Positions 1-32,211 of a stretch of DNA of 32,211 nucleotides are shown piece after piece. The notes under the pieces are model-generated. The model worked only from the letters and a program-made list of their open reading frames with translations. It made no database searches and had not been told where the DNA came from. Position 1 is the first letter of the stretch, and every line of letters starts with the position of its first letter. The position numbers were made by a program, and so were the translations under genes. The DNA is taken from assembly GCA_030529665.1 (NCBI GenBank), contig JAUMWL010000001.1, positions 1-32,211 of the forward strand. Direction: 5' to 3'. Source of the stretch: Coriobacteriales bacterium. Lineage in GTDB: Bacteria > Actinomycetota > Coriobacteriia > Coriobacteriales > Atopobiaceae.

Positions 1-168
1 GACAACGACAGCCCCAAAAACTCTCTGCGATTGAGATCTTGCACTAGTATCACTTCCTCAATGCGTTCGATAAAAGCCCGACAAGTATACCCGAATGTCT
101 AGCAACCCAACCCCATGTTCTTATTCGCGAACGCAAGTCGAGTGCGCAAAGCGGATCACCAACATGGG

Positions 169-249
169 AGGCCCTCCGTGTCCTTCTCTGCGAATCGCGA
201 AGCGAGTGAGCAAAGCGAACGCTGAGCAAGAGAAGGACACGGAGGGCCT
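169..249. repeat. Long perfect inverted repeat (possible terminator of the ABC operon)
   Basis: Positions 169-189 and 229-249 are perfect 21-base inverted arms separated by 39 bases. The hairpin lies 26 bases past the stop of the minus-strand ABC operon, so it could end that transcript, but no T-run follows on the minus strand. The loop (190-228) carries a GCGAA/AGCGAG/AGCAAAGCG pattern that is loosely repeated at 125-154, which suggests a repetitive palindromic element rather than a plain terminator. The rest of 1-274 holds no gene that I can support. Confidence 0.6.
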
Positions 250-274
250 TCACGCAGGTCGTATTATGTGACGC

Positions 275-2308
275 TTACTCCAGCTCGAAGGCTCCCGTGT
301 AGAGCTGGTAGTACGTGCCCTTTTGGGCGATGAGTTCGTCGTGCGTGCCGCGCTCGATGATGCGGCCGTGATCGAGCACTATGATGACGTCGGAGTTGCG
401 CACGGTGGAGAGTCGGTGTGCGATCACAAAGGTGGTGCGGCCTTCCATGAGCGCGTCCATGCCGCGGCTCACGATCTGCTCGGTGCGCGTGTCGATGGAA
501 CTCGTTGCCTCGTCCAAGATCATCACGGGTGGGTCTGCCACGGCCGCGCGCGCGATGGAGAGCAGCTGGCGCTGGCCCTGCGAGAGCGACTCGGCGTTGT
601 CGGTGAGCATGGTGTTGTAGCCCTGTGGCAGGCGCCTGATGAAGGAGTGCGCGCCTACGAGCTTGGCGGCCTGTATGCACTGCTCGTCGGTGGCGTCCAG
701 GCGGCCGTAGCGAATGTTGTCCATAACGGTGCCCGTAAACAGGTTGACGTCTTGCAGCACGATGCCAAGCGAGCGGCGCAGGGAGGACTTCTTTATCTTG
801 TTGATGTTGATGCCGTCGTAGCGAATCTTGCCGTCAGCAATGTCATAGAAGCGGTTGATGAGGTTGGTAATGGTGGTCTTGCCCGCGCCGGTGGCACCTA
901 CGAAAGCGACCTTTTGGCCGGGGAAGGCGTCGATGGACACGTTGTGCAGCACCAGATGGTCGGGTACGTACCCAAAGTCCACGTCGTCCAGGATCACGTC
1001 GCCCATAACCGGCATGTAGTCGGTGAGTCCCGTGGCCTTGTGCGGATGCTTCCATGCCCAAACGGCGTAGCGGTCGCTGGGGCTTACCTCCTCAAGCACC
1101 TCGGTCATCTCGTCGTTCATGCGTACGCGTACCAGCTCCACGTATCCCTCGTCCTCCTCGGGATAGACGTCGAGCATCTGAAAGATTCGCTCTGCACCGG
1201 CAAGGCCCATAACCACAAAGTTGATTTGGTGGGAGATCTGGCCAATGGAACCTGCGAAGCGCTTGGTAAGGTTGAGGAAGGGGATCACGATGTCGATGGA
1301 GAGCACCATGCCCGAGATGCAGGGGTTGGGGATGCCGATGCCAAGGAACAGGCCGCCTGCCAGCGCAACGAGCACATAGGCCAGGTTGCCTAGGTTCATG
1401 AGCACGGGTCCCAGGATGTTGGAGTATATGTTGGCCTGCTTTGCGGCCTCAAACAGCTCGTCGTTGACCTCGTCAAACTCGGCCTGCATCTGCTTCTCGT
1501 GGGTAAAGACCTTAATTACCTTCTGGCCGTTCATGGCCTCCTCGGCAAAGCCTTCGGCGTGGCCGATCGCATGCTGCTGGGCAATGAAGAAGCTGGCCGA
1601 CTTGCCGCCAAGGTAGCGTGTGAGCCAACCCATAAAGCCCACGGCGCACAAGACCACGCACGAGAGGGGCACGGAGTACCACAGCATAATAAAGGTGATG
1701 GACGTCATGGAGATCACCATCGTGAGCAGGTTGGGCAATGCCACGCCAATGAGCTGGCGCAGGGCGTCCACGTCGTTGGTGTAGTAGCTCATAACGTCGC
1801 CGCGCTGGTTCTGGTCAAAGAACTGGATGGGAAGGTCTTCCATGTGGTCAAACATCTTGTTGCGGATCTCGCGCAGGGTTCCCTGCGTAACAAAGGCACC
1901 AAGCTGCGTCTGTGCAATCTGGCACCCAAGGGCGATGGCGTAGGTGATTATGAGCATGAGGGCAATGTGTCCCACCTCAACGCTGGCGGCCGTCCAGTCC
2001 GCGCTTTGCCAGTAGCGACCGATCACGTCTATGGTACGTTGCAAATAGATGCTTGGCAGCGTGGAGAGTACCGACGACACAACCACGCATGCAAGCATGA
2101 GCGAGAACTGCAGAGGGAAGAACGAGAACACGAGCTTTATTGTGCCGCGGAACACCTTCATGGAGTCGGTCGCGCGCTTGCCGCGACTGCCCTTGCCAGG
2201 CACGCCTTTGTTTTCCGCTATGGCGGAACCCGGTGCCGGTGCGTCCTTCAGACGTGCGGGGTCTTCAAGTACCTTGCGCTGGGCCTTTGTGAGCTTGGGC
2301 TTACTCAT
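275..2308 (-). CDS. ABC exporter subunit with catalytic NBD (heterodimeric multidrug/lipid type)
   Basis: A 677-aa half-transporter with permease and ATPase fused. After a basic, Pro/Gly-rich N-terminal tail of about 50 residues come six predicted membrane segments (about 60-360) and then the nucleotide-binding domain: Walker A GATGAGKT (471-478), Q-loop Q519, signature LSQGQ (575-579), Walker B MILDE with the catalytic Glu at 600, and H-loop His631. The signature departs from LSGGQ, while the Walker B Glu and H-loop His are intact. That pattern is known for the consensus subunit of heterodimeric exporters such as TM287/288 and BmrCD. The ATG overlaps the end of the upstream ABC gene by 8 bases and is preceded by GAGGAGGTGA, indicating translational coupling. 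An insert at about 390-435 between permease and ATPase is longer than usual. The substrate cannot be read from sequence; a drug or lipid is likely given the MarR partner. Confidence 0.93.
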   Translation of the reverse strand: MSKPKLTKAQRKVLEDPARLKDAPAPGSAIAENKGVPGKGSRGKRATDSMKVFRGTIKLVFSFFPLQFSLMLACVVVSSVLSTLPSIYLQRTIDVIGRYWQSADWTAASVEVGHIALMLIITYAIALGCQIAQTQLGAFVTQGTLREIRNKMFDHMEDLPIQFFDQNQRGDVMSYYTNDVDALRQLIGVALPNLLTMVISMTSITFIMLWYSVPLSCVVLCAVGFMGWLTRYLGGKSASFFIAQQHAIGHAEGFAEEAMNGQKVIKVFTHEKQMQAEFDEVNDELFEAAKQANIYSNILGPVLMNLGNLAYVLVALAGGLFLGIGIPNPCISGMVLSIDIVIPFLNLTKRFAGSIGQISHQINFVVMGLAGAERIFQMLDVYPEEDEGYVELVRVRMNDEMTEVLEEVSPSDRYAVWAWKHPHKATGLTDYMPVMGDVILDDVDFGYVPDHLVLHNVSIDAFPGQKVAFVGATGAGKTTITNLINRFYDIADGKIRYDGININKIKKSSLRRSLGIVLQDVNLFTGTVMDNIRYGRLDATDEQCIQAAKLVGAHSFIRRLPQGYNTMLTDNAESLSQGQRQLLSIARAAVADPPVMILDEATSSIDTRTEQIVSRGMDALMEGRTTFVIAHRLSTVRNSDVIIVLDHGRIIERGTHDELIAQKGTYYQLYTGAFELE

Positions 2309-4121
2309 GGCCGTTCACCTCCTCGTCAACGACTTCCATCTTTTCGTCGTGGCTTGCCTTGTTTTGCGTCTGGTAAATCTCGCGGTAGATGGCGTTGGTG
2401 CGCAACAGGTTCTCTGGCGTGTCGATTGCGTCTATGCGACCGTTGTCCAGCACGATGATGCGGTCGGCGTCCTCCACCGAGCCCGTACGCTGCGCGATGA
2501 TGATCTTGGTGGTTGCGGGAATGTAGCTCCTAAAGCCTGCCCGGATGATCTTGTCGGTCTTGGTGTCCACGGCGCTGGTAGAGTCGTCCAAGATTAGAAT
2601 CTTGGGCTTCTTTAGCAAGGCGCGCGCGATGCACAGGCGTTGCTTTTGTCCGCCCGAGACGTTGGTGCCGCCCTGCTCGATGTAGGTGTCGTACTTGTCG
2701 GGCAAAAGCTGCACGAACTCGTCGGCCTGTGCGAGCTTGCATGCCTCCACGAGCTCCTCGTCGGTGGCGTTTGGGTCGCCCCAGCGCAGGTTGTCCTTTA
2801 TGGTGCCGCTAAACAGGACGTTTCTCTGCAGCACCACCGACACCTCGTTGCGCAGGGTGTCCATGTCGTAGTCGCGCACGTCCACGCCACCCACGCGCAC
2901 GGTGCCCTCCGTGGTGTCGTACAGGCGGCTGATGAGCTGGATGAGCGTGGTCTTTGAGGAGCCGGTGCCGCCAATGACGCCTATCACCTCGCCGCTCTTT
3001 ATGTGCAGGTCAACGTCTGCGAGCGCCATGCGGTCAGCCTTCTCGTTGTAGCGGAAGCTCACGTTCTCGAAGTCTATGGAGCCGTCCTTTACCTCGTAGA
3101 TGGGGTTCTCGGGGTTCTTGAGGTCGGGCTCTTCCAAGAGCACCTCGCAGATGCGGCGGGCGCTCTCCTCGCTCATGGTCACGATGACAAAGATCATGGA
3201 GAGCATGTTGAGGCTCATGAGCATGGAGAAGCCGTAGGTTATGAGCGCGGACATCTGGCCCACCTGCATGGCCTGGCCGGCCGACGTTACGATTGAGCGG
3301 CTGCCAAAGAAGATCACAAAGGTGTAGATGATGTCCACGGCAAGGGTCATGGCAGGCTGGTTCCAGGCCAGGATGCGCTCGGCGCCCCAAAAGTCAAAGA
3401 ACAGCTCGCCGGAGGCCGCGCGGAACTTCTTCTTCTCGTAGTCCTCGCGTACGAAGCTCTTTACCACGCGAATGCCGCTGACGTTTTCCTCAACCGACTC
3501 GTTGAGCTTGTCGTACTTGCGAAAGATGCGACGGAAGATGGGCATGACGATACGTGCGATGCCTAGCAGCACCGCCCCTAGGAAGAACGATACGATGACG
3601 TACAGAATTGCCATGGGGCCACCGGACACAAACGCCATGATGGCGGCAAAAACGATCATGAGCGGCGAGCGTACAGCCGAGCGAATGATCTGCATGTAGG
3701 CCATCTGAACGTTTTGCGTGTCGGTGGTGAGGCGGGTGACGAGCGAGTTGGTGGAAAAGCGGTCTATGTTGGAGAAGCTAAAGCTCTGGATGGATGCAAA
3801 CATGTCGTGGCGCAGGTTGCGTGCCAGGCCGGTAGCTGCCACGGAGCACGCCACGCCAGCGCGGATGCCGCAAAAGAGCGATACGAGCGCAAGTGCGGTG
3901 AGGACGGCGCCATACATGGCAATGGTCTTCATCTCGGTTCCGGCTTGCATGTCGTTGATGAGCTGTGAAGTAATAAAGGGAATGGTGCATTCTATTATGA
4001 CCTCACCCGTAACGTAGAGGGGTGCTCGCAGTGAGTCCCTCTTGTGCTCTCGCACCGAATTGCCAATGGTCTTGACAATTTGGCCGAGCGAGAGGTCGGA
4101 CATGGTGCTGGTTTCTGCCAT
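2301..4121 (-). CDS. ABC exporter subunit with degenerate NBD
   Basis: A 606-aa half-transporter: six predicted membrane segments (about 35-310) followed by an ATPase domain with Walker A GGTGSSKT (384-391), signature VSGGQ (488-492), Walker B LILDD (509-513) and H-loop region IIAQR. The residue that should be the catalytic Glu is Asp513, the switch His is Gln544, and Walker A has Ser where Gly is usual. The signature is intact. In heterodimeric exporters this combination builds one non-hydrolytic ATP site together with the degenerate signature of the partner, which is what the downstream 677-aa gene supplies. The start ATG overlaps the marR stop by one base (TAATG) and the end overlaps the next ABC gene by 8 bases, so the three genes form one unit. 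Confidence 0.93.
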   Translation of the reverse strand: MAETSTMSDLSLGQIVKTIGNSVREHKRDSLRAPLYVTGEVIIECTIPFITSQLINDMQAGTEMKTIAMYGAVLTALALVSLFCGIRAGVACSVAATGLARNLRHDMFASIQSFSFSNIDRFSTNSLVTRLTTDTQNVQMAYMQIIRSAVRSPLMIVFAAIMAFVSGGPMAILYVIVSFFLGAVLLGIARIVMPIFRRIFRKYDKLNESVEENVSGIRVVKSFVREDYEKKKFRAASGELFFDFWGAERILAWNQPAMTLAVDIIYTFVIFFGSRSIVTSAGQAMQVGQMSALITYGFSMLMSLNMLSMIFVIVTMSEESARRICEVLLEEPDLKNPENPIYEVKDGSIDFENVSFRYNEKADRMALADVDLHIKSGEVIGVIGGTGSSKTTLIQLISRLYDTTEGTVRVGGVDVRDYDMDTLRNEVSVVLQRNVLFSGTIKDNLRWGDPNATDEELVEACKLAQADEFVQLLPDKYDTYIEQGGTNVSGGQKQRLCIARALLKKPKILILDDSTSAVDTKTDKIIRAGFRSYIPATTKIIIAQRTGSVEDADRIIVLDNGRIDAIDTPENLLRTNAIYREIYQTQNKASHDEKMEVVDEEVNGHE

Positions 4122-4543
4122 TATGCGTTTACCTCGCTTTCCTCGAGTTGGTTCCAGTGTTCCTTGAGCTTGGCAAGAAGGCTGGCAAGCTGAGCTTGCT
4201 CCGTTGGCGTGAGACAGGCAAAGGCCCTGCTCTCAAACTCCTCTCGCTTGTGGCGCATCTGTGCCGCGCATCCTTCGCCCGCATTGGTAAGCTCTATGAG
4301 GAGCTGGCGACGGTCGTGCTGGTAGGGCTCGCGGGCAATGAGTCCCTCGCTCTCGAGCTTTGCCACTACCTCGCTCAGTGCGGCGGGGCTGATGTTGGTG
4401 CGCTCTAGCAGCTCTCGCTGCGTAAGCTCACCACCGCTCTTGTGCAGAGTGGCCAACACAAACTGTTTGCCACCCCGTCCGCCCGCATGCATGTGAAGAT
4501 AGTGGCCAAAGAACCCGAGGTCGTGCAAGAGCTCTTCTGTCAT
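4121..4543 (-). CDS. MarR-family transcriptional regulator
   Basis: A 140-aa winged-helix protein. The region reading TQRELLERTNISPAALSEVV is the recognition helix-turn-helix, followed by the typical MarR wing (LIAREPYQHDRRQLLIELT), and the flanking helices form the dimer interface. I start it at the ATG at 4543 because GGAGG sits 5 bases upstream; a TTG four codons earlier would leave that site inside the gene. It is the first gene of the operon with two ABC exporter subunits, so it most likely represses the exporter and its own promoter, being released by a ligand. The family assignment is firm; the ligand is unknown. Confidence 0.92.
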   Translation of the reverse strand: MTEELLHDLGFFGHYLHMHAGGRGGKQFVLATLHKSGGELTQRELLERTNISPAALSEVVAKLESEGLIAREPYQHDRRQLLIELTNAGEGCAAQMRHKREEFESRAFACLTPTEQAQLASLLAKLKEHWNQLEESEVNA

Positions 4544-4559
4544 GCATACCTCCAATTCG

Positions 4560-4610
4560 TTAGGTGCCGAATTAATACTACATGAGTGGTAAAATTTGTC
4601 AAGTACCTAA
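4560..4610 (-). promoter_or_regulatory. Promoter and candidate operator of the marR-ABC operon
   Basis: On the minus strand, TTGACA (4597-4602) and TAGTAT (4575-4580) are separated by 16 bases, a good sigma-70-type promoter about 30 bases ahead of the marR start. Inverted half-sites TTAGGTGC (4560-4567) and GTACCTAA (4603-4610) flank it, as expected for an autorepressing MarR operator, although MarR sites usually have half-sites much closer together. The spacer also holds AGTGGTAAAATTT (4585-4597), resembling the terminal motif of the repeat element at 4675-4836. Confidence 0.6.
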
Positions 4611-4674
4611 CTAATCTGGGCCCAGGGACGGGACCGGGAAGCACGGTCGTTTGTAAGAGGGTTCCAGAAGAAGA

Positions 4675-4836
4675 ATTAGTGGTAAATTTAGAGAGTAGTT
4701 AACATTTTATCTGGTGTTTTGTGGAAGTCGATTCCTTAATTTACCACTAGCTATTTTATACAGTGGTAAATTTAGAAATTGACTACTAACATCAACTGGT
4801 GTTTTTTCGAGTTTTATGTCAGAAATTACCACTAAT
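4675..4836 (+). repeat. Copy A of an AT-rich bipartite palindromic element (about 160 bp)
   Basis: Two imperfect palindromic units of 71 bases (4678-4748) and 72 bases (4762-4833) are separated by 13 bases (AGCTATTTTATAC). Each unit begins AGTGGTAAATTT, has (C)TGGTGTTTT near its middle, and ends with the reverse complement of the start (AATTTACCACT or AAATTACCACT). The outer ends are ATTAGTGGT and ACCACTAAT. The same architecture with the same unit lengths occurs on the other strand at 13276-13437. It contains no credible ORF and lies between the divergent marR and pentapeptide genes. It could be a MITE, a BIME-like repeat or a protein-binding array; I cannot decide which. Confidence 0.85.
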
Positions 4837-4870
4837 GTGCACGGGCAAAACTTCGCGGCGTCCTTGCGTG

Positions 4871-4899
4871 TTGATTGGCAGGCGTTCGACCCCCTAAAT
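4871..4899 (+). promoter_or_regulatory. Candidate promoter of the pentapeptide-repeat gene
   Basis: TTGATT (4871-4876) and CTAAAT (4894-4899) with a 17-base spacer would start transcription near 4906, leaving a leader of about 70 bases. It lies just downstream of repeat copy A. It is a pattern match only. Confidence 0.4.
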
Positions 4900-4977
4900 C
4901 GGCGTCCATAGCGTGCGTGCCGTTAAGGATGCGTTGCGCTACCCTATATGCGGGGGTCTGGAGACGGGGGTGGCGAC

Positions 4978-5598
4978 ATGGGATCGATCGCAGAGCTGGT
5001 TGAGCGTGCGCAAAGAGCGGATGACCCGTACATAGAGGGGGTGTCCGCACAGGGCGAGGTGCTGGCTGCGGGCTTTAACCTGCAGTTCTTTGAGATCCAT
5101 CACTCTGATTTTGACCATTGCGGCCTTTGTGGCACAAACATGCGCAAAGCGAGCTTCTATGACTGCACGTTTACAGGCTGTGACTTCTCAAATGCCCTGC
5201 TAGAAGGCGCGTACTTTGCCCGTTCGCGATTTGTGGGCTGCAAGTTGGAGGGAGCCCAGCTTACAGGCGCGTTCCTTCGCTCGTCACGTATGGTGGACTG
5301 CGTGTGCCGTTACGCCAACATGGGCGAGCTGACCTTGGAAGGTGCGTTGCTGCAAGGCTGCGACCTGCGCGAGGCCTTCCTTAACGAGGTCCAGTTTCGC
5401 AAGCGCACGCGCTTGGAACGTTGCGACCTTACGCGAACCGACCTGTTCCGTACGAGTCTTAAGGGCATGGATTTGTCCACCTGCAACATTGCGGGGTTGC
5501 TTGTGAGCGACACGCGCCAAGAGCTGCGTGGAGCCATCATTGACGCCGAGCAAGCCGTAGACCTCGTGGGGCTTCTGGGAGTACAAATTAAGAGCTGA
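4978..5598 (+). CDS. Pentapeptide-repeat protein (Qnr/McbG-like fold)
   Basis: A 206-aa protein whose central part (about residues 35-180) repeats the five-residue A(D/N)LxX-type pattern, with Phe/Leu/Met at the centre and Cys frequent (for example FYDCTFTGCDFSNALLEGAYF). This is the signature of a right-handed quadrilateral beta-helix. The C-terminus, LRGAIIDAEQAVDLVGLLGV, is the capping helix typical of Qnr-like and related pentapeptide proteins, some of which protect DNA gyrase by mimicking DNA. The start is the ATG at 4978, preceded by GGGGGTGG; an in-frame upstream ATG at 4948 lacks a site. It is divergent from the MarR/ABC exporter operon. The fold is clear; a gyrase-protection role is only a possibility. 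Confidence 0.85.
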   Translation: MGSIAELVERAQRADDPYIEGVSAQGEVLAAGFNLQFFEIHHSDFDHCGLCGTNMRKASFYDCTFTGCDFSNALLEGAYFARSRFVGCKLEGAQLTGAFLRSSRMVDCVCRYANMGELTLEGALLQGCDLREAFLNEVQFRKRTRLERCDLTRTDLFRTSLKGMDLSTCNIAGLLVSDTRQELRGAIIDAEQAVDLVGLLGVQIKS

Positions 5599-5654
5599 GT
5601 ATTCCAAGGGCCCGTCTTGGGTCGTGATGGAAAAGTAGCGAGGAAAGAGGAAAC

Positions 5655-6584
5655 ATGGTCTATGGATATGCCGCACGCCGCATCCTGCTGTTTGCGTTTG
5701 CATGCGCATTGGTTGGATGCGCGGGCACTGTGGGGGAGCAGTCCGCAAAGAGGGTTTTGAGTCGTCCGGAAGACGATCCCCAGGCACTGCTTCCTGCAAA
5801 CTCCTACGTGCTGGAAGACGTATTTGAGGTCGATGGTCGTCAAGGCGTTGCTGCGGAGGGAAACCTTGTGTGGGTAAGTGGGTCGACCACGCTCTCATGC
5901 TACGACGGTGACTGGAACCTCATTGCCACAAACGATTCGCCATTTGATGCGGGATATGATTTGGAGGTAAACCACATCGGAGACATAGACGTGTGGCAGG
6001 GCGAGGTGTATGCAGGTGTGGAGAAGTTCTTGGACGGAGAGGCCAAAAACATCCAGATTGCCGTGTACGATGGAAAGACGCTCAAGCTCAAGCGCACCTT
6101 TGGCTTCGAGCCCAAAAGCGGTCAAGACGAATGCAGCGGCATTTGCGTTGATGCGCAAACGGGCAGCGTGTGGATGTGCTCCTGGACCTCAACAGGTCGG
6201 TACCTGTATCGATATGACCTTAAGAGCGGGGCGTACCTCGGTCGCGTGCAGCTCCATGCAAGTCCGCAGTGGATTCAAGGCGTGGCATGCCATGAAGGTT
6301 CGTTGTATGTAACGGCTGACGACGGTGATGCCGACTTGGACGAGCCCGACCATGTGTATCGCATAACGGTACCCGAGGGTGCGACCCACGCTACCGTGGC
6401 GCTTGAGCGAACACTCGATGACGTTACGCTCCAAGGAGAGGTGGAAGGACTTACCTTTGCCGATGACGGTCACATGATGGTGCTGTACAACCGTGGTGCT
6501 CGCATCGTTGCAGGCATGCCTACGGGCTTTTATGACGGCTATGACCACGAGATTCACGAGGTCTTTGTGTATGGCGTGGAATAG
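5655..6584 (+). CDS. Predicted lipoprotein, beta-propeller-like
   Basis: A 309-aa protein with a short basic N-terminus, a hydrophobic stretch and a lipobox ALVGC at 18-22, so Cys22 should be lipidated and the protein exported and membrane-anchored. The body has recurring short strands of the type 'GxVWVSG', 'DIDVWQGEVYAGV', 'GICVDAQTGSVWMCS', 'GVACHEGSLYVTADDGD' and 'GLTFADDGHMMVLYN', spaced like blades of an NHL or SMP-30-type propeller. I recognise no catalytic motif. The ribosome site is GAGGAAAGAGGAAAC before the ATG. It follows the pentapeptide gene by 56 bases with no strong terminator and may be co-transcribed. The function is unknown. Confidence 0.8.
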   Translation: MVYGYAARRILLFAFACALVGCAGTVGEQSAKRVLSRPEDDPQALLPANSYVLEDVFEVDGRQGVAAEGNLVWVSGSTTLSCYDGDWNLIATNDSPFDAGYDLEVNHIGDIDVWQGEVYAGVEKFLDGEAKNIQIAVYDGKTLKLKRTFGFEPKSGQDECSGICVDAQTGSVWMCSWTSTGRYLYRYDLKSGAYLGRVQLHASPQWIQGVACHEGSLYVTADDGDADLDEPDHVYRITVPEGATHATVALERTLDDVTLQGEVEGLTFADDGHMMVLYNRGARIVAGMPTGFYDGYDHEIHEVFVYGVE

Positions 6585-6603
6585 GGGCGGCGGACTGACT
6601 CCT

Positions 6604-7479
6604 TTAATGTGTCATCAATCGCGCCAGAAGCACATTGGTGAGTACCTGGAGCGCCACGGCGTCGGGGGCTTGCCGGGGGAGGCTGTGGCCAACGTTTGGC
6701 ACGACCACAAGGCGCGCACCGGGAATCGCGTTGGCGATGGCGTGCGTCTCTTCCTGCGTTATGCAGTCGTGCTCGCCCACGAGCACGCAGGTAGGGCAAG
6801 CTATGGTGGCAAGGCTCGCGGCGTCGATGTGGGGCTCGTCCAGCATGAGCTGCAGGAGCTCTGCCGAAAGACCCGCATCCTCAACAGAAGGGAAGAGCAG
6901 CGTGGCATCGATGCCGGACGACTGCGCCTGGCGCAGGTTATCCGGATTCGACCAATAGCCAGCCCAGGCACGGTTGAGGCTAATCGAGCCTTGGATGTCC
7001 CAGTCGGGCTCCTCTATCACGCCCTCGGGCGTGAGGTTTGCGCCGCCTGCCATGATCGACGCCACGCGCTCTGGATAATCTCGTGCAAGGAGGAGTGCCT
7101 CTATGCCGCCGTCGGAGTGACCCACAACGTGCGCGCGCTGTATGCCCAGATGGTCAAGAACCGCAATCGCATCGGCTGCCATCTGCTCGTAGGTAAGAGG
7201 TGCGGCGCCGCGTGTGGATTGCCCCTGCGCGCGAGCGTCAAACGCCACGACGGCAAGACCCGCAGCCACGAGGCGCTCGATGACCGCGCAAAACGTTGAG
7301 TGGGACCCACCGTTGCCATGCAGCGCGAGCACCGGAGTACCCTGGGCGGCGAGCGTGCCATACACAAACGTGGCTAGCTTTGCCTCGTCAGGTGTCTCGA
7401 TTTGCTGAGCATAGCTCAGCGGCGCCTTTGGCAGCGCATACATGGTCGTGCGATACGGACTCGGTGGTGTGGGCATCAT
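6604..7479 (-). CDS. Alpha/beta-fold hydrolase
   Basis: A 291-aa protein with the alpha/beta-hydrolase order: oxyanion-hole strand LALHGNGGS (about 52-60), nucleophile elbow GHSDGG (Ser122), acid in GEHD (Asp238) and catalytic His in NVGHS (His265). The start ATG at 7479 is preceded by GGAGGAGG; upstream in-frame codons overlap the phosphatase gene and are not credible. It lies 50 bases after the histidine-phosphatase-like gene on the same strand, probably in the same transcript. An esterase or lactonase-like role is likely but the substrate is unknown. Confidence 0.88.
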   Translation of the reverse strand: MMPTPPSPYRTTMYALPKAPLSYAQQIETPDEAKLATFVYGTLAAQGTPVLALHGNGGSHSTFCAVIERLVAAGLAVVAFDARAQGQSTRGAAPLTYEQMAADAIAVLDHLGIQRAHVVGHSDGGIEALLLARDYPERVASIMAGGANLTPEGVIEEPDWDIQGSISLNRAWAGYWSNPDNLRQAQSSGIDATLLFPSVEDAGLSAELLQLMLDEPHIDAASLATIACPTCVLVGEHDCITQEETHAIANAIPGARLVVVPNVGHSLPRQAPDAVALQVLTNVLLARLMTH

Positions 7480-7529
7480 GGCCTCCTCCGATTCTTTGGG
7501 TCTGAGAAAGGTTGTGGCAATCGACGTGA

Positions 7530-8228
7530 CTACGCCTCGCCGCACAGCGCGCGACGTGCGGCATCGAGGTCCATGGCCCAGCGGTTGGGAACGCCCGAAC
7601 CGTCGAGGCCGCCGCAATCAATGCCTGTGAAGTCTTGCTGATAGACTTCCACGCTGGTAAACACGCCGTCTTCCCACTCATACACATAAGTCATGCAATT
7701 GCTGTTTGCTCGCGGACGCTCGAAGCCGGGCCCTAGCACCTCCGAATAGAACTGCCCAAGCGACCCGCCCGAACCTACCACGAGCACGTTTTGCGTGTTG
7801 GGATCGGCCATTATCTCGCTCATACACGAAGTGATGCGCTCACAGATCTGCTCGTAGCCCTCGCCGCCGCCGGCGCTCATTACCAGGCCGCGCACCTCCA
7901 TGAGGCCAGGGCCAAAGCCCGGCTCTATGAAGTCGTCCTTTGCCTCAAAGATGCCAAAGCCGCACTCTCGCAGTCCCTTCTTGCGCACATAGGGCTTCAC
8001 CTCGCCAAATGCGGTTTGGCACACGAGCTCCATTGTGTCGCAACAGCGCTCCGAGGTACTCGTATAGAAGTGGTCAAACGTAACGCCGCGACGACGCAGC
8101 TCTTCTCCGGCAACGCGACACTGCTCCACGCCTCGCGGTGTGATGGGAGAGTCGCACCACCCTTGGCTCTTGTGTTGGACGTTAAACAGGGTCTCGCAGT
8201 GGCGCATGGCATACAGGAGCTTCTTCAT
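7530..8228 (-). CDS. Histidine phosphatase superfamily protein, catalytic His missing
   Basis: A 232-aa protein starting MKKLLYAMRHCETLFN, the RHG-type phosphatase motif with Arg9 and the phosphorylated His10. It keeps the second Arg (SERCCDT, Arg61) and the acid in GLRECGFG (Glu88). Where the family has VSHGG, this protein reads VGSGG (151-155), so the second catalytic His is replaced. It may bind phospho-ligands without turning them over, or use another residue. The start ATG at 8228 has GAGG 7 bases upstream; an in-frame ATG at about 8240 lacks a site. ATAATA at 8261-8266 could be its -10 on the minus strand. It leads a probable two-gene unit with the alpha/beta hydrolase. Confidence 0.85.
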   Translation of the reverse strand: MKKLLYAMRHCETLFNVQHKSQGWCDSPITPRGVEQCRVAGEELRRRGVTFDHFYTSTSERCCDTMELVCQTAFGEVKPYVRKKGLRECGFGIFEAKDDFIEPGFGPGLMEVRGLVMSAGGGEGYEQICERITSCMSEIMADPNTQNVLVVGSGGSLGQFYSEVLGPGFERPRANSNCMTYVYEWEDGVFTSVEVYQQDFTGIDCGGLDGSGVPNRWAMDLDAARRALCGEA

Positions 8229-8312
8229 GACAGACCTCATCTCTTTTTGGGAACATAACCATAATACGCCAAAGAGAAGGGGCACGAAGCAAAGCTTTTG
8301 GACAACAAACAT

Positions 8313-8341
8313 ATGACAGTGCGCGTCGGTTGATATAAAGT
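8313..8341 (+). promoter_or_regulatory. Candidate promoter of the flavodoxin gene pair
   Basis: ATGACA (8313-8318) and TAAAGT (8336-8341) with 17 bases between them lie about 50 bases ahead of the first gene. No operator is evident. Confidence 0.45.
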
Positions 8342-8389
8342 GTTGAAGGAACATTCGGCGATGCCCGTCATCGGACGAAAGGAATGGCC

Positions 8390-8878
8390 ATGAAAGTGAT
8401 TCTCCACGACCTGGGGAGTGAGCACAAAGAGCTCATTGAGTCCAAGTGTGACCACGTGGTGGTGGCAGACGGAAGGTATGCCCCTTGTCAGGGATGCTTT
8501 GGCTGCTGGACCAAGCATCCCGCCGAGTGCTTTATGACGGACAAGCTTCAACGGGTGTGCCGCATTTTGGGGCGGGCGGACGAGCTGGTGATCGTGTCAC
8601 AGAACCTGTATGGCGGGTACAGTACCGCCGTAAAGAACGTGCTCGATCGCTCGATCGGCACCTCCACGCCGCTCAGCACCTATCGTGGCGGACAGATGCA
8701 TCACACACTGCGTTACGGCAAGCACGACCTGTGGAAGGTAGTCGTGTACGGTGATACCACCCAAGCCGAGAAGGACACATTTTGCCAGATGGCCGAGCGC
8801 AACGCGATCAACGACGGATTCTCGCGCTCTGAGGTCGTGTTTCTTTCTGACCTTGCGGAATTGGAGGGTGTGCTATGA
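8390..8878 (+). CDS. Flavodoxin-fold NAD(P)H/FMN-dependent oxidoreductase
   Basis: A 162-aa protein of the NADPH-dependent FMN reductase/flavodoxin group. It contains the Cys motif PCQGCFGCWTKHPAECFM, typical of the iron-sulfur-flavoprotein-like branch (CxxCxxC plus a following Cys), and the FMN-binding loop VSQNLYGGYSTAVKNVLDRS. I start it at the ATG at 8390, six bases after GAAAGGA; the ATG at 8384 is too close to that site. Its stop overlaps the ATG of the next gene (ATGA). Expected in the cytoplasm with FMN. The electron partners are unknown. Confidence 0.85.
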   Translation: MKVILHDLGSEHKELIESKCDHVVVADGRYAPCQGCFGCWTKHPAECFMTDKLQRVCRILGRADELVIVSQNLYGGYSTAVKNVLDRSIGTSTPLSTYRGGQMHHTLRYGKHDLWKVVVYGDTTQAEKDTFCQMAERNAINDGFSRSEVVFLSDLAELEGVL

Positions 8879-9606
8879 AGACCGTGTTTATTAATTGCAG
8901 TCCCAAGAAGCGGTTTTGCGCCTCGGCATACTTTCTCTTTTTGCAGCGCCTGTTTGTGGGTGGGCAGAAGGTCACCGTAAGGCTGCGTACGCCGGCGGAT
9001 TACGACCGTGTGCTTGAGCAAATCGCAGATGCGCAGGCCGTGGTGTTTGGCATGCCGCTGTATGTGGACGGCGTACCGTCTCATGTGCTGCGCTTTATGG
9101 AGGAGATGGAGACGTTCTGCAAGCAGAATGGTCTGAGCCTTAGCGTGTACTGCGTCGCCAACAACGGGTTCATCGAAGGCAGGCAGAACGAGCCGCTCAT
9201 GCAGGTGCTCCAGAACTTCTGCATCCGCGCGGGGCTTGTCTGGGGCGGGGGCGTGGGAATCGGCGGCGGCGTGATGCTCAACGTGACCCGCATCCTGTTT
9301 GTGGTGGACATCGCCCTGTTAGTGATCAACACGGTGCTCAGCATCGTGAACACCGGCAACCTCTTTCCCGTGGACGCGTGGATCAGCTTTGGTACAAACG
9401 CGCTGCTTCTGCTGTACTTTAACCTTGGCGTGCTGTTCTATCTGGCGCGCATGGGCTCATCCATTCGCAAGGGCGGGCCATGTGGCAAGAAGTACACCCG
9501 CATTCTGCTTCCTTCATTTGTCTTTATCCTGTTTGCAGACATCTTCTTTGTGATCATATCCGTGCTGCAAGGTGGTATCTTTAGAGGCTGGCTGGCAAAA
9601 AAGTAG
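8875..9606 (+). CDS. Flavodoxin-like domain fused to a C-terminal membrane region
   Basis: A 243-aa protein. Residues 1 to about 140 resemble a flavodoxin-fold oxidoreductase: an N-terminal beta strand KTVFINCSPKK where the phosphate loop should be, and VVFGMPLYVDGVPSHVLRFMEE as the second flavin loop. The CxxC cluster of the upstream gene is absent. From about 138 onward there are three or four predicted membrane segments (TRILFVVDIALLVINTVLSI, ALLLLYFNLGVLFYL, ILLPSFVFILFADIFFVIIS). It overlaps the previous gene by four bases (ATGA), implying that the two proteins are made together and perhaps form a membrane-tethered flavin pair. A GGGGACGGGGACG hairpin follows the stop directly. Confidence 0.78.
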   Translation: MKTVFINCSPKKRFCASAYFLFLQRLFVGGQKVTVRLRTPADYDRVLEQIADAQAVVFGMPLYVDGVPSHVLRFMEEMETFCKQNGLSLSVYCVANNGFIEGRQNEPLMQVLQNFCIRAGLVWGGGVGIGGGVMLNVTRILFVVDIALLVINTVLSIVNTGNLFPVDAWISFGTNALLLLYFNLGVLFYLARMGSSIRKGGPCGKKYTRILLPSFVFILFADIFFVIISVLQGGIFRGWLAKK

Positions 9607-9607
9607 G

Positions 9608-9667
9608 ACAGCGGGGACGGGGACGTTTGTCCTGCGAAGGCAGAACAGGCGTCCCCGTCCCCGCTGT
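9608..9667. terminator. GGGGACGGGGACG-type hairpin, bidirectional terminator candidate
   Basis: Perfect 18-base arms (9608-9625 and 9650-9667) lie exactly between two convergent genes. The core GGGGACGGGGACGTTTGTCC recurs in a second hairpin at 24176-24239. There is no clear T-run, so this may be a repetitive hairpin that also serves as a transcription end. Confidence 0.7.
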
Positions 9668-9673
9668 GCGCAG

Positions 9674-11689
9674 CTACTTTATTGTGCTGGGGTGCTTCTG
9701 GAAGAAGTCGAAGCGCGGCGGCAGGGGCACGATGGCGTGCTGCTCGGGCGTCTTACCTGCCAGTGCCGCGAGCTCACGCGGGCCGTCAAAGGCGTGCTCC
9801 CAGCTAAAGAACACGTCCTTGTCAAATGCCATGTGCTCGCACACCTTCTCGCAACCCCAAGGTGCTGCGGCGTGCATGAGCAGCGTGAGCGTGCGCAGGG
9901 CCACGAAGGCGTCGGCCAGCGCCTGGTCGTAGGCAGCGTCGTCGCCCTTGGCCGCCTTGCTGGCATCGCCCCAGCGCTTGTTGGCCGCACGACCGTACTC
10001 CTCGGCCACGCCCAGCGCACCGTGTGCATCAAACTCGTAGGCCCGCTGCTCAAAGGCGAGCGTTGCCGCGCGGGCCTCTTCCACGACCTCGGCATGCGGC
10101 TTGGCCACGGGCAGGTGCGAGTCGCAGGCGTTTGCCGCGCCATAGAAGCAGCTGCGGGCCAGACGGTTAAAGATGTTGGTAAGGAAGGCGCTCTCCTTGA
10201 GGGCGGGGTCGGCCACGCGCGGGTCGTCCTTTACCAGCACCTCCTCTCCGGTCTTCTTGTTCTTGTGGCTTACGCTGGTGTCAAACGCCTTTGGCGAGAA
10301 GCTCACGGCCTTTTGGTCGAGGCCCAGGCTCAGCCAGTGGGTGCGCAGCTGTTCGGGCGTGTAGTAATCCAGCAGCTCGGCTGCCATGGGTGGGGCGATC
10401 TTTCCCGAGCTGGAGGCCTTCTTGTTCATAAAGAGAATATGGTGGTTGGCAACGGGTGTGTCTTGGAACAAGCCCCAGTCCAGCGCCTCCCACATGGCGG
10501 GCTGGGCCACGCAATAGAAGTAGATGTTGTCCTGGCCAATAAACTGATACACGCGGGCGTCGTCTGCGCACCACCAGTCGTGCCAGTCGGTTGAGCTGTA
10601 GCGGCCTTCCGGCGCGATGGCAAGCGCGGTCTGCACAAACGAGATGGGTGCCCACAGGCTCTCGGGCCAGCACCACACCGTGAGGTCGTGCGTGTCCTCC
10701 AAGTCGGGGGCTGCGACGCCCCAGGTAATGTTGCCCGTAATTCGGAAGGGCAGGAGCGTCTTGCCTGTGCGGAAGCGCACGCCCGCCGCGTCGAGCGTCT
10801 CGCGCGCGGCGTCGCGGTCTTGCCAGTTGGCAAACTCCACCGAGAAGGACTGCTGGTTGCCCTCGGCCTCGCGAAGCGTATGGGCGGGCAGCTTGGCCTC
10901 CACCGCGTCAAAGGCCTCGCGGAACTTGCTCTGAATGTACATCACCGGTGCCGCCAACGACTCGCGAACGGTCTTTGTTACCACGGCACGCACCTGCGGG
11001 TCGGCGTCCCACTCGTCCATGAGCTTCTGTAGCTCGTCGCGGAAGCCGGGCAGGTCAAAGTACCAGTTGTCCACGGGGCGAAGCTCGGGCGTGGTCCCTG
11101 TGAGCTGCGACACGGGATTGATGAGCTCCTCGGGGTCAAACTGATGTCCTAGGTCGCACTCGTCGGCGTAGGCCTTCTCGCTCTTGCAGCCACGCACAGG
11201 GCAGTGGCCCTGCACCTGGCGGCCATTGAGGAACTGACCCGCCTTGGTGTCGTAGAACTGACGCGTGGAGAGCTTGAGCAAGTGGCCCTTCTCGTACAGG
11301 CGGCGGATGAGCTCGTCGGTGAGCTTGGCGTGAAAAGGCGCCGCCGGCTCTAGGCCAGAACCAGCATATATGTCTAGCGAAATGCCGTAGGCGTCGAGTG
11401 CCGACTTTTGCGCGTCGTGGTTCTGGCGCACGTAGTCGATTATGCTGCCTTCATAACCGGTCTCCTGGCGCTTGCGGTAGCCCTCCATAATGGGGGAGCC
11501 GTAGCAGTCGGTGCCGCTCACAAAGATGACGTTTTCCTTGCCAATGCGGTCGCGCAGGAAGCGCGCAAAGAAGTCTGCGGGCACAAACACGCCACCAATG
11601 TGGCCAAAGTGCAGGTTCTTGTTGCCGTAGGGCATGCCACCGGTTATGACGGCGCGTACGGGAAAGGTTGGACGGGATTCGGAGGCCAT
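9674..11689 (-). CDS. metG: Methionyl-tRNA synthetase
   Basis: A 671-aa class I synthetase that charges tRNA(Met). Nucleotide-binding motifs are HFGH (27-30, HIGH motif) and KASSSGK (about 424-430, at the KMSKS position). A zinc-knuckle-like Cys cluster reads GHCPVRGCKSEKAYADECDLGH. FVSGTDCYGSPI follows the first half of the Rossmann fold where many MetRS have GSDEHGTP. These variants mark a divergent MetRS branch, but the length and domain order fit. The C-terminus is helical with no tRNA-binding EMAP-like extension. The start ATG at 11689 has GAGGAGAA just upstream; longer frames would cross the promoter. No T-box leader fits in the short upstream region. The gene is monocistronic and convergent with the flavodoxin pair. 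Confidence 0.93.
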   Translation of the reverse strand: MASESRPTFPVRAVITGGMPYGNKNLHFGHIGGVFVPADFFARFLRDRIGKENVIFVSGTDCYGSPIMEGYRKRQETGYEGSIIDYVRQNHDAQKSALDAYGISLDIYAGSGLEPAAPFHAKLTDELIRRLYEKGHLLKLSTRQFYDTKAGQFLNGRQVQGHCPVRGCKSEKAYADECDLGHQFDPEELINPVSQLTGTTPELRPVDNWYFDLPGFRDELQKLMDEWDADPQVRAVVTKTVRESLAAPVMYIQSKFREAFDAVEAKLPAHTLREAEGNQQSFSVEFANWQDRDAARETLDAAGVRFRTGKTLLPFRITGNITWGVAAPDLEDTHDLTVWCWPESLWAPISFVQTALAIAPEGRYSSTDWHDWWCADDARVYQFIGQDNIYFYCVAQPAMWEALDWGLFQDTPVANHHILFMNKKASSSGKIAPPMAAELLDYYTPEQLRTHWLSLGLDQKAVSFSPKAFDTSVSHKNKKTGEEVLVKDDPRVADPALKESAFLTNIFNRLARSCFYGAANACDSHLPVAKPHAEVVEEARAATLAFEQRAYEFDAHGALGVAEEYGRAANKRWGDASKAAKGDDAAYDQALADAFVALRTLTLLMHAAAPWGCEKVCEHMAFDKDVFFSWEHAFDGPRELAALAGKTPEQHAIVPLPPRFDFFQKHPSTIK

Positions 11690-11725
11690 GGTTCTCCTCT
11701 CGTGGATTTGTGATAAACGCAGGTG

Positions 11726-11754
11726 ATTATCCCACACTGTGGCGCATGGCACAA
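11726..11754 (-). promoter_or_regulatory. metG promoter
   Basis: On the minus strand, TTGTGC (11749-11754) and GATAAT (11726-11731) have a 17-base spacer, about 40 bases ahead of the metG ATG. This supports the start at 11689. Confidence 0.6.
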
Positions 11755-11801
11755 ATACCCGATAAGAACAGGTGGATGGGTCTGGCGCGAGCCATAGCGT
11801 T

Positions 11802-11818
11802 TGATACAATGCGTCGCA
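11802..11818 (+). promoter_or_regulatory. Extended -10 promoter for a probable leaderless transcript
   Basis: TGATACAAT (11802-11810) is an extended -10 with no clear -35. Transcription would begin about 7 bases later, at or next to the ATG at 11818. Confidence 0.45.
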
Positions 11819-12351
11819 TGAGACACTTGATGGACATAGACTTGCTTGACGACGAGGCGTTGCAGAGCAGCATGGCAACGGGCAGCCTGTGGATTGTGCT
11901 CGTTGGCACAGTGCTGGGAGTGCTGGGAGCGATTGCGCTTCCTCACGAGGACATAACTCCCTGGTGGTTCGTGGCCCTGGGCGTTTTGAGCATGGCAGCC
12001 CTACCCGTACACGAGCTGGTGCATGCGGCGGGGTTTAAGGTGCTGTCGGGCGGGAAGGCGCGACTTGCGTTTGGGTTCTCTAGCTGGATGCTCTATACGG
12101 CCGCGCCGGGATGCGTGCTCCCACGTGGTCGGTTTTGTGTGGTGCTGTTGGCTCCTGCCGTGGTGATTACGCTTGCCTTGGGCCTTGGAGCTTGGATGAT
12201 GGGTTACCCGCTGCTGGGTTGGTCTTTGGCCGTAGTGCACCTTGCGGGCTGCACGGGCGATATGGCGTACGTGCGCATCATTGCCAGCGAGCCGCAAGTA
12301 ACAATGGTGCAGGATACCCAACGGGGCATTTCGCTGTTTTGTGACGAGTAG
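11818..12351 (+). CDS. DUF3267-like membrane protein with HExxH motif
   Basis: A 177-aa protein with about four to five predicted membrane segments (24-42, 50-63, 100-125, 130-150). HELVH at 65-69 is a zinc-metalloprotease-type motif set in a membrane segment (PVHELVHAAGF), as in DUF3267 and site-2-protease-like families. AGCTGDMAYVRII near the C-terminus (H/D-containing) resembles the third zinc-ligand region of that family. The start is uncertain: ATGs occur at 11809, 11818 and 11830 and none has a good ribosome site. I prefer 11818 because it falls at the predicted transcription start. The substrate is unknown. It converges with the ICMT-like gene, leaving only 21 bases between. Confidence 0.72.
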   Translation: MRHLMDIDLLDDEALQSSMATGSLWIVLVGTVLGVLGAIALPHEDITPWWFVALGVLSMAALPVHELVHAAGFKVLSGGKARLAFGFSSWMLYTAAPGCVLPRGRFCVVLLAPAVVITLALGLGAWMMGYPLLGWSLAVVHLAGCTGDMAYVRIIASEPQVTMVQDTQRGISLFCDE

Positions 12352-12372
12352 CATCTGGTTTTGTAAACGCAA

Positions 12373-13044
12373 TTACCAAATGTGGGGGACGAGCCGGTAG
12401 CGAACGCGCTGCACGTACTCGGCGTATCCCGGCAGGTCACGTTTAAGCACGTCCTCCTCGTTGGCGATTCGTCGGGCAATCAGCGGAAGATAGGCGAGCA
12501 TGATTGCAAACGAGAAGGGCGACCCCAGCACCAGCGGCATGGAGAGAAACAACACAACCGTTGCGCTATACATGGGGTGGCGCACTACGCCATAGAGTCC
12601 GGTATCGATGACGTGCTGTCCTTCTTGCACCTTGATCGTACGCGAGAGGTACTCGTTTTCGCGCAGCACCTCGGCGTATAGGGCATAGGAAGCCAAAAAC
12701 AACACGGACGCCGCCCACGAAACACCCATGGGCAGCATTGGCCAGTCAAACCTATGTCCCAACCCCGCAACCACAAATGCCGCGACAAACATTAAGGCGC
12801 TCCACGCCAGCACGCTTCGCTGCTCTGCCTCGGCCTCGCGTGCGCTCAGGCGCTCGCGCAGGAGGTTGGGCGCCTTGGCCATCATAATGAGGCCGGCTAC
12901 AAACATGGGCACAAACAGGACGCCCATAAAGAGCCAGCCTTGCGTCCACGCAAGCGTACCCGCTGGCACAAACAGCAGAAGGCCAACCACGGTCACACCT
13001 AGGGCATACTTGGTGAGTGCAGAAACAAAGAGTTGCTTGTTCAT
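12373..13044 (-). CDS. Isoprenylcysteine carboxyl methyltransferase-like membrane protein
   Basis: A 223-aa membrane protein with about five membrane segments. The C-terminal half carries the ICMT/PEMT family pattern: GLYGVVRHPMYSA (about 143-155) and RRIANEEDVLKRDLPGYAEY (about 190-210), which bind S-adenosylmethionine at the membrane surface. In bacteria such proteins methylate lipids or small molecules; real prenylated CaaX proteins are not expected. The start ATG at 13044 has AAGGA upstream; an earlier in-frame start would overlap the -10 at 13075-13080. It converges with the DUF3267-like gene. The substrate is unknown. Confidence 0.85.
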   Translation of the reverse strand: MNKQLFVSALTKYALGVTVVGLLLFVPAGTLAWTQGWLFMGVLFVPMFVAGLIMMAKAPNLLRERLSAREAEAEQRSVLAWSALMFVAAFVVAGLGHRFDWPMLPMGVSWAASVLFLASYALYAEVLRENEYLSRTIKVQEGQHVIDTGLYGVVRHPMYSATVVLFLSMPLVLGSPFSFAIMLAYLPLIARRIANEEDVLKRDLPGYAEYVQRVRYRLVPHIW

Positions 13045-13074
13045 GGCGTGAGTCCTTCCCCAAAGATTGTGCCT

Positions 13075-13080
13075 AGTATA
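13075..13080 (-). promoter_or_regulatory. Candidate -10 of the ICMT-like gene
   Basis: TATACT on the minus strand lies about 30 bases before the ATG. No convincing -35 is present. Confidence 0.35.
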
Positions 13081-13577
13081 ACGGCGTCTTATGGGGCGGA
13101 TGCCCCCCATTTCTCTGCAAAAGGGGATTCCGCAACAGTTTTTCGCCCCGTAGTGGTGGCAAGATCGCCTCGACTCGTCCCGATTCTGACGTTATGTAGC
13201 TTAACTACCCTCGCTGGGATGCTTGTTTGCCGACTGAAGCCGCACGGACCTCATCCAGTCTTGTGGTTGCTGCCAATTAGTGGTAAATTCCGACATCAAA
13301 ATAGAAAAAACACCACATAGATCAATATAAAATGTCCAGAATTTACCACTGTATAAAATATACAGTGGTAAATTCTGGAACGCGATCGGATAAAACCCCA
13401 GATAAAACTTTAATTAAATTCTAAAATGACCACTAATTGGCTCCAACCGTCTGAGTGCGTAGGACGTGGGACGCTCGTTTGGCAGCGTGCAGTGTCGCAT
13501 CGCGGTTTTATCACGGTTTTCCCGTGTTTGGTGTTTCTGCTGTGGCCACGCCCACCGGTTTGCCAGCCAGAAGCGAA
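13081..13577. other. Gene-poor intergenic region
   Basis: About 500 bases without a credible gene. It holds the inverted copy of the bipartite palindromic element (13276-13437). The flanks 13081-13275 and 13438-13577 show no ORF with a ribosome site and no RNA structure that I recognise. Confidence 0.6.
13276..13437 (-). repeat. Copy B of the AT-rich bipartite palindromic element, inverted
   Basis: Units at 13279-13350 (72 bases) and 13364-13434 (71 bases) are separated by 13 bases (GTATAAAATATAC). Read on the minus strand, unit order and lengths match copy A at 4675-4836: 71-base unit, 13-base spacer ending TATTTTATAC, 72-base unit. By eye about 50 of 71 and 48 of 72 bases agree without gaps. 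Identity is highest at the AGTGGT/ACCACT ends and around TGG(T/G)GTTTT. The outermost arms extend to CCAATTAGTGG (13273-13283) and its perfect complement (13430-13440). Confidence 0.85.
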
Positions 13578-13988
13578 TCAATACCTGCGACTCAGCACCA
13601 GGTAGCTTACCCAATACACCACCAGCTCCATGCACATTACAACGCCAAGCACGTTGGCAACCAGATGGTACCCAAAGGGTCGCAGCACAATGTTTGCAAT
13701 CGCGAGCCCGAGTATTGACCACTTAAACGTGATCTGTGCGGACTTGCCTGCCACAAACACGTTGCGTTCGTCGGAGGCATTGACCTCTAGCCGCTTGGCG
13801 TAGGCGGGGTCCTTGACGCGCCGTGCTTCCTGCACCAGCCGGATGGCTCCAACGCCCACAAGTCCTCCACCAATGCCGCAAAGGTACTGGTCGCCATTTC
13901 CGGAGACGTCGAGCATCCCCAGCACAAACAAGACGGCACCACCCACAACGTACGCCACATACCACGCAACCCTGTTCTTTACCGTCAT
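13578..13988 (-). CDS. Small membrane protein paired with an XRE regulator
   Basis: A 136-aa protein with four predicted membrane segments: two near the N-terminus (AWYVAYVVGGAVLFVLGML and a glycine-rich second one, GIGGGLVGVGAIRLV), a polar stretch containing RVKDPAYAKRLEVNASDERN, and two at the C-terminus. The layout resembles DUF2178-type small membrane proteins that follow compact XRE regulators. I chose the ATG at 13988 because GGGG lies nine bases upstream; the ATG at 13997 would sit directly on that site. It follows the XRE stop within one base, so the genes are coupled. Function unknown. Confidence 0.72.
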   Translation of the reverse strand: MTVKNRVAWYVAYVVGGAVLFVLGMLDVSGNGDQYLCGIGGGLVGVGAIRLVQEARRVKDPAYAKRLEVNASDERNVFVAGKSAQITFKWSILGLAIANIVLRPFGYHLVANVLGVVMCMELVVYWVSYLVLSRRY

Positions 13989-13989
13989 G

Positions 13990-14190
13990 CTACTCATCCC
14001 CTTCAAACAAAAAGACCTGCTCAATTGCCAATCCAAAACGTGAGGCTATGCGATGCGCCAAGAAGATCGACGGGTTGTACTTCCCCCGTTCCAGCGAGAT
14101 GATGGTTTGGCGCGAAACCCCCAGCTCGTCGGCAAGGGCTTGTTGCGTAAGCCCCGCTGTTCTCCGCAACTCGGCAATGCGATTGTTCAC
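13990..14190 (-). CDS. Compact XRE-family DNA-binding regulator
   Basis: A 66-aa Cro/C1-type helix-turn-helix protein: RIAELRRTAGLTQQALADEL, VSRQTIISLERGKYNPSIFL and a short C-terminal helix. The size and ending match the compact YozG-like regulators that usually precede a small membrane protein. The start is the second of two adjacent GTG codons, five bases after GGGAGG. A palindrome and a further half-site upstream (14217-14277) suggest autoregulation. It is divergent from the HD-GYP gene, which it might also control. Confidence 0.88.
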   Translation of the reverse strand: MNNRIAELRRTAGLTQQALADELGVSRQTIISLERGKYNPSIFLAHRIASRFGLAIEQVFLFEGDE

Positions 14191-14216
14191 CACGGCCTCC
14201 CTTCCTGCTCCACCGT

Positions 14217-14277
14217 TGTAAAGCAAACTTTACATATATACTAAGCCTCCCGAGACAAATGTCAAGTAGGCTTTACA
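14217..14277 (-). promoter_or_regulatory. Promoter and operator of the XRE-membrane protein operon
   Basis: On the minus strand, TTGACA (14260-14265) and TAGTAT (14238-14243) are 16 bases apart. The palindrome TGTAAAGCAAACTTTACA (14217-14234) lies just past the -10, and a third CTTTACA half-site (14271-14277) sits upstream of the -35. This is a plausible XRE autorepressor arrangement within a region shared with the divergent HD-GYP gene. Confidence 0.6.
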
Positions 14278-14310
14278 TACAATCTCAAAACAAAACCGCA
14301 TTCGGCACGC

Positions 14311-14316
14311 TACAAT
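14311..14316 (+). promoter_or_regulatory. Candidate -10 of the HD-GYP gene
   Basis: TACAAT with only a weak upstream -35. It would start transcription near 14323, which argues against the GTG at 14320 as the translation start. Confidence 0.35.
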
Positions 14317-14358
14317 GGTGTGCACGCCATGTGGGCAGCAAATGGGGGACAGTGGGCT

Positions 14359-16050
14359 ATGGTGAGTCTTTATTATCCATGCATGTTTATGCTGGCAATG
14401 CTTCTTGCGCTTGGTTATCTTGCCATACGACACAAGCACTTTGACATCCACGTAACGCTTGTCTTTGTGCTGGTGCCCATTGCCAACTTGGGATACGCCT
14501 TGGTCGCGTCGTCGCAGACGCTCGAAGCTGCCCTCATGGGCACCAAGGTTGCCTACATTGGTGGTTGCTACCTGCTCCTTCTTTTGATGCTCGCCGTGTA
14601 TGCGCTGTGCTTCATCGAGGTGGGCCGCGGGGTGCGCCTCGTACTCATGTGCCTTAGCACGGCGGCCTTCTTTTGCGTGCTCACAATTGGCACGTCCCCG
14701 CTGTACTACGCAGACGTCACAGTCGCGCAATTTGAAGGGACGACCGTACTAAACAAGACCTACGGACCCGCCCATACCGCGTTTATCGTCTTGGAGATCG
14801 CATACTTTGTATCGAGTCTAGGTGCCGTGATCTACAGCTATCTGCATAAAAACCAGGTGTCGCGCAAGAACCTCTACCTGCTCTTTCTTACCGAGGTCGT
14901 GGCCATGATCTGCTTCTTTGGCGGCAGAATGCTCGCGCCGCACGTGGAACTCCTTCCCATTGCGTACGACTTCGCCCTTGCGGTGTATCTGATCATCTCG
15001 TATCGCCTCACCCTCTACGACGTTACCGACACGGGCATGGACTCGCTGTTGCAAACAGACGAGACGGGCTTTGCGTCGTTTGACTACAAGTTCAACTATT
15101 TGGGAAGCAACGAGACGGCAAAGAACGTGTTTCCCGAGCTGCGCCAGATTACCGTGGATCACCCGCTTGCAAGCAACGAGTACATGGCAATCACGGCGCT
15201 GCCTTGGCTCAAGGAATTTGCTGCCGACGAGTCACAGAACGAATTCTTGTACGAGCGCAATGACAAGAGCTACAAGATCATTGTCCACACCCTGTACAGC
15301 GGCAAGCGTAAGCGCGGGTATCAGCTCTTTATTACCGACGACACAAGGGACCAGCGCTACATCAAGCTGCTCAACACCTTTAACTCCTCGCTGCAAGACG
15401 AGGTGGAAAAGAAGACCGCGCACATTGTGAGCATGCACGACAACCTCATCATGAGCATGGCCACCATGGTGGAGAGTCGTGACAACTCAACGGGAGGCCA
15501 CATACGCCGCACGAGCGAAGGCGTGCGTTTGCTCATTGAGCAGATGAAGGCGAGTGGGGAGTATGAGCTCTCAAACGAGTTCTGCCGAAACATTATTAAG
15601 GCGGCTCCCATGCACGACCTGGGAAAGATTGCAGTGGACGACGCGGTGCTGCGCAAGCCCGGTCGCTTTACGCCACAGGAGTTCGAGAAGATGAAGTGCC
15701 ATGCCGCAGAAGGCGCGCGCATCGTCCACCAGATTCTGCTCGAGACCGACGACGAGGAGTTCAAGCGCATTGCCGAAAACGTTGCCCACTACCATCACGA
15801 GCGTTGGGATGGGTCTGGGTATCCGGAGGGGTTGGCGGGAGAGAGCATTCCCCTCGAGGCACGCATAATGGCGATTGCTGACGTGTACGACGCCTTGGTG
15901 AGCAAGCGCGTGTACAAGGAGGCCATGTCGTTCCAAAAGGCCGACGCTATCATAACGGAGGGCATGGGCACGCAATTTGACAAGGGCTTGGAAGCTGCCT
16001 ATGTGGCCGCGCGCCCGCATCTGGAGGACTACTATCGCTCCCTTGCGTAA
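14359..16050 (+). CDS. Membrane-sensor HD-GYP phosphodiesterase
   Basis: A 563-aa protein. Residues 1-220 form about seven membrane segments resembling the 7TM sensor region of some histidine kinases. Residues 225-335 form a PAS-like domain (TDETGFASFDYKFNYLGSNE). A coiled linker leads to a complete HD-GYP domain: GGH (His381), MHDLGK with the HD pair at 419-420, HHERWDGSGYPEG (479-491) and IADVYDAL (506-513). Such enzymes hydrolyse cyclic di-GMP, or related cyclic dinucleotides, at a metal centre. I prefer the ATG at 14359, with GGGGGA ten bases upstream; GTG 14320 and ATG 14329 are in-frame alternatives. A strong hairpin follows the stop. The sensed ligand is unknown. Confidence 0.9.
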   Translation: MVSLYYPCMFMLAMLLALGYLAIRHKHFDIHVTLVFVLVPIANLGYALVASSQTLEAALMGTKVAYIGGCYLLLLLMLAVYALCFIEVGRGVRLVLMCLSTAAFFCVLTIGTSPLYYADVTVAQFEGTTVLNKTYGPAHTAFIVLEIAYFVSSLGAVIYSYLHKNQVSRKNLYLLFLTEVVAMICFFGGRMLAPHVELLPIAYDFALAVYLIISYRLTLYDVTDTGMDSLLQTDETGFASFDYKFNYLGSNETAKNVFPELRQITVDHPLASNEYMAITALPWLKEFAADESQNEFLYERNDKSYKIIVHTLYSGKRKRGYQLFITDDTRDQRYIKLLNTFNSSLQDEVEKKTAHIVSMHDNLIMSMATMVESRDNSTGGHIRRTSEGVRLLIEQMKASGEYELSNEFCRNIIKAAPMHDLGKIAVDDAVLRKPGRFTPQEFEKMKCHAAEGARIVHQILLETDDEEFKRIAENVAHYHHERWDGSGYPEGLAGESIPLEARIMAIADVYDALVSKRVYKEAMSFQKADAIITEGMGTQFDKGLEAAYVAARPHLEDYYRSLA

Positions 16051-16083
16051 TGGCCGTTTGGGGCTTGGCCCCTTTCGGCCATT
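16049..16083. terminator. Bidirectional hairpin terminator
   Basis: AATGGCCG (16049-16056) pairs with CGGCCATT (16076-16083), with an inner GGGGC/GCCCC stem (16060-16064 and 16068-16072). A short T-run (TTTT) overlaps its 3' end on the plus strand. It separates the convergent HD-GYP and hydrolase genes. Confidence 0.7.
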
Positions 16084-16089
16084 TTGGCG

Positions 16090-16920
16090 CTAAATCTGCG
16101 TGAGGAGCTCCTCGATGCGCTCGTTCACAAAGACGGGGTTGTCCACGTTGGCGTTGTGGCCGGCACCGGGCACCCAGACCAACGGGATGCTATCGCCCTC
16201 GGACCACTTGCGGTTGAACGGCTTAACGTCTCCTGCGCGGTCGTGCTCCCCACATAGGAGCAGCGCGGGACAACCTATATCGTAGCTGCGGTCGGCCTCA
16301 ATGGCATCGGCAAGAATCCTGTAGCCAAAGGCGGCGAGCTCCACATACGATGTCTTGTCGTAGTCGTCCATAAACGCACGCATAAGCTCCCTGCCATGCT
16401 TGGTGGTGGACACCCCATGCGCACCCCATGGCTTGAGGAGCCAAAACGGTATGACCTCATACATGCCTTTGGTGTGCTGCAGGGCCTTAACCTCCCACGT
16501 GGGATAATACCTGCGCTTGAGCGGCGCGGAATCGATGGACACAAACCCGCACGCCTCGTGAGGAAAGAGGTCGAGGTATGCCTGTGACACGTAACCACCC
16601 ATGGACTGACCTACCAGCACGGGCCGCTTGACCCCCTCGGCCAAGAGCAGATCATGCAACATGCGCGCCATCTCGTCGAGCGTGAACTCCAGCGCAAATG
16701 GACGGGACGCACCATGCGCCGGTGGGTCCCACACAAGGCAGTTGGCCTTGCCGGAGAAATAGGCCATCTGATTGTCAAACAGGCGATGGTCGGCAGTGAG
16801 CCCAGGAAGAAACGCGAGCCATGGCGCTCCAACCCCCGCGCTGTCGTCAACCCAATACCAAATGGTTCCAAGCTTGGTCGCAAGTCGTCCCTCGCGCACC
16901 TTCTTTTTGCTCTTGTCCAT
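16090..16920 (-). CDS. Alpha/beta-fold hydrolase
   Basis: A 276-aa protein with a basic N-terminus and the alpha/beta-hydrolase triad: GQSMGG (Ser106), GEHD (Asp227) and GAGHNANVD (His255). LAFLPGLTADHRLFDNQM provides the oxyanion region. The start is the ATG at 16920, with GAGGGG upstream. It begins seven bases after the mscS stop, so the two are probably one transcript. Unlike the hydrolase at 6604-7479 it has an enlarged cap region (about 140-200). The substrate is unknown. Confidence 0.87.
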   Translation of the reverse strand: MDKSKKKVREGRLATKLGTIWYWVDDSAGVGAPWLAFLPGLTADHRLFDNQMAYFSGKANCLVWDPPAHGASRPFALEFTLDEMARMLHDLLLAEGVKRPVLVGQSMGGYVSQAYLDLFPHEACGFVSIDSAPLKRRYYPTWEVKALQHTKGMYEVIPFWLLKPWGAHGVSTTKHGRELMRAFMDDYDKTSYVELAAFGYRILADAIEADRSYDIGCPALLLCGEHDRAGDVKPFNRKWSEGDSIPLVWVPGAGHNANVDNPVFVNERIEELLTQI

Positions 16921-16927
16921 AAAAGGC

Positions 16928-17791
16928 CTACCCCTCGCGAGCCAGCGACTGGTCGTCCGAATCAAGTCCGCGCTTCCAGGAGGCATCCACCTCGTGCGTT
17001 ACGTCGGCCAAATATCCACGCTCGGAGATGGCGATCATAACCGCGTCCATGGCACGGGTGGCGTATTCGATGTCAGAGATAAACACGCGCACCGACGCGT
17101 TGGTGCCCAAGGCGCTCGAACCCAAAAAGAGCACCTGAGGCATGTGGCCGGGGGCGATCCAACCGTTCTTTGTGAGCACGTTGGCGGCCAGCGTCTCTAT
17201 GTCGGTCTTTACAAGAGCGAGGTTTACGCCCGGGGCGATGTCGCACTCAAAGATGTGGCGGCACGCCATCTTTCCCGTCATGCGCATAAAGCTGTCGCTC
17301 ATGAGCTCCGAGTTGGGAATGATGTGGGGAACGCCGTCCCGGTCGCGGATGGTGATCTGGTGCCAGTTGATGTCCATCACCTCGCCGCGGTGGTCTCCCA
17401 GCATGACCTGGTCTCCCACCGCCACAATGTTGCCGGCAACCACAAGCATGCCGGCGACCACGCTCTTTATGAGGTCCTGCAGACCAAGCGACACCACGAG
17501 CGTGGTGACCCCAAGTGCCTGTACCACGCCGCTCATCTCTACGTTAAAGAGGTTCTCGCCAAGGAAGAAGACCACCACTACGGCAATAACGGCGCGCACA
17601 AGGTTTGCTAGCAGCGAGACTGCGCCTACGTTGCGCTCCTTTAGCTGCTTATGGAGCAACCGCACCAAGAGGTGGCTCGCGAGCAATGCGAGCGCAACGG
17701 TTACGGATGCAACGAGCAGTATGGTGGGCAGTTCGCCGTGCAGCTGCTTAAGGTCCTCGATGAAGGTGATGGCTAAAGCATGGTTGCTCAT
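16928..17791 (-). CDS. MscS-family mechanosensitive channel
   Basis: A 287-aa membrane protein with three N-terminal membrane segments; the last, MSGVVQALGVTTLVVSLGLQDLIKS, is the small-residue-rich pore helix of MscS. The cytoplasmic beta domain carries VGDQVMLGDHRGEVMDINW and IPNSELMSD, the family's most conserved stretches. It opens under membrane tension to relieve osmotic stress. The start ATG at 17791 follows GGGGG. An extended -10 (TGCTACTAT, core at 17832-17837 on the minus strand) probably drives it together with the downstream hydrolase. Confidence 0.93.
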   Translation of the reverse strand: MSNHALAITFIEDLKQLHGELPTILLVASVTVALALLASHLLVRLLHKQLKERNVGAVSLLANLVRAVIAVVVVFFLGENLFNVEMSGVVQALGVTTLVVSLGLQDLIKSVVAGMLVVAGNIVAVGDQVMLGDHRGEVMDINWHQITIRDRDGVPHIIPNSELMSDSFMRMTGKMACRHIFECDIAPGVNLALVKTDIETLAANVLTKNGWIAPGHMPQVLFLGSSALGTNASVRVFISDIEYATRAMDAVMIAISERGYLADVTHEVDASWKRGLDSDDQSLAREG

Positions 17792-17831
17792 GGTGCCCCC
17801 GTCGGCCGTGCGGATGGGTTATACGGGATAC

Positions 17832-17837
17832 ATAGTA
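17832..17837 (-). promoter_or_regulatory. Extended -10 promoter of mscS
   Basis: TGCTACTAT on the minus strand, about 40 bases ahead of the mscS ATG. No clear -35. Confidence 0.4.
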
Positions 17838-17877
17838 GCAGAGTCACGAGCGCGATTCGTGTTCTGCGTGGTTGCCC

Positions 17878-17907
17878 TTGTTATGCCATGCGCACATGCG
17901 CTAAAGT
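17878..17907 (+). promoter_or_regulatory. Candidate promoter of thrH-queH-queA
   Basis: TTGTTA (17878-17883) and TAAAGT (17902-17907) with an 18-base spacer, ahead of the thrH ribosome site. Confidence 0.45.
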
Positions 17908-17941
17908 AGGGACCGCAAAACCGTCGAGGGAGGAGAAACAC

Positions 17942-18547
17942 ATGAACGTATGCTGCCTGGACATGGAGGGCGTGCTGGTGCCAGAGATCTGGATCGCGTT
18001 TTCGGAGGCGAGCGGCATTCCGGAGCTGCGGCGCACCACGCGTGACGAGCCCGATTACGACAAGCTCATGAGGTTTAGGATGGACATCCTGCGCGAGCAC
18101 GGTCTGGGCCTTCCCCAGATTCAGGAGGTCATCGCCACGATCGATCCGCTGCCTGGCGCAAAGGAGTTCTTGGACGAGCTTCGCACCATAAGCCAGGTAA
18201 TCATAATCTCCGACACCTTTGAGGAGTTTGCCAAGCCTCTTATGGCCAAGCTCGCGTGGCCCACGCTGTTTTGCAACTCGCTCGTTGTTGGCGACGACGG
18301 CATGGTGGAGGGCATACGCATGCGTTGCGCCGAGTCCAAGCTCACCACGGTGCGCGCGCTGCAGTCGGCCGGCTTTGACACCATAGCCACGGGCGACTCC
18401 TTTAACGACCTCGCCATGATACGTGCGAGCAAGGCGGGCTTCCTCTTTCGCAGCACCGACGCAATAAAGGCCGACAACCCCGACCTTCCTGCGTTCGATG
18501 AGTTCGACGATTTGCTGAGCGCCTTCAAGAAAGCACTTGCGGCATAG
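17942..18547 (+). CDS. thrH: ThrH-type phosphoserine phosphatase / homoserine phosphotransferase
   Basis: A 201-aa HAD-superfamily enzyme that closely follows the ThrH pattern: CLDMEGVLVPEIWIAF at the N-terminus (the first Asp is the nucleophile, with Glu in place of the second Asp, a ThrH hallmark), TTRDEPDYDKLM, IISDTFEEFAKPLM (motif II) and ATGDSFNDLAM (motif III). ThrH hydrolyses phosphoserine and can move the phosphate to homoserine. The start ATG at 17942 is preceded by GGGAGGAG; longer in-frame starts overlap the promoter. It is the first gene before queH and queA, four bases from queH. No serine or threonine genes are nearby. Confidence 0.88.
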   Translation: MNVCCLDMEGVLVPEIWIAFSEASGIPELRRTTRDEPDYDKLMRFRMDILREHGLGLPQIQEVIATIDPLPGAKEFLDELRTISQVIIISDTFEEFAKPLMAKLAWPTLFCNSLVVGDDGMVEGIRMRCAESKLTTVRALQSAGFDTIATGDSFNDLAMIRASKAGFLFRSTDAIKADNPDLPAFDEFDDLLSAFKKALAA

Positions 18548-18551
18548 CGTC

Positions 18552-19139
18552 ATGCCAACGCCCCTGCTGCTTCATGCGTGCTGTGGCCCTTGTTCGCTCG
18601 AGCCGCTACGGCTTCTGCGCGAGGAGGGCTTCGAGCCCACCATATGCTGGACGAACCCAAACATCCAGCCAGTTGCCGAGCACGACCTGCGCCTGCAGAC
18701 GCTTTTGCGGTGGGCTAAGGACGTTGCTCATGTGGAGGTCGTCATAGCGGCCGACGACCGCGACGCATGGGAGCGACTGGTTGCGCCTGCCGGATTCGAC
18801 CGCGAGCGTAGGTGCCGTGCATGCTATGCGCTGCGCCTGCGCGAGGCATGTCGCGCGGCGGTGGAGCGGGGCTTCACGCACATCTCCACCACGCTGGCCG
18901 TGTCACCCTACCAGCTCTTTGACGTGTGCACGGAGCAGCTTGTGGCGCTGGCTCACTCACATGGTCTCACGCCGGTGGTGAGGGACTTCAGACCGTATTA
19001 CCCAGACGCCACGAGGGAGTCGAGGGAGCTGGGGATGTATAGGCAAAACTACTGCGGCTGCAGGTTCAGCGCGGCCGAGGCATGCATCGAGCGGCACGAG
19101 GCGCGCGATGCCCGCAAGGCCGCAAAGAGAAAGGCATGA
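18552..19139 (+). CDS. queH: Epoxyqueuosine reductase QueH
   Basis: A 195-aa protein of the DUF208/QueH family, which reduces epoxyqueuosine to queuosine in tRNA and replaces the unrelated cobalamin-dependent QueG. Visible motifs are LLLHACCGPCS at the N-terminus, RCRACYALRL in the middle and MYRQNYCGC near the C-terminus, whose Cys residues bind the iron-sulfur cluster and metal. I use the ATG at 18552, four bases after the thrH stop; an upstream in-frame TTG inside thrH is less likely. It overlaps queA by four bases (ATGA), and the pathway neighbours queA and tgt confirm the role. Confidence 0.92.
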   Translation: MPTPLLLHACCGPCSLEPLRLLREEGFEPTICWTNPNIQPVAEHDLRLQTLLRWAKDVAHVEVVIAADDRDAWERLVAPAGFDRERRCRACYALRLREACRAAVERGFTHISTTLAVSPYQLFDVCTEQLVALAHSHGLTPVVRDFRPYYPDATRESRELGMYRQNYCGCRFSAAEACIERHEARDARKAAKRKA

Positions 19140-20230
19140 GCATGCGCACCGATGACTTTGACTACGACTTGCCTGACGAGCTTATTGCGCAGGCACCAAT
19201 GGAGCCGCGCGACCAGTGCAGGCTGCTCGTCCTTCACAAGGACACGGGCAAGATGGAGCACCGCACGTTTTGCGACGTGGGGGACTACCTCAACCCTGGC
19301 GACCTCCTAGTGGCAAACCGCACGCGGGTGCTGCCTGCACGGCTGGTGGGCCGCAAGCCCACGGGCGGCTTGGCCGAGACGCTGCTGCTCCGCAGGCGAG
19401 AAGACCTCGATCCTCTGGGACAGGTGTGGGAGTGCCTGGTGCATCCTGGTAAGCGTCTGCGCCAAGGCGCCGTTATCGAGTATCGCGCGGGCGGCATGCT
19501 CGCCGCGACCACGGCACCCGTCGTGTTGGTGGCAGAGGTGCTCGACTTTGTGGAGGGGAGTCGCGGTGGCAGGGTGGTGCGGTTTTCTCCGCAAGGCGAA
19601 TGGTCGCTTGACGAGGCCATCCACGAGGTGGGAAACGTCCCCCTGCCACCCTACATTACGGACTACAAGGGCGATCCCGAGAAGTACCAGACGGTGTATG
19701 CCATGAAGGAGGAGCACTCCGCCGCAGCTCCCACGGCTGGGCTGCACTTTACCCCGCAGCTCATGGCCTCGTTGCGTGCGCAAGGAATCAGATGGGCCGA
19801 GGTGGAGCTGGAGGTTGGCATAGACACGTTTCGCCTGGTTGAGGAGGACGATCCCACCAAGCACGTGATCCATACCGAGCGCTATCATGTGGGTCCGGAG
19901 GTCGTCGAGGCCGTCCAAGCAACGCATGAGGCGGGAAAGCGCGTGGTGGCCGTGGGAACCACGAGCGTACGCTCGCTCGAAAGCGCGTGGGACGACGCCG
20001 CGGGCAAGATGGTGGCACGCAAGGACGCGCAGACAAACCTCTTCCTCATGCCGGGATCTGAGTTTCACGTGGTGGACGCCATGATCACCAACTTTCATGT
20101 GCCGCGCTCCACGCTCATGATGCTCGTCTCGGCCTTTGCCACGCGAGAGCACATAATGGCCGCATACCAAGAGGCCATAGCGCGCAGATATCGCATGCTC
20201 TCCTTTGGTGACGCCATGCTCATTCTGTGA
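19136..20230 (+). CDS. queA: S-adenosylmethionine:tRNA ribosyltransferase-isomerase
   Basis: A 364-aa QueA, which transfers and isomerises the ribosyl part of S-adenosylmethionine onto preQ1 in tRNA to make epoxyqueuosine. Family motifs are DFDYDLPDELIAQAP near the start, LLVANRTRVLPARL, PTAGLHFT, VGTTSVRSLES and ITNFHVPRSTLMMLVSAF. The length is slightly above the usual 340-350. The start ATG at 19136 overlaps the queH stop (ATGA), with AGAAAGG upstream; the next ATG is two codons later. A perfect hairpin follows the stop. Confidence 0.95.
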   Translation: MSMRTDDFDYDLPDELIAQAPMEPRDQCRLLVLHKDTGKMEHRTFCDVGDYLNPGDLLVANRTRVLPARLVGRKPTGGLAETLLLRRREDLDPLGQVWECLVHPGKRLRQGAVIEYRAGGMLAATTAPVVLVAEVLDFVEGSRGGRVVRFSPQGEWSLDEAIHEVGNVPLPPYITDYKGDPEKYQTVYAMKEEHSAAAPTAGLHFTPQLMASLRAQGIRWAEVELEVGIDTFRLVEEDDPTKHVIHTERYHVGPEVVEAVQATHEAGKRVVAVGTTSVRSLESAWDDAAGKMVARKDAQTNLFLMPGSEFHVVDAMITNFHVPRSTLMMLVSAFATREHIMAAYQEAIARRYRMLSFGDAMLIL

Positions 20231-20265
20231 TGTGGAACACCGTTTCCCAGAAAGGGTGTTCCACA
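20231..20265. terminator. Hairpin between convergent queA and coiled-coil gene
   Basis: Perfect 11-base arms TGTGGAACACC (20231-20241) and its complement (20255-20265) around a 13-base loop that can pair further. No T-run on either side, so termination is inferred from position. Confidence 0.6.
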
Positions 20266-20271
20266 CCGTAG

Positions 20272-21534
20272 CTAGGCCTGTGGGGTGCGGATCACAAAGA
20301 ACCACACAAGCGCGATGATTATGGCAAGCAGCACGATGATGACGGCGATGAAGGCCAGTCGGCTGCCTCGCGTGGCCTGACGCAATTGACGCTCGGATGC
20401 CGTGAGGTTGTCAACCTCCTCCTGGGCAACTGCCAGGTCGTCCTCCTCGTAGGCTATGCGCTCCCTTAGGCCGTCGGTCGTCTCGGGGTGGGCGTGGATC
20501 TCCTCGGCCTCATCCAGCACCGCCTGGGCGCCTTGTGCGCGGGTTTGTGTGGCGTCTTTGGCCTTTTGGAGGTCCCTGATGCGTGCCTCGCATGCCTTCG
20601 CAGCGTCCTCCTGGGCCTTCTCTCTGGTTTGGGCGTCCTTATAGAGCGCGTCGTACTCGTTCTTTGCCGTGGTCGCCTTGTCCTTGGCCTCGGCCGCAAC
20701 CTTCTCGGCGGCCGAGAGCTCGCTTTGCAATGCCCAGAGGTCTTGCTGTGCCTGGTCCACGGCCTTTTGGGACTCTTGCGTTGCCAGGGCCACGTCGGCC
20801 CTGGCGGAATCCAGATGCGCCTGCTCCGAAGTCAGCTCAACCCTTACCTTTTCTGCGGCCTCATTGGAGGAGTTGCCATCGAGCGAGAGCTGGTCAAGCT
20901 CGGTCTGAACGGACCGCAGACGTTCCTGGGCGTTGTCTACCGCGCGGTTTGCCGACGAGATGCGCTGGTCGCGCCGCTTTACGGCGGCGTTGACCGAGTT
21001 TTCGGCATTGCGCACCGCGCGTCGGGCGTTTGCCAGGGCCTTTGCCGCGTCGTCGGACCTTCCGCGCGTGCTCTCCATGAGGTTGCGATACGGCCTTAGC
21101 TGCTGCTCGTGCCGCTCGCGCATGTTCTTTAGACGCGCCTGGATCTTTTGTAGCCTTGCGGTCTGCTCCTCAATGCCACTTAGCGCCTCGTCGTAACTGT
21201 TCGTCGCCTCCTGCAGTATTGCCGTCTGCGTGCGCACGATCTCGTCGTAGTTGTGCTCTATGTCCTCACGATGCTCAAGCGTCGCGCGATCCTCGGCCAG
21301 TCCCCGCTGGATCTCGCGCAGGTCGGCCAGGGCGTCGGCGCGCTGCTTTCTGGCACGGCGGACCTCCATCATAGCGGAGAAGCCGTTGGCCACCGACTTG
21401 CTGGCACCGGTCGCGGCTTGAACGGCGGAGGATCCGGCCATGGCCAACGCGGATTCTGCGGGTGCCTCGTCGTACGCCTCACCCTGTTCGTTGTATAGGT
21501 CTTCGTCGTATTGCTCGTCATCCCAGTCCTGCAA
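20272..21534 (-). CDS. Tail-anchored coiled-coil protein
   Basis: A 420-aa protein. After an acidic, Tyr-rich N-terminus (DWDDEQYDEDLYNEQGEAYDE), residues about 55-390 are almost all heptad-like Ala/Glu/Gln/Arg/Lys sequence predicted to form long coiled coils. A single membrane segment, AFIAVIIVLLAIIIALVWFFVI, ends the protein with only a few residues after it, so it is probably anchored by its tail with the coil in the cytoplasm. I start it at TTG 21534, because GGGAGG lies eight bases upstream and the candidate promoter lies between it and the longer GTG start at 21615. No family recognised; it could scaffold the cell envelope or division machinery, but that is a guess. Confidence 0.78.
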   Translation of the reverse strand: MQDWDDEQYDEDLYNEQGEAYDEAPAESALAMAGSSAVQAATGASKSVANGFSAMMEVRRARKQRADALADLREIQRGLAEDRATLEHREDIEHNYDEIVRTQTAILQEATNSYDEALSGIEEQTARLQKIQARLKNMRERHEQQLRPYRNLMESTRGRSDDAAKALANARRAVRNAENSVNAAVKRRDQRISSANRAVDNAQERLRSVQTELDQLSLDGNSSNEAAEKVRVELTSEQAHLDSARADVALATQESQKAVDQAQQDLWALQSELSAAEKVAAEAKDKATTAKNEYDALYKDAQTREKAQEDAAKACEARIRDLQKAKDATQTRAQGAQAVLDEAEEIHAHPETTDGLRERIAYEEDDLAVAQEEVDNLTASERQLRQATRGSRLAFIAVIIVLLAIIIALVWFFVIRTPQA

Positions 21535-21579
21535 GGCTCGTTCCTCCCATCGCGTGCGAGTCCATCCACGTGTCTCTAT

Positions 21580-21608
21580 GATATAGACCTTACCAAGTTT
21601 TTCCGTCA
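21580..21608 (-). promoter_or_regulatory. Candidate promoter of the coiled-coil gene
   Basis: On the minus strand, TGACGG (21603-21608) and TATATC (21580-21585) are 17 bases apart. Transcription would begin near 21573, downstream of the GTG at 21615, which favours the TTG start. Confidence 0.4.
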
Positions 21609-21763
21609 GCGGCACGAAATCATGCGTTCAACGAACAACAATCGCATCTCATCGAGTCATAGTGCACAAATCGCTTTTTCTGTGGTAGGGTGTCTAACAG
21701 TTTTGGATGGGGCACGAATAGGCGTTCCCCATTATCCGCAAGCGAGAGTTTAAGGAGCTTAAT

Positions 21764-22036
21764 ATGGTTTCCAAGCAGACAAAGATCGTCAACGCTACCG
21801 GCCTGCACGCCCGCCCTGCTTCCGTCTTCGTCACCGAGGCCAAGAAGTATGAGAGCACCGTCACCATCAAGGACGTCGACAAGGGTTCCGCTCCTGTTAA
21901 CGCCAAGTCCATCATGATGATCCTGGCTGCCGGCATGGGCTCCGGCACCACCGTTGAGATCGCGTGCGACGGCTCCGACGAGCAGACCGCCCTCGACGCC
22001 CTGATCGCCCTCGTGGACAGCGGCTTTGGCGAGTAG
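21764..22036 (+). CDS. ptsH: Phosphocarrier protein HPr
   Basis: A 90-aa HPr of the phosphoenolpyruvate sugar phosphotransferase system. GLHARPA contains the His that takes phosphate from enzyme I, and NAKSIMMIL contains the regulatory Ser used by HPr kinase in Firmicutes. TAAGGAG precedes the ATG. Codons strongly prefer C-ending forms (ACC, GCC, GTC), unlike the neighbours, a sign of high expression. Enzyme I is not in the window. A classic terminator hairpin lies 36 bases after the stop, so ptsH is probably expressed mainly alone. An alternative role in another PTS-like system cannot be excluded. Confidence 0.95.
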   Translation: MVSKQTKIVNATGLHARPASVFVTEAKKYESTVTIKDVDKGSAPVNAKSIMMILAAGMGSGTTVEIACDGSDEQTALDALIALVDSGFGE

Positions 22037-22067
22037 TCCAAAAGACGGACAAATACCAGAGTTACAC

Positions 22068-23006
22068 ATGGGAGCCCGGCATCCAAGCGGTGCCGGGCTC
22101 TTGTTCTTTGACTTGGACGACACCATCATCCAGTCGGGTTTCCACATCTCGTCGCGTGTGCTCGACGCGTTGAGTTTGGCCCATAGCGCTGGATACGTTC
22201 TTTCCATAGCCTCTGGTAGGCCGTTGTGCTCCATCAACAAGCAATTGCTCGACACGGGAGTCATGGATTACGCCGTCTGCGCCAACGGAGCGGCGGTGGT
22301 AAGGCTGAGCGACCGTAAGGACCTGCGCCGCAAAGTGATGTCTCGCGAGGACGCGCTTTGCTGCATGGACCTTCTTGCGCAATTTGATCCCGCATGGAAC
22401 GGGTTCTTTGACAACAAGGCCTTCTTTGAGTGGAAGGGCACCTCATACATGCTTACGGGCAGGGTTGGTGCCATCGCAAGGGTAAGGAGGTACGCGCCTG
22501 GCTCGCGGGGAACCCTTAGGCGTGTTGTGTGGCTGGCAAAGCGGGGAGTGCGATACGTCATGCGCATGGCGACCAACAGAAGCCACAAGCAGGTACCCAA
22601 GCTTCGGCCGCATGTTGCGCGTGCCAAACGAGGAGTCCAAAAGATCGGCTGCACCATTGCCTCGCCCGAATCGTGCCTTAAGGCGCAAAAGGTCCTTATG
22701 GACGACGGACGATTTGAGGTCGTGCGCATGGGTGCCACAGAGCTCGAGATCACGGCGCGTGGCGTGACCAAGGGAACCGGCGCTGCTTTTCTCATGGAGA
22801 CACTTGGCATCGATCCGGCACGCACGGTGGCCTTTGGGGACGGAGGCAACGACCTTCCCCTCGCCAGCGCCGTGGGCACGTTTGTGGCAATGGAGAACGC
22901 CGACAGCGAGGTTAAGGCGGCTGCCGACGAGGTCTGCCCGTCTGTTGTGGATGATGGCGTTGCGGTGTGGATACGCAAGCGCCTGCTGGGTCTTGCGGAC
23001 GAGTGA
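22068..23006 (+). CDS. Cof-type HAD-IIB phosphatase with basic insert
   Basis: A 312-aa HAD hydrolase with motif I FFDLDDT (13-19), motif II SIASGR, Lys in the TKGTG region and motif III FGDGGNDLP (256-264), which place it in the Cof/HAD-IIB group acting on sugar phosphates or similar. The cap contains an unusual stretch at 132-192 with about 19 Arg/Lys and no acidic residue. The start is uncertain: the first usable ATG, 22068, has no good ribosome site and places the ptsH terminator within codons 2-14; a TTG at 22101 would lie after the stem. tgt follows after 36 bases on the same strand. Confidence 0.82.
   Translation: MGARHPSGAGLLFFDLDDTIIQSGFHISSRVLDALSLAHSAGYVLSIASGRPLCSINKQLLDTGVMDYAVCANGAAVVRLSDRKDLRRKVMSREDALCCMDLLAQFDPAWNGFFDNKAFFEWKGTSYMLTGRVGAIARVRRYAPGSRGTLRRVVWLAKRGVRYVMRMATNRSHKQVPKLRPHVARAKRGVQKIGCTIASPESCLKAQKVLMDDGRFEVVRMGATELEITARGVTKGTGAAFLMETLGIDPARTVAFGDGGNDLPLASAVGTFVAMENADSEVKAAADEVCPSVVDDGVAVWIRKRLLGLADE
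22072..22109 (+). terminator. Rho-independent terminator after ptsH
   Basis: GAGCCCGGCA (22072-22081) pairs perfectly with TGCCGGGCTC (22091-22100) around a nine-base loop, and TTGTTCTTT follows. It is a textbook terminator for ptsH, yet it overlaps the beginning of the HAD reading frame. Confidence 0.8.
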
Positions 23007-23042
23007 TGATACCCTCTTGTGGACGCAGACGAAGGAGCACCC

Positions 23043-24170
23043 ATGTTTACCTATGACATCGTAGCCGAGGACCCAACGACTCACGCCCGTGCAGGCGTCT
23101 TTCACACGCCCCACGGCGACATACCCACGCCCATCTTTATGCCGGTGGGGACAAAGGCCACGGTTAAGGGAATACTCCCAAGTTCGCTGGAACAGATTGG
23201 CACAAAGATCCTGCTTGCCAACACCTATCACCTGTCCATGAGGCCGGGCGCCGAGCTCATTGACCGTATGGGTGGCTTGCATGAGTTCATGCGTTGGGAC
23301 GGGCCCATCCTCACTGATTCGGGCGGGTTTCAGGTCTTTAGCCTTGGAGACTACTTCAAGCTGTCGGACGACGGCGTGACCTTTCATGCGGTGGACTATG
23401 GTGGCGAGGTTGTAAGCTGGACACCAGAGGAGAACATGCGCATCGCCCAGCTTTTGGGTGCAGACATTGTGATGCAGCTCGATCAATGCCCGGGCTATCC
23501 TTCCGAGCGCTCGTTTGTGGAACGTGCGGTGGAACTGTCGAGCATGTGGGCGGAGCGTTGCTTCAAGGCTCACACGCGCGCCGACCAGGCACTCTTTGGC
23601 ATCGTTCAGGGAGGCATGCACCTGGACCTGCGCCTTCGCTCGCTCAAGCACTTGGAGTCGTGCGGCGATTTTCCGGGATACGGGATCGGTGGCTATTCTG
23701 TGGGAGAAGACCATGCCACCATGTTTGAGAGTCTGGCACCGCTTGTGGGCGAGCATATGCCAAAGGGCAAGCCTCGCTACCTCATGGGCGTGGGAAACCC
23801 CACCACGCTGGTGCGCGGCGTCGCGTGTGGCATAGACATGTTTGACTGTGTGCTTCCCACGCGAACGGCGCGCATGGGAACGGCATTCTCAAACCAGGGC
23901 CGCCTCAACCTAAAGAACGCCAAGTTTAAGGAGGACCGCCGGACCATCGACGAAGGCTGTCGCTGTCCTGCCTGCTCGGATGGGTTTACGAGGGCATACA
24001 TTCATCATCTGGTGCGCCAAAAAGAGATGACGGGGGCAATTCTGCTTTCGTTACACAACATCCACTATCTGCTGGACCTCATGCAGAGGGCCCGAGAGGC
24101 GATCATCGAGCATCGCTATGCCGACTTTGTGTCGGACTGGGAGAACAGTACCGCAGTAAACGACTTTTAG
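23043..24170 (+). CDS. tgt: tRNA-guanine transglycosylase (queuine/preQ1)
   Basis: A 375-aa enzyme that swaps guanine at tRNA position 34 for preQ1. Motifs: ILTDSGGFQVFSLGD (catalytic Asp about 92), MQLDQCPGYPSER, FGIVQGGMHLDLR, GYGIGGYSVGE, CGIDMFDCVLPTR (about 262-274, with the nucleophilic Asp), and the zinc site CRCPAC with a later His. FTYDIVAEDPTTHARAG is the usual N-terminus. The start ATG at 23043 has GAAGGAG upstream; an in-frame ATG at 23019 lacks one. It supplies the step before QueA and QueH, which lie about 3 kb upstream. Confidence 0.95.
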   Translation: MFTYDIVAEDPTTHARAGVFHTPHGDIPTPIFMPVGTKATVKGILPSSLEQIGTKILLANTYHLSMRPGAELIDRMGGLHEFMRWDGPILTDSGGFQVFSLGDYFKLSDDGVTFHAVDYGGEVVSWTPEENMRIAQLLGADIVMQLDQCPGYPSERSFVERAVELSSMWAERCFKAHTRADQALFGIVQGGMHLDLRLRSLKHLESCGDFPGYGIGGYSVGEDHATMFESLAPLVGEHMPKGKPRYLMGVGNPTTLVRGVACGIDMFDCVLPTRTARMGTAFSNQGRLNLKNAKFKEDRRTIDEGCRCPACSDGFTRAYIHHLVRQKEMTGAILLSLHNIHYLLDLMQRAREAIIEHRYADFVSDWENSTAVNDF

Positions 24171-24175
24171 CGCAT

Positions 24176-24239
24176 GGACAATGGGGACGGGGACGTTTGT
24201 CCGGCAAAGGCGGGACAAACGTCCCCGTCCCCATTGTCC
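24176..24239. terminator. GGGGACGGGGACG-type hairpin, second copy
   Basis: Perfect 27-base arms (24176-24202 and 24213-24239) around a 10-base loop. It shares the core GGGGACGGGGACGTTTGTCC with the hairpin at 9608-9667. It lies six bases past the tgt stop and ends before the secD-like gene, so it may terminate or attenuate between them. No clear T-run. Confidence 0.75.
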
Positions 24240-24303
24240 CCGGACTGTGCTAAACTGGTTTGATATTTATCAAGATTTCGAATGGCTGAAAGCGAGTCAC
24301 ATC

Positions 24304-25734
24304 ATGGCCAAGAAAAACGAGTCGCCGGAACGCAAGACAGGCGTCGCGGCGTGGAAGGAAGAGACGGGCGGCGCGACGCACGCGCAAAACAGGGCGGGCG
24401 CAGAGCGTCGCAACCGTGTAATTGCTTTGGTTGCGCTCGCGGCGCTCTGTATCGCCTGCGTTGTGTGCTTCATTCCCGTAAAGGAACGCATTACGCGAGG
24501 GCTTTGGCTCAAGGAGGGCACTGCCGTCACCTTTGCCGTAACTAAGGAGGACGGGTCCAAGCCTTCTGCGGAGGAGATGAATAACGCCGTCGGCGTTGTG
24601 CGCCATCGCTTGGCCTCCACGGGCATCTCGGAGTATGACGTAAGCACCAGCGGGGAGGACTCCCTCGTCGTCACCCTTCCGTGGAACATGGATGCCCAGA
24701 CCATCGCAAGGTCTGTCGGTGGTGCGGGAAAGATAGAGTTTGCCCGCTTTGACAGCATTGGCGACGCGGATGCGTTGGTAAAGATAAACGCCGGTACCTC
24801 GGGCGTGGAGCTCAGGGACGGATCGTACACCGCCTTCATGGACGGCTCGATGATCGAGTCCGCCGAGGTAGCTGACCTGGGAAGCGGATCGTATGCCGTA
24901 ACCCTCACGTTTAACGACGAGGGCAAGCAAGTGTTTGCCGACGTTACGAAGGAGCTCGCGGAAGATTCGGGACAGATTGCCCTCATTGTGGACGGCGCCG
25001 TGCTAACCGCTCCTTCCGTGTCGCAAGAGATTTCCGATGGCGTCGTGTCGATTAGCGGCTTCACCAAGGAGGAGGCAGAGTCGCTCAAGGCCTTGGTGGA
25101 AAGCGATACTCTCTCCCTAAAGATGACGGCATCGGGTACTGCGTCCACCGACCCGCTCATTGGCAAGCAGATGCTCTGGGGCCTGGTGTTTGTGGCTATC
25201 GCCTTGCTGGTTGGCGTTACCGTTGCCTCCTTTGTTAAGTTTGGCAGGCTCGCCGTGGTTATGGGCGGTGCCATGCTGGTGTTTGGGATCACCTTGTTGG
25301 GCATGCTGGCCATTGGGTCCATGTCAAACATGTTCGTCCTCACGATGCCAGGCGTCGTGGGCGGCGCATGTGCAGGCTGGCTGTGCGTAATTAGCGTCTG
25401 GCTCATGATTGCGGACTTTTATGGCAAGGTCTCTCAAGGCAGGAACATAAGGGGAGCGGCAATGTCTGCGCCTCACGATGGCATGCGGCGCATGCTCGTA
25501 CCCGTGCTCGCGCTTTCGGTCCTCTCTGCCATTGCCATGTTCCTTCCCATTCCGGTTATTCGCGAGATTGGCACCACCTTTGTGCTGGGTGCTGTAAGTG
25601 GCGTAATTGCAGTCTTTTGGTATGCCGTAACGCTCTTGCGCCTGCTTGCATCCACCTCCATCCAGGCGCATCCTGAGTCCTGGGGCGTAAAGGCGGTTGC
25701 GGTGGATAACGTAGCGACAGCGGAGGCGTCCTAA
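24304..25734 (+). CDS. secD: Divergent SecD-like protein translocase subunit
   Basis: A 476-aa protein with the SecD plan: N-terminal membrane helix (39-59), a GLWLKEGT segment in place of the conserved GLDLKGG, a periplasmic P1-type region containing RLASTGISEYDV, a P1-base strand region (VDGAVLTAPSVSQEISDGVVSISGFTKEEA), and about five C-terminal membrane segments. In TM4 of canonical SecD the GxxVDANVLIFER stretch carries the acidic residue used in proton-driven translocation; the equivalent region here reads CAGWLCVISVWLMIADFY and lacks it. SecF and YajC are absent nearby. The ATG at 24304 begins MAKKNESPERK; longer frames run into the repeat hairpin. It starts an operon with recJ, rel and the MBL gene. 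Confidence 0.8.
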   Translation: MAKKNESPERKTGVAAWKEETGGATHAQNRAGAERRNRVIALVALAALCIACVVCFIPVKERITRGLWLKEGTAVTFAVTKEDGSKPSAEEMNNAVGVVRHRLASTGISEYDVSTSGEDSLVVTLPWNMDAQTIARSVGGAGKIEFARFDSIGDADALVKINAGTSGVELRDGSYTAFMDGSMIESAEVADLGSGSYAVTLTFNDEGKQVFADVTKELAEDSGQIALIVDGAVLTAPSVSQEISDGVVSISGFTKEEAESLKALVESDTLSLKMTASGTASTDPLIGKQMLWGLVFVAIALLVGVTVASFVKFGRLAVVMGGAMLVFGITLLGMLAIGSMSNMFVLTMPGVVGGACAGWLCVISVWLMIADFYGKVSQGRNIRGAAMSAPHDGMRRMLVPVLALSVLSAIAMFLPIPVIREIGTTFVLGAVSGVIAVFWYAVTLLRLLASTSIQAHPESWGVKAVAVDNVATAEAS

Positions 25735-25750
25735 CGAAAGGAATGAGGGT

Positions 25751-28700
25751 ATGCCGGGCCTGCTCCACAACAGACGTTGGGAGGTTCTATCCTCAAGCGA
25801 GGAGGACGAGCGTTTGCTATGCGAACAGCTTGGCCTGGCTCCCATGGTGGCACGCGTGCTGTGCGCGCGTGGCGTCAACAACGTCCAGGCGGCCTATGAG
25901 TTCTTGCACCCCTCGCTCGATCGGGATTGGGCGGATCCGCTCGACATTCCCGGCATGCGAGAGGCGGCCGACCGCGTTGAGCTGGCACTCCAAAACCACG
26001 AGCGGATTGCCGTCTTTGGGGACTTTGATGTTGACGGCATGACGTCCACCTGTCTGCTTACCCAAGCGCTCAGGGCCCTTGGCGGCGACGTGCAGCCCTA
26101 CATCCCCCATAGGTTTGGCGAGGGATACGGCCTTTCTCGCAAGGCGCTCAATCGTGTCATAACCGGCTCGAACCCCGATCTGCTCATTACGGTGGACAAC
26201 GGCATCGCCTCTGGAAAAGAAGTTGCCTGGCTCGTGGACGAGGGCATAGACGTGGTGGTTACCGACCACCACGAACCGGGTGACCTCGTGCCGCAAGGAG
26301 TGCCCGTAACGGACCCAAAGCTCGTGCCCGACTGCTACTCACGCGAGCTGGCAGGCGTGGGCGTGGCCCTCAAGCTGGTGTGCGAGCTCGGTCGCAGACG
26401 GTCGATGCCCAACCTGTGGTATGAGTTCACCGACCTCGCCGCATTGGGCACGGTCTCCGACATGATGATCCTGCAGGGCGAGAATCGCACGCTCGTGGCG
26501 CACGGCATAGCCCTCATGCGCAAGGGACTCAGGCCAGGCATTGCCGCGCTTGCGGCGACGGCTGGCATAAGCTTGGCAGAGGTCAATGCCGACGACCTGC
26601 CTTTTACGATAATCCCCCGCCTTAATGCCGCAGGTCGTATGGGCACCACGGAGGTCGCATTCGACTTGCTTATATCAAACAGTCCCCAGGAGGCCGTGAG
26701 CTTGGCCGGGATGCTCGAGCGCACAAACACCGAGCGTCGCGAGACCGAGGGACTCTTGTCGGAGGAGGCACTTGCGCACATAGAGAAGACCTATGCGGGC
26801 GAGCGCGTCATCGTGCTTGCGGGCGAGGGATGGCACGAAGGCGTTAAGGGCATCGTGGCGAGCAGGGTCGTAAACAAGTATCACGTACCTGCCATCATCT
26901 TTACCATTGCCGATGGCGTCGCGCGTGGGTCTGGCAGGAGCGTGGGCTCGGTCGACCTGTTCCACGCCGTGGAGCAGTGCTCCGACGACCTCATTCGCTT
27001 TGGTGGCCATTCCGGTGCGGTGGGCGTAACCTGTGCGGTGGAGAACATCGACCGGTTTGCCAAGCACCTGCAAAAGGTGATGGAGGCATTGCCCGAAGAG
27101 GAGTTCGTGGACAAGGGCGAGGTTGCCGCGCTCGTGTCGCTGTCCGAGCTCAACCTGCAGAGCATAGCCGACCTCGATGCGCTCCAGCCGTTTGGGCAGG
27201 GCAACAAGCGTCCTTTGTTTGGCCTGCGTGGCGTGCACATGAGCAATCGTGTGCGCGTGGGCTACGGCAACTGCCACCTGCGGTTCTCGGCGACAGACGG
27301 CGTGTATTCGCTGCCCGCCATTATGTTTAGGGTGCCAAACATCGAGAAGGCCTATTCGTGCGACGGCGTCGTGGACCTGGTGGTTGATGCGATAAACGAG
27401 TCGTGGCAGGGGCGCACCAACCCCAAGCTCATGGTGACTGACATCCTGTACAGGGAAGAGTCGGATGACGCACTCCTGCAACGCATACAGCGGACGTTTA
27501 TTGCGGAGGCCCCCTTGCTGCCTGCGCAAAAGCTGGCGCTCGACAAGCTCCGTGCCGGCAAGTCAACGCTGTGCGTTATGGCTACGGGACGTGGCAAGTC
27601 GCTGATATTTCAGATTCATGCCGCTCGCATTGCGCTCGCGCAGCGTAAGGCGAGCATTCTGGTGTTCCCGCTTCGTGCTCTTGTGTCTGACCAAGTCTTC
27701 CATATGCGCGAGGCGTTTGCAAAGCTTGGCATAGGCGTGGAGGTGCTCACCGGCGAGACTCCGCTGCAAGATAGACCCAAGGTCTACGAAGGCATCGCGC
27801 AAGGTGTCATAGACGTGGTGCTTACGACTCCGGAGTATCTTGCGATTCACGTTGGGGAGTTTGCCCGCACGAGTCGCGTGGGATTCGTCGTGATTGACGA
27901 GGCGCACCATGCGGCACGCACCGGCACGGGTAGCCGCGCCGCATACGCGGAGCTTCCGCAGGTGCTCAGGACACTGGGAAACCCCACCACACTTGCGGTA
28001 ACCGCCACGGCACCGCCCAAGGTCGCACATGGCATATGCGAGCTGCTGGGCATACGAGATGCCAACGTGGTCGTAGACGAGTCGGTGAGGAACAACCTGC
28101 GCATTGTGGACCATCGCAACCTTCGCGAACGCGATGCTATGCTTGCAGAGCTGGTGTCAAGTGGCCAAAAGACCGTGGTGTACGTAAACTCGCGCGAGCA
28201 GGCCTCCGTGCTTACCCGCACGCTGCGCATGGGCGCCTCCGGGCTTGGGCACAGAATTGCGTTCTACCACGCAGGCCTTTCTCGCGACGTGCGCCTTCGC
28301 ATAGAGCAGGCGTTTAGGGGAGACCAGCTTTGCTGCGTGGTGTGCACAAGCGCCTTTGGCGAGGGCGTAAACCTGCCAGGCATAAGAAACGTCGTTTTGT
28401 ATCACATGCCCTTTGGGGCCACTGAGTTTAACCAGATGAGCGGACGAGCTGGTCGCGACGGCAAGGAGGCGCACATCCACCTGCTGTATGGCAAAAAGGA
28501 CGCGCTCATCAACCAGCGAATCCTTTCGTCACTCGCGCCGACCCGAGACGACCTCGTCGCTTTGTATCGCGAGCTCATGACCGAGGACCGCAGGGCAAGC
28601 TCCATGGGATTTTGCCTTGACAACGCGAGCTTGTTGGCAAGTACGATTCAGATCAACCAGCACGTCCAGCTTAGCGAGTCGGGCATTGCCTCGGGCATCT

Positions 28701-28939
28701 TGGTATTTGAGGAACTGGGCTTTTTGTCCATAGAGGGCTTTGGGGATCAACGTTTTATTCGCATGATACCTGCGCAGGGTAGGGTGGAGCTATCGGATTC
28801 GTTGCGCTATGCGGAGGGTCAGCGCGAACTCGGCGAGTTTATGGACTTTAGGGATTGGGCTCTGTTTGCAAATGCCAAGGAGATGCTGGAACGTATAAAC
28901 AGGCCCATAACACCGGGCTTTGGATCAGTAGTTAGCTAG
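25751..28939 (+). CDS. recJ: RecJ exonuclease fused to a RecQ-like helicase
   Basis: A 1062-aa protein. Residues 1 to about 560 are RecJ, a 5'-3' single-strand DNA exonuclease: FGDFDVDGMTST (89-100), DNG (149-151), DHH (172-174), GTVSD (233-237), PRLNAAGRMG (289-298), DHHA1 motifs GRS and FGGHSGAVG (417-425), then the OB-type region. Residues about 590-920 form a superfamily-2 helicase: MATGRGKS (610-617), DEAHH (716-720), TATAPP (751-756) and QMSGRAGRDG (895-904), like RecQ. The last 140 residues show no zinc-binding RQC cysteine set and no recognised HRDC. RecQ and RecJ act together in RecFOR repair, so a single polypeptide is logical. ATG 25751 follows GAAAGGA with a GAGGG, 16 bases after the secD stop. 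Confidence 0.92.
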   Translation: MPGLLHNRRWEVLSSSEEDERLLCEQLGLAPMVARVLCARGVNNVQAAYEFLHPSLDRDWADPLDIPGMREAADRVELALQNHERIAVFGDFDVDGMTSTCLLTQALRALGGDVQPYIPHRFGEGYGLSRKALNRVITGSNPDLLITVDNGIASGKEVAWLVDEGIDVVVTDHHEPGDLVPQGVPVTDPKLVPDCYSRELAGVGVALKLVCELGRRRSMPNLWYEFTDLAALGTVSDMMILQGENRTLVAHGIALMRKGLRPGIAALAATAGISLAEVNADDLPFTIIPRLNAAGRMGTTEVAFDLLISNSPQEAVSLAGMLERTNTERRETEGLLSEEALAHIEKTYAGERVIVLAGEGWHEGVKGIVASRVVNKYHVPAIIFTIADGVARGSGRSVGSVDLFHAVEQCSDDLIRFGGHSGAVGVTCAVENIDRFAKHLQKVMEALPEEEFVDKGEVAALVSLSELNLQSIADLDALQPFGQGNKRPLFGLRGVHMSNRVRVGYGNCHLRFSATDGVYSLPAIMFRVPNIEKAYSCDGVVDLVVDAINESWQGRTNPKLMVTDILYREESDDALLQRIQRTFIAEAPLLPAQKLALDKLRAGKSTLCVMATGRGKSLIFQIHAARIALAQRKASILVFPLRALVSDQVFHMREAFAKLGIGVEVLTGETPLQDRPKVYEGIAQGVIDVVLTTPEYLAIHVGEFARTSRVGFVVIDEAHHAARTGTGSRAAYAELPQVLRTLGNPTTLAVTATAPPKVAHGICELLGIRDANVVVDESVRNNLRIVDHRNLRERDAMLAELVSSGQKTVVYVNSREQASVLTRTLRMGASGLGHRIAFYHAGLSRDVRLRIEQAFRGDQLCCVVCTSAFGEGVNLPGIRNVVLYHMPFGATEFNQMSGRAGRDGKEAHIHLLYGKKDALINQRILSSLAPTRDDLVALYRELMTEDRRASSMGFCLDNASLLASTIQINQHVQLSESGIASGILVFEELGFLSIEGFGDQRFIRMIPAQGRVELSDSLRYAEGQRELGEFMDFRDWALFANAKEMLERINRPITPGFGSVVS

Positions 28940-28961
28940 CGGCGCAAGAAGGGGGTCGAGC

Positions 28962-31298
28962 ATGCGAACGCACGGAAAGCAGGCGGGCAAAGCAAGGGGA
29001 GCCAACATACCCGGTGCGGATAACTATCGACTCCTGCAATCCGCCTGTGCGGGTTACCTGGACGAGCAGGACTGCAGAAAGGTCGATGACGCGTACTGGT
29101 TTGCCGCCGAGTTTCACAAGGACCAGCGCAGAAGGTCCGGTGAGCCATACATCAACCATCCGGTTGAGGTTGCGCTCATCTTGGCCAAGGACCTGCATAT
29201 GGATGCCGACACCATCTGCGCGGCAATTCTTCACGATACCGTGGAGGACACCACCGCAACGCTTGAGGACCTATCCCAACGCTTTGGCGATACGGTGGCC
29301 GAGCTGGTGGACGGCGTGACAAAGCTCACCAACATTCAGGTCTCCAACATGGACGAGAAGCAGGCGCTCAACCTGCGCAAGATGGTGCTCGCCATGTCCA
29401 AGGACATTCGCGTGGTCATCATAAAGATTGCGGACCGTCTGCATAACATGCGCACCCTTGCCGCGCTGCCTCCCCACAAGCGCGCGTTTAAGTCTCGCGA
29501 GACCATGGACGTCTATGCACCGCTGGCGGACCGCCTGGGAATCTCGTCCATAAAGTGGGAGTTGGAGGACCTCTCGTTCTTTTATCTGGAACCCGAGGAG
29601 TATGAGCGCATCGCGCGCATGGTGCAGGACTCCCGCGCGCAGCGCGAGCGCGATACCGACGAGGCCATAAAGGCGCTCTCGGACGAGCTGCATAGGGTAG
29701 GCGTAAAAAACTACCAAATAAACGGTCGCCCCAAGCACCTGTGGTCGATTCACCAAAAGATGCATCGCAGGGGCATGGAGTTCAGCGACATCTACGACCT
29801 CATTGCCATACGAGTCATCACCAACACGGTGGAGGAATGCTACAGGGTTCTTGGCGCTGTGCACTCGCTGTGGCATCCACTGCCTGGCAGGTTTAAGGAC
29901 TACATCGCAACGCCAAAGGCAAACATGTACCAGTCGCTGCACACCACGGTTATCGGTCCGGACGCCCGTCCCATTGAGGTGCAGATTCGCACGGCCGAGA
30001 TGCACGAGCATGCCGAATATGGTGTCGCCGCCCATTGGCTCTACAAGAAGGCGGGCAATTCCGAAGGCAAGATGTCGCGCGACGACAAGAGCATCAACTC
30101 CACCATCAACCACATACGGCGCAACTTTGACTGGGTAAGCGACGACGAGATCAACGACCCTACGGAGTTTCTCAACAGCTTGCGCGTGGACCTGTTTGAG
30201 GGCGAGATCTTTGTGTTTACCCCCAAGGGCGAGGTAATGAGCCTGCGCCGGGACTCCACGCCTTTGGACTTTGCCTATGCGGTCCATACGGAGGTGGGTA
30301 ACCATTGCGTTGGCGCAAAGGTAAACGGCTCGGTGGTTCCGCTGACCTATCGCCTGCAGATGGGCGATCGTGTAGAGATCCTTACAAACAAGAGCGCTCA
30401 TCCTTCCAGGGACTGGATGGGCATCGTGGTCACGCCCTCGGCACGTTCTAAGGTGCGGCGCTACTTTACCTATGCCAACCAGGCAGACGATGCCGAGCAG
30501 GGGCGGGCCGAGCTTGCGCGCGAGCTTCGCAAGCGTGGCTACGGCATATCCACCAAGCGTACCGTAAAGGCAATCGACGAGGTGCTTCCGCAGTTTGACG
30601 CACGTAGTCCCGAGGGACTGTTCCAGGCCATCTATTTGGGGAAACAGTCGGTAAAGCAGGTTGCAAACCGCATACAGGCCGTGCTGGAGAGGGAGTCGCG
30701 CGAGCAGCTCGCAAAGGCCCAGCGCGAGGCCGAAAGCGCTGAGGTGGCCCAGAGGGAAGCCGAGCAGCGCCTGCGCGTCCCACGCACGAAGGGCACCAAG
30801 TCAAAGCGCAAGAAGAGCAGCAACGGCGTGGTGGTAAAGGGCGACGCGGACCTTCTGGCACGCTTGGCGCACTGCTGCAATCCCGTTGCCGGTGACGACA
30901 TCGTTGGCTTCATTACGCGCGGGCGGGGGGTCTCGGTGCATCGCACGTCCTGCCCAAACGTAAAGAATCTCATGAACAATCCCGAACGGATGATAGAGGT
31001 GGAATGGGACGCGTCCGGTGCGTCCGAGTTCCAGCTTGCCATGGTGGTTGAGGCAAACGACCGAATGGGTTTGCTCAAAGATGTTACTGCCGCCATTTCG
31101 GACGCAGGAGCAAACATTTTGTCTGCAACCACGCAGACGACCCATGAGGGATTGGCAAGGCTACGCTTTACGGTTGCCATCTCCGACGCCAACCTAATCG
31201 ACTCGCTCTTGGCAGCGGTGAGCCGTGTTCCCTCGGTGTTTGATGCCCGGCGTCTGATGCCCGGAGAAGGTGCCAGCCAAATGAAGAGGAGGGCCTAG
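28962..31298 (+). CDS. rel: Bifunctional (p)ppGpp synthetase/hydrolase Rel
   Basis: A 778-aa RelA/SpoT homologue that makes and degrades the stringent-response alarmone. The HD hydrolase domain is intact (HDTVEDT, 91-97; HNMRTL). The synthetase has YDLIAIRVI, GRFKD (RxKD form, 310-313, typical of bifunctional enzymes rather than EFDD of RelA-only) and YQSLHTTV. TGS (about 405-475, IFVFTPKGEV), a Cys-containing central region (HCCNPVAGDDIVGF) and a C-terminal ACT domain (about 690-770) follow. The start ATG at 28962 has AAGGGGG upstream. It lies 22 bases after recJ and one base before the MBL gene. Confidence 0.95.
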   Translation: MRTHGKQAGKARGANIPGADNYRLLQSACAGYLDEQDCRKVDDAYWFAAEFHKDQRRRSGEPYINHPVEVALILAKDLHMDADTICAAILHDTVEDTTATLEDLSQRFGDTVAELVDGVTKLTNIQVSNMDEKQALNLRKMVLAMSKDIRVVIIKIADRLHNMRTLAALPPHKRAFKSRETMDVYAPLADRLGISSIKWELEDLSFFYLEPEEYERIARMVQDSRAQRERDTDEAIKALSDELHRVGVKNYQINGRPKHLWSIHQKMHRRGMEFSDIYDLIAIRVITNTVEECYRVLGAVHSLWHPLPGRFKDYIATPKANMYQSLHTTVIGPDARPIEVQIRTAEMHEHAEYGVAAHWLYKKAGNSEGKMSRDDKSINSTINHIRRNFDWVSDDEINDPTEFLNSLRVDLFEGEIFVFTPKGEVMSLRRDSTPLDFAYAVHTEVGNHCVGAKVNGSVVPLTYRLQMGDRVEILTNKSAHPSRDWMGIVVTPSARSKVRRYFTYANQADDAEQGRAELARELRKRGYGISTKRTVKAIDEVLPQFDARSPEGLFQAIYLGKQSVKQVANRIQAVLERESREQLAKAQREAESAEVAQREAEQRLRVPRTKGTKSKRKKSSNGVVVKGDADLLARLAHCCNPVAGDDIVGFITRGRGVSVHRTSCPNVKNLMNNPERMIEVEWDASGASEFQLAMVVEANDRMGLLKDVTAAISDAGANILSATTQTTHEGLARLRFTVAISDANLIDSLLAAVSRVPSVFDARRLMPGEGASQMKRRA

Positions 31299-31299
31299 C

Positions 31300-31941
31300 A
31301 TGAAGGAAAGCACGAGCATCCGCCAGTTTGTGGTGGGAGACATACAAACAAACTGCTTTGCCCTGGTAAGCAAAGGTGAATGCATTGTTATTGATCCCGG
31401 CGCGGCTGGTGCTCGCATTGCCCAGGAGCTGCAAGACGTAAGGGTGACGCGGGTAATCGCCACGCATAGGCACCATGACCATGTGTGCGGGGTGGCGGCC
31501 CTTCTTCGCGCCTGCGAGCCAAGGCCGCTGTTTTGTATTGGGCATGCTGACGCCGAGGGTGCTCAGCGCGCAGTCGAGCTCTCGTCCCACGTGTTTGACG
31601 TGGCTGGTCAGGACTTGGAGAATGCGCCAAAGCCTGACGTGTTGCTGCGTGAGGGCGACGTGATTAACGTCGGGGAAGAGAGTCTACGGGTGATCGAGGC
31701 GCCAGGTCACACGGAGGGCGGCATCGTTCTTTTGGGCGATGGGGTGGCATTTGTGGGAGACACCCTCTTTGCAGGGTCTTGTGGACGTACCGACTTGCAG
31801 GGCGGGGACTACATTTCCCTCATGCAGACCCTGCAGCGCTTAAAGGAAGAGATACCACCACAGACGCTCTTGCTGTGCGGGCACGGCCCGCATACCACCA
31901 TGGAACAGGAGCTCACCACCAACCCTTGGCTCATGCAGTAA
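31300..31941 (+). CDS. Metallo-beta-lactamase fold hydrolase (glyoxalase II-like)
   Basis: A 213-aa MBL-fold protein with HRHHDH (56-61), His137 in GHTEGG, Asp154 in FVGDTLFAGSCGRTD, and His195 in GHGPHTT: the full dinuclear zinc ligand set of the glyoxalase II/YcbL group. It probably hydrolyses a thioester or similar; the C-terminal GSH-binding domain of true glyoxalase II is absent, and Coriobacteriia are not expected to use glutathione. The ATG at 31300 follows the rel stop by one base, so it closes the secD-recJ-rel operon. No terminator hairpin follows; 41-bp repeats begin 49 bases on. Confidence 0.9.
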   Translation: MKESTSIRQFVVGDIQTNCFALVSKGECIVIDPGAAGARIAQELQDVRVTRVIATHRHHDHVCGVAALLRACEPRPLFCIGHADAEGAQRAVELSSHVFDVAGQDLENAPKPDVLLREGDVINVGEESLRVIEAPGHTEGGIVLLGDGVAFVGDTLFAGSCGRTDLQGGDYISLMQTLQRLKEEIPPQTLLLCGHGPHTTMEQELTTNPWLMQ

Positions 31942-31989
31942 GCAAGTCGTTCGCGCGGCGATGCGAGTCGCGACGGAGCGTGGCGATGC

Positions 31990-32211
31990 GTGCTGACTTT
32001 TGGAGCAGTGTGAGTCGACCTGCTCCGAGTGTGCTGTGATTGCTAGCTGTGTGGGTCACTCCCAGACATGTGTGCTGTCTTTTGGAGCAGTGTGGGTCGT
32101 CAGTGCAGAAGCGTGCTGTAATCGCGAGCTGTGTGGCCCATCCAACCACACTGCTCGCAAAGTCAGCACACATGACCAGAAACAGCCCACACAGCTCGCC
32201 AACACAGCACG
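31990..32211. repeat. 41-bp repeat array with inverted copies
   Basis: Four direct units at 31990, 32031, 32072 and 32113, exactly 41 bases apart, start GTGCTG and contain GAGC(A/T)GTGTGgGTC (one reads TAGCTGTGTGGGTC). Units 1 and 3 are most alike, as are units 2 and 4 (82-base super-repeat). Inverted copies follow at about 32146-32174 and 32183-32211; the reverse complement of 32141-32211 tracks 32030-32100. Together they can form a large hairpin. The element reaches the window edge, so its full extent is unknown. No ORF. Confidence 0.8.

Follow-up and report, generated by a model that had tools for sequence, protein, structure and literature searches.

The two elements in the window

Two copies, A and B, of an AT-rich element lie on opposite strands, both of them intergenic, in the window, by which is meant the whole stretch of 32,211 nucleotides that was analyzed; it belongs to an uncultured genus, here g1, of ruminant-gut Atopobiaceae. 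The G+C content of both copies is 31%, as against 59% for the window, and each comprises two units joined by a central spacer as follows.

4675-4836, plus strand: copy A with its TTA/TAA ends, running from AGTG at 4678 to CACT at 4833
4678-4748, plus strand: copy A unit 1, 71 bp, with outer arm AGTGGTAAATTTAGA, core and inner arm TTCCTTAATTTACCACT
4708-4720, plus strand: core of copy A unit 1, TATCTGGTGTTTT
4749-4761, plus strand: central spacer of copy A, AGCTATTTTATAC, 13 bp, with the conserved TATTTTA
4762-4833, plus strand: copy A unit 2, 72 bp, with core CAACTGGTGTTTT at about 4793-4805
13364-13434, minus strand: copy B unit 1, 71 bp, with core TATCTGGGGTTTT
13351-13363, minus strand: central spacer of copy B, GTATATTTTATAC, 13 bp
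13279-13350, minus strand: copy B unit 2, 72 bp, with a degenerate core, CTATGTGGTGTTTT

A preliminary description of the window had given the layout as 71 + 13 + 72 bp, which proves exact to the base in both copies, as do the unit identities between A and B that it had counted by eye, 51/71 and 48/72; the AT-richness it remarked on is borne out by the figures above. Its term, a bipartite palindrome, is apt in that there are two hairpin-like units, but the strictest symmetry is a nested one, in which inner arm pairs with inner arm and outer with outer.

The window has further repeats. A second, unrelated and G+C-rich palindrome, GGACAATGGGGACGGGGACGTTTGTCC, is present in two copies (9606-9667 and 24176-24239) that are 84% identical, with arms 89% and 97% complementary and 4 bases between them, and it may represent another repeat family. 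A cluster of direct repeats spaced at 41 bp, with inverted copies whose 65-bp arms are 78% complementary, occupies the end of the window (31981-32211), and a perfect 21-bp inverted repeat, AGGCCCTCCGTGTCCTTCTCT, is found at 169-189 and 229-249, 39 bp apart.

Distribution and copy number

The arm family of the window, AGTGGTAAATT, has eight copies in its own genome (3.18 Mb in 315 contigs, 88% complete) as judged by blastn, the other seven being 75-79% identical to copy A, and relatives repeat the architecture with other arms (AGTGTGGTTTT, AGTGTACACCAAAA and AGTGGGAAGTCGCGAC). Since arms differ among relatives, the centre, CACTNNNTAWWWTANNNAGTG, was used alone to find the whole family. It occurs 24 times in the genome of the window; 15 of the 16 g1 genomes have it, with 1-24 occurrences each, and the reversed pattern, which served as control, has zero matches in all 16. 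A stricter form of the centre is present in 15 of the 16 g1 genomes and in one of 124 other Atopobiaceae genomes, G023, where its single match is about 125 bp 3′ of that genome's copy of the gene described below. Matches in a scan of 84,980 species are mostly to MAGs of Atopobiaceae and Coriobacteriaceae, several with sheep-gut or RUG (rumen) names; seven scattered single matches outside the Coriobacteriales are taken as chance because about two are expected on a rough estimate that assumes uniform composition. The element is absent from the phage collection searched. The two window copies are members of a genuine dispersed repeat family and not a product of chance, and a narrow search of the open literature did not find the family described.

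For several contigs the end falls within a copy or at its edge (G000 C59, C79, C106 and C298, and G004:C107). Assemblies thus break at these repeats, and the copy numbers are lower bounds.

Anatomy of the element

Alignment on the centre of 100 copies from nine genomes shows an element of about 157 bp in which two units of about 72 bp, each consisting of an arm, a CTGG-type core and a second arm, are joined by the TATTTTA spacer. Pairing extends to 17.3 of 20 positions in the inner arms and 12.5 of 14 in the outer; the first value is inflated by the selection of the 100 copies, which required at least 12 inner pairs out of 20. Arm sequences vary between and within genomes, with 45 distinct inner-arm octamers among the 100 copies, and the nested palindrome is retained in each copy. 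All four arms usually have one common sequence (agreement is 9.4/10 for inner with inner, 8.7/10 for outer with outer and 8.0/10 for outer with inner); in L086 and L147 the outer arms are unlike the inner arms, yet each pair is kept.

Unit lengths are quantized at 60-61 (4 units), 71-73 (138) and 83-85 bp (60), with none between. In units where a forward core is found, the usual distance from its CTGG to the inner edge is 35 or 46 bp, which places the outer edge 37 bp away; the length change sits between core and inner arm and comes in 11-bp steps. The idea in the preliminary description that exactly kept lengths reflect constrained spacing is borne out by this quantization, and in the approximately 100 more copies now read the lengths are either kept, as it had expected, or shifted by such steps.

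As 11 bp is about one helical turn, we take the steps to indicate helical phasing on duplex DNA. The value of 11 would also arise from an A-form RNA helix, and the complementary arms vary together, both of which would suit structured non-coding RNAs that fold as two hairpins or as one long nested stem. That the four arms are usually one sequence goes beyond what RNA pairing needs, however, every orientation relative to genes occurs, and no Rfam covariance model matches at its gathering score; RNAs of this kind are the least probable of the explanations considered here.

A cognate gene with matching arms

Comparison of the proteins that flank copies in different genomes revealed a common neighbor, a protein of about 375 amino acids with approximately 45-55% identity between genomes. 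Its strong subfamily, distinguished by profile (more than 450 bits for nearly all full-length members), occurs in g1 and in one further genus, where five genomes have it; most Atopobiaceae genomes have weaker relatives, the protein family as a whole being represented in 130 of 140 genomes; the viral contigs searched have no relative of it. An element lies directly 3′ of every one of the 32 strong genes or remnants examined, at a median of 26 bp from the stop codon (30 cases by an automatic criterion, the other two recognized by eye). The arms are particular to each gene locus and are similar only in close relatives. In the gene-linked elements of L228, L211, L255, L256 and L254 the inner AGTG boundary is altered (ACTG, ACCG, ATTG, TCTT), and drift with the gene can therefore extend to the AGTG edge itself.

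For the arm family of the window the cognate gene is in the same genome (L066, C79:212-1324, minus strand) with its 3′ end facing the element. Most arm families have one copy directly 3′ of the protein gene and the rest scattered between genes of that genome. Among dispersed copies, 60 of 69 (87%) match a gene-linked copy of their own genome at 8 or more of 10 positions, where a match to a random other genome occurs in 5% and shuffling of labels gives a mean of 12.5 and a maximum of 43; the figure of 60 includes five gene-linked arms added or corrected by hand, and a previous count under a different criterion gave 26 strict best matches. One genome, G011, has 22 copies and no close (strong-subfamily) gene, and so orphan arm families exist.

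This linkage bears on whether the elements are instead ordinary MITEs, belonging to a DNA transposon that was not observed, and the neighboring gene is incidental. The TA-rich ends and TIR-like arms, the several to two dozen copies per genome and the contig breaks at copies are all features that MITEs would have, but adjacency to the gene in every case across two genera, arms that match within genomes, and the similar units that flank distant paralogues weigh heavily the other way, and this explanation is strongly disfavored, its likelihood being slight.

Nature of the cognate protein

Searches with the protein against Pfam (no match at E 1), NCBIfam, PADLOC and PDB sequences gave nothing convincing. 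An hhalign comparison with nine DUF559 proteins gave a probability of 85.6% with an E value of 5.5e-6, collinear over 196 columns, in a single pairwise comparison that is uncalibrated on unrelated profiles. The motif order RxPD...GxNYDGxxH...DDxxR...L...G...TKEDL is shared with the DUF559 profile and would fit a Vsr/DUF559-like PD-(D/E)XK fold; the protein is, we infer, a remote relative of the AbiEi/DUF559 (Vsr-like PD-(D/E)XK) proteins. It has an invariant PD and either NYD or NYE, and the position of the usual catalytic Glu is an invariant Asn, so that it departs from D...ExD. Because of this Asn the protein may bind without cutting. An AlphaFold model made with five sequences has a mean pLDDT of 41.6 and is unusable.

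More distant relatives of the gene

At 25 more distant genes, arms that pair at 12 or more of 14 positions are present in the upstream flank in 56% of cases and in the downstream flank likewise in 56%, compared with 0.7% for shuffles. Such genes often have a single unit on each side, and at most loci read the upstream arms resemble the downstream ones; at L258 an identical unit stands on either side of the gene. Cores like CAACTGGGATTTT or CCTGCGG recur at the units of these distant genes. The upstream unit is mostly missing at strong-subfamily genes, and one unit on each side of the gene may be the older form. Relatives at the level of the order match mainly over the N-terminal two thirds of the protein, and those with a readable ORF are mostly without such palindromes, a rough result since the choice of ORF went wrong at several loci.

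The downstream arms of L337 (in G228, from another family of the order), AATAACGCACAAAA, match the arms upstream of L268 (in G120, Atopobiaceae), for which horizontal transfer or a misassigned contig is a possible source.

Placement, dispersal and conservation

None of the 100 copies from nine genomes is within a called ORF. Their gene context is tandem for 46, divergent for 27, convergent for 18 and unassigned for 9, with a background of 120/51/40, and there is no excess among them toward divergent gene pairs, where promoters would be. Between distant congeners the positions are mostly not common, only two of all cross-genome pairs being matched on both flanks, one of which is the gene locus and the other a spacer of G000 and G014 with elements at different positions. 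Exchange of arms in place in this orthologous spacer was considered and rejected, since the alignment puts the elements at different positions and so points to independent insertions or rearrangement.

In two species that are about 95% identical the elements are at the same places at most comparable sites. The differences are as follows: one copy has lost 84 bp between arm repeats and is reduced to a single unit, a deletion of 174 bp ends at an element edge, and there is one rearrangement; no insertion, empty site or target duplication was found in the comparison. As sites differ between distant congeners and are shared in sisters, dispersal is on the time scale of species. The target duplications that the preliminary description had thought worth seeking at empty sites were also looked for by eye; none was found, and no clean empty site was available to compare. 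The elements are slightly more conserved than their flanks (93.9 versus 90.8%, Fisher p = 6e-4 with sites treated as independent).

Regulatory or chromosome-architecture sites are another explanation, in which an arm-specific DNA-binding protein would regulate itself and other genes, with dispersal by recombination and selection and not by transposition. Helical phasing, the invariant Asn at the usual catalytic Glu, the slight excess of conservation over flanks and the single units that distant relatives have immediately before the start codon, as autoregulation predicts, all agree with it. Those relatives carry a unit downstream of the gene too, however, divergent promoters are not favored, convergent sites occur at the expected frequency, and the rarity of both-flank matches, with elements at different positions in one of the two, also speaks against it. 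We regard this explanation as unlikely.

Relation to known repeat systems

REPIN/RAYT (REP-associated tyrosine transposase) systems have extragenic, species-specific pairs of inverted palindromes, a dedicated gene and dispersed copies (PMC3116915, PMC8266576). The elements here are likewise dispersed extragenic palindromes in inverted arrangement and have a cognate gene that carries matching repeats beside it. Unlike RAYT, the protein is without Y1/HUH similarity in Pfam and resembles DUF559; unlike REPINs, the elements have no GTAG tetranucleotide 5′ of the palindrome, their ends being AGTG/CACT and inside the palindrome, and they have four arms, 11-bp spacing steps and a TATTTTA centre, with a length of about 157 bp and a low copy number (up to about 24). 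As the defining protein and tetranucleotide are both missing, they are not filed as REPIN/RAYT, though in working these are the most alike. Orphan families occur in REPIN/RAYT systems. The PATEs and MITEs of IS200/IS605 and the Correia-type elements are short and non-autonomous, with palindromic or inverted-repeat ends; in contrast to them, no parent transposon and no target duplication was found for the elements here. To AbiEi-like/DUF559 proteins the cognate protein has a collinear but uncalibrated profile match with a corresponding order of motifs, and it differs from them in being below Pfam detection at E 1 and in having Asn for the usual Glu. To our knowledge, cognate palindromes have not been reported next to DUF559 genes.

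The explanation that we favor, and think probable, is a dispersed extragenic repeat family recognized by a dedicated protein, REPIN/RAYT-like but with an unrelated, Vsr/DUF559-like protein. The protein would recognize the arms in the DNA duplex, where core and arm would occupy a fixed face of the helix, and this recognition would have spread the element through the genome, either because the protein nicks and copies it or because it guides repair, as is thought for RAYT/REPIN. Both readings in the preliminary description, a non-autonomous mobile element with terminal inverted repeats and an array of sites bound by one protein, still stand and are possibly one thing; the cognate gene family, the diversity of arms and the single-unit form that flanks distant relatives were unforeseen in it. 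A wider proposal, more tentative and with chances that fall a little short of even, is that this is a RAYT-independent class of interspersed palindrome, in which a Vsr/DUF559-derived family has many paralogues in the Atopobiaceae, each gene carrying and recognizing its own unit, with arm and protein co-diverging and the two-unit form having spread in one genus.

Significance

The known REP-like repeats with a dedicated gene have HUH transposases. A second, unrelated protein family with arm-specific sites would, if the explanation is true, mean that partnerships between gene and repeat arose more than once, and the dozens of arm-protein pairs would give a natural data set on how a nuclease-like fold reads DNA. 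A large and as yet unnamed family of proteins in gut Coriobacteria would also gain a likely role.

Follow-up and report, generated by a model that had tools for sequence, protein, structure and literature searches.

Textbook accounts of the RecF pathway pair the helicase RecQ with the nuclease RecJ. RecBCD, AddAB, AdnAB and NurA-HerA likewise couple a nuclease to a motor for end resection, using other nuclease folds and motors on separate subunits. In E. coli and D. radiodurans, RecQ, a 3'-to-5' helicase, processes blunt and 3'-tailed ends together with RecJ, a 5'-to-3' nuclease (PMC4846377). The sections of a 2024 review cited here state that RecQ and RecJ do not interact directly and that their mode of collaboration is unclear, and they term the tail of S. 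aureus RecJ nonconserved (PMC11442139). The tail of Deinococcus RecJ has no defined homologue according to the cited part of another study (PMC4663267).

We analysed a window of 32,211 nucleotides, the whole stretch of DNA considered here, from a Coriobacteriales genome. A preliminary description had placed a RecJ nuclease and a superfamily 2 (SF2) helicase in one polypeptide. This was borne out by Pfam, in which DHH, DHHA1, RecJ_OB, DEAD and Helicase_C each matched the product above the curated cut-off; by the recJ equivalog model TIGR00644, whose cut-off was exceeded (451.2 vs 396.9 bits); and by the positions of the RecJ catalytic motifs and SF2 motifs I-VI, all of which were located (Table 1). 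Judged by its sequence, the product consists of a complete RecJ and, behind it in the same frame, a complete RecQ-like SF2 core with a C-terminal domain (CTD). It resembles bacterial RecJ (TIGR00644; 5f54, 2zxo, 8y30) in its DHH, DHHA1 and OB domains, its catalytic motifs and its recJ-relA neighbourhood. However, ordinary RecJ stops after the OB domain or bears a domain IV, whereas the fused protein adds a complete SF2 motor.

Table 1. Coordinates of the recJ-helicase gene, its parts and its neighbours in the window
Feature	Position	Strand	Basis
Upstream neighbour, SecD-like	24181..25734	+	TIGR01129, 103.1 bits, cut-off 244.4 not reached
Whole gene, RecJ-helicase, 1062 aa	25751..28939	+	single ATG-to-stop frame
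DHH domain, residues 85-234	26003..26452	+	PF01368, 77.5 bits
DHHA1 domain, residues 351-445	26801..27085	+	PF02272, 48 bits
RecJ OB domain (RecJ_OB), residues 461-564	27131..27442	+	PF17768, 67.9 bits
Linker, residues 565-588, 24 aa; HIRAN site in relatives	27443..27514	+	linker lengths
Helicase RecA1 lobe, residues 589-765; motifs Q, I (ATGRGKS), II (DEAHH), III (TAT)	27515..28045	+	PF00270 (DEAD) 591-758, motifs, model
Helicase RecA2 lobe, residues 766-930; motifs IV-VI	28046..28540	+	PF00271 (Helicase_C) 797-904, motifs
CTD, residues 931-1062, homologous to ordinary RecJ tail	28541..28936	+	PF10141 match 28625-28828 under cut-off; profile tests
Downstream neighbour, RelA/SpoT	28962..31298	+	TIGR00691, 770.4 bits
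Second downstream neighbour, metallo-beta-lactamase-fold (MBL) hydrolase	31300..31941	+	TIGR03413, 102 bits, cut-off 200.8 not reached

The gene order in the window is tgt, SecD-like, recJ, RelA/SpoT and MBL-fold hydrolase. Similar orders were found in Clostridia: recJ, RelA/SpoT and MBL hydrolase in Monoglobus, and recJ and RelA/SpoT in Vescimonas. Because the recJ-RelA/SpoT order is common to these genera, the fused gene is the native recJ of Coriobacteriia. PADLOC helicase models matched the motor (DpdF, 208.5 bits; PsyrT, 179.2 bits), as might be expected of an anti-phage defence protein; these matches were limited to the helicase, the gene occurs throughout the class among housekeeping genes, and we regard a defence role as very improbable. 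The SecD-like neighbour scored far below the SecD cut-off and may be a diverged or unusual SecD or SecDF.

The preliminary description had named two findings that would undo it: a sequencing or assembly error joining two genes, and loss of the helicase motifs in close homologues. We looked for the first and ruled it out. Both halves shared one frame at 110 of 113 loci, many of them from cultured strains, so we reject a chance or erroneous join, to which we give next to no credence. At the remaining three loci (L002-L004) the window's genome encodes other helicases, not recJ. The 110 should not be counted as so many independent, full-length examples, because species recur among them and contig or fetch ends truncate some. 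A class-wide search gave a match in 296 of 296 Coriobacteriia genomes, a figure that counts matches, not fused genes. Named records contained 355 relatives, the best 80 of which include cultured Collinsella, Olsenella, Thermophilibacter, Lancefieldella and Tractidigestivibacter. A RecJ match was present in 45 of 50 class genomes chosen to represent the other families, and the five without one (G041, G103, G113, G145, G149) are 59-86% complete; both halves were present in all 30 recJ loci (L114-L143) fetched from this sample. By these data such fusions are widespread in Coriobacteriia, a class with members in the gut and in the environment.

Several atypical frames were examined and set aside. 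Short recJ frames (G183, G245, G286, G025, G131, G190, G259, G294) and a lone helicase frame (G092) are no evidence of gene fission because they sit at contig ends, and the extra length of a 2323-aa frame in L113 comes from read-through ahead of the gene and does not indicate a longer protein. Two genomes of genus g187 (G372, G421) each carry one in-frame TAG in the RecJ frame, from either recoding or sequencing errors.

Both engines are conserved. Motif loss, the second of the two findings named beforehand, was not seen, and the helicase motifs were nearly invariant in an alignment of 44 relatives: no variation was seen at the Walker A lysine, in the DE of DEAHH or at the positions of motif V, and motif VI was present in every row with letters there, with one exception (D903N). 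Of the 15 RecJ positions checked in the same alignment, 13 were invariant, and N292 and H362 each differed in one row. Path distances in the RecJ-core and helicase trees were correlated (45 taxa; Mantel rho 0.81; 0 of 999 permutations as high). As far as alignment and trees tell, the RecJ and helicase halves have evolved together as one old architecture. The trees did not separate one origin of the fused form from several (AU p = 0.146 for the fused proteins as one clade).

We compared the motor with RecQ (TIGR00614; 1oyw, WRN 8yle). RecQ models gave the best match to the helicase part (TIGR00614, residues 591-927) at 186.1 bits, below the family cut-off of 219.8 bits, and DpdF was the next-best family match (136.2 bits). 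For a helicase-only structural model (pLDDT 89.7, pTM 0.82), the best VIA-align row was WRN 8yle (Z 35.4, rmsd 3.3, 370 aligned); motifs and model together give SF2 motifs I-VI on a RecQ-like core fold. By eye, the loop after DEAH reads DEAHHAARTGTGSR in the window protein vs DEAHCVSQWGQDFRP in the RecQ of the same genome. The RecQ segment, which we take to be its aromatic-rich loop, is not present in the window protein on this reading and is replaced by other sequence. The zinc cysteines of the RQC region had been described as missing, correctly, since the sole cysteine beyond the helicase core is residue 955. No Pfam match to an HRDC domain was found in the window protein at E ≤ 0.01; many RecQs also lack HRDC. 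In the tree, the 45 fused helicases separated from three RecQs (SH-aLRT 100). The earlier label "RecQ-like" thus holds for motifs and fold, but the motor falls under the RecQ family cut-off and has neither RecQ's post-DEAH loop nor its RQC. Unlike RecQ, the fused protein also has an unrelated CTD and a motor tethered to a nuclease.

The preliminary description had left it to be checked whether the genome has a separate recQ. We found a genuine RecQ (G000:C235, 405.5 bits) with zinc-type cysteines visible in its sequence. Because this RecQ is present, the fusion is no stand-in for a missing one in the window's genome, and RecQ loss as the cause of the fusion was rejected there. The RecQ frame (G000:C235:3447-4646, L174; 536 aa) ends soon past the zinc region and is shorter than RecQ of deep class genomes (L192, L193). 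The window's genome also has RecO and two PDDEXK_1 matches. Across the class, RecQ was above cut-off in 164 of 246 genomes and had no match above cut-off in the other 82, RecO was present in 59 of 59 genomes searched, and 96 of 99 genomes had a PDDEXK_1 match. Eight single-contig genomes (G003, G056, G060, G082, G126, G163, G185, G228) matched the RecQ model only at 1e-43 to 1e-62, and their RecJ frames are 1118-1372 aa long; these genomes probably have no RecQ-like helicase other than the fused motor. Two genomes of family f15, G065 (99% complete) and G075 (96%), had no PDDEXK_1 match; AddAB/RecB-like nucleases may be missing from both, which may then rely on the RecJ-helicase. The sole other genome of the 99 without such a match (G041) is 59% complete.

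The linker between the OB domain and the motor varies in length. Over the fused loci its length distribution was bimodal, with ranges of 52-104 and 171-208 aa; the window protein (24 aa) and L006 (22 aa) lie below both. The same-genus loci L005 and L007-L012 have linkers of 56-66 aa, and the short linker of the window is either a real shortening or a small in-frame assembly deletion. Of 44 fused relatives, 26 have a HIRAN domain (PF08797; E ≤ 0.001) in this linker, including L154-L157, L013, L114 and L169. The window protein had no Pfam match to HIRAN, and the match in L109 scored 20.4, below the Pfam cut-off of 24.7. The linker is long in the f30 lineage, outside the class, and in those deep families of the class that were sampled. 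Mapped onto the RecJ-core tree, the HIRAN/long-linker trait required 7 changes, a count that cannot tell gain from loss but fits an early presence of HIRAN followed by repeated loss.

A HIRAN domain beside an SF2 motor is also seen in HLTF/Rad5 proteins, which differ in having no nuclease and a motor of the SNF2 type. According to the cited sections of an HLTF study, HIRAN drives fork remodelling by HLTF, is suggested to read the 3' end of single-stranded DNA (ssDNA), and occurs in bacteria stand-alone or fused to phosphoesterases or nucleases, statements in which RecJ is not named (PMC4666394). The fused motor could be a translocase or a fork or gap remodeller, not an end-resection helicase, with the HIRAN-bearing forms acting at stalled forks as HLTF does and RecJ trimming the displaced 5' strand. 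Such a role would suit the frequent adjacency of HIRAN and motor, and the RecQ and PDDEXK-type nucleases of the window's genome, which are available for ends, count against the end-resection proposal. We nevertheless consider remodelling unlikely: the motor has the fold of RecQ, not of SNF2, and HIRAN is absent from the window protein and from many relatives.

The RecJ-helicase most likely couples unwinding to degradation of the 5' strand. By analogy, the fusion should do in cis what RecQ and RecJ do together, and may thus be the self-contained machine for processive end resection that the preliminary description put forward. The motor would travel 3' to 5' on the 3'-ended strand, like RecQ, and open the duplex; the released 5'-ended strand would pass to the tethered RecJ core and be degraded 5' to 3', leaving 3' ssDNA for RecFOR and RecA at ends and gaps. 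The CTD, which probably has a winged-helix fold, would substitute for the RQC winged helix of RecQ, and HIRAN, in the relatives bearing it, could hold the free 3' end. We infer the polarity, the processivity and the choice of ends versus gaps.

We then compared the C-terminal region with the tails of ordinary RecJ. A search of the phylum matched 53 of 149 Actinomycetota genomes, and 20 stretches were examined. All nine from family f30, outside the class (L154-L157), and from deep class families (L169-L173) were fused, and none of the 11 RecJ of other classes (L158-L168) had a helicase match. Ten of these 11 tails were aligned, with L165 (a 68-residue tail) excluded, and hhalign matched them to the fused RecA2 lobe plus CTD over 233 columns (97.7%; score 92.6, compared with at most 21.3 in 60 column shuffles and 14.4 in the reversed control). 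With all eleven tails and another fused profile, the match was 98.6%. Scored separately, the CTD reached 51.2 (shuffles ≤14.3) and RecA2 a modest 36.0 (shuffles ≤20.8), and RecA1 gave no signal against the tails (16-17). The CTD profile in HMMER (918 sequences) matched L164 (E = 4.8e-7), L160 (1.6e-5), Paenibacillus (0.0029) and Vescimonas (0.003), with a best shuffle of 3.8. L166, L162 and L161 had E-values of 0.2-0.5 and other tails gave nothing useful; at least seven of the 11 other-Actinomycetota tails had no CTD match at E < 0.01. A RecA2-only HMM search of the tails was not significant. Over 5,489 ORFs of 211 loci, the CTD profile matched RecJ proteins and fused frames, whole or in pieces, and nothing else; no RecQ was among the matches.

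Bacillota were represented by six recJ loci from a plasmid collection, picked out of 163 records. Domain IV of Paenibacillus RecJ (227 aa) aligned to residues 761-1051 of the window protein (E = 3e-4). Tails were shorter in Vescimonas and Subdoligranulum, long with a weak PF10141 match in Acetoanaerobium, and absent from Monoglobus RecJ and an Alicyclobacillus plasmid copy. PF10141 (ssDNA-exonuc_C) spans residues 581-794 of Paenibacillus RecJ, almost its full family length. In the window's genome its single match at E ≤ 10 is to residues 959-1026 of the RecJ-helicase (E = 0.0097; 16.4 bits, under the gathering cut-off of 26.4). Among 119 class genomes, 25 matched PF10141 at E ≤ 1, two of them above cut-off (G082, G092); by comparison of positions, 17 of the 25 matches lie in the fused gene, five were unplaced (G008, G020, G039, G101, G115) and three fall in short other frames (G054, G080, G112). 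Pfam found no PF10141 at E ≤ 1 in four tailed RecJ.

Structural comparison pointed to the same region. For the full-length model (pLDDT 86.6, pTM 0.55), the best row was S. aureus RecJ, 8y30 (Z 40.3, rmsd 7.5, 631 aligned; model 1..1020, chain 2..727), and D. radiodurans RecJ, 5f55, aligned only to model residues 7..570 (Z 36.9, rmsd 2.6, 528 aligned). Because 8y30 aligns to residue 1020 and 5f55 to residue 570, about 100 residues of 8y30 past the RecJ core fall on the later helicase part in this model. Residues 596-738 of 8y30 also matched Paenibacillus domain IV by sequence (E = 0.0018). A tail-profile search of PDB sequences did not reach 8y30 and gave weak matches to eS19 (best E = 0.017). 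The absence of 8y30 from the helicase-only fold searches is uninformative, as the rows were filled by RecQ and DEAD-box proteins. We found no link between the Deinococcus RecJ tail and this helicase.

By profile, Pfam and structure, the end of RecA2 and the CTD match domain IV (PF10141) of RecJ from Bacillota and other actinomycetes, including 8y30. Unlike the fused protein, domain IV has neither the RecA1 lobe nor the ATPase motifs, and the tails of ordinary RecJ look like ATPase-dead relics of this helicase. Because the C-terminal region persists, in degenerate form, in ordinary Gram-positive RecJ, the phrase "RecQ fused to RecJ" probably misstates the history. An ancestral RecJ-helicase would predate the split of these Gram-positive lineages; in other lineages the RecA1 lobe and ATPase motifs would have been lost, leaving a RecA2 remnant with CTD (domain IV); later only the CTD would have remained, and finally not even that. 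The opposite course is that Gram-positive RecJ at first had only the CTD and that the ancestor shared by Coriobacteriia and f30 gained a RecQ-like RecA1-RecA2 pair, inserted behind the OB domain and ahead of the CTD. Such an insertion would account for the strong CTD and weak RecA2 match and for the short Vescimonas tail, whose sole match is the CTD. However, the tails are collinear from the RecA2 strand order into the CTD across the aligned columns, the Paenibacillus alignment starts at residue 761, and in L169 the PF10141 match (1022-1175) begins within Helicase_C (942-1050); insertion is therefore a doubtful alternative. We have good confidence in the combined account of a native recJ encoding a one-piece helicase-nuclease, with a putative coupling of unwinding to degradation and a proposed helicase-relic history of RecJ tails. 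We lean only slightly towards the broader proposal that Gram-positive RecJ goes back to a single-chain helicase-nuclease in which HIRAN read the 3' end. On that view the machine would still be working in Coriobacteriia, domain IV of RecJ from S. aureus, Paenibacillus and other actinomycetes would be its ATPase-dead remnant, kept for DNA or partner binding, and the cooperation of RecQ and RecJ as separate proteins would in part be derived.

Searches of open-access papers listed none that names a RecJ-helicase fusion, a RecJ-HIRAN protein or a helicase origin of domain IV; the architecture itself may well be listed already in domain databases. The protein unites a known pair of activities in a single chain, and its history may revise the origin of the RecJ tail. 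As a natural covalent helicase-nuclease pair, the protein makes coupling measurable within one protein. The relic reading, if true, would supply an origin for the RecJ tail.
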